NCBI GenBank assembly: GCA_020719845.1
Contig: DYPP01000001.1
Location: 39,509-103,508 of the forward strand
DNA: 64,000 bases
Direction: 5' to 3'
Origin: Treponema denticola
GTDB taxonomy: Bacteria > Spirochaetota > Spirochaetia > Treponematales > Breznakiellaceae
In this document: piece by piece, positions 1 to 64,000 of the stretch
How positions within the stretch are numbered: the first letter of the stretch is position 1
How the letters are laid out: each line of letters opens with the position of its first letter
Made by a program: the position numbers and the translations under genes
Notes under the pieces: generated by a model
What the model saw: the letters and a program-made list of their open reading frames with translations, nothing else
Told to the model about the DNA's origin: nothing
Databases searched by the model: none

Positions 1-225
1 GACCAGGTGGAAAACGCCGAATATTTCCGGAAAGCCGGGGCGGCGGTCGTCCTTTCGGGGCCTGAAGCGGCGGTTGAGCCGTTGGCCGACCTAGTGCAAG
101 CCTTGGCGCAAGATGAAGCCCGGCGCCTCTCCATGGCGGAGGCTTCGGCCAAAATAGGAACCACCGATGCCGCCGACGGCATCGCCCAAGCCATCCTCGC
201 TCGTCTGGAAGGAGACCCCTCATGA
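1..225 (+). CDS. murG: MurG C-terminal fragment (lipid II synthesis glycosyltransferase), cut by window edge
   Basis: Only the last 74 codons are present; the reading frame is open from base 1. It begins DQVENAEYFRKAGAAVV, which matches the nucleotide-sugar-binding C-terminal part of MurG, where a DQ..NA..... GAA motif is conserved. MurG transfers GlcNAc from UDP-GlcNAc to lipid I on the inner face of the cytoplasmic membrane. The stop overlaps the start of the next gene (ATGA), so the two are probably translationally coupled. The identification rests on a short stretch but the motif is characteristic. Confidence 0.75.
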   Translation, partial: DQVENAEYFRKAGAAVVLSGPEAAVEPLADLVQALAQDEARRLSMAEASAKIGTTDAADGIAQAILARLEGDPS

Positions 226-704
226 ACTTTGCGACCATCGACATCGTTTTTGCGTCCCTGGCGCTCATCCTGGTGATACGGTGCGCCCTACGGGGTTTTG
301 TGGAAGAATTCATGTCCATGGCGGCGGTCGTCATCGGTGTACTGGCGGCCATACTCTTGTACAAACCCGGCGCCGACTATCTCCGCGGTCAATTCGGCGT
401 CAATACGTTGCCCGAGGTGGTCGCCTTTGCGGCCTTGTTCGTCCTGGGCTTCCTGATCGTCAAACTGCTGGAACACATCATCCGGGATATCGTGCAGCGT
501 ATACACCTGGGCACGGTGGACCGGCTTTTGGGACTGGTCCTGGGCGCGGTGGAAGCCCTGCTGGTCGTATCGGTGGTGCTCTTCGTTCTGAGCGTACAGC
601 CCCTGTTTGACCCTTCCGCCCTGCTGGAAGGCAGCATTTTTGCCCGCTACCTGTTGCCCCTCGTCAGCGAGGTCGGACGGAGCGCGTCTACGGTCGGGGC
701 GTAA
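222..704 (+). CDS. cvpA: CvpA family membrane protein
   Basis: A 160-residue, very hydrophobic protein with about four predicted membrane helices (roughly residues 5-45, 65-85 and 105-130). It has the CvpA pattern of an N-terminal DIVF..L..... ..RGFVEEF segment followed by paired helices. CvpA proteins are inner-membrane proteins linked to colicin V export and to envelope stress resistance; their molecular role is unsettled. The ATG overlaps the murG stop. The following polymerase subunit gene starts 4 bases after its stop, so it lies mid-operon. Confidence 0.8.
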   Translation: MNFATIDIVFASLALILVIRCALRGFVEEFMSMAAVVIGVLAAILLYKPGADYLRGQFGVNTLPEVVAFAALFVLGFLIVKLLEHIIRDIVQRIHLGTVDRLLGLVLGAVEALLVVSVVLFVLSVQPLFDPSALLEGSIFARYLLPLVSEVGRSASTVGA

Positions 705-708
705 ACCG

Positions 709-2016
709 GTGTTCGAGAACGTCCTTGGCCAGGCGGTGGCCGTTCGCCTGGCCGAAGATTTGCGATCCGACACGCTCCCGCCGGCGCTGCTGTTCTCCGG
801 ACCCCCCGCGTCGGGTAAGGGGAGCGCCGCCCTGGAATTGGCCCGGGCGCTATCCTGCGGGCAAGGCGACGCGGCCTGGAACTGTACCTGCTCTGCCTGT
901 ACCCTGCACCGGACCCTATCCCATCCGGATCTGCTGTTGTTGGGTTCCCATTCCTTTTCCGCGGAAATCGGAGCCGCGGGCGCCGCTTTTTTACGGGAAC
1001 CTGAGTCGGCGGCTCGGTTGCTTTTCTTGCGGGCTTTGGGGAAACTGCTCGGTCGTTTTTCGCCCGTCCTCTGGGAAGGCGAAGAAGCAAAACTGGGCAA
1101 AATCAGCCCCCTGATCCTCGCGCTGAACGAAGGGATCGAAGAATTGACGGGAAAAGCGGACGCAAAAACCGTCCAGGCCCTGCTGCACGCGGCGTTTAAG
1201 CTGGAAGCCGAAGGCCTGGGCGAAACCATCCCCATCGCCCAGATCCGCCGCGCCGCGTACTGGGCGCGGCTGGCTCCGGTGGGCAAGAAAAAAGTGCTGT
1301 TGATCGAAAACGCCGACCGGATGCTGGAAGGCGCGCGCAATGCCCTTTTGAAAATCATGGAAGAACCGCCGCGGACCACGGTCATCGTGCTGACCACGGC
1401 GCATCGCGGCGCCTTGCTGCCCACTGTCCTGTCCCGACTCCGGCCGTACGCCTTCATCGCCCGGGATGCGGCCACTGAACGGGAGGTCATCCGCCGGGTC
1501 TTCCGGGAAGCCTCCCTGCCGGAGGATATGCCCGAAAACGGGCTGGTCTCCGCGTATCTGGAATCGTTTTTGCCCATACCGCCCCGGGTCCTGGCCGCAG
1601 GAGCCGCCTTCTTCATGGCTTCCGCCCTGGCGGCGGGCTTGAGATCGGTAAAAACGCCGCACCCCGCCGTGCCGCCGGCCGTACTCGTGGCTCTGGGACG
1701 GCAGGCGGCGGCTCTGGCCGAAGCCGGCGGCATGGGCCGGCCGGAACGGGACCAGCGGGCGGTCGTAGCGGCGGTCCTGCGCAGCACCGGCAACTTCGAC
1801 AGTCCGGCATTGTTTCCGGTTTTTCTGGACCGGCTGCTCCGGCTGAGCGGCTTTGCGTTGCGGGATGCCGCCTTCGGTCCGGAAGCGGCGGTGCTGGCGG
1901 ACGTTTGGCGCCACGCCGTCGCCCGGGCCGCGCTGGCGGTGGGCACCTACAACCAGAGCCCCGCGCTGGCCCTGGAGCGACTGTTTTTCGAAATCGCCGC
2001 AGGATGCGCCGGATGA
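709..2016 (+). CDS. holB: DNA polymerase III delta'-like clamp-loader subunit
   Basis: 435 residues starting at GTG 709 (FENVLGQ). Earlier in-frame codons lie inside cvpA and give unrelated sequence. Visible features are a Walker A loop GPPASGKG near residue 30, a four-cysteine zinc-module pattern (CGQGD...NCTCSAC) around residues 50-65, and the clamp-loader hallmark NALLKIMEEPP. These fit the AAA+ delta'/gamma family that opens the beta clamp. The protein is longer than E. coli HolB (334 residues), with an insert after the zinc module. A DnaX-like role is possible, but there is no tau-like C-terminal extension. The stop overlaps the next start (ATGA). Confidence 0.75.
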   Translation: MFENVLGQAVAVRLAEDLRSDTLPPALLFSGPPASGKGSAALELARALSCGQGDAAWNCTCSACTLHRTLSHPDLLLLGSHSFSAEIGAAGAAFLREPESAARLLFLRALGKLLGRFSPVLWEGEEAKLGKISPLILALNEGIEELTGKADAKTVQALLHAAFKLEAEGLGETIPIAQIRRAAYWARLAPVGKKKVLLIENADRMLEGARNALLKIMEEPPRTTVIVLTTAHRGALLPTVLSRLRPYAFIARDAATEREVIRRVFREASLPEDMPENGLVSAYLESFLPIPPRVLAAGAAFFMASALAAGLRSVKTPHPAVPPAVLVALGRQAAALAEAGGMGRPERDQRAVVAAVLRSTGNFDSPALFPVFLDRLLRLSGFALRDAAFGPEAAVLADVWRHAVARAALAVGTYNQSPALALERLFFEIAAGCAG

Positions 2017-3236
2017 GCACCTTCATCGAGCGGGCGCTCCGCAAACTACCCAAAATGACGGGCCAGCAGATCACCGATCTGCTGCTGTCCACCGCCGCGG
2101 AGAACGAGCGGCTGGAGACGGTACTCGATTCTTTGACCGAGGGGCTGCTGGTCTGCGACGCCGACTACCGGCTGATACTGTTCAACAAGGCGGTGGAGCG
2201 CCTTGTGCCCCTGGACCTGCGGGAACAGGGGGAACGGTCGCTCTGGAGCGTCGTCGCCGACGACCGGATCGCGGCGTTCCTGCAAAAGACGCTGGAAGAC
2301 GGGGACCGGGTGGAAGATCGGGAATTCGACGCCGACGCCAAGGGCATCCAGCGCCTGCTGGCCATTAGCGTTCTGCCCCTGGTCAAGGACAAGCGCGTGA
2401 CTGGTTCCCTGGTCCACGTGGAGGACATCACCGAAAAGCGCGGCAAGGAAGCCCGGCTGCGCCGGGCGGAAACGCTGGCCAGCCTGACTACCCTGGCCGC
2501 CGGGGTGGCGCATGAAATAAAAAATCCCCTGGGTTCCATTTCCATCCATATTCAGCTGATCCAGAAGGCCCTCAAAGCCAGCCGGGCGGCGTGCAACGAT
2601 GAAGACGACCCTGTTCCGGCGCCGGCGCCGGAGGTGCAAATCGCGCCCTTCGATATCCTGGACAAGTACCTGGCGGTGGTCAACGAAGAAATCGACCGGC
2701 TCAACCGGATCGTCGTGGATTTTTTATTTGCCGTCCGTCCGATGGATATGGAGCTGCGGGAGGGGGATCTGAACGCGCTGATCAGCGAGCTGGTCGATTT
2801 TGTGCGCTACGAGCTGGAAGCCGCCGGCATCAGCTGCGTGCTCGATCTGGACAAGGAATTGCGTCCCCTCAGCTACGACGAGCGTTATATCAAGCAGGCG
2901 CTGCTCAACCTGATCAAGAACGCCCTGGCGGCCATGGATTCCGGCGGTCGGCTGACCATCAAGACCGAAGTTGCGGGCAACGAGGTCCGGATCCTGGTCA
3001 GCGACACGGGCATCGGCATCCCGGAAGAAAATTTGCCCAAGATCTTCGAGCCCTATTTTACGACCAAAGAAACGGGTTCCGGCCTGGGGCTGACGCTGGT
3101 GTTCAAAATCATCCGCGAGCATCGGGGCGAGATTTCGGTCAAGTCCCGGGAGGGCGAGGGCTCCAGTTTCTTGATCGTACTGCCGATTCCGCAGAAAAAA
3201 ACCAAGCTGATCTGCTACGGAGGCGAAGTCACGTGA
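2013..3236 (+). CDS. NtrB-type PAS sensor histidine kinase
   Basis: 407 residues from ATG 2013, which overlaps the holB stop; an ATG nine bases upstream is also possible. A PAS-like domain (about residues 25-140) precedes the H box AAGVAHEIKNPLGS with phospho-acceptor His167. The ATPase part shows the N box LLNLIKNAL, G1 DTGIGIPEENL, F box EPYFTTK and G2 GSGLGLTLV. No membrane segment is visible, so it is probably a cytoplasmic sensor of the NtrB class. It overlaps the sigma-54 activator that follows by GTGA and almost certainly phosphorylates it. The signal sensed cannot be told from sequence. Confidence 0.9.
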   Translation: MSTFIERALRKLPKMTGQQITDLLLSTAAENERLETVLDSLTEGLLVCDADYRLILFNKAVERLVPLDLREQGERSLWSVVADDRIAAFLQKTLEDGDRVEDREFDADAKGIQRLLAISVLPLVKDKRVTGSLVHVEDITEKRGKEARLRRAETLASLTTLAAGVAHEIKNPLGSISIHIQLIQKALKASRAACNDEDDPVPAPAPEVQIAPFDILDKYLAVVNEEIDRLNRIVVDFLFAVRPMDMELREGDLNALISELVDFVRYELEAAGISCVLDLDKELRPLSYDERYIKQALLNLIKNALAAMDSGGRLTIKTEVAGNEVRILVSDTGIGIPEENLPKIFEPYFTTKETGSGLGLTLVFKIIREHRGEISVKSREGEGSSFLIVLPIPQKKTKLICYGGEVT

Positions 3237-4600
3237 AATTCAAACTCCTGGTGGTGGACGACGAAAAGAATATCCGTTCCGGGCTGGCGACGGCGCTGGA
3301 AATGGACGGCTACGAAGTGGTCGTCGCGGCGGACGGGGACGAAGGCTGGCGCTGCTTTGAAAAGGGCGATATCGACCTGGTGATCACGGACCTGCGCATG
3401 CCCGGCATCAGCGGCGAAGAGTTGCTGAAACGTATCGGCTCCGGGAGCCCGGGGGTGGCGGTCATCGTTTTGACCGGCCACGGCACCGTAGAAAACGCCG
3501 TCGAAGCCATGCGCAACGGCGCCTACGATTTTTTGACCAAGCCGGTCAACCTGGATCGGCTTTCCCTGTTGGTCAAACGCGCCCTGCAGAACCGGGAGCT
3601 GGCCCTGCAGAACCGGCGCCTGCTGGAAGACCTGGAACGGAAAAAAGAATTCGACACCATCATCGGCACCAGCCCGGCCATGCGCAAGGTCTTCGATACC
3701 ATCCGCCAGGTGGCGCCCACCAAAGCCTCGGTATTGATCACCGGCGAATCCGGGGTGGGCAAGGAACTGGTGGCCAACGCCATCCACGAACTTTCGCCCC
3801 GGAAGGGAAAGCCCCTGGTCAAGGTGCACTGCGCCGCCCTGGCGGCCACCCTGCTGGAAAGCGAACTCTTCGGCCATGAAAAAGGCTCGTTTACCGGCGC
3901 CGTCGGCCGCAAGCGGGGCCGTTTTGAGCTGGCCCACGAGGGAACGCTCTTTCTGGACGAAATCGGCGAAATCGATCAAAACGTCCAGATCAAGATCCTG
4001 CGGGTTTTGCAGGAAAAGCGCTTTGAACGGGTGGGGGGCGAAGATACCCTTGAAGTGGACGTGCGCATCGTCACGGCCACCAACCGCAGCCTGAAGGAAG
4101 AAATCGAGAAGGGGACGTTCCGGGAAGACCTCTACTACCGGCTCAACGTCGTCAACCTGCACGTGCCGCCGCTGCGGGAAAGAAAAGACGATATCCCCCT
4201 GCTGGCGACGGCTTTTCTGCGCGAGTTTTCCCGGGAGAACGGCAAAAACCTGGAAGGTCTGGACAATCGCGCCCGGGCGGCGCTGTACGCCTACGACTGG
4301 CCGGGGAACGTGCGGGAACTGCGCAACTGCGTGGAAAGCGCCGTGGTGATGGCCAAGGGCCAGGTGGTCACGGTGGATGACCTGCCTCCGACCCTGCGCA
4401 GTTCTTCCGACGCAGGCTGGATCCACATCCCCGTCGGCACGCCGCTGTCGGAAGCCGAAAAGCTGATCATCCGCGATACCCTATCCGCCAACCGGGGCAA
4501 CAAGAGCCGCACTGCGGAGGTGCTGGACATAGGGCGCAAGACGCTGCACCGGAAGCTGGCGGAATACGGCGACGAGGCGCCGGATGAAGACCAGACCTAA
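3233..4600 (+). CDS. NtrC-family sigma-54-dependent response regulator
   Basis: 455 residues from GTG 3233. The receiver domain has phospho-acceptor Asp53 (ITDLRMP) and a KPVNL loop. The AAA+ core has Walker A GESGVGKE, a GSFTGA loop that contacts sigma-54, and Walker B GTLFLDEIGE. A Fis-type helix-turn-helix closes the protein (RTAEVLDIGRKTLHRKL). The order is that of NtrC/AtoC. It implies that the organism has RpoN. A SD-like GGAGG lies 5' of the start. The gene ends two bases before a large palindromic element that probably stops transcription. Confidence 0.92.
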   Translation: MKFKLLVVDDEKNIRSGLATALEMDGYEVVVAADGDEGWRCFEKGDIDLVITDLRMPGISGEELLKRIGSGSPGVAVIVLTGHGTVENAVEAMRNGAYDFLTKPVNLDRLSLLVKRALQNRELALQNRRLLEDLERKKEFDTIIGTSPAMRKVFDTIRQVAPTKASVLITGESGVGKELVANAIHELSPRKGKPLVKVHCAALAATLLESELFGHEKGSFTGAVGRKRGRFELAHEGTLFLDEIGEIDQNVQIKILRVLQEKRFERVGGEDTLEVDVRIVTATNRSLKEEIEKGTFREDLYYRLNVVNLHVPPLRERKDDIPLLATAFLREFSRENGKNLEGLDNRARAALYAYDWPGNVRELRNCVESAVVMAKGQVVTVDDLPPTLRSSSDAGWIHIPVGTPLSEAEKLIIRDTLSANRGNKSRTAEVLDIGRKTLHRKLAEYGDEAPDEDQT

Positions 4601-4602
4601 TC

Positions 4603-4770
4603 GAGGCTGTCCCGTAACTCAGGGAGTTACGGGACAGCTACCTTAATGTTGTATTTTCGCAGGATTTTGGCGGTTTTACCTGGTTCTAGCAACACAAACC
4701 GTTTAAATCCGCCAAAATCCGAGAAAATACTGAGGTTGTCTGATAACTAACCGAGTTATCAGACAGCCTC
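4603..4770. repeat. Nested palindromic intergenic element, copy 1 (MITE-like)
   Basis: 168 bases fill the whole space between two converging genes. The ends are an inverted repeat (4603-4620 against 4753-4770; 15 of 18 match, starting GAGGCTGTC). Each end is itself a hairpin: 4606-4638 has a perfect 15-bp stem and 3-nt loop, and 4732-4770 has a 17-bp stem with one mismatch and a 5-nt loop. A third imperfect inverted repeat (about 4651-4680 against 4701-4730) lies inside. The last bases form part of the stop codon of the minus-strand gene. It likely acts as a bidirectional terminator and looks like a non-autonomous mobile or REP-type repeat. Confidence 0.75.
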
Positions 4771-5221
4771 AATCGGCCCTTCCGGAACGGCGCCAGTCTT
4801 CGATGCGCTGATAGGCGGCGTTGATGCGGGACGCCTTTTCGGTGGCCTTCTTCATGTTCTCCCGGTGGCCAGCGTGCCGGTCCGGGTGGTGGATATTCAG
4901 CAATTTCTTGTAAGCCGTCTTGCACGCATCTTCGGAAGCGCCGAAAGCCACGCCCAGTTCGGTAAAATCGGCGCGCAGCGCTTCCGGTACCGGTTTGCCG
5001 GCAAAGGTCTGCCGGCGGGAACGGGCTTGCTCTTCTTCCGGCGTTTCTTCCCGTACGTGGGCGCGGCGGGGATTGAGAAATTCGTCAAGTTCTTCATAGG
5101 CCGAACGCAGGTCCGGATCAGCGTAGGGGGAAGCGTTGCGTCGGGCAGAGTGGGGTATGCTCTGGTCTTCATCCAGAAAGTTCTTGAGGATATCTCCGAG
5201 ACGATCAAAAAAGCGATCCAT
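4769..5221 (-). CDS. J-domain protein with C-terminal DnaJ domain
   Basis: 150 residues. The J domain occupies about residues 87-150, with the diagnostic HPD tripeptide in NIHHPDRHAGH and the helices around it. The N-terminal half is charged and probably disordered. There is no G/F region and no zinc centre, so this is a class III J protein that would recruit DnaK to a specific site or client rather than a general DnaJ. The TGA stop uses the edge of the palindromic element. The ATG at 5221 has no Shine-Dalgarno sequence; a -10-like TATTAT lies 7 bases upstream of it, so the message may be leaderless. Confidence 0.8.
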   Translation of the reverse strand: MDRFFDRLGDILKNFLDEDQSIPHSARRNASPYADPDLRSAYEELDEFLNPRRAHVREETPEEEQARSRRQTFAGKPVPEALRADFTELGVAFGASEDACKTAYKKLLNIHHPDRHAGHRENMKKATEKASRINAAYQRIEDWRRSGRAD

Positions 5222-5228
5222 GGGTGGA

Positions 5229-5258
5229 ATAATAACCCCAAATGGCGTTAAATGACAA
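5229..5258 (-). promoter_or_regulatory. Sigma-70-like promoter of the J-domain gene, probably leaderless
   Basis: On the minus strand TTGTCA (5258-5253), an 18-bp spacer and TATTAT (5234-5229) are followed by 7 bases (TCCACCC) and then the ATG. Transcription would start at or next to the start codon, and nothing in those 7 bases resembles a ribosome-binding site. Confidence 0.5.
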
Positions 5259-5292
5259 TTGTATCGAAGCTTTTGCCGGCGGGAGAGAAAAT

Positions 5293-6324
5293 ATGAAAAT
5301 CAACCGGAAGAATTTCGGCGTGCTGTTTTCAGGGGAAGCCATAGACCTCTACACGATCAAAGCCGGATCGTTGACCCTCGGCGTGTCCACCTTCGGGGCT
5401 ACCCTGGTTTCCCTTTTGGTGCCTTCCCGCCGGGGAGAACCGGATGACGTGCTTTTGGGGTATGGGACGCTGAGCCAGTACACCCACAATAAACCCTATT
5501 TCGGCGTTACCGTCGGACGCTTCGCCAACCGGATCGCCGGCGGCAGTTTCAGCCTGGACGGGAGCAACTACGGCCTCTACCGCAATGATGGCCCCAATAC
5601 GCTGCACGGCGGCCGCCGGGGTTTCGACAAGCGGGTCTGGGACGCGGAAGCCTACGAGGAAAAAGGCGGCGTCTACGTCCGGCTGGAATTGGAAAGCCCC
5701 GACGGCGAAGAAGGTTTTCCGGGCCGACTGCGGGCAGTCGTCACCTACGGCATCAACGGCGACGATGAATTGGTCTGCGACTACCGGGCCAAGGTAAACG
5801 CTCCCTGTCCGGTAAACCTGACCAACCACGCCTACTTCAACCTGCAGGGCGAGGGCTCCGGAGACGTGCTGGGGCATGAAGTCCAGCTGTTTTCTTCCGC
5901 CTACGTGGCGGTCGACGCCAATCTGATTCCCACGGGCGTGCTGGAAAAAGTCGCCGGGACCCCCTTCGATTTCCGAAACCGAAAAAGTCTGGGCCGCGAT
6001 CTGGCGGCCACCGCCGGCGGCTACGACCACTGCTTTGTAATAGACGGCGAGTCCGAAAATCCCCGGCCCTGCGCCGAGATTTTTGAACCACTTTCCGGCC
6101 GCACCCTGCGCGTGGCTTCCACCCACCCGGGGGTGCAGCTCTATTCGGGCAATTTTCTGGACGGCGTCCAGGGCAAGCCGGGATCGGTTTACGGCAAGCA
6201 CGCCGGTTTTTGCCTGGAGACGCAGCACCTGCCGGACAGCCCCAATCATCCCGAATTCCCTTCCAGCATATTTGGACCGGACCGCAAGTACCATGAACGC
6301 GCGGTGTTTTCTTTTGAGGTCTGA
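5293..6324 (+). CDS. galM: Aldose 1-epimerase (galactose mutarotase)
   Basis: 343 residues from ATG 5293, chosen because GGGAGAGAAA precedes it; an upstream in-frame stretch has no such signal. Family motifs are present: NRIAGG, NTLHGG with an active-site His, NLTNHAYFNL with the second His, GYDHCFV, and LETQH with the likely catalytic Glu. The length is typical of GalM. It interconverts alpha and beta anomers of galactose or glucose in the cytoplasm. It is transcribed alone, divergent from the J-domain gene. A galactokinase-like gene lies about 33 kb away at 39787. Confidence 0.9.
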   Translation: MKINRKNFGVLFSGEAIDLYTIKAGSLTLGVSTFGATLVSLLVPSRRGEPDDVLLGYGTLSQYTHNKPYFGVTVGRFANRIAGGSFSLDGSNYGLYRNDGPNTLHGGRRGFDKRVWDAEAYEEKGGVYVRLELESPDGEEGFPGRLRAVVTYGINGDDELVCDYRAKVNAPCPVNLTNHAYFNLQGEGSGDVLGHEVQLFSSAYVAVDANLIPTGVLEKVAGTPFDFRNRKSLGRDLAATAGGYDHCFVIDGESENPRPCAEIFEPLSGRTLRVASTHPGVQLYSGNFLDGVQGKPGSVYGKHAGFCLETQHLPDSPNHPEFPSSIFGPDRKYHERAVFSFEV

Positions 6325-6335
6325 ACCGGCGCTTA

Positions 6336-6367
6336 CCACCGCGTCCGTGGCGGGCTTTTCTTTTTTT
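6336..6367 (+). terminator. Weak hairpin with T-run after galM
   Basis: A short GC stem (CCGC 6339-6342 with GCGG 6350-6353) is followed by TTTTCTTTTTTT (6356-6367). The stem is only 4-5 bp, but the T tract and its position 12 bases after galM fit an intrinsic terminator. Confidence 0.45.
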
Positions 6368-6377
6368 GTAGAAAGCC

Positions 6378-6406
6378 TTGCAAATGCTTTGTCCTGAATC
6401 TACTCT
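6378..6406 (+). promoter_or_regulatory. Candidate promoter of the V-ATPase operon
   Basis: TTGCAA (6378-6383), 17 bases, then TACTCT (6401-6406), with the first operon start at 6422. The -10 box is poor, so this is a position-supported guess. Confidence 0.3.
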
Positions 6407-6421
6407 TATCAAGAGGTGTCT

Positions 6422-6778
6422 ATGGCCAAGCGCAAACGGTTGTTCCTGAAAATATTCGCCGCCGAATTGGAGGATTGCCTCGAGGACGTCGAAGATCTGG
6501 CCCTCCTCTACGAACGACGCTATTCCCGGGATGAAGTGACCAAGTACGTCTTCAAAGAAAACGAAGCCCTGCTTTCCCGGGAGCTGTCGGGTCTACGCAA
6601 AGCCCTTGATTCCATCGATACGGTCCAACTGGACCGGTATCCTTCCGTGGAGGATCTTGCATCGGCGGTGGATGCCATGATACAAAAAGAGGTCAACGAA
6701 TTTGAAGATCCTCAAGCCGTGTACGGAATCGCCAAGCGGAAATTGTTGAAGGTACTCCGTTACCTGGAAGAGACCTGA
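6422..6778 (+). CDS. Conserved-looking small protein heading the V-ATPase operon
   Basis: 118 residues, mostly helical and charged (ELEDCLEDVEDLALLYERR), with no membrane segment or known motif that I recognise. ATG 6422 is preferred over GTG 6416 because AAGAGG is then well spaced. It lies 44 bases ahead of the subunit E gene on the same strand and shares its likely promoter. Its place suggests a link to the ATPase, for example as a missing stalk subunit or assembly factor, but that is inference only. Confidence 0.65.
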   Translation: MAKRKRLFLKIFAAELEDCLEDVEDLALLYERRYSRDEVTKYVFKENEALLSRELSGLRKALDSIDTVQLDRYPSVEDLASAVDAMIQKEVNEFEDPQAVYGIAKRKLLKVLRYLEET

Positions 6779-6822
6779 ACCGCGTCCCCGCGGTCATACC
6801 ATTGTCTACACAAGAGGAGCCT

Positions 6823-7437
6823 ATGGACGTTCAACTGCAGGAATTGATCGATAAAATCAAGAAGGACGGTATCGAATCCGCTTCGGCCGAGGCTGCGCGG
6901 ATCAAAGCGGAGGCCGAACAGGAAGCCAAGCGCCTGATCGAGAGCGCCCGCAAAGAAGCGGCCGGTTTGGCAGCCCAGGGCAAGGCCGACGCCGAACGTT
7001 CCGAAAAAGCCGGAATCGCCGCCATAGGCCAGGCTTCCCGCAATCTGGTGCTGGCCTTTCAGGGGGAAATTCAGAACCTGCTGGATGCCATCGTCCGTCG
7101 CGAAACCGTCGCCGCATACGGGGACGACGCGCTCAAAGCTGCGGTTCCCGACCTGGTGACCGCCTGGGCCGCCAAAGGCACGGATGCGATGGATGTGCTG
7201 CTGCCTCCCGAAACGCTCCGGCGCCTGGAGGATTTCTTCAAGGGGAAACTGGCGGCCGCGCTGAAACAGGGCGTGGAGCTCAAAGCGGACCGCAGCCTGG
7301 GCGCGGGATTCCGCATCGCCGGCAAAGATGGTTCGGCCTACTACGACTTTTCCGCCGACGCGGTGGCCGAATTGATGTCCGCCTATTTGAATCCCCGCCT
7401 GGCGGAAATACTCAAGTCTTCGGCCAAGGGGCAGTAG
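6823..7437 (+). CDS. atpE: V-type ATPase subunit E (peripheral stalk)
   Basis: 204 residues from ATG 6823, which has AAGAGGAG upstream. The first ~90 residues are a long Ala/Glu/Lys-rich helix (ARIKAEAEQEAKRLIESARKEA) typical of the E stator stalk. The globular C-terminal part carries KADRSLGAGFRI, which corresponds to the conserved end domain. The subunit ties the catalytic head to the membrane I subunit. A perfect 6-bp GC hairpin (ACCGCG/CGCGGT, 6779-6794) lies in the short spacer before it and may be a processing or pausing site. Confidence 0.85.
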   Translation: MDVQLQELIDKIKKDGIESASAEAARIKAEAEQEAKRLIESARKEAAGLAAQGKADAERSEKAGIAAIGQASRNLVLAFQGEIQNLLDAIVRRETVAAYGDDALKAAVPDLVTAWAAKGTDAMDVLLPPETLRRLEDFFKGKLAAALKQGVELKADRSLGAGFRIAGKDGSAYYDFSADAVAELMSAYLNPRLAEILKSSAKGQ

Positions 7438-7440
7438 ACC

Positions 7441-8049
7441 GTGGGCTCCTACTATTACCTGGTAGCCCAGCTTCCGGCGCTCAGCTACGGTGCGCCCGCG
7501 CCGCTGGGCGCCGGTGATTTCATCGAGCTGTGCCGAAACCTGATGGAGGATTCCGACAAGCCCCTGCTCCGGGAGTGCGCCCTGGACCCCGCCGGATCGG
7601 AACAGACCTCAGGCGATGAAGCCGCCTACGCCCGCTTGTCCGCTCCGACCCATTCGGCGTTGATCGACGGCTGGCGGGCGTGGGAGCGCGCCCTGCGGCT
7701 CAACCTGGCCCGCCTGCGGAGCCAAAGGTTGAAGCGCGATACCGCAGCGTTGACCGAGCCGCCGGTGGATCCGCTGGACGCGGCGACGGTAGCCAAGGCC
7801 GCGCTGACGATGGAATCCCCCCTGGAAGGGGAGCTGTACCTGGATCGCGCCCGTTGGGATGCCATCGAGTCTTTGCAGGGTTTTGATTACTTCGGCCGGG
7901 ATACGGTCTATGCCTACTTGCTGAAGCTGCTTTTGTTGGAGCGCAGGGCCCAATTCAAAGCGGAAGAAGGTTTCTCGGAATACAAGGCGCTCTACGCTTC
8001 CATTATGGAAGCCGCCCCAACCAGCAATCCATCGGGAGAACCGAAATGA
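7441..8049 (+). CDS. DUF2764 family protein of V-ATPase operons
   Basis: 202 residues from GTG 7441, three bases after the atpE stop. The N-terminus GSYYYLVAQLPALSYG matches the YYYL.A.LP.L opening of DUF2764, a family found inside V-ATPase operons of spirochaetes and Bacteroidetes. It is largely helical with no membrane span. By place it could stand in for subunit C, which is not recognisable here. The stop overlaps atpA by ATGA. Confidence 0.8.
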   Translation: MGSYYYLVAQLPALSYGAPAPLGAGDFIELCRNLMEDSDKPLLRECALDPAGSEQTSGDEAAYARLSAPTHSALIDGWRAWERALRLNLARLRSQRLKRDTAALTEPPVDPLDAATVAKAALTMESPLEGELYLDRARWDAIESLQGFDYFGRDTVYAYLLKLLLLERRAQFKAEEGFSEYKALYASIMEAAPTSNPSGEPK

Positions 8050-9806
8050 CCGGAACAAAGGGAAAAGTCGTCGCCGTCAACGGCAACATGGTGGGTGTCC
8101 GTTTTGATGGTATCGTCTCCATGAACGAAGTCGGCTACGTCGTCATCGACGACAAGCGGCTGAAAAGCGAGGTTATCCGCATCCGCAGCGACGTCTGCCA
8201 GCTGCAGGTTTTTGAGATGACCAAGGGCATCGCCGTCGGCGACAGCGTCGAGTTTACCGGCGAAATGCTGGCGGTGGAAGTAGGCCCGGGCTTGCTCGGA
8301 CAAGTATTCGACGGCTTGCAGAATCCGCTGCCCAAACTGGCCGAAGAAGCGGGCTATTTTTTGGAACGGGGTATCTACCTGGACGCCCTGCCCCTGGATT
8401 CCAGCTGGGAATTCACGCCGACCGTCAAAGTCGGCACCGTGGTCGAACGGGGGGATACGCTGGGCACCGTGCCGGAAGGCGCCTTTGTGCACCGCATCAT
8501 GGTTCCCTTCAACCTGTACGGACGCTATACCGTCGCCTCGATCAAGGGCGCCGGTTCATTCCACGTGCATGACGCCGTAGCCGAACTGGATGACGAAAAG
8601 GGAAACCGCATCCCTGTGGCCATGTCTTTCCGCTGGCCGGTGAAGCGCGCTGTGGACTGCTACGCCGAGCGGCTCAAGCCGGTGGACCCCATGGTCACCC
8701 GGGTGCGCCTGATCGATACCTTCTTCCCCGTCGCCCGGGGAGGCACCTACTGCATTCCCGGTCCCTTCGGCGCCGGCAAGACGGTGCTGCAGCAGATCAC
8801 CAGCCGGCACGCCGACGTGGACATCGTCATCATCGCCGCCTGCGGCGAGCGGGCCGGCGAAGTCGTGGAAACGCTCAAGGAATTCCCGGAACTGCTGGAT
8901 CCCAAGACGGGCAAATCCCTGATGGAACGGACCATCATCATCTGCAATACCTCGTCCATGCCCGTCGCAGCCCGGGAAGCCTCGGTGTATACTGCGGTGA
9001 CCCTGGCCGAGTACTACCGCCAGATGGGGCTGCACGTGCTGCTGCTGGCGGATTCCACCAGCCGCTGGGCGCAGGCCATGCGCGAAATGTCCGGCCGTCT
9101 GGAAGAGATCCCCGGCGAAGAAGCCTTTCCGGCCTACCTGGAATCGGTCATCGCCGGCTTCTACGAACGCGCCGGCATCGTCCGGCTCAAGGACGGCGGC
9201 ACCGGTTCGGTGACCATCGGCGGCACGGTCAGTCCTGCGGGGGGCAACTTTGAGGAGCCCGTCACCCAGGCCACGCTGAAAGTGGTGGGCGCCTTCCACG
9301 GCCTGTCCCGGGAACGGTCGGACGCCCGCAAATACCCGGCCATTCACCCGTTGGATTCCTGGTCCAAGTACGGCGGCATCATCGACGACCAAAAGGTACG
9401 CTACGCCCACAAGTTCATGAGCCGGGGCAGCGAAGTAGAGCAGATGATGAAGGTCGTCGGCGAAGAAGGCACCAGCGTCGAAGATTTTATCGTCTATCTG
9501 AAGGGTACCTTCCTGGACGCGGTCTACTTTCAGCAGAACTCCTTTGACGCCGTCGACGCTGCGGTCAGTCCGGACCGGCAGAAGCACGTCTTCAATTTTA
9601 TCCTGACCATCCTGGCTTCCCGCTTCAAGTTCAAGGAAAAGGAAGAAGCCCGGACCTGGTTCAACCGCCTCCGGCAGAAGTTTCTGGACTACAACGGCTC
9701 GGAATGGAAGGGTGAGCGGTTCGTCGCCCTGGAAAAGGAAATCACCGAAACCGTCGCCGAACGGTCGGCGGGGATCGACGCGGGCGCTGATAAGATACTG
9801 GTCTAG
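8046..9806 (+). CDS. atpA: V-type ATPase catalytic subunit A
   Basis: 586 residues. The Walker A loop GPFGAGKT (residues 239-246) and Walker B-region LLLADSTSRWAQAMREMSGRLEE, with the IPGEEAFP segment after it, identify the catalytic subunit. The length and the non-homologous insert between residues ~110 and 190 are typical of V/A-type A subunits rather than F1 beta. Together with subunit B it forms the A3B3 head that hydrolyses or makes ATP. The start overlaps the DUF2764 stop. Confidence 0.97.
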   Translation: MTGTKGKVVAVNGNMVGVRFDGIVSMNEVGYVVIDDKRLKSEVIRIRSDVCQLQVFEMTKGIAVGDSVEFTGEMLAVEVGPGLLGQVFDGLQNPLPKLAEEAGYFLERGIYLDALPLDSSWEFTPTVKVGTVVERGDTLGTVPEGAFVHRIMVPFNLYGRYTVASIKGAGSFHVHDAVAELDDEKGNRIPVAMSFRWPVKRAVDCYAERLKPVDPMVTRVRLIDTFFPVARGGTYCIPGPFGAGKTVLQQITSRHADVDIVIIAACGERAGEVVETLKEFPELLDPKTGKSLMERTIIICNTSSMPVAAREASVYTAVTLAEYYRQMGLHVLLLADSTSRWAQAMREMSGRLEEIPGEEAFPAYLESVIAGFYERAGIVRLKDGGTGSVTIGGTVSPAGGNFEEPVTQATLKVVGAFHGLSRERSDARKYPAIHPLDSWSKYGGIIDDQKVRYAHKFMSRGSEVEQMMKVVGEEGTSVEDFIVYLKGTFLDAVYFQQNSFDAVDAAVSPDRQKHVFNFILTILASRFKFKEKEEARTWFNRLRQKFLDYNGSEWKGERFVALEKEITETVAERSAGIDAGADKILV

Positions 9807-9821
9807 GACGGGGAGCTTGGC

Positions 9822-11120
9822 ATGAAAAAGGTATACAGCAAGATAGAATCCATTACGGGCAACGTCATCGCCGTACGGGCGGAGGATATCCGCTACGGCG
9901 ACCTGGCGGAAATCGATACCGTTTTCGGCACCTCCCTGGCGGAGGTCATCCGGCTGCAGGATGACCTGGTCTCCCTGCAGGTCTTTGCCGGCGGGCGTGG
10001 TATTTCCACCGGGGATACGGTGCGCTTCCTGGGACATCCGATGAAGATTTCCTATTCGGACAACCTGCTGGGCCGGGTTTTTACCGGTTCCGGCGATCCC
10101 CGGGACAAGGGTCCGGCGCTGAAAGAAAACCTGATCCCCATCGGGGGGCCGTCGGTCAATCCTTCCAAGCGCATCATCCCGCGCCGCATGATCCGGACGG
10201 GCATCCCCATGATCGACCTGTTCAATACGTTGGTGGTTTCCCAGAAGCTGCCCATTTTCTCCGTCTCCGGGGAGCCGTACAACGAGCTGTTGGCCCGCAT
10301 CGCCATGCAGGCCGAGGTCGACATCATCGTGCTGGGCGGCATGGGGCTCAAGTATGATGATTACCTGTACTTCAAGGATACCCTGGAAGAAGGCGGCGCC
10401 CTGTCCCGGACGGTAATGTTCGTGCATACCGCCTCGGACCCGGTGGTCGAGTGCCTCATGGTGCCGGACATCGCGCTGGCGGTGGCCGAAAAATTCGCCC
10501 TGGACGGCAAGGACGTGCTGGTGCTGCTGACGGACATGACCAACTTTTCCGATTCCATGAAGGAAATCGCCATCACCCAGGAGCAGGTGCCTTCCAACCG
10601 CGGCTATCCCGGCGACCTGTACAGCCAGCTGGCGGCGCGCTACGAGAAGGCCGTCGACTTTGATACTTCCGGTTCCATCACCATCCTGGGCGTGACCACC
10701 ATGCCCGGGGACGACGTGACCCACCCGGTACCGGACAATACGGGGTACATCACCGAGGGCCAGTACTATCTGAAGAACGGACGGATCGAACCCTTCGGGT
10801 CCCTGTCCCGGCTCAAGCAGCAGGTAAACGGCAAGACCCGGGCCGACCACCGGGCGCTCATGGACGGCATGATCAAGCTCTACGCGGCCTACAAGGACAC
10901 CCTTGAAAAGAAAGCCATGGGTTTCATGATGTCCGACTGGGACGGAAAGCTGCTTAAATACGGCGCTCAGTTTGAAAAGGGAATGATGGACCTTTCGGTC
11001 AACATTCCCCTGGAGCAGGCGCTTGATCTGGGCTGGGAAATCATGGCCGACTGTTTCAATCCCGAAGAGACGGGCTTGCGCACCGAACTGATCGAGAAAT
11101 TCTGGCCCAAGAAAGCGTAG
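9822..11120 (+). CDS. atpB: V-type ATPase non-catalytic subunit B
   Basis: 432 residues; SD GGGGAG sits before ATG 9822. It is homologous to subunit A but the P-loop is replaced by [15 protein letters not shown], as expected for the non-catalytic subunit, and it has the [17 protein letters not shown] segment typical of B. It alternates with A in the hexameric head. It lies 15 bases after atpA. Confidence 0.96.
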
Positions 11121-11133
11121 GGCTGGGGGTCGT

Positions 11134-11733
11134 ATGGCTAAGATCAAGCTGACCAAGAACGAGCTCAAGAAGCAGAAGGATGAGCTGAAGATGTATCAGC
11201 GCTACCTGCCGACGCTGATGCTCAAAAAGCAGCAGCTCCAGACGGAGATCCGCATCACCGAAACCAGGGTGCGGGAGCTCAGGGAAGAAAAAGAACGGAT
11301 CGACGAATCCTTCAAGGCCTGGATCGCCGTGTTCGGCGAAACCGGCGTCTTTACGCCGGATATTCTCACCGTAACGGAGTTGCGCACCGTGGAAGGCAAT
11401 ATCGCCGGCGTCGAGATCCCCGTATTCAAAGGCGCGGATTTTGCCGTCCGGAGCTATGACTTGGCCCGTACGCCCCTGTGGCTGGATACGGCGGTCGACC
11501 GGATGCGGCAAGTTTTACTCCTGGATCTGGAAGCCCGAATTCTGGAAGAACAGCGCCGCCGCCTGGAAAAGGAACTGCGCACCACGACCCAGCGGGTCAA
11601 CCTGTTTGAGAAGGTCAAGATTCCCGAAGCCAAAATCAATATAAAGAAGATCCGTGTCTATCTGGGGGATCAGCAGACTGCGGCGGTGGTGCGCGGCAAG
11701 ATCGCCAAACGTGGCATGGAGAGGGCCGTCTAA
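11134..11733 (+). CDS. atpD: V-type ATPase subunit D (central rotor)
   Basis: 199 residues beginning AKIKLTKNELKKQKDEL, the conserved N-terminal helix of subunit D, and ending in a second long helix (EEQRRRLEKELRTTTQRVNLFEK). The antiparallel coiled coil is the rotor axle inside the A3B3 head. Its stop TAA shares an A with the ATG of subunit I (TAATG). Confidence 0.93.
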   Translation: MAKIKLTKNELKKQKDELKMYQRYLPTLMLKKQQLQTEIRITETRVRELREEKERIDESFKAWIAVFGETGVFTPDILTVTELRTVEGNIAGVEIPVFKGADFAVRSYDLARTPLWLDTAVDRMRQVLLLDLEARILEEQRRRLEKELRTTTQRVNLFEKVKIPEAKINIKKIRVYLGDQQTAAVVRGKIAKRGMERAV

Positions 11734-13589
11734 TGATAGCACCCATGAAAAAGGTTTCCCTGGTAGTCATGGATCGCGAGCGGGACGCCGCCCTGGAGCG
11801 GCTCCGCTCTCTGGGCGTGGTTCACCTGGAACGGCGCGCGGTGGGTTCGGATACCTTGAGCCGGTTGCTGGAAAAAAAATCTCGGGCCGAGACGGCTATC
11901 GGCATCCTGCGCAACTACGCCGGCGCGGCACCCCGCGCTGAGAGCTCCCCGGCGGTACCTGCGGATGCTTTGGTGGATACGGTCCTGGGCTTGATGGAAA
12001 AACGCAAAGCCGAGCAGGAAGCGCTGACCGCCGATTTGAAGGAATTAGCCCGCATCGCGCCCTGGGGGGACTTTGATCCCCGGGAACTTGCCCTGCTGGC
12101 CGCATCCGGCATGGTGCTGGTTCCCTATGAGTTATCCTTAAAAAGCTATGCCGACGTGGGGGATACGGCGCGGCTATTGGTCCTTCGGGCGGATCGGAAC
12201 CTGGTCCGCTGTCTGGCCGTCGGCGCGCCCTTGCCCGCCGAAGCGCCCTTTGTATTGCCCCTGCAATCCCTGTCCGCCTTGCAAGCCGCCATCGAAGCCC
12301 GCCGGCAGAAAAGCGCCGGAATTGAACAGTCCCTGGCTCAATTGGCCGGGCAAAGCACCGATCTAGAAGCAGAGTTGACCCGGGTTCAAGAGGCTATAGA
12401 ATTCGAGATCGCCCGCTGCGCGATGGAAGTAACCGCCGACAGCCCCGAGGGTTTGGCCGTTTCCTGGCTATCGGGCTTTGTGCCCGCCGCCGAAGCGGGG
12501 GTACTCAAGCGCGCCGCCGCCGACTCAGGCTGGGCTTTGATCGTGGATGATCCGGCCGAAGGGGACAGTCCGCCGACGCTGGTCAGGAACAATCCATTCG
12601 TTCGGTTGGTGCAGCCCGTCTTCAGCCTGCTGGGCACCGTGCCGGGGTATCGGGAATATGACATCAGCCTGTCTTTTTTGCTCTTTTTTACCCTGTTTTT
12701 TGCCATGATTTTCGGCGATGCGGGTTATGGCGCCCTGCTATTGGCCATGGCCGTCTTTTTCGGCCTCAAATCCCGCATCAAGCAGGGCAAGATTCCCGAC
12801 GGCGCGCTGTTGATCGGCTTGTTGTCCGCCGCTACCGTCGTATGGGGCGCCATGACCGGTACGTGGTTTGCCCTGCCGGTGGATTCTTTGCCCGGCTTTA
12901 TGCAGGCCCTCATCCTGCCGCCTTTCTTCCCGGACCCGAATCTGCCTCCCAATGAAGCCACCAAAGTGGTACAGCAGAATATCAAGCATCTGTGCTTTAT
13001 TATCGGCGCCGGCCAGTTGTCGCTGGCGCATCTGAAAAACATCAAAAAGGCTTTCCCGTCCCTGACCGCCATTGCCCAGGTCGGCTGGCTCTCGATGGTG
13101 ATCGGCCTTTATTTCCTGGTGCTCAATCTGGTGCTGGACAAGACGGCTTTTCCCGTGCCCGGATACGCCCTGTGGATGATCGTCGGCGGAATCGCTACCT
13201 ACTTTGTGTTTACCGAACAGAAGGGCGGCAATTTCTTTAAAAACATCTTCAAGGGTTTGGCCAATTTTCTGCCGACGTTTCTTTCCGCGGTGTCCAGTTT
13301 TTCGGATATCATCAGCTATATCCGTTTGTTCGCCGTCGGACTGGCGGGCTACGCCATCGCGGAAAGCTTCAACGGCATGGCCGGCGCCTTGCCCTCCGGG
13401 TTGGTGCGCGTCAGCGCCGGTCTGCTTATTTTGGTATTCGGCCACGGTCTCAATCTGGCCATGAGTTCCTTGTCCGTGGTGGTGCACGGGATACGGCTCA
13501 ATATGTTGGAATACTCCGGACACCTCGGCATGGAGTGGTCCGGTGTTGGATATGCGCCTTTCGCGCTGAAGAAAAAGCGCGACGTTTAA
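11733..13589 (+). CDS. atpI: V-type ATPase membrane subunit I (a-type)
   Basis: 618 residues. A cytoplasmic N-terminal half (1-290, beginning MIAPMKKVSLVVM) is followed by about seven to eight membrane helices. The segment SDIISYIRLFAVGLAGYAIAESFN holds the membrane Arg that faces the K-ring glutamate. The overall layout and length fit subunit I/a, the stator half-channel. Its cytoplasmic part should bind the E stalks. Confidence 0.95.
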   Translation: MIAPMKKVSLVVMDRERDAALERLRSLGVVHLERRAVGSDTLSRLLEKKSRAETAIGILRNYAGAAPRAESSPAVPADALVDTVLGLMEKRKAEQEALTADLKELARIAPWGDFDPRELALLAASGMVLVPYELSLKSYADVGDTARLLVLRADRNLVRCLAVGAPLPAEAPFVLPLQSLSALQAAIEARRQKSAGIEQSLAQLAGQSTDLEAELTRVQEAIEFEIARCAMEVTADSPEGLAVSWLSGFVPAAEAGVLKRAAADSGWALIVDDPAEGDSPPTLVRNNPFVRLVQPVFSLLGTVPGYREYDISLSFLLFFTLFFAMIFGDAGYGALLLAMAVFFGLKSRIKQGKIPDGALLIGLLSAATVVWGAMTGTWFALPVDSLPGFMQALILPPFFPDPNLPPNEATKVVQQNIKHLCFIIGAGQLSLAHLKNIKKAFPSLTAIAQVGWLSMVIGLYFLVLNLVLDKTAFPVPGYALWMIVGGIATYFVFTEQKGGNFFKNIFKGLANFLPTFLSAVSSFSDIISYIRLFAVGLAGYAIAESFNGMAGALPSGLVRVSAGLLILVFGHGLNLAMSSLSVVVHGIRLNMLEYSGHLGMEWSGVGYAPFALKKKRDV

Positions 13590-13608
13590 CCGTCCAAAGG
13601 AGAATTAC

Positions 13609-14034
13609 ATGGATATCGGAATGATCGGAGTCGCCGCCAGCCTGGGTCTTTCAGCTCTTGGTTCGTCCATCGGCGCGGGAATTGCCGGCATGGCGGCTAT
13701 CGGTGCCTGGAAGAAATGTTTTCTGCAGAACAAGCCGGTACCCTTCCTGCTGGTGGCGTTCGCCGGCGCCCCGCTGACCCAGACCATTTACGGCTTTATC
13801 CTGATGAACGCCATCAGGTCCGGCGGTCTGGACGGGGTCGGGAAACTGGCGGTCGGCGTGCTGTCCGGTTTGGCTATCGGCGCTTCGGCTCTGTACCAGG
13901 GCAAAGCCGCCGCCTACTCTTCCGACGCTTTCGGAGAGACCGGCCAGGGTTTCGGCAACTACATCATGGTCGTCGGCTTGATCGAAACCGTCGCCCTGTT
14001 CGTCATGGTTTTCTCCCTCGGCCTTGTCGGCTGA
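13609..14034 (+). CDS. atpK: V-type ATPase proteolipid subunit K, probable Na+ type
   Basis: 141 residues forming two helical hairpins (four membrane spans); SD AAAGGAG precedes ATG 13609. The ion-binding glutamate is Glu126 in the last helix (GLIETVALF). The first hairpin has PLTQTIYGF (Thr57, Gln58) and helix three has Gln97 (ALYQGK). In Enterococcus hirae NtpK the Na+ ligands are Thr64, Gln65, Gln110 and Glu139 plus one backbone carbonyl, so the side-chain set is conserved here. This makes sodium the likely coupling ion. Confidence 0.93.
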   Translation: MDIGMIGVAASLGLSALGSSIGAGIAGMAAIGAWKKCFLQNKPVPFLLVAFAGAPLTQTIYGFILMNAIRSGGLDGVGKLAVGVLSGLAIGASALYQGKAAAYSSDAFGETGQGFGNYIMVVGLIETVALFVMVFSLGLVG

Positions 14035-14061
14035 TCGGTCGTTTTCCGCGTTGACCACGGA

Positions 14062-14093
14062 GACACGGAAGACGGCAGCCCTTTTTCCGTGTC
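14062..14093 (+). other. Stem-loop between atpK and ispG
   Basis: GACACGGAA (14062-14070) pairs with TTCCGTGTC (14085-14093) in a perfect 9-bp stem with a 14-nt loop. No T tract follows, so it may be an mRNA processing or partial termination site separating the two parts of the block. Confidence 0.4.
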
Positions 14094-14108
14094 CGGGTGG
14101 TTGTTGCC

Positions 14109-15227
14109 ATGGGTAAAAACAAAACTACCCGGGTTATTAAGATCGGGGGATTTGACCATCTGGATTCGGTACTCGTCGGCGGATCGTACCCGGTTTCGTT
14201 GCAGACCATGTGGAAGGATCGGCTGGAGTCGGCGGATCTGGCCGGCGCCGGGGGACAGGTCATCGTCAAAAGAATCGAACACCTGGGCGCCCTGGGTTGC
14301 GGAATTCTTCGTTTTGCGGTGCCCGATCTGGGCGCCGCCGAAGCGTTGGGAGAACTGGCGCGCCGGGTCTCCCTGCCGTTGGTGGCGGACATCCACTTTG
14401 ATTATAGAATCGCGCTGCGCTGCCTGGATTTTCCGCTGGCCAAGATACGCATCAACCCGGGAAATATCGGCTCTGCAGACCGGGTGCGCGCCGTAGTGGA
14501 CAAAGCTTCCGAAAAAAATATACCCATCCGCATCGGTGTAAACGCGGGCAGTCTGCCCCAGGATTTACGCGCCGCCGTGGATGAAGGCGCGACCACGCGG
14601 GCCCAGGCGCTGGTTGACGCGGCGGAGCGGGAACTGGCGGTGTTCGATCAACTGGGGTTCAAGAACGTGTTGCTGTCCATGAAGGCGTCTTCCATCGCGG
14701 ACACCCTCGCCGCCAACCGGATCCTAGCCGCCCGGTCGGACGTGCCCCTGCACCTGGGCGTAACCGAAGCGGGTCCGCTCATTCCCGGCATCGTGCGCAA
14801 CGCGGTGGCCCTGCACACCCTGCTGGTCGAAGGAATCGGCGCTACCCTGCGGGTGTCCCTGTCGGATACGATGGAGAACGAAGTGCTGGCGGGCCGGGAA
14901 ATTCTGGGCGCCGTGGCGGATTCCACCGAATCCGACGGCAAGGGCCGGGGGGTCAACATCGTCTCTTGTCCGCGGTGTGGCCGCAATTCCTTTGACACCC
15001 ACGCTTTTACCGAGCGCTGGCAGACCGTCCTGTATTCCCTGAAAAAAGACGTCACCGTGGCCGTGATGGGCTGTCCGGTGAATGGACCGGGAGAAGCCCG
15101 GCACGCCGATCTGGGCATTACCGGAGCGGGTGAAAAGGTGTTGATTTTCAGGCAGGGAAAGATGGTCCGCACCGTAGCCGCCGTCGACGCCGATGCGGCC
15201 TTCCGCGAGGAGCTGGACAAGCTGTGA
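14109..15227 (+). CDS. ispG: 4-hydroxy-3-methylbut-2-enyl diphosphate synthase (MEP pathway)
   Basis: 372 residues from ATG 14109; a GTG at 14097 is possible but adds residues the family lacks. An N-terminal TIM-barrel (VADIHFDYRIAL, KIRINPGNIG) is followed by the 4Fe-4S domain with ligands in NIVSCPRCGRNSFD and in MGCPVNGPGEARHADLGITG. It reduces MEcPP to HMBPP in bacterial isoprenoid synthesis. The length is that of the ordinary bacterial single-insert-free form. The TGA overlaps the next GTG. Confidence 0.96.
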   Translation: MGKNKTTRVIKIGGFDHLDSVLVGGSYPVSLQTMWKDRLESADLAGAGGQVIVKRIEHLGALGCGILRFAVPDLGAAEALGELARRVSLPLVADIHFDYRIALRCLDFPLAKIRINPGNIGSADRVRAVVDKASEKNIPIRIGVNAGSLPQDLRAAVDEGATTRAQALVDAAERELAVFDQLGFKNVLLSMKASSIADTLAANRILAARSDVPLHLGVTEAGPLIPGIVRNAVALHTLLVEGIGATLRVSLSDTMENEVLAGREILGAVADSTESDGKGRGVNIVSCPRCGRNSFDTHAFTERWQTVLYSLKKDVTVAVMGCPVNGPGEARHADLGITGAGEKVLIFRQGKMVRTVAAVDADAAFREELDKL

Positions 15228-16351
15228 AACCGTTGCGGATGATCCGTATTTTAATTTTGGCCGCTTGGGTAGCGGGCGCCATCGTTCCGGCGGTCGCGCA
15301 GACCGCGGTTTTTCCGTATTGGCTGACCCTGGAACAGGGTAAACGGTATTTTAGGGAAGGGGAGTACGGCAAAGCGCTGTTGACCTTTGAAGACGCCAAA
15401 CGTCAACGTAAAGCCAAGTTTGAAGATCTGGAAAACTCCTTGATTTATTTATTGTCCATCGATGACGTGCGTAAACTGGACGATTCTTTGCCGGCCATCG
15501 AGGAATACATTGCGGAAAATAAAAAAACCGAAGCCCAACGGGCCTTGGATGAACTTTATCTTCGGGTGCCCCGGAACGCGCTTAAAAATTCCGGCCTGGA
15601 AGCGCTCCGGGTGTTGGGTACGCTCAAGGCGTATCCGGAAGCGGATTACTGGATTGGCGAAAGCTACCGGCTGGAGGGTGAATACGGGATTGCCCTCAAA
15701 CAGTACTCGTCGGCGTATGATCAACGCGCCTTGCTGGATACGCCGGAGTTTGCCGTAGAAATCCTGTACCGGATGGCGGATATCCACTACCAGCAGCAGG
15801 AATACCAAAAGATGGAAGCAATCCTGTCCGAGCTGCTTTCCCGGGACCGTCTATGGTCGGATGAGTCGGAGAGTTTTCTGCGCAAGTCGATGGACCGCAC
15901 GCTGGCGCAGCAGGGGCTGGACCGATTCCTTTTGCTGTACCGCTACGAGTACGCGCTGTCTGAACGGGCCCACCGGCGGCTCGGTTTTTACTACTACGCC
16001 ACCGGACGGCACCCAAAAGCGCGGGAACACCTGGTTTTTGCGTTTTTGGTCCAGGTCACCACCCTGATCAATGAACTCAAAAGGCTGGATTTTGACTTTG
16101 CGTTTACCGGCTACCGGGCTCTGTTGGACGCTGCGGGGGAACGGGCCCTGTTGCGCGAATACCTGCGGACCACCGATGCCTACCGCACGGCGTATTATCT
16201 GGGCGCGGCGCTGTTCGCCACGGGCGAACGGAGCACCGCAGTGGAGCTATGGAAATCCCTGTCGTCCCAAACCATGGCGGGAGAGTGGCGGGATCGGGCC
16301 CGACGACAGTTGACCAATCCCGTCATTGAACCGATCGTGGAAAATCCCTGA
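15224..16351 (+). CDS. Exported TPR protein
   Basis: 375 residues from GTG 15224 (GTGA overlap with ispG). Residues 1-25 form a signal peptide ending near AVAQT. At least two TPR-like helix pairs are readable (GKRYFREGEYGKALLTFEDA; IGESYRLEGEYGIALKQYSSA), and the rest is helical and rich in Tyr and Arg. It is probably a periplasmic adaptor. No enzymatic motif is visible. An ispG-TPR-upp order occurs in Treponema as far as I recall, which supports the lineage assignment. Confidence 0.7.
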   Translation: MKPLRMIRILILAAWVAGAIVPAVAQTAVFPYWLTLEQGKRYFREGEYGKALLTFEDAKRQRKAKFEDLENSLIYLLSIDDVRKLDDSLPAIEEYIAENKKTEAQRALDELYLRVPRNALKNSGLEALRVLGTLKAYPEADYWIGESYRLEGEYGIALKQYSSAYDQRALLDTPEFAVEILYRMADIHYQQQEYQKMEAILSELLSRDRLWSDESESFLRKSMDRTLAQQGLDRFLLLYRYEYALSERAHRRLGFYYYATGRHPKAREHLVFAFLVQVTTLINELKRLDFDFAFTGYRALLDAAGERALLREYLRTTDAYRTAYYLGAALFATGERSTAVELWKSLSSQTMAGEWRDRARRQLTNPVIEPIVENP

Positions 16352-16366
16352 CCAAGAAGGATGTCT

Positions 16367-16864
16367 ATGAAAAGATTTTTGCTTGTCTGGATGGTGTTGT
16401 TCGCCGGTATCCCGGCGTTTGCGGATCATCCCGCCGGAATGGGTCTCGGAGCCGTAGTAGGCAGCGGCTATGGGGACAACGGCGTCGGGGGAACCCTGGG
16501 CGTCAGCCTTAAATTGCCCGGTTTGCCCATCTATTGGGCGGCGGGAATGAAGCTCAGCGACGATTCATTCAGTGTGGATGCGACCGGGGATTGGTACTTG
16601 ATCGACGCGGACCTGTACGCGGAAAAAGGCTTCAACCTGGACTGGTTTTTGGGCGCGGGAGCGTATGCTACGCTGGGGATGCAAAAAGACGAAACCCTGT
16701 TTTCCCTGGGAGCCCGCCTGCCGGTCGGGCTCTCCTGGCATGCCTCAAAAAAGGTGGAAGTTTTTCTGGATCTGGCGCCGTCGGTCGGTTTTACCACCGA
16801 ACCGCGGTTCCCGGCCTGGGGGGTGACCGCCGAGTTGGGGTTCAGAGTTTGGATGGATAGGTAG
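16367..16864 (+). CDS. Small outer-membrane beta-barrel-like protein
   Basis: 165 residues. ATG 16367 is preferred to 16361 because AAGAAGG then has a normal 6-base spacing. A signal peptide (residues 1-20, cut near AFAD) is followed by alternating hydrophobic/polar strands rich in Gly and aromatic residues ([35 protein letters not shown]). That pattern suggests an eight-stranded barrel. I recognise no family. It sits between a periplasmic TPR protein and upp. Confidence 0.6.
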
Positions 16865-16877
16865 CATGGAGATCAAT

Positions 16878-17942
16878 ATGAATAAAGTTGTCTTGAAAGC
16901 CCAGGATCTGGATGGGTACTTGACGGAAGCGGACAAGGCCAACATCAGCCGGATGGATGCCTTATACCGACAAGTCATGCTGTCCTTCAGCATCCTTACC
17001 AGTACAACTTCCGTGACCGAGCGGCGCAAGGAAGAGCAGAGCCTGATCGATCTGTACAACGAGATGGGCCGGGCGATGCAGGACATCTGCAAAGACGAAC
17101 CCAGCATCCACGTGTATTCGTTTCTGACTCCCCAGGAAAGCCACCCCGAAGCTTCCCGGTTGATCGCCAAACTGCGGGATGTACGCACCGGCGGTCAGGA
17201 GTTCATCTATTATATCCAGCGGGCCTATGAAATGTTGTTCAAGCTGGCTTACGCCGGCGCCCAGGCTTCAAGCAAAAACTATCTCATCGTAAAAACACCC
17301 GTCACCGCGCCGATTCAGAATTACGCGGTACACAAAATTCCCAATATCGACGATAAAATTGAGAATACCGTCCTGTGCGTCATGCTGCGGGGCGCCCTGC
17401 TGCCGTCCATGATCGTATCCAAAGAGATTCAGGAATATTCTTCCCATGGCTACGTGACGCCCTTTGCGCTGTTCAAAATTAAGCGGGACGATACCAAGCA
17501 CGAACATGACATGGAATATATCCTTGACCTGGAAAAATCCTACTTCAATCCGGATCAACTAAACGACAAGGACCTGGTTTTTGCCGATCCCATGAATGCC
17601 ACCGGCGGCAGCCTGGTGACGGTGGTAAAGTATATTCTTGAACAGGGCGTCAAACCCCGTTCGGTGCAGTTCTTCAACGTCATTTCGGCGCTCAAAGGCG
17701 CGCTGCGGGTGGTGCGCGCCCTGGACAACTGCAAGGTATATACCTTGTGGATGGATCCGGTCCTCAATGAGTCCGCGTATATCCTGCCCGGCCTGGGCGA
17801 CGCCGGGGATCGGATCAACGGCAAAGACGGGGATGACCATCCCCGGAACATCATGCAGCTGATAGCCGATTACGGCTCGAACATCGCCAACCTGTATCGG
17901 GCGCAGCTGCGGGAGATTGAGGATACCGTCCTCGGTGCCTGA
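16878..17942 (+). CDS. upp: Uracil phosphoribosyltransferase with long N-terminal extension
   Basis: 354 residues from ATG 16878, which has GGAG six bases upstream. The C-terminal ~210 residues match UPRT: the PRPP loop [15 protein letters not shown] and the uracil-binding end [13 protein letters not shown] are both intact. Ordinary Upp is about 208 residues. The first ~140 residues are an extra helical domain that I cannot assign, with an [20 protein letters not shown] segment. The core should convert uracil and PRPP to UMP. The role of the extra domain, whether regulation or oligomer contact, is unknown. Confidence 0.85.
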
Positions 17943-17944
17943 AT

Positions 17945-18883
17945 ATGCGTCCGGGAACAATAGCCATCGGTTTGGCTGCTGGGTTAGCCTTCCTGGCGGT
18001 TTCGTGCGCGTCGACAAAAGACGTCGGATCCGCTGAGGAATATTATAGTCTGGGCATCGCCTATCTGGACATGGAGAAGTACGAAGAAGCCAAAAGGTGG
18101 TTGACCAAAGCTGCGGCTTCGGAGACTACCCGGCGGGCCGCCCAGTATAACCTGGGACGGATAGCGTATGAAACCGGCGCCTTCGGCGAATCGGCGGCGA
18201 TGTTTGAACGACTCCTGCAGGAAGACCCGGACAATATCGTCCTGCTCAAAGCCGCCGCCTACGCCCGCTTAAAGACCGCTGATCTACAGGTGGCGGAAAA
18301 ATGGTACCGCCGGGTGGTGGAATTGGCGCCGGACGGTACCGACGCGGCTTATAACTTTGCTTTGGTGCTGTTTGCGCTGCAGCACTATACCGAAGCCGAA
18401 GCGGTCCTGAGCGTTCAAACCGCCGCCGGGGATCAGAATGACCGGGCGGCGCTGCTGCTGCTGGCCCGGACGCAGAAGGCTTTGGGCAAGGTCGAAGCCA
18501 TCGACCAGTACGAAAAATGGCTTTTGGATGGTACGGAAGCCAAGGTTCTGGCCGAGTACGCCGAAGCCCTGGAGGCGGCTTCCTACTACGCCCGGGCGCT
18601 GGAAACGTACCGCCAGATACAAGCCCCCGCGGGTCAGGATGCCGGCGGGCCGGATGCCGCCGAATTGCATTTTCGGATCGCTAGGCTCCTGTTGATAGCC
18701 GGGTCCGAAGGCGATCAGGGGATTCAGGAACTTACCCAGGCGGTGGAAGCGGGTTTCAAGGATACGGATTTGCTGGCCGAACTGACCCGGGACCAGCGCA
18801 TTCCGGAAGAGCGGCGAAGTGAAATACAATCGATGATCGACGCCCTGGCCGCGTCGACCGGCGCGGCGGCAGCGGCAGAATAA
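17945..18883 (+). CDS. TPR-repeat lipoprotein
   Basis: 312 residues with a lipoprotein signal peptide; the lipobox is LAVSC with the lipidated Cys near residue 22. Four or more TPR units follow (AEEYYSLGIAYLDMEKYEEA, RRAAQYNLGRIAYETGAFGESA and so on). The end is low-complexity Ala/Glu. It is probably anchored in the outer or inner membrane and scaffolds other proteins. It begins three bases after the upp stop and closes this plus-strand block. Confidence 0.78.
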   Translation: MRPGTIAIGLAAGLAFLAVSCASTKDVGSAEEYYSLGIAYLDMEKYEEAKRWLTKAAASETTRRAAQYNLGRIAYETGAFGESAAMFERLLQEDPDNIVLLKAAAYARLKTADLQVAEKWYRRVVELAPDGTDAAYNFALVLFALQHYTEAEAVLSVQTAAGDQNDRAALLLLARTQKALGKVEAIDQYEKWLLDGTEAKVLAEYAEALEAASYYARALETYRQIQAPAGQDAGGPDAAELHFRIARLLLIAGSEGDQGIQELTQAVEAGFKDTDLLAELTRDQRIPEERRSEIQSMIDALAASTGAAAAAE

Positions 18884-18915
18884 AAAAAGCGGGTGTCCGC
18901 TGACGGACCCCCGCT
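18881..18915 (-). terminator. Intrinsic terminator of the FecR-barrel gene
   Basis: AGCGGGTGTCCG (18888-18899) and CGGACCCCCGCT (18904-18915) form a 12-bp stem with one mismatch and a 4-nt loop. The run of A on the plus strand (18882-18888) is a T tract on the minus strand, so the terminator serves the minus-strand gene. Confidence 0.8.
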
Positions 18916-18936
18916 GGGAATCGACTCTACATTCCG

Positions 18937-21150
18937 TTAAAAATGAATTCTGGTCTCGAAGGTGATCGTCGGTTCGACCTTGGGTACGAAGATGTCCGCC
19001 GCCGGATCCACCGCCACTACTTCTCCGTCTTCGTTGCGTACCGCTGCGCTGGACAGCACCACGGCAAAGTCCACCGTGTCGGCGATGGGCAACACCAGCT
19101 CGCCCTTGAACACCGCCTCCGCGTCGAACAGATCGTTGCCCTCGGCCAGGGCGTAGGCAAAGCCTGTACGCTCGTAGCTGATGGAACCGGAAATATCGTA
19201 CAGCGGGATCAAGCCCTTTTTGAGCACCAGCCGGGCCAGGAGATAGTCGTTCTGGGAAACTTCTGTCCAGTCGACGTTGCCTTCGGGGCTCCAGGGCATC
19301 ATGTAGCCTGCGGTAAGGGCGATCTTATCCTTGAATACCGAAAAACCCGCTTCGCCGTAGATGCCGTTGACCGTGTAGTAGTCCGTACTGGCGGGGTCCA
19401 GCAGCAGGGCGGCGAACTCCTGGGCGTATTGCGTCCGGTTGCGTTCGTAGGAAGCGTCGAAGAAGGTCGGCCGGTAGGCGCCGCGGTAGTGGCGGAACTC
19501 AAGACGCCAGTCGATGAGGATCATGCGCCCCATGAAGCCGGACACAAAGCCGTAGTTGCGTAGGGCATCGAGTCCCGTTCCCCGGTCGGAGTCGTAGACC
19601 GTGTCGGTCTGCAAGCCCGCCGGAATCCCGGCGAACTCGGTGTTGGTGTAGGGAATAACCGCCGCCAGGTCCGCGTAGGCCCGCAGATTGAGCCAGTCGA
19701 ATTTGAGCAAGGGCAGATCGATATCCACGCCGCTTCCGATCAGGTAAGGATCACCGATGGCGTCCCGTTCCGCCTGGGTGGCCAGATCGGCCGCCGGATT
19801 GATGTCCGCGATGGCGGTGACGCCGAAAATATGCAGCATCTTGAGCCGGCCGCCGAATACTTCCGGGTTGCCGAGGTCGTTGACCACCGCCTCCGCACCC
19901 CAGGCGCCGGTGTCGATGCCCGTATTGATGCCCACCCGGCGCATCGCAGGGAAGTCGGAGTCGTTGGCAAAATTGCGCATCAAAATGCCGTGGCCGATGC
20001 TCATGTTGGAAAGATTGCCCACCTTGATGTAGAACGGATCGATCAAAGGTTCGCCGTATTCCATAAACCTGATTTTAAGGGCCAGATCCTGGGCCGCGTC
20101 CTGGGCGGCGGCTAGAGGATCATCGGTCCAATCCCCGCCTCCGAAAGACCATTCGTCGTTCCCCGCCGGCCGGTACCAGGTTCCGGGATCGAACAGATTG
20201 GAGGTGTAGATGATGGGTAAGTATAATCCCATCCGCAGCTTGCCCACGGAGAAGGTGGGCTGGATAATTGCCTTGGAATAGGTGTTTTCATTGATGACCA
20301 CCGAACCGATCTCAAATCCCAGCATGTCGCCCAGCCAGGACATGAGCTTGGAGTCCGCCGCGCCGGAGGATGGTTCGGATGATGCGCCTTGGTCCGCCAC
20401 GGGAACAACCGCTGCCGACGCCGTATCTTCGGTCGTCGCCTCCCCATCTTTTTCTTCCGAAACCGGTTCTTCCGTATCCGTCGGCGCTTCATCTTGCGCT
20501 ACCGCCTCCGGATCAAGTCCTTTAAATTCCAGATCCGCGAATTCGCCGGCCAGTTGGTCCGCCTGCATGGCCAAGGCGCTGAAGGACGCCCCGAAAACGT
20601 CGGCAAATTGCCCCGCGCCCACCATGATGGATTCAAAACCGCCGTCGGGCAAAGCGCGGGAGAATTCCACCGAGCCGCGTTTGACGAAGACCGCGTCCTT
20701 GACGCCTTCCACGACGGACAGCGAAAAGTCGGTGCCTCTGACGCCGCAGACTGCGGTGGGCGTGCGAATGCGGTACTTGTTGCCCGCAGCGGTGCGCGCC
20801 GCTACGGTGCGGATTTTGCCGCCCAGCAAGGCAAACTCATTGGTATCCGATCCGGCTCCGGGCGCAGCGGCCAGATTTTCAAGTTTGAAGATCGTATTGA
20901 CCGCCACCTTGATGATGCTGCCGTTCGGAACCAGCTTGATCTCGGCGCTGGACAAACCCGTCTTCAGGGTATCGCCGGCCAGGATCTCGTCGCCGATAAA
21001 GGCTTGCCGGGATTGTCCGGCGGCATCCGTGATTTCCAGGGCGTATTCGTCGTCCGCAAAGGCGATCTGGGCGCTGGGCGCCGTTTGAGACCAGGCCAGG
21101 GCGGGCAGGATGATCAACAGCAAGGTCAAAAAATTGGCATGCGTACGCAT
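18937..21150 (-). CDS. FecR-domain protein with C-terminal outer-membrane barrel
   Basis: 737 residues; SD GGAGGA precedes ATG 21150. The order is: signal peptide (1-21), a FecR-type domain (about 40-190, with the RTPTAVCGVRGTDFSL core that marks this family), an acidic Thr/Glu/Ser linker (about 215-265), then ~460 residues of barrel-like strands rich in Tyr, Asp and Gly ending TITFETRIHF. The terminal Phe is typical of BAM substrates. FecR domains in this context are thought to bind peptidoglycan or partner proteins in the periplasm. It follows a second barrel gene by 14 bases and probably works with it. Confidence 0.75.
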   Translation of the reverse strand: MRTHANFLTLLLIILPALAWSQTAPSAQIAFADDEYALEITDAAGQSRQAFIGDEILAGDTLKTGLSSAEIKLVPNGSIIKVAVNTIFKLENLAAAPGAGSDTNEFALLGGKIRTVAARTAAGNKYRIRTPTAVCGVRGTDFSLSVVEGVKDAVFVKRGSVEFSRALPDGGFESIMVGAGQFADVFGASFSALAMQADQLAGEFADLEFKGLDPEAVAQDEAPTDTEEPVSEEKDGEATTEDTASAAVVPVADQGASSEPSSGAADSKLMSWLGDMLGFEIGSVVINENTYSKAIIQPTFSVGKLRMGLYLPIIYTSNLFDPGTWYRPAGNDEWSFGGGDWTDDPLAAAQDAAQDLALKIRFMEYGEPLIDPFYIKVGNLSNMSIGHGILMRNFANDSDFPAMRRVGINTGIDTGAWGAEAVVNDLGNPEVFGGRLKMLHIFGVTAIADINPAADLATQAERDAIGDPYLIGSGVDIDLPLLKFDWLNLRAYADLAAVIPYTNTEFAGIPAGLQTDTVYDSDRGTGLDALRNYGFVSGFMGRMILIDWRLEFRHYRGAYRPTFFDASYERNRTQYAQEFAALLLDPASTDYYTVNGIYGEAGFSVFKDKIALTAGYMMPWSPEGNVDWTEVSQNDYLLARLVLKKGLIPLYDISGSISYERTGFAYALAEGNDLFDAEAVFKGELVLPIADTVDFAVVLSSAAVRNEDGEVVAVDPAADIFVPKVEPTITFETRIHF

Positions 21151-21164
21151 CGCGTTCCTCCTGA

Positions 21165-22565
21165 TCAGAAGCGGACCGAGCTCATGAGGCTCGAGCTGAC
21201 GATATAATCTTCCGTGGCGGGGTCGTAGCGGAGATTATACAAAAGGGAGATGACCGCGGGGCCGGTCTTGTAATTGAACTGCGCGCCGATGGCGGCGTTT
21301 TCCGGGCTGACCAGGTCTTCCCAGAAGCTGCCGGTGCCCACCGGATCGTCGGCGCCCAGAAAGTATTTCTCATAGATGCCGTTGAACGAGAAGCCCGCCA
21401 GCAATCCTTCCGCCAGGGTGAACGTGCCGCGGAGGTGCGGGTAATCGGTGATCGCCGCGGTCACCGGATCCGCCGGTTTGGCTTTGAAGGGACCGTCCAG
21501 GGAAAGCTGGAAGGCCACGGCGTCGGCGAGTACGGAAAATCCCAGGCTGGCCAGCCAGCCGGCGTAGGCGTCCCCGGAAGCGTCCTCGGCGACGGCTTCG
21601 TATTTCTGGATCCGGAAAAGATCGTAGGCGCCGTCAAAATAGGTAGGAATGAAGTCGGGTCCCAATAACCGGAGCTGGGCGCCGTAGAGGATAAAACTGA
21701 AGAAACGTCCGCCCACGCCGGCCATGGATCCCCAGCGTCCGCCGGGCTGGAAAGCCAGGTCGGAAAAAGCCGCCAGCGAAATCAGGGGACTGTTCAATAT
21801 CGGCAGTTTGACGTCCGTGCCGTACATGGTGACCGGGTCGTCGCTGCCGTCGGGGCTGACGTAATCGTCGGCGGCGTAGCGGAGCGGATCCAGGTCGGAA
21901 GCGACGGTCAGACCGACCTGCAGGTGCTTCAGGAGCTGATTTTGGTTGTCCGACAAGGGTCGGGCGTAAATACGGCTGCCGACGACGTCGAAGTTGGCCA
22001 GGTTGCCCGCGAAGGTTTCTACGCCGACGTAGGGAAAGTCAAAGAGCGCCCCGTCCAGGTCGAAGGCGGCGCCGAAAATGCGCGTCTCCGGAAGAAACAG
22101 GGTGTTGGCGTAGTAGCCCATGATGAACCCGTTGCCCAGCGTCCCGTCTTCGAAGGATCCGAGTTTTACAAAGAGGGGATCGCCTTTCTGTCCGTAGCGG
22201 ATATAGGCGATTTTGGGAAGATATAATTCCAAAAACGTCTTGTCCGCTTCCGAAGGAATCCAGTCGGGTTCATAGAATTCGATGTCGTTGCCCGAATTTC
22301 CCGGGCGCAGATTGAAATGCACCGTGAGGTCGATGCCGACGCCGATTTTACCGAAGGAGACGTCCGGTTTGAGCGCCAGCTTCTGGTAGGTAGCCTGGTT
22401 GGCCTCGTCGATGGGCTCCGACGGATCGATGGGCAGGGTTTCGGTTCCGAGTCCCAGTTCAAAACCGAATCCGAAGGCTGCCGTCTGGCCGGCATCCTGG
22501 GCGAACCCGGGAACGGAAAGCACCGCCGCGCACAGCACCGCAACCATAGAAATTTTTGTAGACAT
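21165..22565 (-). CDS. Outer-membrane beta-barrel protein
   Basis: 466 residues from ATG 22565, with GGAGGA six bases upstream; the earlier in-frame TTG has no such signal. There is a signal peptide (1-22, cut near GFAQD), many short amphipathic strands, and a C-terminal SSLMSSVRF ending in Phe. I cannot assign it to a named porin family. Several segments (YIRYGQKGDPLFVKLGSFED; NGFIMGYYANTLF) resemble stretches of the next gene product (FYIKVGNLSNMSIGHGILM), suggesting that the two barrels are related. Confidence 0.7.
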   Translation of the reverse strand: MSTKISMVAVLCAAVLSVPGFAQDAGQTAAFGFGFELGLGTETLPIDPSEPIDEANQATYQKLALKPDVSFGKIGVGIDLTVHFNLRPGNSGNDIEFYEPDWIPSEADKTFLELYLPKIAYIRYGQKGDPLFVKLGSFEDGTLGNGFIMGYYANTLFLPETRIFGAAFDLDGALFDFPYVGVETFAGNLANFDVVGSRIYARPLSDNQNQLLKHLQVGLTVASDLDPLRYAADDYVSPDGSDDPVTMYGTDVKLPILNSPLISLAAFSDLAFQPGGRWGSMAGVGGRFFSFILYGAQLRLLGPDFIPTYFDGAYDLFRIQKYEAVAEDASGDAYAGWLASLGFSVLADAVAFQLSLDGPFKAKPADPVTAAITDYPHLRGTFTLAEGLLAGFSFNGIYEKYFLGADDPVGTGSFWEDLVSPENAAIGAQFNYKTGPAVISLLYNLRYDPATEDYIVSSSLMSSVRF

Positions 22566-22640
22566 GGGCAATCCTCCGTTGCTTTTCAGTATACTACAAA
22601 TCGTCCCAAAACTCAGCAGTTACCGGGGAATAAAAACGTA

Positions 22641-23102
22641 TCAACGGCTATGCTGGCGGAAATCCCGGGACAGATCGCGTTTTACGTCCCGTTCCCGGAT
22701 ATCCGCCCGTTTGTCATATTCTTTTTTCCCCTTGCACAGACCCAGTTCGATCTTGACCCGGCCCTTCTTGAAATAGAAGGAAAGCGGAATCAGGGTAAAC
22801 CCCTTCTCTTCCACCTTGCGGGCGATGCGCCTGATTTCATCCTTGTGCAGCAATAAACGCTTTTTTCGATCCGGGTCATGGTTGAAAACCGATGAAAAAG
22901 GGTTTTCGGCGATCTTCAGGGAACGAAGCCAGACCTCGCCGGCGACAACTTCCGCCCAGGCGTCGGGGAAGGATATTTTAGCGTCCCGAAAAGACTTGAT
23001 TTCCGTCCCCTGCAGTTCGATGCCGCATTCGTAGGTATCGTCCACTGCGTAATCGTGCCGCGCTTTGCGGTTGACGGCGATGATCTTGACCGCTTCGCTC
23101 AC
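22641..23102 (-). CDS. smpB: SsrA-binding protein SmpB
   Basis: 153 residues from GTG 23102, which overlaps the stop of the preceding gene (GTGA). Family motifs are clear: IAVNRKARHDY near the start, YECGIELQGTEIKSFR, LLLHKDEI, and a basic tail KGKKEYDKRADIRERD that folds on the ribosome. SmpB carries tmRNA to stalled ribosomes. The tmRNA gene itself is not in this window. It lies in one transcript with a PEGA/SUMF1-like membrane protein. Confidence 0.95.
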   Translation of the reverse strand: MSEAVKIIAVNRKARHDYAVDDTYECGIELQGTEIKSFRDAKISFPDAWAEVVAGEVWLRSLKIAENPFSSVFNHDPDRKKRLLLHKDEIRRIARKVEEKGFTLIPLSFYFKKGRVKIELGLCKGKKEYDKRADIRERDVKRDLSRDFRQHSR

Positions 23103-24592
23103 GGCAGTGCCCGTTTTGGCGCCAGAACCGGCCGGAAACCGACGAAGGGGGAGCAGGATTTCGGCGGCAACGACGCCCGAGTCTGGGGCGTGACCGTACC
23201 GGCCGGATTGGCCCAGGAGCCGCCGCGCACCGGCCGTTCCGGGGAAGAGACGGCCTTGACCGCCTGCGGATCCGCAGGAAGGAAAGCCAGCGGGGCGTAG
23301 GGTTCGGCGCACCATTCCCACAGCCCCCCCGCCGGCGTCGCGTCGATCATGGCTGCCCGCTGCCATTCCGCTTCCGTGGGCAAGCGCACTTCATGGTTGG
23401 ACCAGGCGGGCGGCAGTTTCGCGGACTGCCAACGACAGTACGCCTCGGCGGCGTACCAGGATACGCCGGGAACCGCAGGTACGGGGTACTGGGCATTTTC
23501 AACGGATAAAAGGTATTCCGAATCCACCACCCCTTGCCGGATCAGGGCGTCCTTGTTGGCAAGCGACCATTCGGGTTGTTCGGCGACGAATGCCTGCCAG
23601 TCGTTCTCCGTCGTTTCCGCGTCGGCGATCCGGAAGGCCCCCGTGGTTTGGACCAAGGGATAGCTACCCTCGAGGATGACTTTTCCCGCCGGGATTTCCC
23701 GGTAGGTGCGGTTGCCTACCCGTACGCCGTCCGGCAGCGCGGGGTAGACGGACGCCGCCGCGGACGCCTGGTCCCGGATGGCACGGGCAATTTTTTGTTC
23801 CCCGGCGAACCAGGCGGAAGCCGAGACCCGCGCGGCGGCTTCCTTGTCCAGGTGCGCCGCCAGCCAGGCCGCAGCGCCGGGGGTCGACGCCAGGTAGTCG
23901 ACGACGTTTTTGGCGGAACGGAGCACGGTGACCGGGGAGGGCGCCTGCCCGGCGGCGTCGACGGTAAAACGGGCCCGCGTCAGGTCCCGCAGCGCCGTAC
24001 CCGAAGTCGCAAATCGCGCCGCGGCCCGCAAGACCGCGTCCATGGCGGCGGCGGCGTCCGCGTCTTTTGCGGCGCCGGCCCCCCGGTACGCGGCTTCGGA
24101 GATCACCAGGGGTACCTGGTAGGTTTCGGAAGGGGATCCCGAAAAAGACCAGCGGGCGTAATCGGCGGCACCCAGGGTCAAAACGCCGACGGGGTCGGCG
24201 GTGGGCAAGCGGCCCTCGATCTTCAGCCGCCGCGGCACCAGGGCGGATCCGAACAGACGGCCGGGAACGCTCTGCCTGACCGAGAATTCAGAAAAGCCCG
24301 GAAGCACCATGACCACATCATGGTCGCCTGAGGCGACGAAGACGGTGCAGGGAGTGGTTCCCCGGTAGGTATCGTCTACCCTGACGGCGGCTCCCTCGGG
24401 CTGGCTGGTAAAGGTTACCCGGCTGCCGGGCCGGGTCAGGCCGGGATATAAAAGGATAAAAAAAAGAATCGCCGTCAGCAACGCCGCGTACAGTACGGAC
24501 AGGTAAATCCCGGGACGCAGGCCCAGAAGGGGCTTCAGCGAGACCCTGTCTTCCGGAAAAAAAGCGGCTTTATCTTTCTTGCTACCGAACAT
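23099..24592 (-). CDS. Membrane protein with PEGA and SUMF1-like (FGE-fold) domains
   Basis: 497 residues from ATG 24592. A single membrane helix (about 25-50, VLYAALLTAILFFILL) is followed by a PEGA domain (FTSQPEGAAVRVDDTYRGTTPC). A long Ala-rich helical region comes next, then a SUMF1-type domain (VSWYAAEAYCRWQS, RLPTEAEWQRAA, RPVRGGSW, FVGFRPV). The cysteine pair used by true formylglycine-generating enzymes after the RGGS motif is absent, so it is probably a non-catalytic ligand-binding fold. The C-terminus is expected outside the cytoplasm. A near-perfect promoter ends 6 bases before the ATG. Confidence 0.78.
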   Translation of the reverse strand: MFGSKKDKAAFFPEDRVSLKPLLGLRPGIYLSVLYAALLTAILFFILLYPGLTRPGSRVTFTSQPEGAAVRVDDTYRGTTPCTVFVASGDHDVVMVLPGFSEFSVRQSVPGRLFGSALVPRRLKIEGRLPTADPVGVLTLGAADYARWSFSGSPSETYQVPLVISEAAYRGAGAAKDADAAAAMDAVLRAAARFATSGTALRDLTRARFTVDAAGQAPSPVTVLRSAKNVVDYLASTPGAAAWLAAHLDKEAAARVSASAWFAGEQKIARAIRDQASAAASVYPALPDGVRVGNRTYREIPAGKVILEGSYPLVQTTGAFRIADAETTENDWQAFVAEQPEWSLANKDALIRQGVVDSEYLLSVENAQYPVPAVPGVSWYAAEAYCRWQSAKLPPAWSNHEVRLPTEAEWQRAAMIDATPAGGLWEWCAEPYAPLAFLPADPQAVKAVSSPERPVRGGSWANPAGTVTPQTRASLPPKSCSPFVGFRPVLAPKRALP

Positions 24593-24598
24593 GGCCGC

Positions 24599-24628
24599 AT
24601 TATAGGAGGGGGTTCCATCCCTTGTCAA
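24599..24628 (-). promoter_or_regulatory. Consensus promoter, leaderless, for the PEGA/SUMF1 gene
   Basis: On the minus strand TTGACA (24628-24623), an 18-bp spacer and TATAAT (24604-24599), both perfect consensus hexamers. Only six bases (GCGGCC) separate the -10 box from the ATG, so the transcript should begin at the start codon. Upstream sequence is C-rich and has no Shine-Dalgarno. Confidence 0.7.
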
Positions 24629-24650
24629 CGACAGGCCTTCATGGTAGGTT
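24622..24650 (+). promoter_or_regulatory. Candidate divergent promoter of lepB, overlapping -35 box
   Basis: TTGTCA (24622-24627), 17 bases, TAGGTT (24645-24650), then seven bases to ATG 24658. The -35 box is the same DNA as the opposite-strand TTGACA, shifted by one base, so polymerase can probably occupy only one direction at a time. The -10 box is weak. Confidence 0.4.
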
Positions 24651-24657
24651 TTGCGCC

Positions 24658-25644
24658 ATGACAGGCAACAGGGACTTCTTTGACCAACTCCAGGCGGCAA
24701 CGGAACAAATTTTAACCCGCCGTCGGCGCAACCACCGCATCAAGCGGGAAAGACAGAAAGCCAAGAATCCCATCATCGACTGGATTGAAGCCTTTGTCTG
24801 GGCCGCCGGCGTCGTGCTGCTCATCAACCAATACCTCTTTCAGGCCTACCAGATCCCCTCGGGATCGATGATCGATACCTTGCTGATCGGGGACCGCATC
24901 TTCGTCAACAAGCTGGTCTACGGCCCGGAGCTGGTACCCGGTCTGGCCAAGCTTCCCAGCCCGTTCAAACCCCAACGCAATCAGATCATCATCTTCGAGA
25001 ATCCGTCCTATATTTCCCGGGGGCCGGTTTTTGACGTCGCCCAGCGGGTCCTGTACATGCTGACCCTCTCGATGGTGGACATCGACCGGGACGAAAACGG
25101 ATCGCCCAAAGCCCATTTTCTGATCAAGCGGGCCGTCGGCATGAGCGGGGACCGTTTGACGATGGACAGGGGCGAGATGAAGATCCTCTTCCCCGGGGAG
25201 ACGCGCTGGACGCCGGAGCGCGAATTCATCCGCCGGAGCGGCCTGGATCATCCGGTCAACCGTTTGATGGCCGCCGCGGATTATCCGCTGCTGGAATCCG
25301 CCGGCAAGGCGGCGGCGTTCATGGATCTGGGGCTGGAGCCGCCGGCGCGCCTGTCCGAACCCATGGCATCCGTCGCGGAACTGCGCTATCCGGATTACAT
25401 CGCCCATGAATATTCCCGATTGGAGCTGCTCCGGGCCGCCCAGCCCCAGGATCAGCGCTACAGCGCCTTGTTGTCCCGCTACTCTATGGGTTGGTACGTT
25501 CCGTCGGGACGCATTCTCCCCCTGGGGGACAATCGGGACAATTCCCGGGACGGACGTTATTTCGGTCCCGTCAGGCTGTCCAAGGTCCTCGGCCAGGGCA
25601 TGGTGAAATACTGGCCCTTGGGGCGTCTTGGTCCGATCCGTTGA
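24658..25644 (+). CDS. lepB: Signal peptidase I
   Basis: 328 residues. One N-terminal membrane helix (about 41-62) is followed by box B QIPSGSM with catalytic Ser70, box D with the general base Lys157 (FLIKRAVGMSGDRL), and box E LGDNRDNSRDGRYFG. It cleaves signal peptides of exported proteins on the outer side of the inner membrane. There is an insert of about 100 residues between boxes D and E. A second, altered paralogue follows after 12 bases. Confidence 0.95.
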   Translation: MTGNRDFFDQLQAATEQILTRRRRNHRIKRERQKAKNPIIDWIEAFVWAAGVVLLINQYLFQAYQIPSGSMIDTLLIGDRIFVNKLVYGPELVPGLAKLPSPFKPQRNQIIIFENPSYISRGPVFDVAQRVLYMLTLSMVDIDRDENGSPKAHFLIKRAVGMSGDRLTMDRGEMKILFPGETRWTPEREFIRRSGLDHPVNRLMAAADYPLLESAGKAAAFMDLGLEPPARLSEPMASVAELRYPDYIAHEYSRLELLRAAQPQDQRYSALLSRYSMGWYVPSGRILPLGDNRDNSRDGRYFGPVRLSKVLGQGMVKYWPLGRLGPIR

Positions 25645-25656
25645 GGAGGCGCGGGG

Positions 25657-26394
25657 GTGTTCAATAAATGGCGGAAGTACTCGTACTCGGCGCAAAAACA
25701 TCAACGGCATCGCCTGACCTACGTTTTGATCTGGACGCTCTCGGTTTTCGGCGCCTACGCGCTGGTGTCGAATTTTATGCTGACCACCGTCGTGCTGCGG
25801 AACGAGACGATGCGTCCGGGGCTGGCCGCCGGGGATCGGTTCATCCTCAATCCATTCGGTTTTCATTGGGCTTTCCATTCGCTCATGGGAGGTGACGACC
25901 GGCATGGGTTGCCGTTCAAAAGGGGCGCCCTGGTGCTGGTGAACACCGCCGATCCAGCGCGGAAGACGAATACCGTCGTGGGCGCGGCGGCTTCGTTGCT
26001 CCGCTTTTTTACCCTTCAGCAGATCGAGTTTTTTGGGCAAGACGCCCGGCTGTACCTGAAGCGGGTGATCGGTCTGCCGGGGGACGAGATTTCGATGACC
26101 GATTATGTGCTCAAAATAAAAAGCAGGGATGATCCTTACGCGCTGACCGAATTTGAGGTGGCGGCGAGACCCTATGACGTACTGATTCCGCAGATCCCCG
26201 TCCTCTGGGATGGATCGCTCCCCTTTTCCGGCACCATGCCGCCGCGGATACTGGCCGCAGATGAATGCTTCGTTGTTTCCGATGACCGGTCCGTCACCAG
26301 CGATTCCCGTACCTGGGGGCCCGTAACGATACGGTCGATCGTCGGAAAATGCCTGTTCCGGTACTGGCCGATCAGCCGTATCGGCGTTCCATGA
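25657..26394 (+). CDS. Signal peptidase I-like paralogue with Thr at the nucleophile position
   Basis: 245 residues from GTG 25657, with GAGGAGG upstream. A membrane helix (about 22-45) precedes a box-B equivalent LRNETMRPGL, where Thr51 occupies the place of the catalytic Ser. The general base is kept as Lys135 (YLKRVIGLPGDEI), and box E survives as SDDRSVTSDSRTWGPV. Thr could act as nucleophile or the enzyme could be inactive or specialised. It is co-transcribed with lepB and overlaps hemW by ATGA. Confidence 0.8.
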   Translation: MFNKWRKYSYSAQKHQRHRLTYVLIWTLSVFGAYALVSNFMLTTVVLRNETMRPGLAAGDRFILNPFGFHWAFHSLMGGDDRHGLPFKRGALVLVNTADPARKTNTVVGAAASLLRFFTLQQIEFFGQDARLYLKRVIGLPGDEISMTDYVLKIKSRDDPYALTEFEVAARPYDVLIPQIPVLWDGSLPFSGTMPPRILAADECFVVSDDRSVTSDSRTWGPVTIRSIVGKCLFRYWPISRIGVP

Positions 26395-27581
26395 CCGCGT
26401 CGCTGTACTTCCACGTCCCTTTCTGTGCCGGCGCCTGCGACTACTGCGATTTTTATTCCCTGATTTCCGCTACGAACGATACCCGGTTGGACCGGTACGT
26501 GGACCGCCTGCTGGACGACACGGCCGATGCCCTGCGGCGGTACGGGGTGGAAACCGTACCTTCGGTTTTCATCGGCGGCGGCACCCCGTCGCTGCTCGGC
26601 GCGGCCCGCCTTGAACGCCTTTTGACGGGGCTTGCGCGCCTACTGCCGAATCAAGCCGCCGAGATCAGCCTGGAAGCCAATCCCGAATCGGTGGATGAGT
26701 CCCTGCTGCAGGCCTGCCTGGACGGCGGCGTGACGCGCCTCAGTCTCGGAATCCAGAGCCTGGACCAACGCAGCCGCCGCGCCGTCGGCCGCATCGGGAC
26801 TGTGGACCACGCCCTGCGGGCTCTGGCCCTGGCGGCGGCGGCCTATCCTGCAGGGCTATCCGTCGACCTGATGTCGGGTCTGCCCTTTCAGGGCCTCCGG
26901 TCGCTCCGGTCGGATATCGAAAAAGCGGTCCTGACGGGAGCCGGCCACGTTTCGCTCTACGCGCTGACCCTGGAAGCGGGTACGCCGCTGGCTGAACGGG
27001 CGCGGCGGGGCTTGGCGAACCTGCCGCCGCCGGGCACCGCCGACGACCTCTGGATTGCCGGACGCGACGCGCTTAAGGCTGCGGGATTCGAACACTACGA
27101 AGTGTCCAATTTCGCGCGTCCAGGTCGGCGCTGCGCGCATAACCGGCGCTACTGGCGGCTGGAAAGCTGGCTCGGCTGCGGACCCGCGGCGTCCGGTACG
27201 ATCGTGGACGAGGACCGCGGAACGGCCCGCCGCTTGACGGTCCCCACCGAAGCGGCGGCGTACCTGGCCGGGCCCGCGCCGCCGGAGGAAGAATTTCTGG
27301 ATCCTCCGACGCTGCTCGCCGAATCCCTGATCATGGGGTTCCGGACCACCGACGGACCGGACCCCGCGTCCTTCAGGCGGCGCTTCGGGCGGACCATACA
27401 CGATGCGATCGGCCGGACCCTGGAAGTCTGGGGACGGCGTGGTTTGATGCGGACGGACCGCCTCGCCCTGACCGAGGCGGGTTTGTTGCTCCTGGACCGG
27501 TTTTTGGTGGACTGTCTGACCGAGCTGGACGGACAGGCTCCTAGGTCATATACGAAGCCAGCCGCCGGTACGTCTGGTTGA
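26391..27581 (+). CDS. hemW: Radical SAM heme chaperone HemW
   Basis: 396 residues from ATG 26391, overlapping the previous stop. The cluster motif is CAGACDYCDF (Cys12, Cys16, Cys19) within HVPFC...CDYCDFYS. The CxxxCxxCxF form separates HemW from HemN, which has a fourth Cys. Further motifs are GGGTPSLL, SLEANPESV, LSLGIQSL and EVSNFARPG. HemW proteins bind heme and are proposed to deliver it to target proteins; they are often misnamed coproporphyrinogen oxidase. The 3' end overlaps hrpA on the other strand by 41 bases. Confidence 0.9.
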   Translation: MTASLYFHVPFCAGACDYCDFYSLISATNDTRLDRYVDRLLDDTADALRRYGVETVPSVFIGGGTPSLLGAARLERLLTGLARLLPNQAAEISLEANPESVDESLLQACLDGGVTRLSLGIQSLDQRSRRAVGRIGTVDHALRALALAAAAYPAGLSVDLMSGLPFQGLRSLRSDIEKAVLTGAGHVSLYALTLEAGTPLAERARRGLANLPPPGTADDLWIAGRDALKAAGFEHYEVSNFARPGRRCAHNRRYWRLESWLGCGPAASGTIVDEDRGTARRLTVPTEAAAYLAGPAPPEEEFLDPPTLLAESLIMGFRTTDGPDPASFRRRFGRTIHDAIGRTLEVWGRRGLMRTDRLALTEAGLLLLDRFLVDCLTELDGQAPRSYTKPAAGTSG

Positions 27582-30042
27582 CGATGTCCTTCCTGATCAC
27601 GTCCACGTCGTCCCCCAACTCGTCGATCAGCGTTTCCAGGCTGGAAAGGCTTTCGTTGAGGGCCGTATGGAAGCCCCGGGAGCACTTGAACCAATAGGTC
27701 CCGGCGTCGTCGGTGAACAGGCACAGAAATCCGAGTTCGGTTTTTCCCTGCCGCCACAGCGCGGGGGTGACCGTCAGGGGCAGGTTTTCCAGCAGTTCGG
27801 ACAGTTCGGTGCGGGCGTCGAAATTCCTTTTCCGCGGCCAGACCCGGTCGACGGCTTCGTCCAGGTCCAACGTGGGCGCCAGATTGAGGATCAGCTCGAG
27901 CTTCTCCCCCGCCAGGAGCGTATAGCGGCTTTTTACCAGCACTTCGCCCCGCAGGTCGCGGTAGATGGTCGCGTTCTCGCCGCCGATCCGGGACTTGATC
28001 CGCGCCAGCCGTTCCCAGGGCAACACCACCGTCTTGGCGCCCTTGATTTTTTGTATTTCAAAGATTTCGCCGGCGATCTTGACCTTGTTGGTAAAGTCCC
28101 GTTCCTTCTTCGGTCTGGATTCGGATTTGTCCGTTTTGCCGATCAAACCTTCGTACAGGGCGGGGCTGATGCGGGCCAGGGCGCTTTTCTGCAGGGGCGA
28201 GACGGACATGGCGTACATGCGCGTGGTCTTGACGATTTCGCCGGCCACGATGTAGAGCGGATCTTCGCGGAACATGACCGATCCCGGGTGGATCAGGATG
28301 CGGTCCGCCGTCAGGCTGCGGTACATGTCCCGGTTTTCCCGTACGCAGACGAATTGGATCAGTCCCCGGGCGACGGAGCAGAGGTAGTCCTCCGTTTTGC
28401 CTCCGGACAAGATGGGTACGCCCATGTCGGAAACGATCAGTTCCAGCTGGTCCTTGACGTTGGATATTTCCGCCATGGCTTTTTCGTCCAGATAGCTCCG
28501 GTCGCAGAATTTGGCCTTGTCCTTGGCGTTATGATACTGACGATAGAGCGAAATATAGGAAACAAAATCCCCCGACGGGTCGCGGAAAGCGTGGTGCGCT
28601 TTGCGGGCGTCCGTTTCTTCTCCCGGCGGCAGGACGTAGGGACTTTGGGTGGAAAGGAAGGCCGCGGCGATGATGGTCTCTTCGGTGACCTCCGGATACG
28701 ACAGGATGGCTTCCACGATGATGCGGGATTGCCGGGGCGGCAGCGGGAACTGGGCCATCATGCTGCCCACCTTGGAAAGGCTGCGGTCCGGGTCCAGGGC
28801 GTCCAGCAGGTCCAGGGTTTCGATGGCGGCGATCAGCCCCTCCCGGTTGGGGGGAGAAATAAAATCGAATTCCTCAAAGGCCGTCACGCCGAGTTCCGCC
28901 ATGCGCAGCACCACCTCCGAAAGGTCGGTGCGGTAGATTTCTTCGGTGGTGAACAGGGGACGGTTTTCAAAATCCGGCCGCGTGTACAGGCGGTAGCAGG
29001 TTCCTTCCCGGGTGCGGCCGGAGCGGCCCTTGCGCTGATTGCAGGAAGCCTTGGATATCGGACCTTCGATCAGGCTGGAGGTGAAGGTCCGCGGGCTGTA
29101 GTAGTTCATTTTGGCGAGCCCCGAGTCGATGACCGAGGTGATGCCGTCGATGGTCACCGAGGTTTCGGCGATGTTGGTGGAAACCACCACCTTGACCTTG
29201 CCTTCCGGAGCTTTCTCGAACACCCGTTCCTGTTCATCCTTGCCCAGACGTCCGTACAGGGGCACCAGGTGCAGCGAATTGCCCACCGGTCCGTCGTAGA
29301 GACGGTTCATGCAGTCCTTGATGACCTTTTCGCCGGAAAGGAAGATCAGGATGTCCCCCTCCCGCTCTTCGCTGACGACCCGTTCCACGATCTGGTCGAT
29401 TTTTTGCAGTTGGGCTTCCACTGCGGCCTGCCAGGTGGAAGCGCCCTGGGCGGCGGGATCCACCAGGGGCGGATCATAGACCACGGTCACTGGATAGGTA
29501 ACCGCGTCGATCTTGACCACCGGGCATTCACCGAAATACTCGGAAAACACCTGGGAATTGATGGTCGCCGAAGACACGATCACCTTGAATTCCGGCCGTT
29601 CCTCGATTACCCGTTTCAACAGTCCCAGGATAAAATCGATGTTGAGGCTCCGTTCATGGGCTTCGTCCACGATCAGGACCGTGTATTTGGAAAGCCAGGG
29701 GTCCAGCTTCATTTCCTGGAGCAGGATGCCGTCGGTCATGATCTTGATGGCCGTGCTCTGGTCAGTCTTGTCCTCAAACCGCATTTTGTAGCCCACCAGC
29801 CGGGGAATGACGGTCTCTTTCTGCCGGGCGATGAACTCGCTGACCGATACCGCCGCTATCCGCCGCGGCTGGGTGACGCCGATCATGCCGTGGGCGGCGT
29901 AGCCGGCATCGTACAGGATGACGGGCAACTGGGTCGTTTTTCCCGAACCCGTCGGGCTCTCGACCACGATGACCTGGTGCTGTCGGAGCGCGGCGAGGAT
30001 GACGTCCTTGTGTTGATAGACGGGCAAATCCAAATATTTCAT
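27541..30042 (-). CDS. hrpA: DEAH-box ATP-dependent RNA helicase (HrpA family)
   Basis: 833 residues from ATG 30042 (MKYLDLPVY); a TTG 24 bases upstream is less likely. Motif I is GSGKTTQLPV, Ia TQPRRIAA, II DEAH (VLIVDEAHERS), III SSATIN, and VI NQRKGRSGRTREG. These define a DExH helicase with the ratchet and OB-like domains to about residue 600. The protein is shorter than E. coli HrpA (~1300) and nearer HrpB in length, with its own C-terminal domain. It probably remodels mRNA or rRNA. Its end overlaps hemW. Confidence 0.9.
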   Translation of the reverse strand: MKYLDLPVYQHKDVILAALRQHQVIVVESPTGSGKTTQLPVILYDAGYAAHGMIGVTQPRRIAAVSVSEFIARQKETVIPRLVGYKMRFEDKTDQSTAIKIMTDGILLQEMKLDPWLSKYTVLIVDEAHERSLNIDFILGLLKRVIEERPEFKVIVSSATINSQVFSEYFGECPVVKIDAVTYPVTVVYDPPLVDPAAQGASTWQAAVEAQLQKIDQIVERVVSEEREGDILIFLSGEKVIKDCMNRLYDGPVGNSLHLVPLYGRLGKDEQERVFEKAPEGKVKVVVSTNIAETSVTIDGITSVIDSGLAKMNYYSPRTFTSSLIEGPISKASCNQRKGRSGRTREGTCYRLYTRPDFENRPLFTTEEIYRTDLSEVVLRMAELGVTAFEEFDFISPPNREGLIAAIETLDLLDALDPDRSLSKVGSMMAQFPLPPRQSRIIVEAILSYPEVTEETIIAAAFLSTQSPYVLPPGEETDARKAHHAFRDPSGDFVSYISLYRQYHNAKDKAKFCDRSYLDEKAMAEISNVKDQLELIVSDMGVPILSGGKTEDYLCSVARGLIQFVCVRENRDMYRSLTADRILIHPGSVMFREDPLYIVAGEIVKTTRMYAMSVSPLQKSALARISPALYEGLIGKTDKSESRPKKERDFTNKVKIAGEIFEIQKIKGAKTVVLPWERLARIKSRIGGENATIYRDLRGEVLVKSRYTLLAGEKLELILNLAPTLDLDEAVDRVWPRKRNFDARTELSELLENLPLTVTPALWRQGKTELGFLCLFTDDAGTYWFKCSRGFHTALNESLSSLETLIDELGDDVDVIRKDIVNQTYRRLASYMT

Positions 30043-30053
30043 AACGTAGGTTA

Positions 30054-30082
30054 GGTATACGCCCAAGGCGCAGGATATTCAA
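30054..30082 (-). promoter_or_regulatory. Candidate hrpA promoter with a very short leader
   Basis: On the minus strand TTGAAT (30082-30077), a 17-bp spacer and TATACC (30059-30054); the ATG begins 11 bases further on, giving a leader of only about four bases and no Shine-Dalgarno. Confidence 0.4.
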
Positions 30083-30147
30083 GCTGGTTCCCCCTTCCTT
30101 TTTTTTATATATATGTTATCCTTGAGTACCTATGGAGGAACGAATTG

Positions 30148-32811
30148 ATGGCTAAGCAGAAATACGTGTATTTTTTCGGTGAAGGCAAGGCTGAAGGTGA
30201 CGCCAAGATGAAAGAGCTTCTCGGCGGAAAGGGCGCCAACCTGGCGGAGATGACCAACCTGGGCGTTCCGGTTCCCCCGGGCTTCACCATTTCGACTGAA
30301 GTCTGTGCTGCTTACTACGAAAACAAAGAAAAATATCCCGATGGCCTGGACAAGGACGTGCTGGACAACCTGAAGCACCTGGAAAAGGTCATGGGCATGA
30401 AGTTGGGCGACGCCGACGATCCCCTGCTGGTCTCGGTGCGTTCGGGAGCCGCGGTATCCATGCCCGGCATGATGGACACCATCCTCAACCTGGGCATGAA
30501 CGACAAGGCCGTTCATGGCCTGGCCGCCAAGACCGGCAACCCCCGTTTTGCCTGGGATGCGTACCGGCGCTTTATCCAGATGTACGGCGACGTGGTCATG
30601 GGCGTTCCCCACGACGATTTTGAAGGCGCCCTGGCGGCGGCCAAAAAAGCCAAGAAGGTGGAACTCGATACCGCCCTGGATGCCAAAGATCTGGAACTGC
30701 TGGTGGGCGAATACAAGAAAATCGTCAAGAAAATTACCAAGCAGGACTTTCCCCAGGCTCCCCTGGATCAGCTCTGGGGCGCGGTCAACGCGGTTTTCGG
30801 TTCCTGGATGAACGAACGGGCCATCAAGTACCGGGAACTCAACAACATCAAGAAACTCAAGGGCACCGCCGTCACCGTGCAGTCCATGGTCTTCGGCAAC
30901 TTCGGGGAAGACTCGGGCACCGGCGTCTGCTTCAGCCGTGATCCTTCTACCGGCAAGAACGAATTCTACGGGGAATTCCTGATGAACGCCCAGGGCGAGG
31001 ACGTCGTGGCCGGCATCCGCACCCCGGAGAAGATCGCCACCCTGGCCAAGAAAAACAAGGCCGTCTACGATCAGCTGGTGGCGATCAAGGACCGGATGGA
31101 ACACCACTTCAAAGACATGCAGGACATGGAGTTTACGGTTCAGCAAGGGACGCTCTTCCTGCTGCAGACCCGCAGCGGCAAGCGCGCCGGCGCCGCGGCG
31201 GTCAAGTGCGCCGTGGATATGGTCGCCGAAGGGCTGATCGACAAGAACACCGCCATCCTGCGGGTCAGTCCGGAACACCTGGACCAGCTGCTGCACTCCA
31301 TGGTGGATCCCAAAGCCATCAAGGCCGCCAAATCCCTGACCAAGGGCCTCAACGCCTCGCCGGGCGCCGCCTGCGGCCGGATCGTGTTTACCGCCAAGGA
31401 AGCGGAAGAATGGGCCGAGAAGGGCGAAAAAGTGATGCTGGTGCGCAAGAATACCAGCCCCGAAGACATCGGCGGCATGGTGGTTTCCCAGGGCATCCTG
31501 ACGTCCACCGGCGGCATGACCAGCCACGCGGCGGTCGTCGCCCGCGGCATGGGCACGCCCTGCGTCGCCGGCGCCAAGGACGTTTCAGTCCAGGGCAAGA
31601 AGGTCGTGGTCGGCAGCCTGACCTTCAAGGAAGGCGACTGGATCACCATCGACGGCTCCACCGGCGACGTGTACGAAGGCCAGCTGCCGCTGGTCATGCC
31701 CAAGATTTCCAGGGACATGGAAAAATTCCTCTCCTGGTGCGACGAGGTCAGCAAGGCTTCCGTCCGCGGGGGGATCAAGGGCTTTGAGGTGTGGACCAAC
31801 GCGGACCAGCCGGAGGACGCCAAGCGGGCCTTTGACTTCGGCGCCCAGGGCGTCGGCCTCTGCCGGACGGAACACATGTTCTTTGAGAAAGAAAAACTGA
31901 TCCATTTCCGCACCATGATCGTGGCCGACTCGGAAGCCGAACGCCGGGCGGCGCTCAAGAAAATCTTGCCTCTGCAGAAAAAGGACTTCTTCGGCATCTT
32001 CAAGGCCATGGGCGGCAAACCGGTTACCATCCGGCTGCTGGATCCGCCCTTGCACGAATTCGTGCCCCACAGCAAGGATGAGGTAGCCGAACTGGCCGGC
32101 CATATCGGCGTCAAACCGAAGGATCTGCAGCCTAAGATCGACAAGCTGCACGAATCCAACCCCATGCTCGGCCACCGGGGCTGCCGATTGGCGGTGACCT
32201 ATCCCGAAATCTACGACATGCAGGTCGAAGCCATCGCCCTGGCGGCGGTGGATTGCGTCAAGAAGGGCATCAAGGTCAATCCGGAAATCATGATTCCCAT
32301 CGTCTGCGACGAGCAGGAACTAGCGTTGCTGCGCCCCGGCATCGAGGCGATCATCAAGCGGGTTCTGGACGCCGCCAAGGTCAAGATGGAGATAAAAATC
32401 GGCACCATGATCGAAGTGCCCCGGGCGGCTTTGCTGGCCAACAAAATTGCCCAGTACGCTGACTTCTTCAGCTTCGGCACCAACGACCTTACCCAGATGA
32501 CCTTCGCTTTCAGCCGGGACGACGTCGGCTCCTTCATGCCGACCTATATGGCCAAAGAGCTGCTGGAAGTGGACCCCTTCAAGTCTATAGATGAAGAAGG
32601 CGTCGGCATCCTGATCGAAATGGCCACCGCCAAAGGCCGCAAGGAACAGGCCGACCTGCAGGTCGGCATCTGCGGCGAACAGGGTGGCGATCCGGCGACC
32701 ATCGATTTCTGCTACCGTTCGGGACTCAACTACGTTTCCTGTTCGCCCTACCGGGTGCCCATTGCCCGGCTGGCGGCGGCGCAGGCGGTCATCAGGAACG
32801 CGTCCAAGTAA
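30148..32811 (+). CDS. ppdK: Pyruvate, phosphate dikinase
   Basis: 887 residues from ATG 30148, with ATGGAGGAACG upstream. The N-terminal ATP-grasp part (GGKGANLAEM), the phosphohistidine swivel domain with His460 (GGMTSHAAVVARGMGTPCVAG) and the PEP/pyruvate barrel (GFGTNDLTQ-like FSFGTNDLTQMTF; CGEQGG) are complete. It interconverts PEP, AMP and PPi with pyruvate, ATP and Pi. In anaerobic spirochaetes it likely replaces or supplements pyruvate kinase. It is monocistronic: a promoter-like AT stretch (30102-30120) precedes it and two strong terminators follow. Confidence 0.97.
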   Translation: MAKQKYVYFFGEGKAEGDAKMKELLGGKGANLAEMTNLGVPVPPGFTISTEVCAAYYENKEKYPDGLDKDVLDNLKHLEKVMGMKLGDADDPLLVSVRSGAAVSMPGMMDTILNLGMNDKAVHGLAAKTGNPRFAWDAYRRFIQMYGDVVMGVPHDDFEGALAAAKKAKKVELDTALDAKDLELLVGEYKKIVKKITKQDFPQAPLDQLWGAVNAVFGSWMNERAIKYRELNNIKKLKGTAVTVQSMVFGNFGEDSGTGVCFSRDPSTGKNEFYGEFLMNAQGEDVVAGIRTPEKIATLAKKNKAVYDQLVAIKDRMEHHFKDMQDMEFTVQQGTLFLLQTRSGKRAGAAAVKCAVDMVAEGLIDKNTAILRVSPEHLDQLLHSMVDPKAIKAAKSLTKGLNASPGAACGRIVFTAKEAEEWAEKGEKVMLVRKNTSPEDIGGMVVSQGILTSTGGMTSHAAVVARGMGTPCVAGAKDVSVQGKKVVVGSLTFKEGDWITIDGSTGDVYEGQLPLVMPKISRDMEKFLSWCDEVSKASVRGGIKGFEVWTNADQPEDAKRAFDFGAQGVGLCRTEHMFFEKEKLIHFRTMIVADSEAERRAALKKILPLQKKDFFGIFKAMGGKPVTIRLLDPPLHEFVPHSKDEVAELAGHIGVKPKDLQPKIDKLHESNPMLGHRGCRLAVTYPEIYDMQVEAIALAAVDCVKKGIKVNPEIMIPIVCDEQELALLRPGIEAIIKRVLDAAKVKMEIKIGTMIEVPRAALLANKIAQYADFFSFGTNDLTQMTFAFSRDDVGSFMPTYMAKELLEVDPFKSIDEEGVGILIEMATAKGRKEQADLQVGICGEQGGDPATIDFCYRSGLNYVSCSPYRVPIARLAAAQAVIRNASK

Positions 32812-32839
32812 ACAGCGCGGAGAATGGCGAACTAGAGAA

Positions 32840-32877
32840 CCAACTCCGGCGGCATGGCCGCCGGAGTTGGCTTCTTT
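32840..32877 (+). terminator. First terminator after ppdK
   Basis: A perfect 14-bp stem (32840-32853 with 32857-32870) and a 3-nt loop, followed by CTTCTTT. The stem is very GC-rich; the T tract is modest. Confidence 0.75.
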
Positions 32878-32886
32878 CTGCCCGGA

Positions 32887-32925
32887 ATAGCCGCAAAACA
32901 GTGGGTTTTGCGGCTATCCTTTTTT
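32887..32925 (+). terminator. Second, strong terminator after ppdK
   Basis: ATAGCCGCAAAAC (32887-32899) pairs perfectly with GTTTTGCGGCTAT (32905-32917), a 5-nt loop lies between, and TTTTTT follows at 32920-32925. Tandem terminators suggest a highly expressed ppdK. Confidence 0.9.
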
Positions 32926-32945
32926 ATGGCCTTGCAGGGGTTTTT

Positions 32946-33899
32946 ATGAAGCGACTCGGTACCGGAATCGGTGTTTTCTGTGCTCTGGCGGTTGGCTTGG
33001 CCGCTGAAACTCAAGTAATCGTGTATGGCCTCAAGGGGCCTTCCGCCCTGGGCATGGTGCGTATGTGGGAAACCCCACCGCCTATACCCGGCGTCGCCGT
33101 AAAAGTACAGGCGCTACCATCCGTGGATATCATGGTCGCCAAATTGATCAGCGGCGAAGCGAAGGTGGGCATCCTGCCCCCGAACGTGGCGGCCAAACTG
33201 GCCGCCGCCGGGCGTCCCCTGCGCATCGCCGCGGTGGTGGGCAATGGCATGCTGAGCCTTTTGACCAACGACCCCCGGATCCAGTCCATCCGGGACCTCC
33301 GGGGTGCCGGCGTAGAAGTTGCCGGGCAGGGGGCAACGCCGGAATACGTTTTCCGCCGCGTGCTGGCCGCCAACGGCCTGCAGGCGGAAACCGACCTGCG
33401 CCTGGGCTTTTCCCTGGCCTATCCGGAGATCGCCCAAGCCCTGATCGCCGGTCGGGTGCAGACGGCGCTTCTTCCCGAGCCCTTCGCCACCATGGCCCGC
33501 GCCGGATCGCCTTCCCTGCGCAAGATCGGTGACGTGCAGCAGGAATGGGCTAAAGCCGGCGGCAGCGCCAACTATCCCATGACCGTCCTGGTCGTGGACG
33601 CGTCCTTTGCGGCGGAACAACCGGAAGTTTTAAAAGGCATCATGGAAGCGTATCGGGCTTCAATTGAATGGGTGCTGGCCAATCCGTCGGCGGCCGGCCT
33701 GTTGGCTGAAAAGTACGAACTGGGGCTGAAAGCTGCCGTGGCCGCTGCGGCGATCCCCGTGGGCGCCTACGTCTTCATTCCCGCACCCGAGGCCAAGGAA
33801 GCGCTGGAAGATCTGTACCGTACCTATCTGGAATACGCGCCGGCGGCCATCGGCGGCCGTCTGCCGGCGGCTGACTGGTATCTGGATACGGGTCGGTAA
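32946..33899 (+). CDS. ABC importer substrate-binding protein, NMT1/SsuA type
   Basis: 317 residues from ATG 32946 with CAGGGG upstream. A signal peptide (1-20) precedes a two-lobed binding fold (GPSALGMVRMWE, VDIMVAKLISGEAKVGILPPNVAAKL, LPEPFATMARAG). This is the fold of the sulfonate, taurine, nitrate and thiamine-precursor receptors. It is followed at once by a permease and an ATPase of the same class. The ligand cannot be read from the sequence; there is no room for a riboswitch between the ppdK terminator and the start. Confidence 0.85.
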   Translation: MKRLGTGIGVFCALAVGLAAETQVIVYGLKGPSALGMVRMWETPPPIPGVAVKVQALPSVDIMVAKLISGEAKVGILPPNVAAKLAAAGRPLRIAAVVGNGMLSLLTNDPRIQSIRDLRGAGVEVAGQGATPEYVFRRVLAANGLQAETDLRLGFSLAYPEIAQALIAGRVQTALLPEPFATMARAGSPSLRKIGDVQQEWAKAGGSANYPMTVLVVDASFAAEQPEVLKGIMEAYRASIEWVLANPSAAGLLAEKYELGLKAAVAAAAIPVGAYVFIPAPEAKEALEDLYRTYLEYAPAAIGGRLPAADWYLDTGR

Positions 33900-33905
33900 A
33901 CCGCT

Positions 33906-34682
33906 GTGGCCGCCGTTTCCGGAGGCAGCAAACGTTCGTCGACGCTGCCCTGGACGTTTCTGGGCATCCTGGCGCTGATCTTCTGCTGGGAAATCGCGGC
34001 GCGCCTGGCCGCCGCCGAGATCCTCCTGCCCGGTCCCGTCCCGACGCTGCTCCGGCTCGGTACCCTGCTGACCAACGAAGGCTTCCTGGCCGCCCTGGGG
34101 TACAGCCTGGTCCGGGTGCTCTGGGGAATAGTCTTGTCCGTGCCTCCGGCGGTGGCGGTGGGCATCGCGGCGGGCTTGGACCGCCGGGTATTCGCTTTTC
34201 TGCGTCCCTTGTTTGCTCTCGTTTCGGCTACCCCCGTCCTTTCGGTTATCCTGATCGCCTTCCTCTGGTTCGGCCAGGAGCGGACGCCGATTTTTGCGGC
34301 CTTTCTGATCATTTTTCCGGTCATGACCGCCACGACCATCGCCGGCGTCGGCGCGGTGGATGCGCGCCTGCGGGAAACCCTGCGGGTATATCGATTTTCC
34401 CGTTACCAGATTCTCAGGCATCTGTATTTTCCCAGTCTGATGCCCTTCATCATCGGCGGGCTTCGTTCTTCCCTGGCGCTCAGCTGGAAGGTCGTCGTAG
34501 CGGCGGAAGTCATCGTGCAACCCTTGTACGGTTTGGGTACGGGCATGCAGAACGCCAAAGCCCAACTGGAAACCACCGAGCTCTTTGCCTGGACCGCGGC
34601 GACGGTCATCATCGCCGCTGGTACGGAATTGCTGCTCCTTCATCGCCGGCGGTATTCGCCGTCAAAGGGCGACGCGCCATGA
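33906..34682 (+). CDS. ABC importer permease, SsuC/TauC type
   Basis: 258 residues from GTG 33906, about six membrane helices. The cytoplasmic EAA-type loop reads VDARLRETLRVYRFSRYQILRHLYFPSLMPFIIGGLR, which docks on the ATPase. It forms the membrane channel of the importer. The stop overlaps the ATPase start by ATGA. Confidence 0.9.
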   Translation: MAAVSGGSKRSSTLPWTFLGILALIFCWEIAARLAAAEILLPGPVPTLLRLGTLLTNEGFLAALGYSLVRVLWGIVLSVPPAVAVGIAAGLDRRVFAFLRPLFALVSATPVLSVILIAFLWFGQERTPIFAAFLIIFPVMTATTIAGVGAVDARLRETLRVYRFSRYQILRHLYFPSLMPFIIGGLRSSLALSWKVVVAAEVIVQPLYGLGTGMQNAKAQLETTELFAWTAATVIIAAGTELLLLHRRRYSPSKGDAP

Positions 34683-35389
34683 CGCTGGAGATGGAAGGCC
34701 TGGGCTTTTCCTACGGGGATCGTCTTCTGTTCGCTGATTTTTCCCTGTCCTTCGAAGACCGGCGTATTACGTCAATTTTGGGGCCTTCGGGATGCGGCAA
34801 AACGACGTTGCTGAAAATTCTCGCCGGGCTCATCGTACCCCAGCAGGGTCGGGTGCGCGCCGACGACGATCATCCCGTCGCCTTTGTATTTCAGGAACCG
34901 CGGCTGCTTCCTTGGCGCACGGTGCATGAGAACGTAGCCCTGTCCCTGGTGCGCCGGTTCGGAAAAGAGGGCGCCCGGACCCGGACGCGTCGATTTCTGG
35001 ACCTGGTGGGTCTGGGAGACCGGGCCGGCGCCTATCCGGAAGCGCTTTCCGGAGGCCAGCGGCAACGCGTGGCCATCGCCCGGGCTTTCGCTTTTCCCGC
35101 GTCGGCGATCCTGATGGATGAACCGTTCCAGGCGCTGGATCTGCCCCTGCGCATTCAGCTCATGGACTTGACCCGTCGGCTGCTGGACGAAGAACCCAGG
35201 ACCGTGGTCGTCGTCACCCACGATCCCCGGGAAGCCATCTACCTGGCTTCCCGGGCGGTGGTGCTGACCGCGGCGCCGGTCCGGGTGGCGCTGGACCTGG
35301 GCATGGACCTTTCACCGGCCGACAGGGCTTATTCTTCCCGGGCGCACGCCGAGCTGGAGGCGCGCCTGTTCGCCGCCCTCTCCGCATGA
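34679..35389 (+). CDS. ABC importer ATP-binding protein, SsuB/TauB type
   Basis: 236 residues. Walker A is GPSGCGKTTLL, the Q loop VFQEPRLLPWRTV, the signature LSGGQRQRVAIARAF, Walker B AILMDEPFQALD, and the switch His is in VTHDPREA. The sequence from the Q loop through the signature is typical of the nitrate/sulfonate/taurine subfamily. Its last 61 bases overlap the 3' end of the opposite-strand ecfT gene. Confidence 0.93.
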   Translation: MTLEMEGLGFSYGDRLLFADFSLSFEDRRITSILGPSGCGKTTLLKILAGLIVPQQGRVRADDDHPVAFVFQEPRLLPWRTVHENVALSLVRRFGKEGARTRTRRFLDLVGLGDRAGAYPEALSGGQRQRVAIARAFAFPASAILMDEPFQALDLPLRIQLMDLTRRLLDEEPRTVVVVTHDPREAIYLASRAVVLTAAPVRVALDLGMDLSPADRAYSSRAHAELEARLFAALSA

Positions 35390-36069
35390 CCCCGGGATTC
35401 CAGGGCCAGGGCGGTCTCGACGGCGCTTTCGACCAGCCGCTCCGTCGCCAGAGGCAACAGCAGCACGAATTTCCGCAGCCCCTTTTTGCCGAGGCGGGCG
35501 CGGTAGGCTTCTTCGGCGCTTTCCCAAATTTCAAATATCCGGGGCAGAAAAGACAGCATCAGGGCAATGCTCAAAGAAATTCCCGGCGCGTCAAGCCGTT
35601 TTGCCCATGCGGAAGCCCAACCGGCGCGCCGCCCTCGGACCAGCAGGCGCAGTGGCTCCTGGATTGCCTTTTCGACGCGGGCCAGGGAATCCCGAACCTG
35701 GCCGGTGGTGGTAACGGCAAAGAACAAGGCTCCCCCGGCAAAGGCGACCAGGACCGCCCCGGCGTAGCGCAAGCCTTCGGCCAAACCGGCGGGATCATAG
35801 GCCAGGGGAATGAACCTTACCGTCCGCAACAGGACCGCGCAGGATACGGTCCAGACCAACGGCCCGCTGCCGGCCAGGAGTCCGGCCGGTTTTATGCCTG
35901 CGGCGATCGCCCCGGAAAGGACCAGGACGACGCCCGGAACCAGGGCCAAGGGGCCGTAGACGAAGGGCGCCGCCGACAGCGTCAGGTACGCCAGGAGCTT
36001 CAGCGCCGGCGGAAGCGCATGGATCGGTGAAGTTCTTGCTTGATAAGAAAAGGGCGTTATCCGAGCCAT
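35329..36069 (-). CDS. bioN: ECF transporter T component, probably BioN
   Basis: 246 residues from ATG 36069. There are about four to five membrane helices and two C-terminal coupling motifs of the Ala-Arg type, recognisable as RARLGKKGLR and ALESRGHAE. Those contact the ECF ATPase. It overlaps the ATPase gene by 13 bases and follows bioY in the same transcript, so it should be the energising T subunit of a biotin importer. Its 3' end overlaps the plus-strand ABC gene. Confidence 0.85.
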   Translation of the reverse strand: MARITPFSYQARTSPIHALPPALKLLAYLTLSAAPFVYGPLALVPGVVLVLSGAIAAGIKPAGLLAGSGPLVWTVSCAVLLRTVRFIPLAYDPAGLAEGLRYAGAVLVAFAGGALFFAVTTTGQVRDSLARVEKAIQEPLRLLVRGRRAGWASAWAKRLDAPGISLSIALMLSFLPRIFEIWESAEEAYRARLGKKGLRKFVLLLPLATERLVESAVETALALESRGHAERAANRRASSSACAREE

Positions 36070-36815
36070 GTGCAATCCCGCACGCCGGCGTAGCAGCGGC
36101 GCGGGTCCCGGACGCCGTAGACGGGATCCAGACGATTCAGCACGGTTTCCGGATCGCCCTGATCCCGGACCGATCCCTGATGCAGAATCACCAAATTGTC
36201 CGCGAAGGCCAGGACCTTCTCCAGCTCGTGGGTGAGCACCACCACGGTTTTGCCGGAGGATTTCAACTGTTTCACCAGGTCCAAGACCTGAACGACCCCC
36301 GGCCAATCCAGGTTGGCGAAGGGTTCGTCCATGATCACCGCCTCGCAGCCCATGGCCAGAATCCCCGCCACCGCCAGGCGCCGTTTTTCACCCCCCGAGA
36401 GTCGTCGGGGATGCCGAAGCCGTTTTTCGGTCAAGCCCAGGCTGCGCAGCGCCGTTTCGACCCGGTCCCGCACTTCAGCCGGGGACAAGCCCAGATTTTT
36501 GGGGCCGAAGGCGACCTCTTCCTCCACGGTTTCGCCGATGATCTGGGCATCCGCATCCTGAAACACCAAGCCGACCGCCCGTCTGACGGCGGAAAGATCG
36601 TTCTGGATATCCCGGCCGTAAAAAAGGATCCGCCCCGCGCTGGATTCGGTCAAACCGACCAGAAGGCGCATCAGCTGGGTTTTTCCGGAGCCGTTGGACC
36701 CGGCGATCACCAGGCAGACGCCGGCGGGGATATCCAGGTTGATGCCCGTCAGCGCTCTGGTGCCGTCGGGGAAAACCTTGTCCAGGTCCTGGACGCGGAA
36801 CAAAAGCTTAGCCAT
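36057..36815 (-). CDS. bioM: ECF transporter ATPase, probably BioM
   Basis: 252 residues. Walker A GSNGSGKTQLM, Q loop VFQDADAQIIG (the DxxxQ form of ECF ATPases), signature LSGGEKRRLAVAG, Walker B AVIMDEPFANLD, and switch His in LTHELEKV. EcfA family. Only one ATPase gene is present, as is usual for BioMNY. It overlaps bioY by 8 bases. Confidence 0.9.
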   Translation of the reverse strand: MAKLLFRVQDLDKVFPDGTRALTGINLDIPAGVCLVIAGSNGSGKTQLMRLLVGLTESSAGRILFYGRDIQNDLSAVRRAVGLVFQDADAQIIGETVEEEVAFGPKNLGLSPAEVRDRVETALRSLGLTEKRLRHPRRLSGGEKRRLAVAGILAMGCEAVIMDEPFANLDWPGVVQVLDLVKQLKSSGKTVVVLTHELEKVLAFADNLVILHQGSVRDQGDPETVLNRLDPVYGVRDPRRCYAGVRDCTWLG

Positions 36816-37362
36816 GCAGGTGGTCTGCGGTCACCCGTCGCAGCCGACGGGCCACGACTACCGCCAAAAATCCCTTGGCCAGGTCGCCGGGAAGAAAGGG
36901 TAGGGCTCCGACGGTAAGGGTTTTAAGCCAATCTATCCCCAGCACCGCCTGTAGCCTGATCAATCCGGGAATATAGATGGACAGCAAACCGATAAAAGCC
37001 GCCAGGGCTAGTCGCTGGTACGACGTGGCGCGATCGGCCCGGAGTTTTCCGGCTACCAGACCCGCAGCGAAGGCTCCGGCCAGATAGCCGACAAGGTAGC
37101 CCCCGGTGGGTCCCAGCAGATGGGCGACCCCGCCGGAAGCTCCGGAAAAAACCGGCGCCCCCAAGCTGCCTACCAGCAGATAGAGGGCTACCGCCGCGCC
37201 GCCGCGCACGGGCCCCAGTACCATACCGGCCAGCAGGGCAAAGAAATTCTGCAGCACCAGGGGAACCGGCGAAAAGGGGAGGGGCACCGCGATGAAGGTG
37301 CCCGCCGCGATCAGGGCGGCAAACAATGCGGTCAGGGCGGTATTCACCAGTTTTATCGACAT
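36808..37362 (-). CDS. bioY: Biotin transporter substrate-binding protein BioY
   Basis: 184 residues, five to six membrane helices. The BioY hallmarks VPLVLQNFFALLAGMVLGP and GPTGGYLVGYLAGAF are present. BioY binds biotin with high affinity and with BioM and BioN forms an ECF importer. GGAG precedes ATG 37362. It is downstream of a broken biotin ligase gene in the same transcript. Confidence 0.93.
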   Translation of the reverse strand: MSIKLVNTALTALFAALIAAGTFIAVPLPFSPVPLVLQNFFALLAGMVLGPVRGGAAVALYLLVGSLGAPVFSGASGGVAHLLGPTGGYLVGYLAGAFAAGLVAGKLRADRATSYQRLALAAFIGLLSIYIPGLIRLQAVLGIDWLKTLTVGALPFLPGDLAKGFLAVVVARRLRRVTADHLHG

Positions 37363-37376
37363 CAGTAGACTCCTGT

Positions 37377-38055
37377 TCAGGGTATGAAGATCAGCGAGGC
37401 CGCCCCGGGTGCGTAGCGCCGAGGCCCCTGAGGTTCGTCCAGGACCGCCCGGCCCCGGGCGTCGATCCCCAGGAAGCGTCCGACCCGGCGTGCCCGTCCC
37501 GGGTCCGGATCTTGAACGGATCCGTGCCGCGGATCGAGGACCGCAACCCGGCGCTGTCGGCCTTCAGCCAGCTGGTTCCAGAGGGCCGCCAGTTCCCGGG
37601 GGCCGGCTTTTTCATTTTCCAGAATTTACCGTTCCTTTAGAACCGCGTTCAAAAGGTCCCGGCGGGAAATCCTGCGGTCGGCCAGGGCGGAACAGGCTCC
37701 CGCCTCCGGGGCGTGGACCTCGTTGTTGACGTTGATGCCCACGCCGAGGGTCAGCCAGGTCAGGCGGTCGCCTTCCGCCCGCAGTTCGGACAGAACCCCG
37801 GCCACCTTCCGCCCCTGGACGTAGACGTCGTTCGGCCAGCGCAGCCGGGCCGCGGTGCCGGTCAGGGCGCCGACAGCCGTCTTCACCGCCGCTCAACGCA
37901 TAACCGGCGCGGCGCAGCGCTTCTACGGCCTTCCAGATCGCGACCCGGGAGATTTTTGCTTCCGCCGCCAGAACTTCCCCGGAAACCGGTTTTCCCGGAG
38001 CGTACCGCAGGCGGGCGAGGATGGCTGCTTTGGTGGAAATTGTACCGTTAACCAA
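37377..38055 (-). pseudogene. birA: Decayed biotin protein ligase/repressor gene
   Basis: Three parts of BirA are readable. From TTG 38055 a winged-helix domain runs about 55 codons (KISRVAIWKAVEALRRAGYAL). Around 37885-37900 the match jumps, in another frame, to AVKTAVGALTG...LRWPNDVYVQGRKVAGVLSEL. About 100 codons are missing there, including the biotinyl-AMP GRGRRGR loop. That second frame then meets an in-frame TAA at 37626-37628, after which the C-terminal SH3-like domain continues in the same frame (VGRFLGIDARGRAVL) to TGA at 37377. Deletion, frameshift and stop together rule out a working ligase. The HTH part could still be made with a meaningless tail. Confidence 0.85.
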
Positions 38056-38073
38056 TATTTAAGTATGGTTGAC
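38047..38073. promoter_or_regulatory. Possible BirA-type operator at the birA start
   Basis: GTTAACC (38047-38053) and GGTTGAC (38067-38073) are an inverted repeat with one mismatch, 13 bases apart. The BirA consensus is TTGTAAACC, 14-15 bases, GGTTTACAA, so each half matches about 6 of 9 and the spacing is one short. It overlaps the birA start codon and the lnt end. Confidence 0.25.
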
Positions 38074-39694
38074 GCAATCCGTGTCGCTTGTCAAGGCGGG
38101 TAAGGGAGCGGACGCCCCGGAGCAGGTACAGGAGGCCCAAGAGCGCCAGCAGGGCGGGAAACCAGTCCCCCAGGAGCGCGTAGGCGGTGGGAATCTGCGC
38201 CGCCTGGATGGGTACGACCGCAGCCAGGTATTCTTCGGAAAAGAGGGGCGCCGACGCGATGACCCGACCTTCGGCGTCGATCACGGCGGTGACGCCGCCG
38301 TTGGTGGCCCGCACCAGCACGCGACGGTTTTCCACCGTTCGGAACCGGGCGGCGGCCAGGTGCTGGGTTTCCGCGGAGACGGTACGGGACCAGGAATCGT
38401 TGGTGATATTGATCAGTATATCCGCTCCGCGTCGGAAGAAACCGGCGCAGACCGACGCAAAGGCGTCTTCAAAACAGATGGGCACGCCAAAACGGAGCGG
38501 ACGCCCCGAAGGTGTCGGCGTTTCCATGACCGTGGCTTCGGTTCCCGCGGTCCAACCCCCATCCAGGCCCACCACGTTCTTCATGAAACTGCGCATCCAG
38601 GCGTATTCCCAGAAAGGAATGCCTTCGGCAAAGGGCACCAGCTGACGTTTGGCGTAGGTGAAGGGAACCGAAGCGTCCGGATTGATCAGGATCGCCGCGT
38701 TGGAAGCGTCATAGGTGTCCCAGTCCAGCACGATCGGCGCACCGGTCAAAAGGGGTACGCCGAGTTGCGCAAGAAAGGGTATGAGCGGATCCTGGGCCGG
38801 ATTTTTCCGGAAAAAGGGGAGATAATCCTCAAAAGGTCTTCGCAGGACGGTTTCGGACCAGACGATCAGGGCCGGTCGGTCAAATCCGGGCGTGTTTTCC
38901 GGCGCGGACGGCTTTTCAAGGGGAAATTCGGTCCATCCACGCCGGCTGAGTCGGATGAGCGTGCGCAGGGTATCCAGTTCGCCCAATTCCCAGGAGTCGG
39001 CGTTGTGCTGGATGAGCAGCATCGGCACGCGGTCGATGACCGGCGTCGGGTTGGACAGGCGGTAGCCGCCGTAGGCGTTGAACCAGATAAAAATAGCCAA
39101 AAATACGACGCTGCCGCGGACAAATGCCGTCCGGGTCCAGCGGACGGACCAACCCGCGCGCCGGAAGGCCGAGGTGCCGCCGGCCAGGAGGGCGGAGGAC
39201 AGGGCGAGCATGAAGCTCAGCCCGTACACGCCCAGGCTGTCGGCGATCTGGATCATCAACGGCCGGTCGTTGACCGCGTAGGCGATCAAACCCCAAGGAT
39301 AACCCAGAAAACCGATCGATTTTTGCCATTCCCACACCGTCCAGACCAGGGCGATCAGAAAGGGCCGCAGCGCGGTGTTGCGCTCCAAACCAGCCCGGCG
39401 GATGAAGCCGGCCACCAGGATGTGCAGAAACCCGTAAGCCACGCTGGTGGCTCCGATGGTCCAGACGGCGTAATCTTCAAAAAAATAGAGCCAATAACTG
39501 GTGGCGGCGTGGGAAAAAACGCCGAAAACGAAGCCCAGCAGGGCGGACGCGGCGTAGGATTTGGTCCGGGTCAGCGCGAAAAAATAGGGTGCCAGACAAA
39601 AAAAACCGATCCACGCGGTACCGTAGGGCGCAATTTCATTAGGAAGGGACAGGGCAAAAAGCAGGACCGAAGCGAGGGTGGCGATAAAAAGCAT
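38048..39694 (-). CDS. lnt: Apolipoprotein N-acyltransferase
   Basis: 548 residues. About six to seven N-terminal membrane helices (PYGTAWIGFFCLAPYFFAL, LGYPWGLIAYA) precede a nitrilase-type domain. The catalytic triad is visible: Glu in IVWSETVLRRP, Lys in KRQLVPFAEG and Cys in GVPICFEDAF. It adds the third acyl chain to lipoproteins in the inner membrane, in keeping with the lipoproteins in this window. The stop overlaps the birA start by 8 bases, so it may head the biotin-uptake transcript. AGGG lies five bases before the ATG. Confidence 0.95.
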   Translation of the reverse strand: MLFIATLASVLLFALSLPNEIAPYGTAWIGFFCLAPYFFALTRTKSYAASALLGFVFGVFSHAATSYWLYFFEDYAVWTIGATSVAYGFLHILVAGFIRRAGLERNTALRPFLIALVWTVWEWQKSIGFLGYPWGLIAYAVNDRPLMIQIADSLGVYGLSFMLALSSALLAGGTSAFRRAGWSVRWTRTAFVRGSVVFLAIFIWFNAYGGYRLSNPTPVIDRVPMLLIQHNADSWELGELDTLRTLIRLSRRGWTEFPLEKPSAPENTPGFDRPALIVWSETVLRRPFEDYLPFFRKNPAQDPLIPFLAQLGVPLLTGAPIVLDWDTYDASNAAILINPDASVPFTYAKRQLVPFAEGIPFWEYAWMRSFMKNVVGLDGGWTAGTEATVMETPTPSGRPLRFGVPICFEDAFASVCAGFFRRGADILINITNDSWSRTVSAETQHLAAARFRTVENRRVLVRATNGGVTAVIDAEGRVIASAPLFSEEYLAAVVPIQAAQIPTAYALLGDWFPALLALLGLLYLLRGVRSLTRLDKRHGLRQPYLNIG

Positions 39695-39722
39695 GTTTTC
39701 CCTACCGCTAAAATAATTTTGA

Positions 39723-39751
39723 TTGAATAATAGCAGGTTTTCATTTATTAT
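39723..39751 (+). promoter_or_regulatory. Sigma-70 promoter for the GHMP kinase-surE pair
   Basis: TTGAAT (39723-39728), 17 bases, TATTAT (39746-39751); start codon 36 bases downstream with GGGAG before it. The surrounding 60 bases are AT-rich compared with the coding DNA. Confidence 0.6.
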
Positions 39752-39786
39752 GGAACCGAAAAAGAGTTACCCCGGGAGCGTGCTGT

Positions 39787-40944
39787 ATGAAGGATATCGG
39801 TTCCATCCATCGTGAAGAATACGAGGTCGACGCCGATCAATCCGAACCCGTCGTCATCGCCGAGGCGCCCGCCCGGATGCACCTGTTGGGCGAACACGGT
39901 GAAGCCGGCGCCGGCCTGCTCCTGTCCATGACCATCGATCGGCACGTGTGGATAGCCGCCAGCCTGCGTAAAGATAGTTCGCTCCGTTTTTTTGCCGCCG
40001 ATCTGGGGGAGCGCAAAAGGACCACCCTGCTGAATCTCAAATACAAGCGGGAAGATCGTTGGGCCAATTACATCAAGATGGTCATCCACGGCTTTGCCGA
40101 ACGGGACTATCCGGTCAAGGGGCTCAATTTTACGCTGATGGGCGATATTCCCCAACAGGTGGGCTTGGCGTCCTCCTCGGCCATCGAAGTGGCGGCGGCG
40201 GTCGCCCTCCGGGCGCTGCTGGACGCGGACCTGACGGATCAGGAGCTGTTGGATCTGCTTTCCGAGTCCTCCGCGGCTTTTTTCGGCCGGGATGAGCATC
40301 CGGTGGATCATCTGATTTCCCTGTTGTCCCAAAAGGGGAAATTCCTGCTGGTCGACGAGCTCTCCATGACCGCGCGTCCCATAAATATTCCCTTTGCCGA
40401 CTATCGGATCATCCTGACCGATTCCCGGGTACCCCGCTTCGGCGTGGAAGCCGAGTTGAAGCAACGCCGATCGGATATCCGCAAGGGGCTGGACCTGCTT
40501 TCCCACAAGCAGTCCGGAGCCTGCTTCCGGGATTACGCCGCCGAGGATCTGGTCGAATCCATGGGGGCTCTGCCCGAGCAGATCCGGCGCCGCAGCATGC
40601 ACGTGGTTGAAGAACTCCGTCGCGTGGCCGAAGCCGAAGAGATGCTGAAAAGGAACGATTTCAACGCTTTTGCCAAGTTGATCCTGCATTCCCACGAGAG
40701 TCTCCGGGACCTGTACGAAGTGTCCTGTCCGGAAATCGACTGGCTGATCAAGCGCGCCCAGGAAATCGACGGCGTGCTCTGTTCCCGCATGACCGGACAG
40801 GGGTTTGGCGGGTGCACCTATTCCATCATCGCCGAGGATGCGGTTGAAGAGTACAAGCGCCGTCTGGAAGACTACGAGCGGATCTTCGGCTTCAAGCCCC
40901 TGGTGTACGAAATTTCCGACGCTCCCGCGGCGCGGCGGATTTGA
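39787..40944 (+). CDS. Galactokinase-like GHMP kinase with altered sugar-binding signature
   Basis: 385 residues, the length of galactokinase. GHMP motif 2 is GLASSSAIEVAAA, motif 3 MTGQGFGGCTYSII, and the catalytic Asp lies in HPVDHLISLL. The galactokinase signature normally reads GEHTDYN; here it is LGEHGEAGAG (residues 34-43), so Asp becomes Glu39 and Tyr becomes Ala40. In human GALK1 the Glu, His and Asp of this loop bind galactose hydroxyls. The protein is clearly a sugar kinase of the GalK branch, but galactose may not be the substrate. It is 6 bases ahead of surE. Confidence 0.75.
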   Translation: MKDIGSIHREEYEVDADQSEPVVIAEAPARMHLLGEHGEAGAGLLLSMTIDRHVWIAASLRKDSSLRFFAADLGERKRTTLLNLKYKREDRWANYIKMVIHGFAERDYPVKGLNFTLMGDIPQQVGLASSSAIEVAAAVALRALLDADLTDQELLDLLSESSAAFFGRDEHPVDHLISLLSQKGKFLLVDELSMTARPINIPFADYRIILTDSRVPRFGVEAELKQRRSDIRKGLDLLSHKQSGACFRDYAAEDLVESMGALPEQIRRRSMHVVEELRRVAEAEEMLKRNDFNAFAKLILHSHESLRDLYEVSCPEIDWLIKRAQEIDGVLCSRMTGQGFGGCTYSIIAEDAVEEYKRRLEDYERIFGFKPLVYEISDAPAARRI

Positions 40945-40950
40945 GGCGGC

Positions 40951-41733
40951 ATGAAAATACTTCTGACCAATGACGATGGCGTCGATTGCGAAGGTCTGGT
41001 CCGTCTGGCGGCGGTGCTGCGGGCACGGGGCAAACACGACGTGTACGTACTGGCCCCGGACGGAAACCGTTCCGGCGTTTCCCATTCCATTACCCTGCGC
41101 GGGCCGATCCGGGTGGTGCGGCGGGATGAATACAGCTGGTCCTGTTCCGGGACCCCCGCGGACTGCGCCATCGTCGCTTCTTTGGGCGGACTACCCTTCA
41201 AGCCGGATCTGCTCCTGTCGGGCATCAACGTCGGACCCAACGTGGGGACGGACCTGATCTATTCGGGTACCGCCGCAGCGGCGCGCCAGGCCGCGCTGCA
41301 CGGGATTCCCGCCATCGCCCTATCCCTGGCCGGCTACGTCAGTCCCTTCCACTGGGATATGGCCACCGCTTTTGTCGCCGACCATCTGGAAGAATTTGCG
41401 GCCCTGTGGGTGGAGGACGTGTTCATCAACGTAAATATTCCCAACAACGCCTCGGGCCCCCTGGGCATCCGGCGGACTTTCCCCTCCAGACGGGTCTACA
41501 ACGATCGGCTGGCGGTCTACAAGGCGCCGGATGGCCATGAATACTGTTTTATCGACGGCGACGGCGACGGCATCGATACCGAAGGCGAAGCGGGTTCCGA
41601 CTGGGACGCCATCCTGCACGGCTACGCCGCGGTGAGCCCGGTTTTCATTCACCCCGTCGTCCGCCGCGACGTCAGCGGCGACGTGCCGGACCACGCCGCC
41701 GCGTCCCCCCGGCCGAAACGCCGGTCGTCCTAG
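40951..41733 (+). CDS. surE: 5'/3'-nucleotidase SurE
   Basis: 260 residues. The metal site is shown by MKILLTNDDG (Asp8, Asp9) and SGINVGPN; the substrate loop is SGVSHSIT. SurE removes phosphate from nucleoside monophosphates and short polyphosphates in the cytoplasm and is linked to stationary-phase survival. GAGGCGG precedes ATG 40951. The TAG stop lies inside the left arm of the second palindromic element. Confidence 0.95.
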   Translation: MKILLTNDDGVDCEGLVRLAAVLRARGKHDVYVLAPDGNRSGVSHSITLRGPIRVVRRDEYSWSCSGTPADCAIVASLGGLPFKPDLLLSGINVGPNVGTDLIYSGTAAAARQAALHGIPAIALSLAGYVSPFHWDMATAFVADHLEEFAALWVEDVFINVNIPNNASGPLGIRRTFPSRRVYNDRLAVYKAPDGHEYCFIDGDGDGIDTEGEAGSDWDAILHGYAAVSPVFIHPVVRRDVSGDVPDHAAASPRPKRRSS

Positions 41734-41890
41734 GAGCCTGTCGGACTGGTGGATTTTGGCAACCCAAGGGGCCCCCTTGGGTTGCCAAAATGCCGATGAA
41801 TTCGGCTCCTTTGGGAGTTTGCAAGGTAAAAATTGCGGCGAGCCGCAATTTTTTTAATTCAAAACGGACAAGTCCGACAAACTCCTAGGA
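41728..41890. repeat. Nested palindromic intergenic element, copy 2
   Basis: 163 bases. The ends (41728-41747 and 41871-41890) are a 20-bp inverted repeat with 18 matches, starting TCCTAGGAG and containing TGTCGGACT. Inside are a perfect 19-bp stem with a 1-nt loop (about 41752-41790) and a perfect 12-bp stem AAAAATTGCGGC/GCCGCAATTTTT followed by more T (about 41828-41855), a good terminator. The left arm contains the surE stop and the right arm supplies part of the AGGAGGT ribosome-binding site (41887-41893) of the next gene. Size and end sequence recall copy 1, but the interiors differ. Confidence 0.75.
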
Positions 41891-41899
41891 GGTAGCCCT

Positions 41900-42580
41900 A
41901 TGGCGGGAAGCCTGCGCGAAGGCATTCGCCTGTATCGCACCAAGCGGTGGGAACTGGCTTTGAGCGAACTGCTCCAGATCGACGCGGCCGAGATGGAAGA
42001 CGACGATACCGCCGATCTGGCTTACTATCTGGGCCTCTGCTATACCAAGCTGGAGCGCTTTGACGACGCCCTGCTCTACCTGGAACAAGTGGTCACCGCG
42101 GCGCCCGATCCCCTGCGTTCGTACCAATGCCGTCTGGCCCTGGCTTACGTGTACAGCATCACCGGACGGTCCAAATTGGCGGAATTCGAGTTGAATCATC
42201 TGATCGGCAAAGGTTTTGAATCGGTTCAGGTTTATTCCACCCTGGCCTACGCGGCGTGGGCGCAGAAAAAATACGATCCTTCCATTGATTATTATAAAAA
42301 AGCGCTCGGTTTGGACGATGCCAATCCTACCGCCCTCAATGGCTTGGGCTATGTGCTGGCGGATACGGAGAAGGATATCCGCAAGGCGGTGGCGCTCTGC
42401 AAAAAGGCGGTGGAGCAAAAACCCCAGAATCCGGCTTATCTTGATTCCCTGGGTTGGGCGCACTACAAGAACGGGGATCTGCTGGAAGCGCGCACCTGGC
42501 TGCGCCGCGCCCTTGACCTGGCGCCGCGGCAAGCGGACATCCGGCATCATATGCGGATCGTGGTCGGAGAAGGGGCGTGA
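41900..42580 (+). CDS. TPR-repeat protein
   Basis: 226 residues with no signal peptide. At least four TPR units are visible (ADLAYYLGLCYTKLERFDDA, YSTLAYAAWAQKKYDPSIDY, PTALNGLGYVLADTEKDIRKA, PAYLDSLGWAHYKNGDLLEA). Probably a cytoplasmic protein-protein adaptor. A perfect AGGAGGT lies six bases before ATG 41900 and overlaps the palindromic element. It overlaps the NHL protein gene at its stop, so the two products likely work together. Confidence 0.8.
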   Translation: MAGSLREGIRLYRTKRWELALSELLQIDAAEMEDDDTADLAYYLGLCYTKLERFDDALLYLEQVVTAAPDPLRSYQCRLALAYVYSITGRSKLAEFELNHLIGKGFESVQVYSTLAYAAWAQKKYDPSIDYYKKALGLDDANPTALNGLGYVLADTEKDIRKAVALCKKAVEQKPQNPAYLDSLGWAHYKNGDLLEARTWLRRALDLAPRQADIRHHMRIVVGEGA

Positions 42581-44643
42581 TGAAGCCTGTTTTTCCGGTG
42601 CTGGCGTTGTTCGCGCTCCGCTTGCTGCTTGCCGGCCTGCCCCTGGCCGCCCAAACCGACGGTTCGGGGGCGGTGGACCGGGACGCCGTATTTGCCCAGC
42701 AGGATTTCCGGCGGGGCGTCCAGGCGTACAACCGCTTCACCTTCAACGAAGCCATCCTCTCCTTTGAAAAGGCGCTATCGTATAAAAATGCGGAGCCCCT
42801 CATTCTGGAATGGCTGGGCCGGGCTTATTATCGCTCCGGTCTCGAGGATACGGCGCTCCGGCAGTGGCAGACGGCCCGATCCCTCTACGAGAGCACCAGC
42901 GACAACGCGCTTTTGTTGTTCGGCATGATCGAAACGATCCGGAACCGGCGGAGCCTCTTTCCGGACCTGGATGAATTTGCCCGCTACGTAGAAGCCGGCC
43001 GCTATCCGGGCACCAACGGCGAACTGATCCTCTACCGGCAACCCAGTTCGGTCTTGCCCCAAGCCGACGGATCCGTCTGGACAGCAGCCTACGGCTCCAA
43101 CGAAATCCTGCGCATCGACCCGAACGGCATCATCCGGGCGCGCCTGCGGGGACCGATCAACGGCTTTGACCGGCCGTATGACCTGGCCCGGGCTCCGGAC
43201 GGGCGGCTGTACGTTTCCGAGTACCGGGGCGGACGGGTGAGCGTGCTGGATGCCCAAGGCCGTTGGTTATCCTACCTGGGATCCAAAGGCCGCGGCCCGG
43301 GGCAGTTCGTGGGGCCCCAGAACCTTTCCGTCGATGAAGACGGATACCTCTACGTGGTGGATTTCGGCAACCGGAGGGTCTCCAAATTTTCCCCCGACGG
43401 CGACTTTTTGTTTTCCTTCGGGGCGCCGGTTGCCGGTTTTACGGGTTTTACGTCCCCGACGGGCATCGCCGCCCGCCGGGGCGAAGTCTTTGTCGCCGAT
43501 GGTTTGGCCCGGCGGATCTACCGTTTTGACCAGAGCGGCAATTATGTCGGAATCGTGCTGGATTCCGGACTGAACGGGCCCGAAAGCCTCCGGTTCACCC
43601 GCGACGGCCGCCTGCTGGTGGCGGATACGAATCGCATTCTGCTGGTAGACCCCGCATCGACCCTGGTGCGGGAGCTCGGCGGCTTGGGCAAGGGGGCGGT
43701 CCGGATTCTGTGCGCCGATACGGATGCCAACGGCAACATTCTGGCCGCCAATTTTGAAGCCGGGGAAATAGCGGTGATGGCCCGCATGGACGATATCGCG
43801 GCGGGTTTCTTTGTGCAGATCGAGCGGGTGGTCGCGGATAAATTTCCCGAGGTCACGCTTGACCTGCGCGTCCAGGATAGACGCCGCCGGCCGGTGCTCG
43901 GTCTGGACGAACGCAACTTCCTGCTCTCCGAAAAGGGCGCCGCGGTGGCGGAGCAGAACTTTCTGGGGGCGGCTTCCCTATCCCGGGAAACGGATTTTTC
44001 CATCCTGGTGGAACGGTCTCCGGAGACCCAGGCCCTGATCCCGGATCTGGCCGTCGCCGTCAAGGATAGCGCCGCCGCGGCGGACCGGCTGGTATCCCTG
44101 GTGTCCGCCGGCGAACAGCCGGTCAAGGAAAGCATCGATGGCCCTACCGCTCTGGCTGCGGCGGCCCGGGGCAACCCCGCCTTGTACGGTCCGGGATGGA
44201 GGTTCGATCTGGGGCTGCGCCTGGCGGCTACGGATCTGCTGCCGGGAACTCAAAAGCGCGCCGTCGTATTCGTCGGTTCCGGCCGGCTGGGGGAGCGCGC
44301 TTTTGGCCGCTACGGTATTTCCGAGCTGGCTGCGTATTTGGCGAACAACGGCATCGTTTTTTACGCCGTGATCGCCGGCGCGCAGGCTGCGGGGGCGGTG
44401 GATCGGGAATTGGCGTACCTGTGCGAACAGACCGGCGGTCAAGTATTGCCCCTTTACCGGAGCGAGGGCATCGGCGTAGTCTTGCGTCGCCTTCGGGATG
44501 TGCCCACGGGTTCATACACCCTGCGCTACCGGTCCCGGCTGCCCACCAATTTCGGCCGGGCGTATCTGCCGATCGAAGCGGAAGTATACCTGCTGGAACG
44601 TTCCGGACGGGACGCCGGCGGTTACTTTGCGCCCCTGGAATAG
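42580..44643 (+). CDS. Exported TPR/NHL-repeat protein with degenerate vWA-like domain
   Basis: 687 residues from ATG 42580 (TGATG overlap; GTG 42577 also possible). A signal peptide (about 1-25, ending LAAQT) is followed by a TPR-like region (about 45-115) and an NHL propeller (about 150-390, units such as PYDLARAPDGRLYVSEYRGGRVSVLD and PQNLSVDEDGYLYVVDFGNRRVSKF). A C-terminal 260-residue domain resembles vWA-related domains but its metal site reads LVERSPET, lacking the DxSxS ligands. It is probably a periplasmic scaffold or binding protein. Confidence 0.75.
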   Translation: MKPVFPVLALFALRLLLAGLPLAAQTDGSGAVDRDAVFAQQDFRRGVQAYNRFTFNEAILSFEKALSYKNAEPLILEWLGRAYYRSGLEDTALRQWQTARSLYESTSDNALLLFGMIETIRNRRSLFPDLDEFARYVEAGRYPGTNGELILYRQPSSVLPQADGSVWTAAYGSNEILRIDPNGIIRARLRGPINGFDRPYDLARAPDGRLYVSEYRGGRVSVLDAQGRWLSYLGSKGRGPGQFVGPQNLSVDEDGYLYVVDFGNRRVSKFSPDGDFLFSFGAPVAGFTGFTSPTGIAARRGEVFVADGLARRIYRFDQSGNYVGIVLDSGLNGPESLRFTRDGRLLVADTNRILLVDPASTLVRELGGLGKGAVRILCADTDANGNILAANFEAGEIAVMARMDDIAAGFFVQIERVVADKFPEVTLDLRVQDRRRRPVLGLDERNFLLSEKGAAVAEQNFLGAASLSRETDFSILVERSPETQALIPDLAVAVKDSAAAADRLVSLVSAGEQPVKESIDGPTALAAAARGNPALYGPGWRFDLGLRLAATDLLPGTQKRAVVFVGSGRLGERAFGRYGISELAAYLANNGIVFYAVIAGAQAAGAVDRELAYLCEQTGGQVLPLYRSEGIGVVLRRLRDVPTGSYTLRYRSRLPTNFGRAYLPIEAEVYLLERSGRDAGGYFAPLE

Positions 44644-44661
44644 TCCGGATGGCGTAAAAAC

Positions 44662-44690
44662 TTGACGCAATATAAAAAAATATATATATT
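44662..44690 (+). promoter_or_regulatory. Thioredoxin promoter
   Basis: TTGACG (44662-44667), 17 bases, TATATT (44685-44690) in a very AT-rich stretch. The leader to ATG 44762 is about 65 bases and ends with CGAGGAG as ribosome-binding site. Confidence 0.65.
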
Positions 44691-44761
44691 GAAATGCATA
44701 AGCTTGAGGTGCCCTTCGGAAACGGGGGCCTGAAATCAACCGATGATTCGAGGAGTAGCAT

Positions 44762-45127
44762 ATGTCGGAACGCCTAAACACGGCCCAGTTCAAAGAAAAA
44801 GTTTTCAATTGGGAAGCCAATCAGGAATGGAAATACGAGGGGACCCTGCCCGCCATCGTCGACTTCTACGCCGATTGGTGCGGTCCCTGCAAAATGGTAA
44901 GCCCCGTCCTTGACCAGCTGGCCAAGGAATATGAGGGCAAGATGCACGTCTACAAGGTCAATACCGACGAAGAACAGGAACTGTCCGCCGTGTTCGGGAT
45001 TCAGAGCATTCCCACCATCCTGTTCATTCCCATCGAAGGTCAGCCCCAGGCCGCCATGGGGGCGCTCCCCAAGGCATCGCTTGAAAAAGCCATCGTCGAC
45101 GTCCTCAAGGTAGAAAAGACGGCCTAA
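44762..45127 (+). CDS. trxA: Thioredoxin
   Basis: 121 residues with the classical active site WCGPCK (about residues 39-44), YADWCGPC context, and cis-Pro loop SIPTILF. The N-terminus is about 15 residues longer than E. coli TrxA (EKVFNWEANQEWKYEGTLP), which is the type often found in anaerobes. It reduces protein disulfides in the cytoplasm. Its TAA stop overlaps the thiI TAG on the other strand (CTAA). Confidence 0.93.
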   Translation: MSERLNTAQFKEKVFNWEANQEWKYEGTLPAIVDFYADWCGPCKMVSPVLDQLAKEYEGKMHVYKVNTDEEQELSAVFGIQSIPTILFIPIEGQPQAAMGALPKASLEKAIVDVLKVEKTA

Positions 45128-46326
45128 GTTCCGGGCTCCTTTCCGTTACGGTGCGGTTTTTCCGGTGGAAATCCGCACCGTTCGGTGCTTCTTTCCCGCA
45201 AAGCTTCTTCGATCAGCTCGTTTAAATTCAATTTTTGGTAGAGCAGCAACGCTTGGGACGCCTCCCCCCGGATTACCGGATGGGCAGGGCTGAAAAGGAC
45301 GCAGCAATCCGCGTATGGTAAAATTGACGTCTCATAGGTGCCTATCTGTCGGGCGATGCGGATGGTTTCTTCCTTGTCGATGCCGATCAAGGGCCGGAGC
45401 AGGGGGATGTTGGCCATCTGGCCGGTGCAATTCAAATTCTCCACCGTCTGGCTGGCAACCTGGCTCAGGCTTTCGCCGCTGATCAGGCACCGGGTTTTTC
45501 GGATCCGGGCCAGCCGCGTGGCGCAGTCCACCATGGCCATGCGCAGCAAGATGGTTCCCCAGTCCTGCGGCCCCTGTTCCCTGATGCGGAGCTGAACCTG
45601 GGTGAAGGGAACGATGCTTAGCCGTATGCCCAGGGCGTAGCCCCCGACGATGGCTGCCAGTTGTATGGTTTTTTGTACAGATTCAGGTGAAGTGTACGGA
45701 TGGGCGTGAAAATGGACGGCTTCCAGCCGCAAGCCGCGCCGGGCCATCAGGTACGCGGCTACCGGCGAATCGATGCCGCCGGAGAGCAGCACCAAACCCC
45801 GTCCGGCGCTGCCGACGGGCAAGCCGCGCAAACCCGGCCGTTCCGCGCCGTAGATATACGCTTTTTCCCGTATTTCCACTTCGATCACCCGCTCGGGATG
45901 GCGGACATCCACCGAGAGCGCAGGGACGGCGGCCAGCACCGCCGCGCCGGCTTCGCGCATGATGCCGTAGGAATCCAGGGGGAAGTCCTTGTCCGCCCGG
46001 CGCGCTTCGATTTTAAAGCTGCGCACACCCTGGGCGGCCAGGGCCCGACCTTCGGCGACGCAGCCGGCAAGCACGGCGCGGACCGTTTTTTCCACCGTAC
46101 CGGCTTGCGCGTAACCGGTTATGCCGACCAGTCGGTCCAGCACGTTTTCCACCGCCGGACGCTGATCGTCGTCGCAGTGCACAAAAAAACGGCTGCGGGA
46201 AGCGTTCATGACCGCGTGGGTGCCCCGCAGCATGGCGCTGAGGTTCCGTTTGAGATAATTCTCGAATTCCTCGCGGTTGCCGCTCTTGAGGGTCAGCTCG
46301 CCGGGCTTGAGCAGATAGGTAGTCAC
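45124..46326 (-). CDS. thiI: tRNA 4-thiouridine synthase ThiI, without rhodanese domain
   Basis: 400 residues from GTG 46326 (GTGA overlap with nifS). The ferredoxin-like/THUMP part (about 1-165) precedes the PP-loop LVLLSGGIDSPVAAYL and the family segment PYADCCVLFSPAHP. There is no C-terminal rhodanese domain, unlike E. coli ThiI (482 residues). In Bacillus subtilis a rhodanese-less ThiI takes sulfur directly from a dedicated desulfurase encoded beside it; the nifS neighbour fits that arrangement. It makes s4U8 in tRNA and may contribute to thiazole synthesis. Confidence 0.93.
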   Translation of the reverse strand: MTTYLLKPGELTLKSGNREEFENYLKRNLSAMLRGTHAVMNASRSRFFVHCDDDQRPAVENVLDRLVGITGYAQAGTVEKTVRAVLAGCVAEGRALAAQGVRSFKIEARRADKDFPLDSYGIMREAGAAVLAAVPALSVDVRHPERVIEVEIREKAYIYGAERPGLRGLPVGSAGRGLVLLSGGIDSPVAAYLMARRGLRLEAVHFHAHPYTSPESVQKTIQLAAIVGGYALGIRLSIVPFTQVQLRIREQGPQDWGTILLRMAMVDCATRLARIRKTRCLISGESLSQVASQTVENLNCTGQMANIPLLRPLIGIDKEETIRIARQIGTYETSILPYADCCVLFSPAHPVIRGEASQALLLYQKLNLNELIEEALRERSTERCGFPPEKPHRNGKEPGT

Positions 46327-47486
46327 GGAAACGACGTCCTGACGCGTCGCAGCGCGTCGATCAGGGCTTCCAGGTCCTCATCCGTGGTGGACCAACCGAA
46401 AGAAAAGCGGACCGCTTCGCCTGCGGTGCGGGAATCGACGCCCATGGCGGAGAGTACCGGGCGTTGCGCCCGGCGGGAGGAACAAGCCGAACCGGTAGAA
46501 ATGGCTATTCCCTGCTCATCCAGGATGCGCACCAGCACCTCGGCGGGAATTCCCCGGAAGGCGGCTTGCAGGATAAAGGGAGAAAAGCGGGCGTCGCCAG
46601 GGGATCGGTCCGCGGGAATCAGGGTACAGCCTTGCAGGGACAAGAGCGCAGCGATCAACCGGTCCATGCGGCGCGATGCCGTGGGGCCGCCGGCGGCGAC
46701 GGTGTCCGCCCGGGCGTGCCGCTCCAGGCAGTCGGCCAGCGCCAGCGCTCCGGCTACGTTTTCCGTGCCCGGCCGCAGGCCACGCTCCTGGTCGCCGCCC
46801 CGGGCCAGGGGCACCAGGGGTCCGCGTAGATACAGCAGGCCGATGCCCCGGGGTCCGCCGAGCTTGTGCGCGCTCAGGGCCGCCGAGTCCACGTCCCAGC
46901 GGCGCAAATCGAGGGGGATTTTTCCGGCCGCCTGAACGATATCGCAATGAAAATGGATCGGCCGAGCCGCGCTGCGACGGACTGCGGCGCACAGGACGGG
47001 GATATCGTTGATGGCGCCGGTTTCGTTGTTGACCGCCATGACCGCGGCCATCCGGATCCCGGAACCCTCCGAAACCGCCTTTGCCAGGGTATCTTCGACG
47101 ATGCGGCCATCCGCTTCGGTTTTCAGGATGATGCCCGTTTTTCCGGATCTCCGCAGGACTTCCGCGTTGCCCCGGATCGACGGGTGCTCAACCAGGGAAT
47201 AAGCCAGACCCGCCGTGCCGGGAAGCAGGAACAAGCTTTGCAGCACCAGGGTATTGGTTTCGCTGGCTCCGGAAGTAAAGCAGAGGTGGGCGGGTTCAAC
47301 GTCCAACACCGCGGCGCAGCGCGTCCTAGCGGTTTCCAGGGCGGTTTTGGCCATCCGTCCTTCGTAGTGTCGGGAAGCGGGGTTGCCGAAGGGAACTTCG
47401 GCGGTGGGTGCCGCATCCGGCGGGGCCGTCGCGGCCCAGTCGAAATACCGGCGCTGAACTCCGGGGGCACCGTGGCTATCGAGCAC
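46323..47486 (-). CDS. Cysteine desulfurase (NifS/IscS family) for ThiI
   Basis: 387 residues from GTG 47486. The N-terminus YFDWAATAPP, the PLP lysine in ALSAHKLGGPRGIG, and the persulfide cysteine in STGSACSSR are all present. It removes sulfur from cysteine. The CSSRR loop is short, as in group II-like NifS proteins. It overlaps thiI by four bases and follows an ArsR-type regulator by two, so it probably serves tRNA thiolation rather than Fe-S assembly. No IscU or other isc genes are near. Confidence 0.9.
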   Translation of the reverse strand: MLDSHGAPGVQRRYFDWAATAPPDAAPTAEVPFGNPASRHYEGRMAKTALETARTRCAAVLDVEPAHLCFTSGASETNTLVLQSLFLLPGTAGLAYSLVEHPSIRGNAEVLRRSGKTGIILKTEADGRIVEDTLAKAVSEGSGIRMAAVMAVNNETGAINDIPVLCAAVRRSAARPIHFHCDIVQAAGKIPLDLRRWDVDSAALSAHKLGGPRGIGLLYLRGPLVPLARGGDQERGLRPGTENVAGALALADCLERHARADTVAAGGPTASRRMDRLIAALLSLQGCTLIPADRSPGDARFSPFILQAAFRGIPAEVLVRILDEQGIAISTGSACSSRRAQRPVLSAMGVDSRTAGEAVRFSFGWSTTDEDLEALIDALRRVRTSFP

Positions 47487-47488
47487 CC

Positions 47489-47800
47489 CTAGTCGGCCTC
47501 TAGGCGGTCGTCTTCGACCATCTGGGCGATCAGGTCGCGGATAAAGTCGTCGGTGATGGTATAGATGCGCTTGTTGCCCTGGACGGCGGAATCAACCACG
47601 CCGGAATCCTTGAGCACCGCCAGGTGTTGGCTGATCACCGGCTGGCTTTCGCCCAGGCAAGTCCACAGGTTGGTGACGCAGGGTTCACCTTCTTTATAGA
47701 TGAGGCAGAGAAGCTTGAGCCGGACCGGGTGTCCGCAGACCTTCAGCTTGCGGGAAAATTCGTTGATCGTGGAGTCGGGACAGGAAACACTTGATTTCAT
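47489..47800 (-). CDS. ArsR-family regulator with multiple cysteines
   Basis: 103 residues from ATG 47800; GTG 47809 is an alternative and neither has a clear Shine-Dalgarno. A winged helix is evident (HPVRLKLLCLI; recognition helix SQPVISQHLAVLKDSGVV). It carries cysteines in VSCPD, KVCGHP, LLCLI, EPCVTN and WTCLG, more than a plain ArsR. It heads the nifS-thiI operon. By family knowledge it is a repressor released by metal, thiol or oxidant; sensing sulfur or redox state would suit its neighbours, but this is inference. Confidence 0.8.
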   Translation of the reverse strand: MKSSVSCPDSTINEFSRKLKVCGHPVRLKLLCLIYKEGEPCVTNLWTCLGESQPVISQHLAVLKDSGVVDSAVQGNKRIYTITDDFIRDLIAQMVEDDRLEAD

Positions 47801-47898
47801 AGTCGACACAGCATTGCACGCACCGACCCTTTAGTCAATGGTCTTTTTCTATATATAATTTTAACCCCTTATGACAGTACGGCGACCGGCGTTTGCCC

Positions 47899-47927
47899 TT
47901 GCTATTTAATCCTAAAAAGCGTATAAA
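47899..47927 (+). promoter_or_regulatory. thrA promoter
   Basis: TTGCTA (47899-47904), 17 bases, TATAAA (47922-47927); thrA starts 44 bases later. The whole 170-base divergent region is AT-rich and must also hold the promoter of the arsR operon, for which CTGTCA-16-TATATA or TTGACT-17-AATGCT on the minus strand are weak candidates. Confidence 0.5.
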
Positions 47928-47971
47928 TTCTGCACTGTTTGCATATTTATACGGAATATCGGGGTGAATCC

Positions 47972-50425
47972 ATGCTCGTTTTAAAATTCGGCGGTACATC
48001 GGTAGGTTCGCCCGAAGCAATCCGGAAACTGGTGGCCATCGTGGGGGATGCGCAGCACGCCCACCGGGTGGCGGTAGTCGTGGTTTCGGCGTTTTCCGGC
48101 GTGACGGATACGCTCATCGACGCCGCCCGGCGGGCGGAGGCGGGGGATGCTTCCTACCCGCACGTGCTGGCGGCTCTGACCGAACGGCACGCAGCGACGG
48201 CGACGGTTTTGCTGACCGGTTCCCGACGGGAAGCCGCGATTCAACGGATAACGGACGCTGTTGCCGACCTCAGGCGCAGCCTGGACGGGGTTGCCATGCT
48301 CGGCGAGCTTTCCAACCGCAGCCTGGACCAGGTCATGAGCTTTGGGGAACGGCTTTCGGCGGCTTTGATCGCCGATGTCTTTGTCGAGTCGGGGCAGCGT
48401 GCCGAATACCTGGACGCCCGGCAGGTGGTCAAAACAGACGACCACTACGGATCCGCCCGCTATTTGCCGGAAACGAGCTATCCGGGTATACGCAAACACC
48501 TTGAAAATCATCCGGACCTGCAGATAGCCACCGGATTTATTGGATCAAGTCCGGACGGCCACACCAGTACCCTGGGCCGGGGCGGGTCCGACCTTTCCGC
48601 CGCCATTTTCGGCGCCGCCCTGGAAGCGGAAGAGGTGGAAATCTGGACCGACGTGGACGGCATTTTGACCGCCGACCCCCGCCTGGTCAAAAACGCGTTC
48701 CGGATCGAAAGCATTTCCTACATCGAAGCCATGGAGCTGTCCCACTTCGGCGCCAAGGTGCTGCACCCGCCGACGGTGCGGCCGGCGCTGGAAAAGGGGA
48801 TCCCCATCCGGATCCGCAATACCTTCAACGCGGCTTGCCCGGGGACGCTGATTGCCCGGGAAGTGCCGGAAAGTCCCTATCCGGTGCGGGGCATCAGTTC
48901 GATGAAAGAAATATCCCTCGTTCGCCTGCAGGGTTCGGGCATGGTGGGGGTAGCGGGATTCTCGTCCCGGCTCTTCGGCGCCTTGGCGCGCAAACAGATC
49001 AACATCATCCTCATTTCCCAGGCGTCAAGCGAATATTCGATCTGTTTTGCCGTGCTTCCCCGGGACGCCTTGGCGGCGGCGGCGGCAATCAAGGAAGAGT
49101 TTGAGCGTGAGCTGGCCGCCGCGGCCATCGAGGCGCCGGTCATAGAAAAGGACCTGTCCATCATCGCCGTCGTGGGCGCCCGCATGAAGCGCACCCCGGG
49201 CATCTCGGGCAAGGTTTTTCATGCCCTCGGCCGCAACGGCATCAACATCGTCGCCATCGCCCAGGGGTCGTCGGAATTGAACATATCCGCCGTCATCGCC
49301 CGGCAGGATGAAGCCAAAGCGCTCAACGCCATCCATGAAGCCTTTTTCCTGTCCGGCGTCCGGTCGGTCAATCTCTTCCTGGTCGGCACCGGCTTGATCG
49401 GCGGTACGCTGCTGGAACAAATCGCGCGGCAGAAAGAAGTCCTGGCTGACGAGCACCGCATCCGCATCTCCCTGGTGGGTATCGCCAATTCGCGTAAAAT
49501 GGTCTTCAACGCCGACGGTATTGAAGCCCGGGAGGCGCAGGCGGAGCTGGAAAAGGGGGAACCCGTCGCGCTGGACGCGTTTGTCCGGCGGATGAAGGCC
49601 ATGAACCTGCCCAACAGCGCTTTTTGCGACTGCACCGCCGGCGACGCGGTGCCCGGGCTCTACGCGGATCTGCTGCACGCGGCGATCCCGGTCATTACGC
49701 CCAATAAACGGGCCAACGCTGGGACCTATGCCTATTATCGCACCCTTACCGATTATTCCCGGGACCGGGGCATTCCCTACCTCTACGAGACCACCGTCGG
49801 CGCGGGGTTGCCCATCATCGCCACCATCCACGACCTGGCCCTTTCCGGCGACCGGGTCCGACGGCTGGAAGCGGTTCTTTCCGGGACGCTGAGCTATATC
49901 TTCAACAACTTCGACGGCTCCAAACCCTTTTCCCGCTTGGTGCGGGAAGCAAAAGAGAAAGGATATACCGAACCTGATCCCCGGGATGACCTGAATGCCA
50001 TGGACGCCGCCCGCAAGGCGCTGATCCTGGCCCGGGAATGCGGCATAGCCATGGAATTCGAAGCCGTGAGCATCGATCCCATCCTTCCGGACTCCTGTTT
50101 CGCCGCGGCCGACGTGGATGCTTTCTTCCGGGAGCTGGAAAAATTCGACGCCGCGTTCGAAGACCGCCGCCGCGCCGCCGCCGCGGAGGGTAAACTTCTG
50201 CGCTATATCGCCGTGGTCGAAGACGGTACGGCGCGGCTTTCCCTGCAGGCCGTGGGGGAAGACAGCCCCTTCCGTTCCCTGGTGGACGCGGATAACATCG
50301 TCGTCATCAGCACCGACCGCTACGCGCGCCTGCCGATGGTCATCAAGGGACCCGGAGCGGGCGCCCAGGTGACCGCCGGCGGCGTCTTTGCCGACATCGT
50401 GCGCATAGCCCGTACCCTGGTTTGA
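47972..50425 (+). CDS. thrA: Bifunctional aspartate kinase/homoserine dehydrogenase I
   Basis: 817 residues from ATG 47972 (GGGGTG upstream), close to E. coli ThrA (820). The kinase domain opens with LKFGGTSVG and has GFIGSSPDGHTSTLGRGGSD; two ACT domains follow (SLVRLQGSGMVGVAG; SIIAVVGARMKRTPG). The dehydrogenase starts at VNLFLVGTGLIGGTLL, with ITPNKRANAG and the catalytic region EAVLSGTLSYIFN and GYTEPDPRDDLNAMDAARK. It catalyses the first and third steps of the aspartate pathway to threonine and methionine. The ACT domains suggest threonine feedback. Confidence 0.97.
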   Translation: MLVLKFGGTSVGSPEAIRKLVAIVGDAQHAHRVAVVVVSAFSGVTDTLIDAARRAEAGDASYPHVLAALTERHAATATVLLTGSRREAAIQRITDAVADLRRSLDGVAMLGELSNRSLDQVMSFGERLSAALIADVFVESGQRAEYLDARQVVKTDDHYGSARYLPETSYPGIRKHLENHPDLQIATGFIGSSPDGHTSTLGRGGSDLSAAIFGAALEAEEVEIWTDVDGILTADPRLVKNAFRIESISYIEAMELSHFGAKVLHPPTVRPALEKGIPIRIRNTFNAACPGTLIAREVPESPYPVRGISSMKEISLVRLQGSGMVGVAGFSSRLFGALARKQINIILISQASSEYSICFAVLPRDALAAAAAIKEEFERELAAAAIEAPVIEKDLSIIAVVGARMKRTPGISGKVFHALGRNGINIVAIAQGSSELNISAVIARQDEAKALNAIHEAFFLSGVRSVNLFLVGTGLIGGTLLEQIARQKEVLADEHRIRISLVGIANSRKMVFNADGIEAREAQAELEKGEPVALDAFVRRMKAMNLPNSAFCDCTAGDAVPGLYADLLHAAIPVITPNKRANAGTYAYYRTLTDYSRDRGIPYLYETTVGAGLPIIATIHDLALSGDRVRRLEAVLSGTLSYIFNNFDGSKPFSRLVREAKEKGYTEPDPRDDLNAMDAARKALILARECGIAMEFEAVSIDPILPDSCFAAADVDAFFRELEKFDAAFEDRRRAAAAEGKLLRYIAVVEDGTARLSLQAVGEDSPFRSLVDADNIVVISTDRYARLPMVIKGPGAGAQVTAGGVFADIVRIARTLV

Positions 50426-50444
50426 ACCATAGGAGGAGAAACCG

Positions 50445-51674
50445 ATGCCCATAGCCGACGCGATCCGGGATGCCCAAAAATCCGGTTCCTGGATCCGCAA
50501 GATGTTCGATGAAGGAGCCTTGCTCAAAAACAAGTTCGGCGCCGACAAGGTTTTTGATTTTTCCCTCGGCAACCCGGACATCGAGCCGCCCCGGGCCTTC
50601 CATGAAGTGCTGGTCCGCCTGGCCGGCGAGGACGCCAAGGGTTCCCACGGTTATATGTCCAATCCCGGGTACCCGGCGGTGCGGGATGCGCTGGCCAAAA
50701 AAGCGTCCCGGGACCACCAGGTGGAGCTGGATGGATCCCGCCTGGTCATGACCGTCGGCGCCGCTGGCGGGCTCAATACGGTCTTCAAGGCGATCCTCAA
50801 TCCCGGGGATGAAGTGGTGGTATCCAAGCCCTACTTTGTGGAATACGGATCGTACATCGCCAACCATGGCGGAAAAATGGTTTTAGTGGATACCACGGCG
50901 GATTTCGACCTGGACGTGGAAGCCATCGCCGGCGCGCTGACGGCCAAGTCCGCGGCGGTGATCATCAATTCTCCCAATAATCCTACCGGCCGGATTTATC
51001 CCGCCGCCACCATCGCGGCTTTGGCCGCCGCCCTGCGCCGCCATGGCACGGCTCACGGCCGGTTTCCGTACCTGATCGCCGATGAACCGTACCGGGAAAT
51101 CGTCTACTCCGGCGCGGTGGTGCCGCCGGTGCTTTCGGCGTACGGGGAATCCATTCTGGTCACCTCCTACTCCAAGAGCCTGTCCCTGCCAGGCGAACGG
51201 ATCGGCTATATCGCCCTGGGTCCGCACCTGCGGGACGCGCCGGAAATGGCCGGCGCCCTGGCCTACGCCACCCGGGTGCTGGGGTTCGTCAACGCTCCGG
51301 CGCTCATGCAGCGGGTCGTAGCCGAACTCACCGAGGCGCGGGTGGACGTGGCCATCTACGCCCGTCGCCGGGATGCCTTCAAAGCGGTCCTGGACCGGGC
51401 GGGCATCGAATACGTCGAGCCCGAGGGCGCTTTTTATCTATTCTGCAAGGTACCGCCGCGCCAAGCCGTTTCGGAGCCGGCGGAACATACCGCAACCGGC
51501 GACGATCCGGCATTCGTCAATCATCTGAAAGAACACCTGATCCTGGCCGTCCCGGGCACCGGATTCGGCGCTCCCGGCTGGTTCCGGCTGGCCTACTGCA
51601 TCGACGAAGCCATCATCCGCGCTTCCGGGCCGGCTTTTGAAGCAGCCGCGGCGAGTTGGCGGAACGGCGGTTGA
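50445..51674 (+). CDS. PLP-dependent class I/II aminotransferase (aspartate aminotransferase-like)
   Basis: 409 residues; AGGAGGAGAAACC lies before ATG 50445. The motifs are FSLGNPDIEPP, SPNNPTGRIYP, ADEPYREIVY and the PLP lysine in TSYSKSLSLPGERIGY. It follows thrA by 19 bases, so a role in making or using aspartate is likely. The fold type I subfamily does not fix the substrate; aromatic or alanine transamination is also possible. Confidence 0.85.
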   Translation: MPIADAIRDAQKSGSWIRKMFDEGALLKNKFGADKVFDFSLGNPDIEPPRAFHEVLVRLAGEDAKGSHGYMSNPGYPAVRDALAKKASRDHQVELDGSRLVMTVGAAGGLNTVFKAILNPGDEVVVSKPYFVEYGSYIANHGGKMVLVDTTADFDLDVEAIAGALTAKSAAVIINSPNNPTGRIYPAATIAALAAALRRHGTAHGRFPYLIADEPYREIVYSGAVVPPVLSAYGESILVTSYSKSLSLPGERIGYIALGPHLRDAPEMAGALAYATRVLGFVNAPALMQRVVAELTEARVDVAIYARRRDAFKAVLDRAGIEYVEPEGAFYLFCKVPPRQAVSEPAEHTATGDDPAFVNHLKEHLILAVPGTGFGAPGWFRLAYCIDEAIIRASGPAFEAAAASWRNGG

Positions 51675-51703
51675 AAATCGGCGGGATGAAGAATCCGGTT
51701 CCG

Positions 51704-51723
51704 GCCTGATACGAAGATCAGGC
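51704..51723. terminator. Small hairpin between converging genes
   Basis: GCCTGAT (51704-51710) pairs with ATCAGGC (51717-51723) across a 6-nt loop; the minus-strand hisS stop is in the right arm. No T tract follows on either strand, so termination would be weak. Confidence 0.3.
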
Positions 51724-53037
51724 TTCCATCTCCGGCTCCGGACGGCTGCGGACCAGCGCCGCGGCCTCTTCAAAACCGAGGCCCTCCCGGTTTTCCCGGG
51801 TTGAAAGCCGGCGCAGCGTCAAGGGATCGACGAGCGGGGAGTCGCCGGGGATGAGTATCCAGTCGGCGCCCTTCTTTTCCGAAAGGGCGTACTGTTGGGG
51901 CAGTTTTTTCTGCTCCGTCAGCAGGTCGCAGGGGATACCGGCGGAGCGGAACCGGGTCGCCAGGACTTGGTAGGCGCCCGCCAGATTCTCGTCCACGCAG
52001 GCGATGGCCAGTCGGGCAAAGGATGCGGGACGGTTTGCTTCCCGCAGCGTCTCGAGGGCGGCGATCAGCCGGTCCAGCCCGATGGACGCGCCGACGCCGG
52101 GCATTTTTTCTTTGGAATAGAGGGCCGCCAGGTCGTCGTAGCGACCGCCGGAACAGACTGAGCCGATTTCCGGCAGGGCGTTCAAAAAAGTTTCGTAGAC
52201 CACTCCGGTATAGTAATCCAGCCCCCGGGTGATGGACGGGTCCAGTATAAAAATATCCGCCGCCCCGGCGTCGATCATGTAGCGCCGTAGTTGAGCCAGC
52301 CGCTCCGTGTCGGGACCGCATCCGCCGGCGGCGGCGGTCATGGCCGCCAGGGTCTCCTCGAAGGTTCCGCGGCTCCGGATGAAGTCCAGGACCGCCGCCC
52401 CTTTTTCGCCGCCCGCCAGCGCCGCCAGCTGCTCCCGCGTCGCCTCCCGGCCGATCTTGCCCAGCTTGTCCACGGTGCGGAGTATTTCCACCGCGTGGGA
52501 CTCTATGCCCAGATGGGCCAGGAATCGGTTGAAAACGCCCCGGTGATTCAGGCGGATGCTGACGTCCCCGACGCCGATGGACCGTAGAATTTCCCGCATC
52601 ATGAGCAGTATTTCAAAGTCCGCCAGCGGGCTTTCGCTGCCGACGATATCGAAATCGCACTGGGTGAATTCCCGGTATCGTCCGCGCTGCGTATTTTCGC
52701 CCCGCCACACCTTGGCCAGATGGTAGCGCTTGAAGGGCAGCGCCAGTTCTTCCCGGTGCAGGGCCATAAACCGGGCAAAGGGCACGGTCAGATCGAAGCG
52801 CAGGGCTACGTCCCGGTCGCCGTGGTCCCGGAAACGGTAAATCTGCTTTTCCGTTTCGCCGCCGCCCTTGCCCAGGAGGATTTCGGCGTATTCCAGAGCG
52901 GGGGTGTCGATGGGCACAAACCCGAAGGAACGGAAGCCGGCTTCGATCTTTTCGGACAGGATGCGCCGTTCTATCTCGGCGGCGGGAAGAAAATCCCGAA
53001 AACCCTTGAGCAGGCGGGGTTCGATGTTATTCGGCAT
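51718..53037 (-). CDS. hisS: Histidyl-tRNA synthetase
   Basis: 439 residues from ATG 53037 (GGAGAAG upstream). It has class II motif 1 (LLKGFRDFLP...), motif 2 KVWRGENTQRGRYREFTQCDFDIVG, the histidine-specific LDPSITRGLDYYTG, motif 3 GVGASIGLDRLIAAL and a C-terminal anticodon domain. It charges tRNA-His. It is transcribed alone, divergent from coaX. Confidence 0.96.
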   Translation of the reverse strand: MPNNIEPRLLKGFRDFLPAAEIERRILSEKIEAGFRSFGFVPIDTPALEYAEILLGKGGGETEKQIYRFRDHGDRDVALRFDLTVPFARFMALHREELALPFKRYHLAKVWRGENTQRGRYREFTQCDFDIVGSESPLADFEILLMMREILRSIGVGDVSIRLNHRGVFNRFLAHLGIESHAVEILRTVDKLGKIGREATREQLAALAGGEKGAAVLDFIRSRGTFEETLAAMTAAAGGCGPDTERLAQLRRYMIDAGAADIFILDPSITRGLDYYTGVVYETFLNALPEIGSVCSGGRYDDLAALYSKEKMPGVGASIGLDRLIAALETLREANRPASFARLAIACVDENLAGAYQVLATRFRSAGIPCDLLTEQKKLPQQYALSEKKGADWILIPGDSPLVDPLTLRRLSTRENREGLGFEEAAALVRSRPEPEMEA

Positions 53038-53121
53038 GGATGCTTCTCCGTATGGAAAAAAGTACGCTGTCCGGGTATGATGCCACGGATGGCGGGTGGA
53101 ACGCAAGCCGAAGGGGGACCG

Positions 53122-53913
53122 ATGCTGCTGGCGGTGGACGTGGGGAATTCCAATATTGTCGCGGGAATCTGGAACCAGGCAAAGCTGGAGCATAATTGGC
53201 GCATCCACACGGAGGCCAAGAAAACCGAGGATGAGTACGCGGGCATCTTCCGATCCCTGTTCCAGGATGCGTCCATCCATCCCGAAGACGTTACCGCGGT
53301 GGTGGTGTCGTCCGTGGTTCCTTCGCTCACCGACGCCATGGTGGCGATGCTCAAGCGCATCAGTGGCCGGGATCCGGTCCTGGTGGGGCCGGATCTCTAT
53401 GCGAGGCTGCCCATCACCGTGGTCAACCCCTACGAAGTGGGTGCCGACCTGGTCGCGGACGCCATGGCCGCCTGGGATAAGTGCCGGGGAGCCTGCGTGG
53501 TGGTGGACTTCGGCACGGCGCTCACCTTTACGGTCATCGACGCAACCGGCCTCATGCTGGGGGTGGCCATCGCGCCCGGCCTGAATACCGCAGTCAACGC
53601 CTTGTCCCGGGATACGGCCCAGCTGCCCTTTGTGCAGCTGGCGGCGCCGCCGGCGCCTTTCGGCAAGAATACGGTGCACGCCATTCAGGCCGGCGTGGTC
53701 TACGGCTTTACCGGGCTGGTGGAATCCATGATCGCCAGAATCCGGGCCGAAGTAGGTACGGATCTGCAGGTGATCGCCACCGGCGGACTCTGCGGCGTCG
53801 TAGCGCCGCTGACGACGGTATTTACCTACGTAGAACCCGATCTGACGCTTTACGGCTTGAAACTGATCTCCGACTGCGCTCAGGCGCCCTTGGAGCGCAA
53901 CCGGAACCAGTAG
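53122..53913 (+). CDS. coaX: Type III pantothenate kinase
   Basis: 263 residues from ATG 53122 (AAGGGGGA upstream). The family signature MLLAVDVGNSNIVAGIW, the pantothenate site NPYEVGADLVADA, the phosphate-binding DFGTALTFTVID, and GLNTAVNAL and TGGLCGV are all present. It makes 4'-phosphopantothenate, the first step of CoA synthesis, and is not feedback-inhibited by CoA in the known members. The 3' end overlaps the PilZ-like gene by 34 bases. Confidence 0.96.
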   Translation: MLLAVDVGNSNIVAGIWNQAKLEHNWRIHTEAKKTEDEYAGIFRSLFQDASIHPEDVTAVVVSSVVPSLTDAMVAMLKRISGRDPVLVGPDLYARLPITVVNPYEVGADLVADAMAAWDKCRGACVVVDFGTALTFTVIDATGLMLGVAIAPGLNTAVNALSRDTAQLPFVQLAAPPAPFGKNTVHAIQAGVVYGFTGLVESMIARIRAEVGTDLQVIATGGLCGVVAPLTTVFTYVEPDLTLYGLKLISDCAQAPLERNRNQ

Positions 53914-54680
53914 TCATCCATTATTTCCACCAATTCGGGACTGAAAGCCAGCAACGAGCGGGTTTTGATGATCCCCGTCGGCAGCCTTTGCACCGATACG
54001 ATGGTTCCGGCGATGGAAAAACGATATTTCTTGAAGTAGAGTTGATAGGCCACGGCGGTTCCCGGTGTCCGTTCCTGTGTAGAACCGCCCTCCAGATGCT
54101 CGATGTACTTGGTACTCAACGAAAACACCTGGATGCGGCGGCTGGATCCGGAGGGTTCGGTAACCGTGGCGTACTGGTTGTACCCGATGTGTCCGGCCGT
54201 ATCAGCGTTGACCCGCAGGTCGGTTTTTCCGTAATCCTCGTATTGGGTTCGCAACCTTTCCTGATGTTCCAGATGGCTGCCCAGAATATAAATAAAATCC
54301 TCCGGGGTGTTTTTAAAGTCGATGATGAACAGGCCGACGTTTTCCCGGTTCTGCATCTGGCCGACCCCGGCCAGCGTGCTGCGGATGAACAGTTTCAGCG
54401 GTTCAGTCCGGTTTTGATGGTTGAATTCCATTGAAAGACCGACGATGCCGTTGGTGTACTTATGAAAAAAACCCAATTCTTGTCTGGATAAGGAAGTCAG
54501 GAACAGGGACCGTTTGAAGCCGAACTGGAACGGCGCGCACAACAGGACGTAGTCGTCGATCTTCAAAAAACAATGGCTCTGATCAAGACCGAGCTGGGTC
54601 AGAGAATATTTATTGCACGCCACGGTCTGATCGGCAAAACGAGCCAGATACTGGGCCGCACCGCTGGGTATATTCGTCAT
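53880..54680 (-). CDS. Probable PilZ-related protein
   Basis: 266 residues from ATG 54680 (GGAGAGG upstream; a GTG 12 bases earlier is possible). No membrane segment. The last ~60 residues (FKKYRFSIAGTIVSVQRLPTG...LLAFSPELVEIMDDYWFRL) and the overall two-domain beta-rich layout resemble YcgR/PilZ proteins of spirochaetes. I cannot see a clean RxxxR or NxSxxG c-di-GMP signature, so nucleotide binding is uncertain. It is unusually AT-rich for the window and has its own promoter. Confidence 0.45.
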   Translation of the reverse strand: MTNIPSGAAQYLARFADQTVACNKYSLTQLGLDQSHCFLKIDDYVLLCAPFQFGFKRSLFLTSLSRQELGFFHKYTNGIVGLSMEFNHQNRTEPLKLFIRSTLAGVGQMQNRENVGLFIIDFKNTPEDFIYILGSHLEHQERLRTQYEDYGKTDLRVNADTAGHIGYNQYATVTEPSGSSRRIQVFSLSTKYIEHLEGGSTQERTPGTAVAYQLYFKKYRFSIAGTIVSVQRLPTGIIKTRSLLAFSPELVEIMDDYWFRLRSKGA

Positions 54681-54717
54681 CGACCTCTCCACTTTTTTAT
54701 GCCGCGAATTTGATTAC

Positions 54718-54746
54718 ATGATACATGAAAAGAACCGCTTATGCAA
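54718..54746 (-). promoter_or_regulatory. Promoter of the PilZ-like gene
   Basis: On the minus strand TTGCAT (54746-54741), 17 bases, TATCAT (54723-54718); the ATG lies 37 bases downstream with a good ribosome-binding site. The 60 bases upstream are strikingly AT-rich (54690-54790). Confidence 0.6.
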
Positions 54747-54781
54747 ATATATCCATATAAAATATGATATTATCAAATATC

Positions 54782-55885
54782 TCAAATATCCTCAAAACGT
54801 ATACCCTCCCCGGCGGGGATAAAGGTTCTGGCCCGGTGCCCGACGAGCGCTTCCGCCCAAGCCGGCTCCAACCCCGGGCGCAGCACTTTTTCCGTGCGCA
54901 GGACCCCGATGTCCCCGGCAGCGATCGTCTGACCGGGCTGGATGTCCCGCAGCGCGTGCACCGAGCGGTTGGTGCGTTGATGATTCATCTTTTCCGACGC
55001 CGCCAGCCGCTTGACGCCGTCGCCCAGAACCGCGTCCACCAACGCCGGGCCGCGTTCCGCGATCATCGCCGCGACGGCAGCGTCCGGCCCGGCGGCGGAA
55101 GCGGCGCGCACGGCGGCCGCCATGCGGGCAAAATCTTCGGGCGGTTGGGCTATCGGATCGTCCAGGCCGGGATCGGAACGGGAAAGGCAAAAGTGCTTTT
55201 CGATCGCGACGGCGCCCATGGCCACGGCCAGGGTGGGCACCAGCACGGGATCCAGGCTGTGGTCGCTGACCCCGACGGGCACGCCGAAGACGGACCGCAG
55301 GCCGGTCAGGACGCGGAGATTATAATCGCTTTCGGGAGCGGGGTAGGCGGTGACGCAGTGCAGCAGACACGCCGACGCAGTTTCAAAAGCCGCCAGGGCG
55401 CGTTCGATATCCGCCAGGGTGGAAACCCCGGAGGATAAAAAAGTGGGCAGTCCGTAGGAGGCTACTTCCTGGATCAGGGCGGAAAAATTGAGCTCCGGCG
55501 ACGCGATCTTGAAGGCCGTCTGACCCAAGGAGCGCAGTTCCCGGGCGCTGCGCAGGCCAAAAGGCGTACACAGGAACAGCAAGCTCCGGGATTCGGCGTA
55601 ATCCTTTGCGGCGGCAAAAAAATCAAAGGGCATCTCCAATCGTCTGAACCGGTCGTAGAGCCGGATGTTCCCCCCCGGCAAGGGGACGTCCCCGGTGTTG
55701 GGGTGCAGAATTTCATCCGCGTAGACCAATTGGAATTTGACGCAGTCCGCCCCGGCTTCCGCCGCGGCGTCGATCAAATCCCGCGCCCTGCCCAGATCGG
55801 CACCGTGGGCGGTACCCAGTTCGGCGATGATCATGACCCGGGCTGGTCCGTATTTTACGCCTTCGATCTCCAATTCATGTACCAT
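54782..55885 (-). CDS. neuB: NeuB-family sialic/nonulosonic acid synthase
   Basis: 367 residues from ATG 55885; ATG 55900 would add five residues. The NeuB barrel is shown by VMIIAELGTAHGADLGRARDLI, ADCVKFQLVYADE, KIASPELNF, SSGVSTLADIERAL, GVSDHSLD and VAIEKHF. A C-terminal SAF (antifreeze-like) domain (about 305-367) closes it. The enzyme condenses PEP with an N-acyl hexosamine to give sialic, legionaminic or pseudaminic acid. No other nonulosonate genes are adjacent, so the product and its use (surface glycan or flagellin) are open. Confidence 0.88.
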   Translation of the reverse strand: MVHELEIEGVKYGPARVMIIAELGTAHGADLGRARDLIDAAAEAGADCVKFQLVYADEILHPNTGDVPLPGGNIRLYDRFRRLEMPFDFFAAAKDYAESRSLLFLCTPFGLRSARELRSLGQTAFKIASPELNFSALIQEVASYGLPTFLSSGVSTLADIERALAAFETASACLLHCVTAYPAPESDYNLRVLTGLRSVFGVPVGVSDHSLDPVLVPTLAVAMGAVAIEKHFCLSRSDPGLDDPIAQPPEDFARMAAAVRAASAAGPDAAVAAMIAERGPALVDAVLGDGVKRLAASEKMNHQRTNRSVHALRDIQPGQTIAAGDIGVLRTEKVLRPGLEPAWAEALVGHRARTFIPAGEGIRFEDI

Positions 55886-55954
55886 GGCGTATATTCCCAT
55901 TCCCCCGGCGTCCCTGTCAATCAATCCCGGATGCGTTTATTTTTTCAGCATCCC

Positions 55955-55983
55955 TCGACAAGGACTGACTCTTGGGCTATTAT
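55955..55983 (+). promoter_or_regulatory. Promoter of the zinc-ribbon gene
   Basis: TCGACA (55955-55960), 17 bases, TATTAT (55978-55983); ATG 56021 follows with GATAAGGAG upstream. Confidence 0.5.
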
Positions 55984-56020
55984 TTCATCAGTACGGTAAA
56001 ACGGAGATAAGGAGCCGACC

Positions 56021-56254
56021 ATGAAAACCCTCGCGTGCGACGTCTGCAAACGCGCCATTCAAAATCCCATCAAGGATAGGAATTATTATCATATTGAAAA
56101 TCGCGATCTATGCGAACCCTGCAAGGAAAACCTTGATCTGATCTTGAAACCCGTCGTCCGGTCCAAGCATCCCTTCAATTATGAATGGTATGAACGCCTG
56201 ATCATGGATTCCATCGAAAAGGCCGTCCGCAAGGGAAAATTCGAGGCCGTCTGA
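56021..56254 (+). CDS. Small zinc-ribbon-like protein of unknown function
   Basis: 77 residues with two CxxC pairs (ACDVCKRA; LCEPCKEN) 25 residues apart, which should bind one zinc, then a basic helical tail (YERLIMDSIEKAVRKGKFE). AAGGAG is well placed before ATG 56021. It could bind nucleic acid or a protein partner; no family is recognised. The stop sits in a perfect small palindrome (56249-56264). Confidence 0.65.
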   Translation: MKTLACDVCKRAIQNPIKDRNYYHIENRDLCEPCKENLDLILKPVVRSKHPFNYEWYERLIMDSIEKAVRKGKFEAV

Positions 56255-56324
56255 TAAATCAGACATCTTAAAAACGTTTATCCATACTCGAATAGATCCT
56301 TGTTTTACCAGGGTTTTGGAACGC

Positions 56325-56354
56325 TTGACACATTTTTTCAGCCTATGGTATCAA
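56325..56354 (+). promoter_or_regulatory. Promoter of the yebC-ruvCAB-queA operon
   Basis: TTGACA (56325-56330), 18 bases, TATCAA (56349-56354); yebC starts 27 bases later with AAGGAG. Confidence 0.6.
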
Positions 56355-56380
56355 TAGGGGAGCTTTTTCAAGGAGTTACC

Positions 56381-57121
56381 ATGTCCGGTCACAGTAAATG
56401 GGCCACCATCAAACACAAGAAGGGTGCCGCGGACGCCAAGCGCGGTCAGATGTTTACCAAGCTGATCAAAGAAATTTCCATCGCCGCCCGCATGGGCGGG
56501 GGTGATCCCGACGGCAATCCCCGTCTCCGGACGGCCATCCTCAAAGCCCGGGGCGCCAACATGCCCAAAGACAACGTAGACCGGGCGATCAAGAAGGGCA
56601 CCGGTGAGCTCGAGGGCGTCAACTATGAAGAACTGGTCTACGAAGCCTACGCTCCCGGCGGCGTCGCCGTCCTGATTGAAGTCCTGACGGACAATAAAAA
56701 CCGCGCCGCCGCGGACGTGCGCAACATACTGACCCGCTCCGGCGGTTCCCTGGCCACTTCCGGCGCCGTATCGCGGCTCTTCAAACGGCAGGGCATCATC
56801 ACCTTTGACGGTGAAAAATATACCGAGGATCAGATCATGGAAGCCGCCCTGGAAGGCGGAGCCGAAGACGTAGCCACTTCCGACGGCGTGATCGAGGTGG
56901 TAACCGCTCCGGAAGACTTCGAATCCGTGCTCAACGCCCTGAACGCCCAGCAGTTTGAGTCCATGAGCGCCGAAATCAGCATGGTTCCGGAAGTTGAAGT
57001 CGAACTGGATAAAGACGCGACTTCCAAAGCCCTGCGTCTGATCGACCGGCTGGAAGAAAACGACGACGTGCAGAACGTCTATTCCAACGTGGCCATTCCG
57101 GAAGGGTACGAGGAAGAGTAG
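56381..57121 (+). CDS. yebC: YebC/PmpR family protein
   Basis: 246 residues from ATG 56381. It begins SGHSKWATIKHKKGAADAKRGQMFTKLIKEI and contains MPKDNVDRAIKKGTGE and the YEAYAPGGVAVLIE segment, all diagnostic. YebC proteins were called transcription regulators; recent work assigns some to relief of ribosome stalling at proline runs. It heads the Holliday-junction operon, a common arrangement in bacteria. Confidence 0.96.
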   Translation: MSGHSKWATIKHKKGAADAKRGQMFTKLIKEISIAARMGGGDPDGNPRLRTAILKARGANMPKDNVDRAIKKGTGELEGVNYEELVYEAYAPGGVAVLIEVLTDNKNRAAADVRNILTRSGGSLATSGAVSRLFKRQGIITFDGEKYTEDQIMEAALEGGAEDVATSDGVIEVVTAPEDFESVLNALNAQQFESMSAEISMVPEVEVELDKDATSKALRLIDRLEENDDVQNVYSNVAIPEGYEEE

Positions 57122-57129
57122 AGGCGGTT

Positions 57130-57645
57130 TTGTCGGCGGACCGGACGCGACGCATCATCGGGGTCGATCCCGGCCTGGCATCCACCGGCTGGGGCGTGCT
57201 TGACGTGCTGGGCAGCCGTATTGTCTACGTCGCCCATGGTCATATACAAACGAAGGCAGGCGTTCCCCGTTCGGAACGCCTTTTTTACATCTACGCTGCC
57301 TTCCGATCCGTTCTGGAAAGCTACGCGCCGACGGAATCCGCCGTTGAAACCCTCTATTTTGCCAAAAACGTATCCAGCGCCCTGCCGGTGGCCGAAGCCC
57401 GGGGCGTCCTGTCCATGGCCTTGGCAGAACGGGGCATCGTGGTGCGGGAGTTTACGCCGATGGCCATCAAGCAGGCCGTGGTGGGGCGGGGCTCTGCGGA
57501 TAAAGCCCAGGTGCAGGAATTGGTGCGCCTGATACTGGGTTTGGCGACCATCCCCAAACCGGACCACGCCGCCGACGCCTTGGGCGCGGCCGTCTGCAGC
57601 GCCCATACGCTGAACCTTGCGCCGGTCCGGCCCTCCGGGCTATAG
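57130..57645 (+). CDS. ruvC: Holliday junction resolvase RuvC
   Basis: 171 residues from TTG 57130 with GAGGCGG just upstream. Catalytic acidic residues are in IGVDPGLASTGWG, AVETLYFAKN and KPDHAADALGAAV. The dimeric nuclease cuts four-way junctions. It is typical in length and 8 bases after yebC. Confidence 0.95.
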   Translation: MSADRTRRIIGVDPGLASTGWGVLDVLGSRIVYVAHGHIQTKAGVPRSERLFYIYAAFRSVLESYAPTESAVETLYFAKNVSSALPVAEARGVLSMALAERGIVVREFTPMAIKQAVVGRGSADKAQVQELVRLILGLATIPKPDHAADALGAAVCSAHTLNLAPVRPSGL

Positions 57646-57652
57646 TCGGAGT

Positions 57653-58246
57653 ATGTTCAACAGCATTCAGGGTGAGATAACCGAAAAACAGGGCGAGACG
57701 GTGCGCATCCAGACCGGGGGCGTCGAATGGGATATCGCGGTGCCCGCTTCGGACACGCTTCTGCTTCCCGCGGCGGGCGAACAAGGACGCGTGTTCGTCT
57801 GGCTCTACCACCGGGAAGACCAGATGCGCCTGTACGGTTTTATCGACGAACAGCGGCGGTCTACTTTTTTGGAGCTGAACAAGGTGGAAGGCATCGGACC
57901 CCGGCAGGCGCTCAAGATTATGAGCGGTATACGGCAAGTAGACCTGGAGCGTGCCCTGGATACCGAAGACGTAGGCCGTCTGGAAGCGGTCCCGGGTTTG
58001 GGCAAGAAAACCGCCCAAAAAATGATTCTGGCTTTAAAGGGAAAACTGGCCCGGGAGCCGGCGACCGTTCAGGGACCGGCGGCGCACGCCGATTTGGTCG
58101 CGGCCCTGGCGGATATGGGCTATGACCGCAAGGCGGCGGCCGACGCGATCAGTAAGGCGGCGTCGGAATTGGGAGCGGAAGCCGGTGGTCCGGAACACGA
58201 AAAAGCGCTCTTCAAACGGGCTATCGTGTTGCTGAGCGGCGTGTAG
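57653..58246 (+). CDS. ruvA: Holliday junction DNA helicase subunit RuvA
   Basis: 197 residues from ATG 57653 (MFNSIQGEI), where GGAG is only one base away, so initiation may rely on coupling to ruvC. An OB fold (1-62, [13 protein letters not shown]), helix-hairpin-helix motifs ([28 protein letters not shown]) and a C-terminal domain III that binds RuvB ([16 protein letters not shown]) are present. The linker before domain III is short. Confidence 0.95.
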
Positions 58247-58259
58247 GGGAGGTCCCGGG

Positions 58260-59300
58260 ATGGCCCACGAAGCTTCCGAGGGAGCCGCCTTGCTCCACGC
58301 CGAGACCCTGCAGGACGAGGATCGCCGGGACCTTTCGCTGCGTCCCCGCAGTCTGACCGAATTTCTCGGCCAGGCGGCGATGAAGGAGAACCTTTCGGTG
58401 TTCATCGCCGCTGCCCGGGAGCGGCGGGAAAGCCTGGATCATCTCTTCCTGATCGGACCACCCGGACTGGGCAAAACCACGCTGGCCCAGGTGGTGGCCA
58501 ACGAACTCGGCGCCGACTTCAAGGTAACTTCCGCTCCGGCCCTGGATAAGCCCAAAGATCTGGCGGGCATCCTGACCGCCGTGACCGAGCGGACCGTATT
58601 CTTCATCGACGAAATTCACCGACTAAAACCGATTATTGAAGAAATGCTCTACATCGCCATGGAGGACTACGAACTGGACTGGATCATCGGACAGGGGCCC
58701 AGCGCCCGGACGATCCGGATTCCCATTCCGCCGTTTACCCTGGTGGGCGCCACGACCAAGGCCGGCATGGTCTCCAGTCCGCTGATCAGCCGTTTCGGGA
58801 TTTCCTTTCGCTTTTCCTTCTACGAGCCCGCCGACATGGAAGCCATCGTGCGCCGATCGGCGGGAATCCTGCAGATTCCGGTGGATGCCGACGCGGCGTC
58901 CCTGCTGGCCGCTTCCGCCCGGGGTACGCCCCGGGTGGCCAATCGGCTGCTCCGGCGGATGCGGGACTACGCTCAGGTGCTGGGCCAGGGCCGGATTACC
59001 CGGAGCGTGGTCGCCGAGGGGCTCAAACGGCTGGAGATCGACGAACTGGGCCTGGAACGCTACGACCGGGAAATTCTCAAGATCATCATCGAACGGTACA
59101 ACGGCGGTCCGGTGGGCGCGGAGACCCTGGCCATCTCGGTGGGCGAAGCGGTGGATACGCTGGAAGATTACTACGAACCCTACCTGATCCAGATCGGACT
59201 GCTGCAGCGGACGCCCCGGGGACGGGTGGCTACCGCCTACGCCTATGAGCATTTAAAGCTGGAAAAGAGGGCGAATGGAAACGACGGACTACTATTTTGA
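58260..59300 (+). CDS. ruvB: Holliday junction DNA helicase motor RuvB
   Basis: 346 residues from ATG 58260 (GGGGAGG upstream). RuvB marks are [12 protein letters not shown], Walker [13 protein letters not shown], Walker [11 protein letters not shown], sensor 1 GATTKAGM, the arginine finger region [12 protein letters not shown], and a winged-helix end [13 protein letters not shown]. With RuvA it drives branch migration. The last 26 bases overlap queA in another frame. Confidence 0.97.
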
Positions 59301-60306
59301 ACTTCCGGAGGAACTGATTGCCCAGTTTCCGGCGCCGGAACGGGGCGCAAGCCGGTTGCTGGTATTGAACCGCGGACCGGGCACGTACGATCATCGGAAA
59401 GTCGCGGACCTGCCCGCTTTGCTCGCGCCGGGCACGCTGCTGGTGTTCAACGATTCCCGGGTGCGCAAGGCGCGCCTGTATGGCCGGTCCGCCGCGAGCG
59501 GCGCCCTGGCGGAGTTCCTGCTGCTCGACCGTCTGGGCGACGGCCTCTGGCGGACGGTGGCCAAGCGCGCCAAACGCCGCCGTCCGGGGGACCGTTTTTT
59601 GTTCGGCGCCGATGCGGGCGACCATATCAGCGGCGTCATCGCCGGTGAAGAGGGCGAGTTCCGGCTGCTCCGTTTTGAGAAGGACATCGACGACCTCTGG
59701 CTGGACCGCAACGGACACGTTCCGCTGCCGCCCTATATCAAGCGGCCGGATGCGGCGGCGGACGATGACCGTTACCAGACCGTCTACTCCCGGTCGGTGG
59801 GATCCGCCGCAGCGCCCACCGCAGGGCTGCATTTTACCCCCGACCTCCTGCAAGCCCTCTCCCGGCGGGGAATCGAAACCGCTTTTATCACGCTCCACGT
59901 CGGCTTGGGCACCTTTCTGCCGGTGCGCGCCCAGCGGCTGGAGGATCACGTCATGCACGAAGAAGCCTATTTTATCAGTCCGGACACCGTCCGGGCCGTA
60001 GAGCGGGCGTACGCCGCGGGTCGGCCGATCGTGGCGGTGGGCACTACCAGCGTACGGACCCTGGAATCAGCCTGGCAGGACGGAAAGTTGCGGGGTGGGG
60101 AAGGGCGGACCAGCATTTTCATCTATCCGGGCTATCAATTCAAGCTGGTGTCCGGCTTGTTCACCAATTTCCACACCCCGGAATCAACCCTGCTCATGCT
60201 GGTGTCCGCGTTTGCCGGTCGGGAGATGATTATGGAAGCATACGCCGAAGCGATCCGGGAACGGTACCGGTTTTTCAGCTACGGCGACGCGATGCTCGTC
60301 GTCTAG
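59275..60306 (+). CDS. queA: S-adenosylmethionine:tRNA ribosyltransferase-isomerase
   Basis: 343 residues from ATG 59275, inside ruvB, with GAGGG upstream. Motifs: [68 protein letters not shown] and [13 protein letters not shown]. It adds the epoxycyclopentanediol of queuosine to tRNA. The stop overlaps the opposite-strand stop at CTAG. Confidence 0.96.
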
Positions 60307-60938
60307 TAGGTGGTTTCATCCATGGCTTCGAATTGCGCCCGAACCTTGGCCAGGGAGTCCAGTTCGCGTTGGATGATCTTTGCATAGTCCAGCGATTTAT
60401 CGCTTATGCGGCTGGATTCGTCTTCCCAGAACTGAACCCGTTCCAGGTTGATCCAGCGGAAAACCGGCGCCTGGGCTTTCTGTGACCATTTTTGGGCGTC
60501 CTGCCAGTAAGACAGGGCGGAGCGGAAGCAGGTTTCCGCGGTTTTGAGGCTTTCCAGGTTTTGTTCTTTCCAGGGCGCGTTGTAGAAATAGGCGTGTCGT
60601 TTGTTCCATTTTTCGCCCAGAAAAAGGTATTGCTCGATCAGTTTGAGGTTTACGTGCATCATGAACAGATGGCGGTATTTTTCCCACTGCACCGGATCTT
60701 CGATCAGCGCCAGGGCGTACAGGGGGTTGGCGAAGTCCGCCTTCAGGGCCTGTTCCAGCCAATAGATGTTTTCCATGGTGTCATCCGGATACTGGATATA
60801 GTGCAGGTGGTAGAGCCGGTAGTATTGTTCCTTGTACTGGACGTAGTAGGCTCCGGCCCCCGCTGCGGGCAGGACCAACAAGATCGCCGCGGCCAGGAGC
60901 GGGGACACCAGTCTATGCGGAAGCTTCTGTAGGTTCAC
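60303..60938 (-). CDS. Membrane-anchored protein downstream of tmk, unknown function
   Basis: 211 residues from GTG 60938 (GTGA overlap with tmk). One N-terminal hydrophobic segment (about 12-32, PLLAAAILLVLPAAGAGAYYV) is followed by a Tyr/Trp/Gln-rich helical domain (YYRLYHLHYIQYPDDTMENIYWLEQALKADFANPLYALALI). It is probably a periplasmic domain on a membrane anchor or an uncut signal. No catalytic motif seen. Coupling to tmk may simply be a shared transcript. Confidence 0.65.
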   Translation of the reverse strand: MNLQKLPHRLVSPLLAAAILLVLPAAGAGAYYVQYKEQYYRLYHLHYIQYPDDTMENIYWLEQALKADFANPLYALALIEDPVQWEKYRHLFMMHVNLKLIEQYLFLGEKWNKRHAYFYNAPWKEQNLESLKTAETCFRSALSYWQDAQKWSQKAQAPVFRWINLERVQFWEDESSRISDKSLDYAKIIQRELDSLAKVRAQFEAMDETTY

Positions 60939-61561
60939 CCTTGTAGTATCGGCAGGTTTTCAAGGGCGCTCCACACCTGATCGGCGACTTTGTCGATCGA
61001 CTGGGAGGCGTCGATGCGGACCAGCGTGCTGCCCGGGGCGGCGTAAAGGGGCAGAATGGCGGCGTAGCGTTCGTGCACCCGGATCTGAAAATCGAGCCGC
61101 TCGTACTGATCCTTGTCTGGCCGGGAAGCAAAACGCTCCGCCGCGCGTTGCGGATCGATGTCGAAATAGAGGATCATTTCCGGATGGGGAAATTCGGCGT
61201 TCAGTCGGGAGGGCAACTCTTCGCCGCAATCCAGGCCCTGGTAGACCAGGGATGAGGGCACGTACCGGTCGCAGACGACCAGTTCGCCCTTCGCGCAGCG
61301 TTCCAGGATGCCGCCGGCCTGGTGCAGGTGTTCAAAGCGATCGGCGGCAAAAAGCCGGGCTACCGTTTCCGGGCGGAGCGGCACGGCGCCCCGCAGCGCC
61401 GAGCGGATCAGCGTGCCGATCGGTCCATCCGTCGGCTCGCAGGTAAAATAGGGCCGGATTCTGCGGCCGCATCGCGCCAAATCCTGTTCCAGGCGGTGCA
61501 GCTGGGTCGAAGTTCCGGTGCCGTCTCCGCCTTCCAGCACGATAAAATTGGGTACGATCAT
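60935..61561 (-). CDS. tmk: Thymidylate kinase with Walker A Lys replaced by Thr
   Basis: 208 residues. Overall TMK signatures are clear: FIVLEGGDGTGTSTQ, CEPTDGPIG, the DRY motif VVCDRYVPSSLVYQG, and YFDIDPQRAAERF. The P-loop, normally GxxGxGKST, reads GGDGTGTST, so the usual Lys is Thr17. An Arg in the LID (PDKDQYERLDF region) could compensate. It makes dTDP from dTMP. The ATG at 61561 has no Shine-Dalgarno and lies 16 bases from the start of the divergent gene. Confidence 0.88.
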   Translation of the reverse strand: MIVPNFIVLEGGDGTGTSTQLHRLEQDLARCGRRIRPYFTCEPTDGPIGTLIRSALRGAVPLRPETVARLFAADRFEHLHQAGGILERCAKGELVVCDRYVPSSLVYQGLDCGEELPSRLNAEFPHPEMILYFDIDPQRAAERFASRPDKDQYERLDFQIRVHERYAAILPLYAAPGSTLVRIDASQSIDKVADQVWSALENLPILQG

Positions 61562-61569
61562 AGAGGGTT

Positions 61570-61599
61570 CTTATAGCATGGAATGGCAATTCCCGTCGA
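61570..61599 (-). promoter_or_regulatory. Candidate leaderless tmk promoter inside the divergent gene
   Basis: On the minus strand TCGACG (61599-61594), 18 bases, TATAAG (61575-61570), then 8 bases (AACCCTCT) to the ATG. It would lie partly within the first codons of the TamB/AsmA-like gene. The -35 box is weak. Confidence 0.35.
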
Positions 61600-64000
61600 T
61601 CCGTGCTAGGTTTAGCAGAGGCTGGTGGGCGTTGGCATTGAAGCGGAAGGGCCGTCTTTTACGTATTTTTTTAGACCTGCTCCTGTTTTTGGGCCTCGTC
61701 GCGGGGACCGCCGTCGTCGTGCGTCCTTTCCAGAAGAACCTGTTGGCCCGGATGAACGAAGTCCGGGAAGCAGCCTTGAGCGGTGCCGAAACCGCGCTGG
61801 GACGCCGTATCCACTACGGTTCCCTGGGACCGTCGATCTTCGGTACCCTTGATCTGCGGGACGTCCGCATCGTCGGTCCGGACCAGCAGCCGGTGGTCAG
61901 CGTCGCCCGTCTGCGGATCGGCTACGATCTGTGGGCCCTGATCCGGGCGGATGGTTGGGCGGCGATCAAGTCCCTACGCCTTGACGCGCCGGAAATCCGG
62001 GTGGACGCCGACCGGGATCAGGACTTGTTCGACCTTTTTTCCCCCTCCGATTCATCGGCGGAAGAACCGGAGCCGTCCCGGTTGGCGTCCCTGTTCGAGG
62101 GACGGATCATTTTTCGCATCCGGGGGGGCAGCGCGACGTTTACCCGGGGCGGCGAACGGCTGCGGGTGGAGGCGATCAACCTGGACGCTGAAACCGCGGC
62201 CAAACGGCTGCGGGTGAACGGGTCCTTCGCGGCGGCTACCCAGAGCCAGGGCGACTTGGCCGTGCTGGGCGAGATTCGTTTGCGTACTTCCTTTTCCGGC
62301 GACCTGGAATCGTCGCTGCGCCAGGGTTCGCTCACCCTGGCTTTTTCCCAAGTCTCCAGCGCCTTGTTTTCGCTTCGTTCCCTGACCGTCAACCTCAGCC
62401 TGGCGGATAATCTGCTGGAACTCCGAAAAATCCAGGACAAACTACCTTTTGACGTTTTTTTTCGCTATCAACCAGCTACCGACCAATGGTCGGGAGAATT
62501 CAAGGCCGAAGGCTTTGCGCCCCGGGATATCGTTGAACTCCGCGGACCATGGCGCGCGTCCGACCCCTGGTTGGGGGGCATCCTGAGCGGGTCGGCAACC
62601 GCGCGGGCGGGCAAGAATACGCCGCCGTATGTAAGCTGCGACTTGGTCGCGTCGTTGCCGCGCGAGCTCCCCTTCGATCTGACCAGAGCCGCGATCAAAG
62701 GGGCGGGCACGGCTTCCCGTTTTCAGGTCGACTCCCTCAGCCTGACCGCCGGGGAGGGGAATGTTTTTTTTGAAGGCGACCTGGCGCTGGCTCCGTTTCA
62801 GCCCAGCGGACGGTTGCGGGTGGAACGACTGCCCACGAGCGGCGGCGCCCTGCTGGACGCGGACTTGCGGATCGGCGCGGAGGACGACGCGATCCTCGTC
62901 TACGGCGAAAGTTTGACCCTCGGCGGCCTGGTGTTTTCCGCCCTGGATCTGCGTTTGGGTATTGCCCGGGGCGTGGCGACCTATGATTTTTCCGCCCTCA
63001 GTTTTGCGGATCTGGAATCCTACGAAGACGTCGGGATTTCCCGGATTTCCTCCACCGGGACCTACGCCCGTTCGGAGGGCTTGCTGCAGGCTTCCTTGGC
63101 CGTGGACGCCTTCGCGGCCCGGGATATTCTGGAGCTGACCCAGGCTCTGGCCCGCGTACCTCCTTTGTCCGCAGCGCTGCGGCAGATCGTCGATCAGCTG
63201 TACTTTACCACCGAACTGTTCATTTCTGCGGATGCCGACCATTTTTCTTTCAGCGCCCCCCGTTTTGTCGTCGCTTACCAGGGGGACCTGGATATTTTTG
63301 CCGTCGCATCCCTCTCGGGCACGGAATCCCGCTTTGCCCTGGACGAGGGCAACTTGATCTGGTCCGGCGGCAGCGCCGAATTCTCCGGCGGCAGCGATTA
63401 TTCAGATCCGGAGGATATCGAATTCGCGGTGCGCGCTTCGTTTCGGGACGCGGTCTATTACCTGGACGCCATCCTGCTGGAACACCGTCAGCTGAGTCTG
63501 CAGGGTTCCTACGGCTTGTCGGCCAACATGACCGTCGCCGATAGCGGTGCGCTTTCGGGCTATATCGAAACCAGGGGTATGCCCTTGCCCTTCCTGGATC
63601 AGGCGCCGTTGATTTCTCTGGCCGCCCATTTCCGTTATTCCGGGCCCGCTTTTTGGTCGGTAGACCTGAACCGGCTGGAAATAGGCGAAATTCGGCTTCC
63701 GAACTCCCTGGCGGCCCGGGCGCTGCTGCGGGGTTCAGTCGATCAGGAGGGAGCGTCGCTGCAGCTTGATTCTTTTGACGATGGACGCGGCCCCCTCTCC
63801 GGCCGGGTTGAGGCAACCTGGCAGGCGGGCTTTTCGGAAGCCGAACTGACGCTCCGCATCGCCGATGCGGCCGGACAGGAGCGCTACGAAGCGGAAGCCC
63901 GCCGCGGCGCCGGCACGACGGAGCTGCGTTTATACGCGGCCAACGCCCAGTTGCCCCGGCTGGTCAAAGGGCTGAACAGCGCTGTGGCCACGGGTGAACT
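61578..64000 (+). CDS. TamB/AsmA-like envelope protein, N-terminal part, cut by window edge
   Basis: At least 807 codons, open from ATG 61578 to the last base. A short basic N-terminus (KRKGRLLRIF) and one membrane helix (about residues 32-50, LDLLLFLGLVAGTAVVV) precede a long beta-rich periplasmic region of repeated short strands (RIHYGSLGPSIFGTLDLRDVRI; LRIGYDLWALI). That is the pattern of AsmA/TamB proteins, which form periplasmic grooves that move lipids between membranes. GAGGG is 10 bases before the ATG. The family is assigned by architecture; the C-terminus that would separate TamB from AsmA is missing. Confidence 0.7.
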   Translation, partial: MEWQFPSIRARFSRGWWALALKRKGRLLRIFLDLLLFLGLVAGTAVVVRPFQKNLLARMNEVREAALSGAETALGRRIHYGSLGPSIFGTLDLRDVRIVGPDQQPVVSVARLRIGYDLWALIRADGWAAIKSLRLDAPEIRVDADRDQDLFDLFSPSDSSAEEPEPSRLASLFEGRIIFRIRGGSATFTRGGERLRVEAINLDAETAAKRLRVNGSFAAATQSQGDLAVLGEIRLRTSFSGDLESSLRQGSLTLAFSQVSSALFSLRSLTVNLSLADNLLELRKIQDKLPFDVFFRYQPATDQWSGEFKAEGFAPRDIVELRGPWRASDPWLGGILSGSATARAGKNTPPYVSCDLVASLPRELPFDLTRAAIKGAGTASRFQVDSLSLTAGEGNVFFEGDLALAPFQPSGRLRVERLPTSGGALLDADLRIGAEDDAILVYGESLTLGGLVFSALDLRLGIARGVATYDFSALSFADLESYEDVGISRISSTGTYARSEGLLQASLAVDAFAARDILELTQALARVPPLSAALRQIVDQLYFTTELFISADADHFSFSAPRFVVAYQGDLDIFAVASLSGTESRFALDEGNLIWSGGSAEFSGGSDYSDPEDIEFAVRASFRDAVYYLDAILLEHRQLSLQGSYGLSANMTVADSGALSGYIETRGMPLPFLDQAPLISLAAHFRYSGPAFWSVDLNRLEIGEIRLPNSLAARALLRGSVDQEGASLQLDSFDDGRGPLSGRVEATWQAGFSEAELTLRIADAAGQERYEAEARRGAGTTELRLYAANAQLPRLVKGLNSAVATGE

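Follow-up and report, generated by a model that had tools for sequence, protein, structure and literature searches.

How can a bacterium keep a complete biotin importer when the biotin protein ligase gene that leads the same operon is in pieces? The question is raised by the window, a stretch of 64,000 nucleotides from a draft genome assigned to Treponema denticola (contig DYPP01000001.1), in which the remains of birA lie between lnt and the bioY, bioM, and bioN genes (Table 1). The organism is probably a gut treponeme, judging by those named relatives whose bioY is closest to its own.

Table 1. Features of the birA-bioYMN region, in coordinates of the window
Feature	Position	Strand	Basis and remarks
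lnt	38048..39694	-	Directly upstream of birA and overlapping its start; LNT_N E=4e-27
Putative BirA operator, GTTAACC-N13-GGTTGAC	38047..38073	.	Lies across the TTG start of birA and the 3' end of lnt
birA pseudogene, 5' part	37870..38055 (3' limit approximate)	-	TTG start at 38055 and N-terminal HTH, frame A
Deletion joint in birA	37873..37892	-	About 98 codons gone, frame switch; alignment to HTH-birA of 16 relatives
birA pseudogene, second half of catalytic region	37629..37892	-	Frame B, still with the motifs RWPND and GVGINVNN
Nonsense codon, in-frame TAA	37626..37628	-	birA frame B
birA pseudogene, C-terminal domain	37377..37625	-	Frame B in register, normal stop at 37377-37379; alignment to relatives
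bioY, biotin S component, intact	36808..37362	-	PF02632 E=2e-41; synteny
bioM, ECF ATPase, intact	36057..36815	-	ABC_tran E=7.6e-28; 57-66% identity to bioM of most relatives
bioN, ECF transmembrane component, intact	35329..36069	-	CbiQ E=4.5e-4; synteny

The operon and the remains of birA

The genes for the S component, ATPase, and T component of an ECF biotin transporter (BioMNY) are adjacent and open in the window. The CbiQ score of bioN falls under the curated cut-off, and its product is 27-44% identical to those of the bioN genes that occupy the same position in relatives. The order birA-bioY-bioM-bioN is kept in eight related genomes (G048, G056, G106, G017, G140, G064, G043, and G016), and the contig of a ninth, G052, ends at bioM with the order kept up to that point; all nine have an intact birA orthologue at the equivalent place. 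The lnt-birA order is also found in G017 and G052 (loci L098 and L103). On the other side of the operon a permease and ABC ATPase gene pair (33906-35389) adjoins bioN, and G048 has the same arrangement.

Both ends of birA are still recognizable. The N-terminal helix-turn-helix (HTH) domain matches Pfam HTH_11 (E=1.5e-7) and is 42-63% identical to the HTH domains of the relatives' proteins. The catalytic piece matches positions 91-133 of the PF03099 profile (E=1.1e-8) and positions 80-200 of TIGR00121 (E=2e-18), with one TAA inside the latter match, whose 67.3 bits lie under the cut-off of 83.1 bits; in a phylogenetic tree the fragment groups with the HTH-birA clade. The GRGRxGR biotinyl-AMP loop and the first half of the catalytic region fall within the approximately 98 residues that have been lost; when the G048 protein is taken as reference, the loop (GRGRAGR there) is among the roughly 98 residues that are absent. 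From the HTH to the C-terminal domain the remnant is not one open frame, as it is interrupted by the frame switch at the joint and by the TAA farther on. The assembled sequence does carry the birA lesion, and the original prediction of a birA destroyed in an intact biotin-uptake operon, through loss of about 100 codons including the biotinyl-AMP loop, a change of frame, and an in-frame TAA, is borne out. Its count of three separate lesions is too high, since the deletion itself shifts the frame; there are two independent lesions.

The two frames share as many as 20 bases at the joint, which read plausibly either way (GGEDG closes the HTH part and AAVKTA opens the catalytic part); this would fit a deletion between short direct repeats. 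The closest birA among the relatives is only about 50% identical to that of the window, too distant a reference for dating the two lesions or putting them in order.

An artefact of assembly or strain mixture might give the same picture, if the population carried an intact birA and reads had been misjoined or a minority deletion variant picked. In keeping with such an origin, the assembly is a draft in 252 contigs and contains many scaffold gaps, and the birA frame of another family member, G153, is also broken, which could itself be error. However, the joint contains no N, its shared bases (about 20 at most) would be short for a false join at the usual k-mer sizes, and the independent nonsense codon lies about 245 bases beyond it. 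An artefact thus seems unlikely, although it retains some weight.

A putative BirA operator at the birA start

A palindrome, GTTAACC-N13-GGTTAAC, is present with three or fewer mismatches at the birA start in 24 of the 29 HTH-birA loci of relatives, usually with the ATG inside it, and the window site differs from it by one mismatch. Taken within the window by itself, the match is no better than chance (a mean of 1.11 is expected); of 5000 stretches of 200 bases drawn at random from the relatives' loci, 354 score equally well, a figure that includes stretches over the site itself. The operator claim depends instead on the conserved position across relatives, and the palindrome is read as a putative BirA operator from conservation rather than from binding.

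With a conserved, open HTH and an operator-like palindrome both kept, the surviving HTH piece might be thought to act as a functional stand-alone repressor of bioYMN. DNA binding by the BirA proteins that have been studied requires dimerization as well as biotinyl-AMP held in the catalytic domain (PMC4016012). That region is gone here, which makes a stand-alone repressor very improbable; because the studied proteins must make and hold biotinyl-AMP in order to bind DNA, BirA repression has presumably been lost.

The need for a biotin ligase

A contig elsewhere in the assembly (C204, locus L043) carries an open fatty-acid operon of fabG, fabF, fabZ, an enoyl reductase gene, accB, accC, accD, and accA; the gene names were read from the translations, and the biotin carboxylase and carboxyltransferase domains were identified with Pfam. 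The AccB protein scores above the TIGR00531 cut-off and carries an EAMKM motif, so that the check for a biotin carboxyl carrier protein that had been proposed has a positive outcome, and AccC scores above the NF006367 cut-off. The only other clear matches to biotin/lipoyl domains are two lipoyl E2 proteins; of the remaining matches, one is on a 3.8-kb contig in a frame rivalled by a longer one and another lies beside an efflux pump. Acetyl-CoA carboxylase thus appears, from these domain matches, to be the sole biotin enzyme of the genome, and, as far as can be judged from the intact accB, accC, accD, and accA genes, the cell needs a biotin ligase.

The same operon bears on the notion that the entire biotin route is being lost, with birA as its first casualty. 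The broken birA would agree with it, and 50 of the 150 family genomes sampled, many of them incomplete, have no biotin carboxylase match. In this genome, however, all four acc genes and bioYMN are open, so such a loss is scarcely credible. The loss of biotin enzymes is rejected on account of the open acc operon, and the suggestion in the original prediction of a cell in transition to losing them finds no support.

Biotin ligases of related genomes

Besides this one, 31 of the 150 sampled family genomes have an HTH-birA match (as counted from the rows listed). Two or more TIGR00121 matches are found in 27 of these 31, and in all 14 of those that are at least 90% complete. The second ligase lacks an HTH, and the 11 sequences sampled form a clade apart from the HTH type with a support of 100/100. 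Among 12 sampled loci its neighbors include thrH (10 loci), era (9), and serS (5). Comparison with relatives shows intact birA orthologues at the same place and, as the usual condition in the family, a second, HTH-less ligase. One family member, G092 (94% complete), has a biotin carboxylase match and no TIGR00121 match, which may be a gap or a ligase-less case.

The search for a second ligase in this assembly

Searches of the assembly with PF03099 (to E=10) and TIGR00121 (to E=1) found no second ligase; apart from the broken birA and a single chance match, they returned two LplA-type proteins. This outcome might be taken to mean that there is no dedicated biotin ligase at all, and that AccB is biotinylated by another enzyme (an LplA-type protein, for example) or is active without biotin, as just these two LplA-type proteins were found besides the broken birA. 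But both score as lipoate ligases, being above the cut-off of PF21948 and having TIGR00545 as top match (below its cut-off); one of them adjoins lipA, and the lipoyl E2 proteins are present as substrates for them. The searchable assembly is moreover demonstrably incomplete, and a cell without a dedicated ligase is accordingly judged highly unlikely.

The incompleteness is most evident in the usual neighbors of the short ligase. A thrH query found no match in the assembly, and an era query found only matches of 41% or less, on proteins resembling Der and MnmE, and no orthologue; the same queries match relatives at 63-81% (thrH) and 74-87% (era). The assembly is estimated to be 99.93% complete, yet era, thrH, and the second ligase were not found in it. 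All of the sampled contigs shorter than 2.5 kb, 32 in number, read wholly as N, and the other contigs sampled contain 26 scaffold gaps of exactly 100 N; the absence of a gene from this genome is therefore weak evidence. A tblastn search with serS, thrH, era, and the short ligase likewise gave no match in the sampled stretches (up to 1.19 Mb, including the window and N). Since thrH and era are missing together with the short ligase, an assembly gap is indicated, and the simplest account is a missing block that holds all three in spite of the 99.93% completeness. The second ligase is probably unassembled or masked in this genome. Thus, the part of the original prediction that called for another ligase elsewhere finds agreement in all 14 near-complete relatives, and the ligase itself was not found in this assembly.

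Contig C9 (locus L160) is collinear with G056 in the genes beyond era, and the collinearity stops before a 100-N gap; as a trace of the missing ligase block this is suggestive only. In detail (about 7600-10025 of L160), collinearity ends after a patatin-like gene, and a sensor-like fragment, the 100-N gap, an AAA ATPase gene, and the end of the contig follow.

Probable loss of a regulatory ligase

The best explanation of the locus, to which we give a probability of roughly 70%, is the ordinary loss, caught in progress, of the regulatory ligase, redundant in a lineage that has two, with the group I ligase absent from the searchable assembly. The ancestral operon would have been birA-bioY-bioM-bioN, headed by a group II BirA that was both ligase and biotin-responsive repressor. 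The biotinyl-AMP loop would have gone with a deletion of about 98 codons, which may have occurred between short direct repeats and which put the remainder out of frame; the nonsense codon would have arisen either after or before it. The cell would survive on a group I ligase, the HTH-less type that is standard in the family, which would biotinylate AccB, and bioYMN would continue to import biotin. Repression at the surviving operator would be lost, so that bioYMN is expected to be expressed constitutively from an upstream promoter.

Two sets of observations in relatives bear on how far such losses have gone. In G153 (locus L064, contig C5, about 1008-2043) the frame of the HTH-birA breaks within the biotinyl-AMP loop and an open second ligase is present elsewhere in the genome; either birA has been broken independently there, or the break is a sequencing error. 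In three treponeme MAGs (Hs463_bin133, Cc175_bin106, and Gsp477_bin60; loci L079, L080, and L081, respectively), bioY-bioM-bioN has no birA upstream in the DNA examined. The scanned stretches of L080 and L081 contain no operator-like site, and L079 has only a weak match, with different spacing and far upstream. In view of the birA-less MAGs and the G153 break, the window looks like an intermediate of a loss that is finished in other lineages, and a recent and recurrent loss of birA in a two-ligase lineage is the best reading.

Comparison with known systems

No new system is found here. A literature search on biotin in termite-gut treponemes and on pseudogenes of birA yielded nothing specific. 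The locus offers a snapshot of a vitamin-regulated operon that is losing its regulator, in which the ligase-repressor is broken and an operator-like site and the importer are left, and it permits comparison of the control of biotin uptake in related bacteria with and without the BirA repressor. It also carries a warning for draft genomes, where what looks like the loss of a sole ligase can be a gap in the assembly, as this nominally near-complete genome also lacks era and thrH.

Two-ligase precedents are known from Lactococcus lactis, which has one ligase with and one without an HTH, and from Francisella, which has two birA copies (PMC4861984). The relatives studied here resemble both in arrangement, as they combine a group II and a group I ligase (BirA1 and BirA2, respectively, in L. 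lactis) with BioY; this genome differs in having a broken group II copy and, in the searchable assembly, no group I copy. With the group II BirA proteins of Escherichia coli, Bacillus subtilis, and Streptococcus suis, which accompany a BirA-regulated BioY, the window gene shares the HTH-catalytic-C-terminal domain order, a palindromic operator, and linkage to bioY; it differs from them in being a pseudogene without the biotinyl-AMP loop and in that the putative operator spans birA's own start codon. The bioYMN operon of Corynebacterium glutamicum agrees in its three importer genes and in their order; there birA is presumably not the lead gene, whereas here a decayed birA leads the operon.
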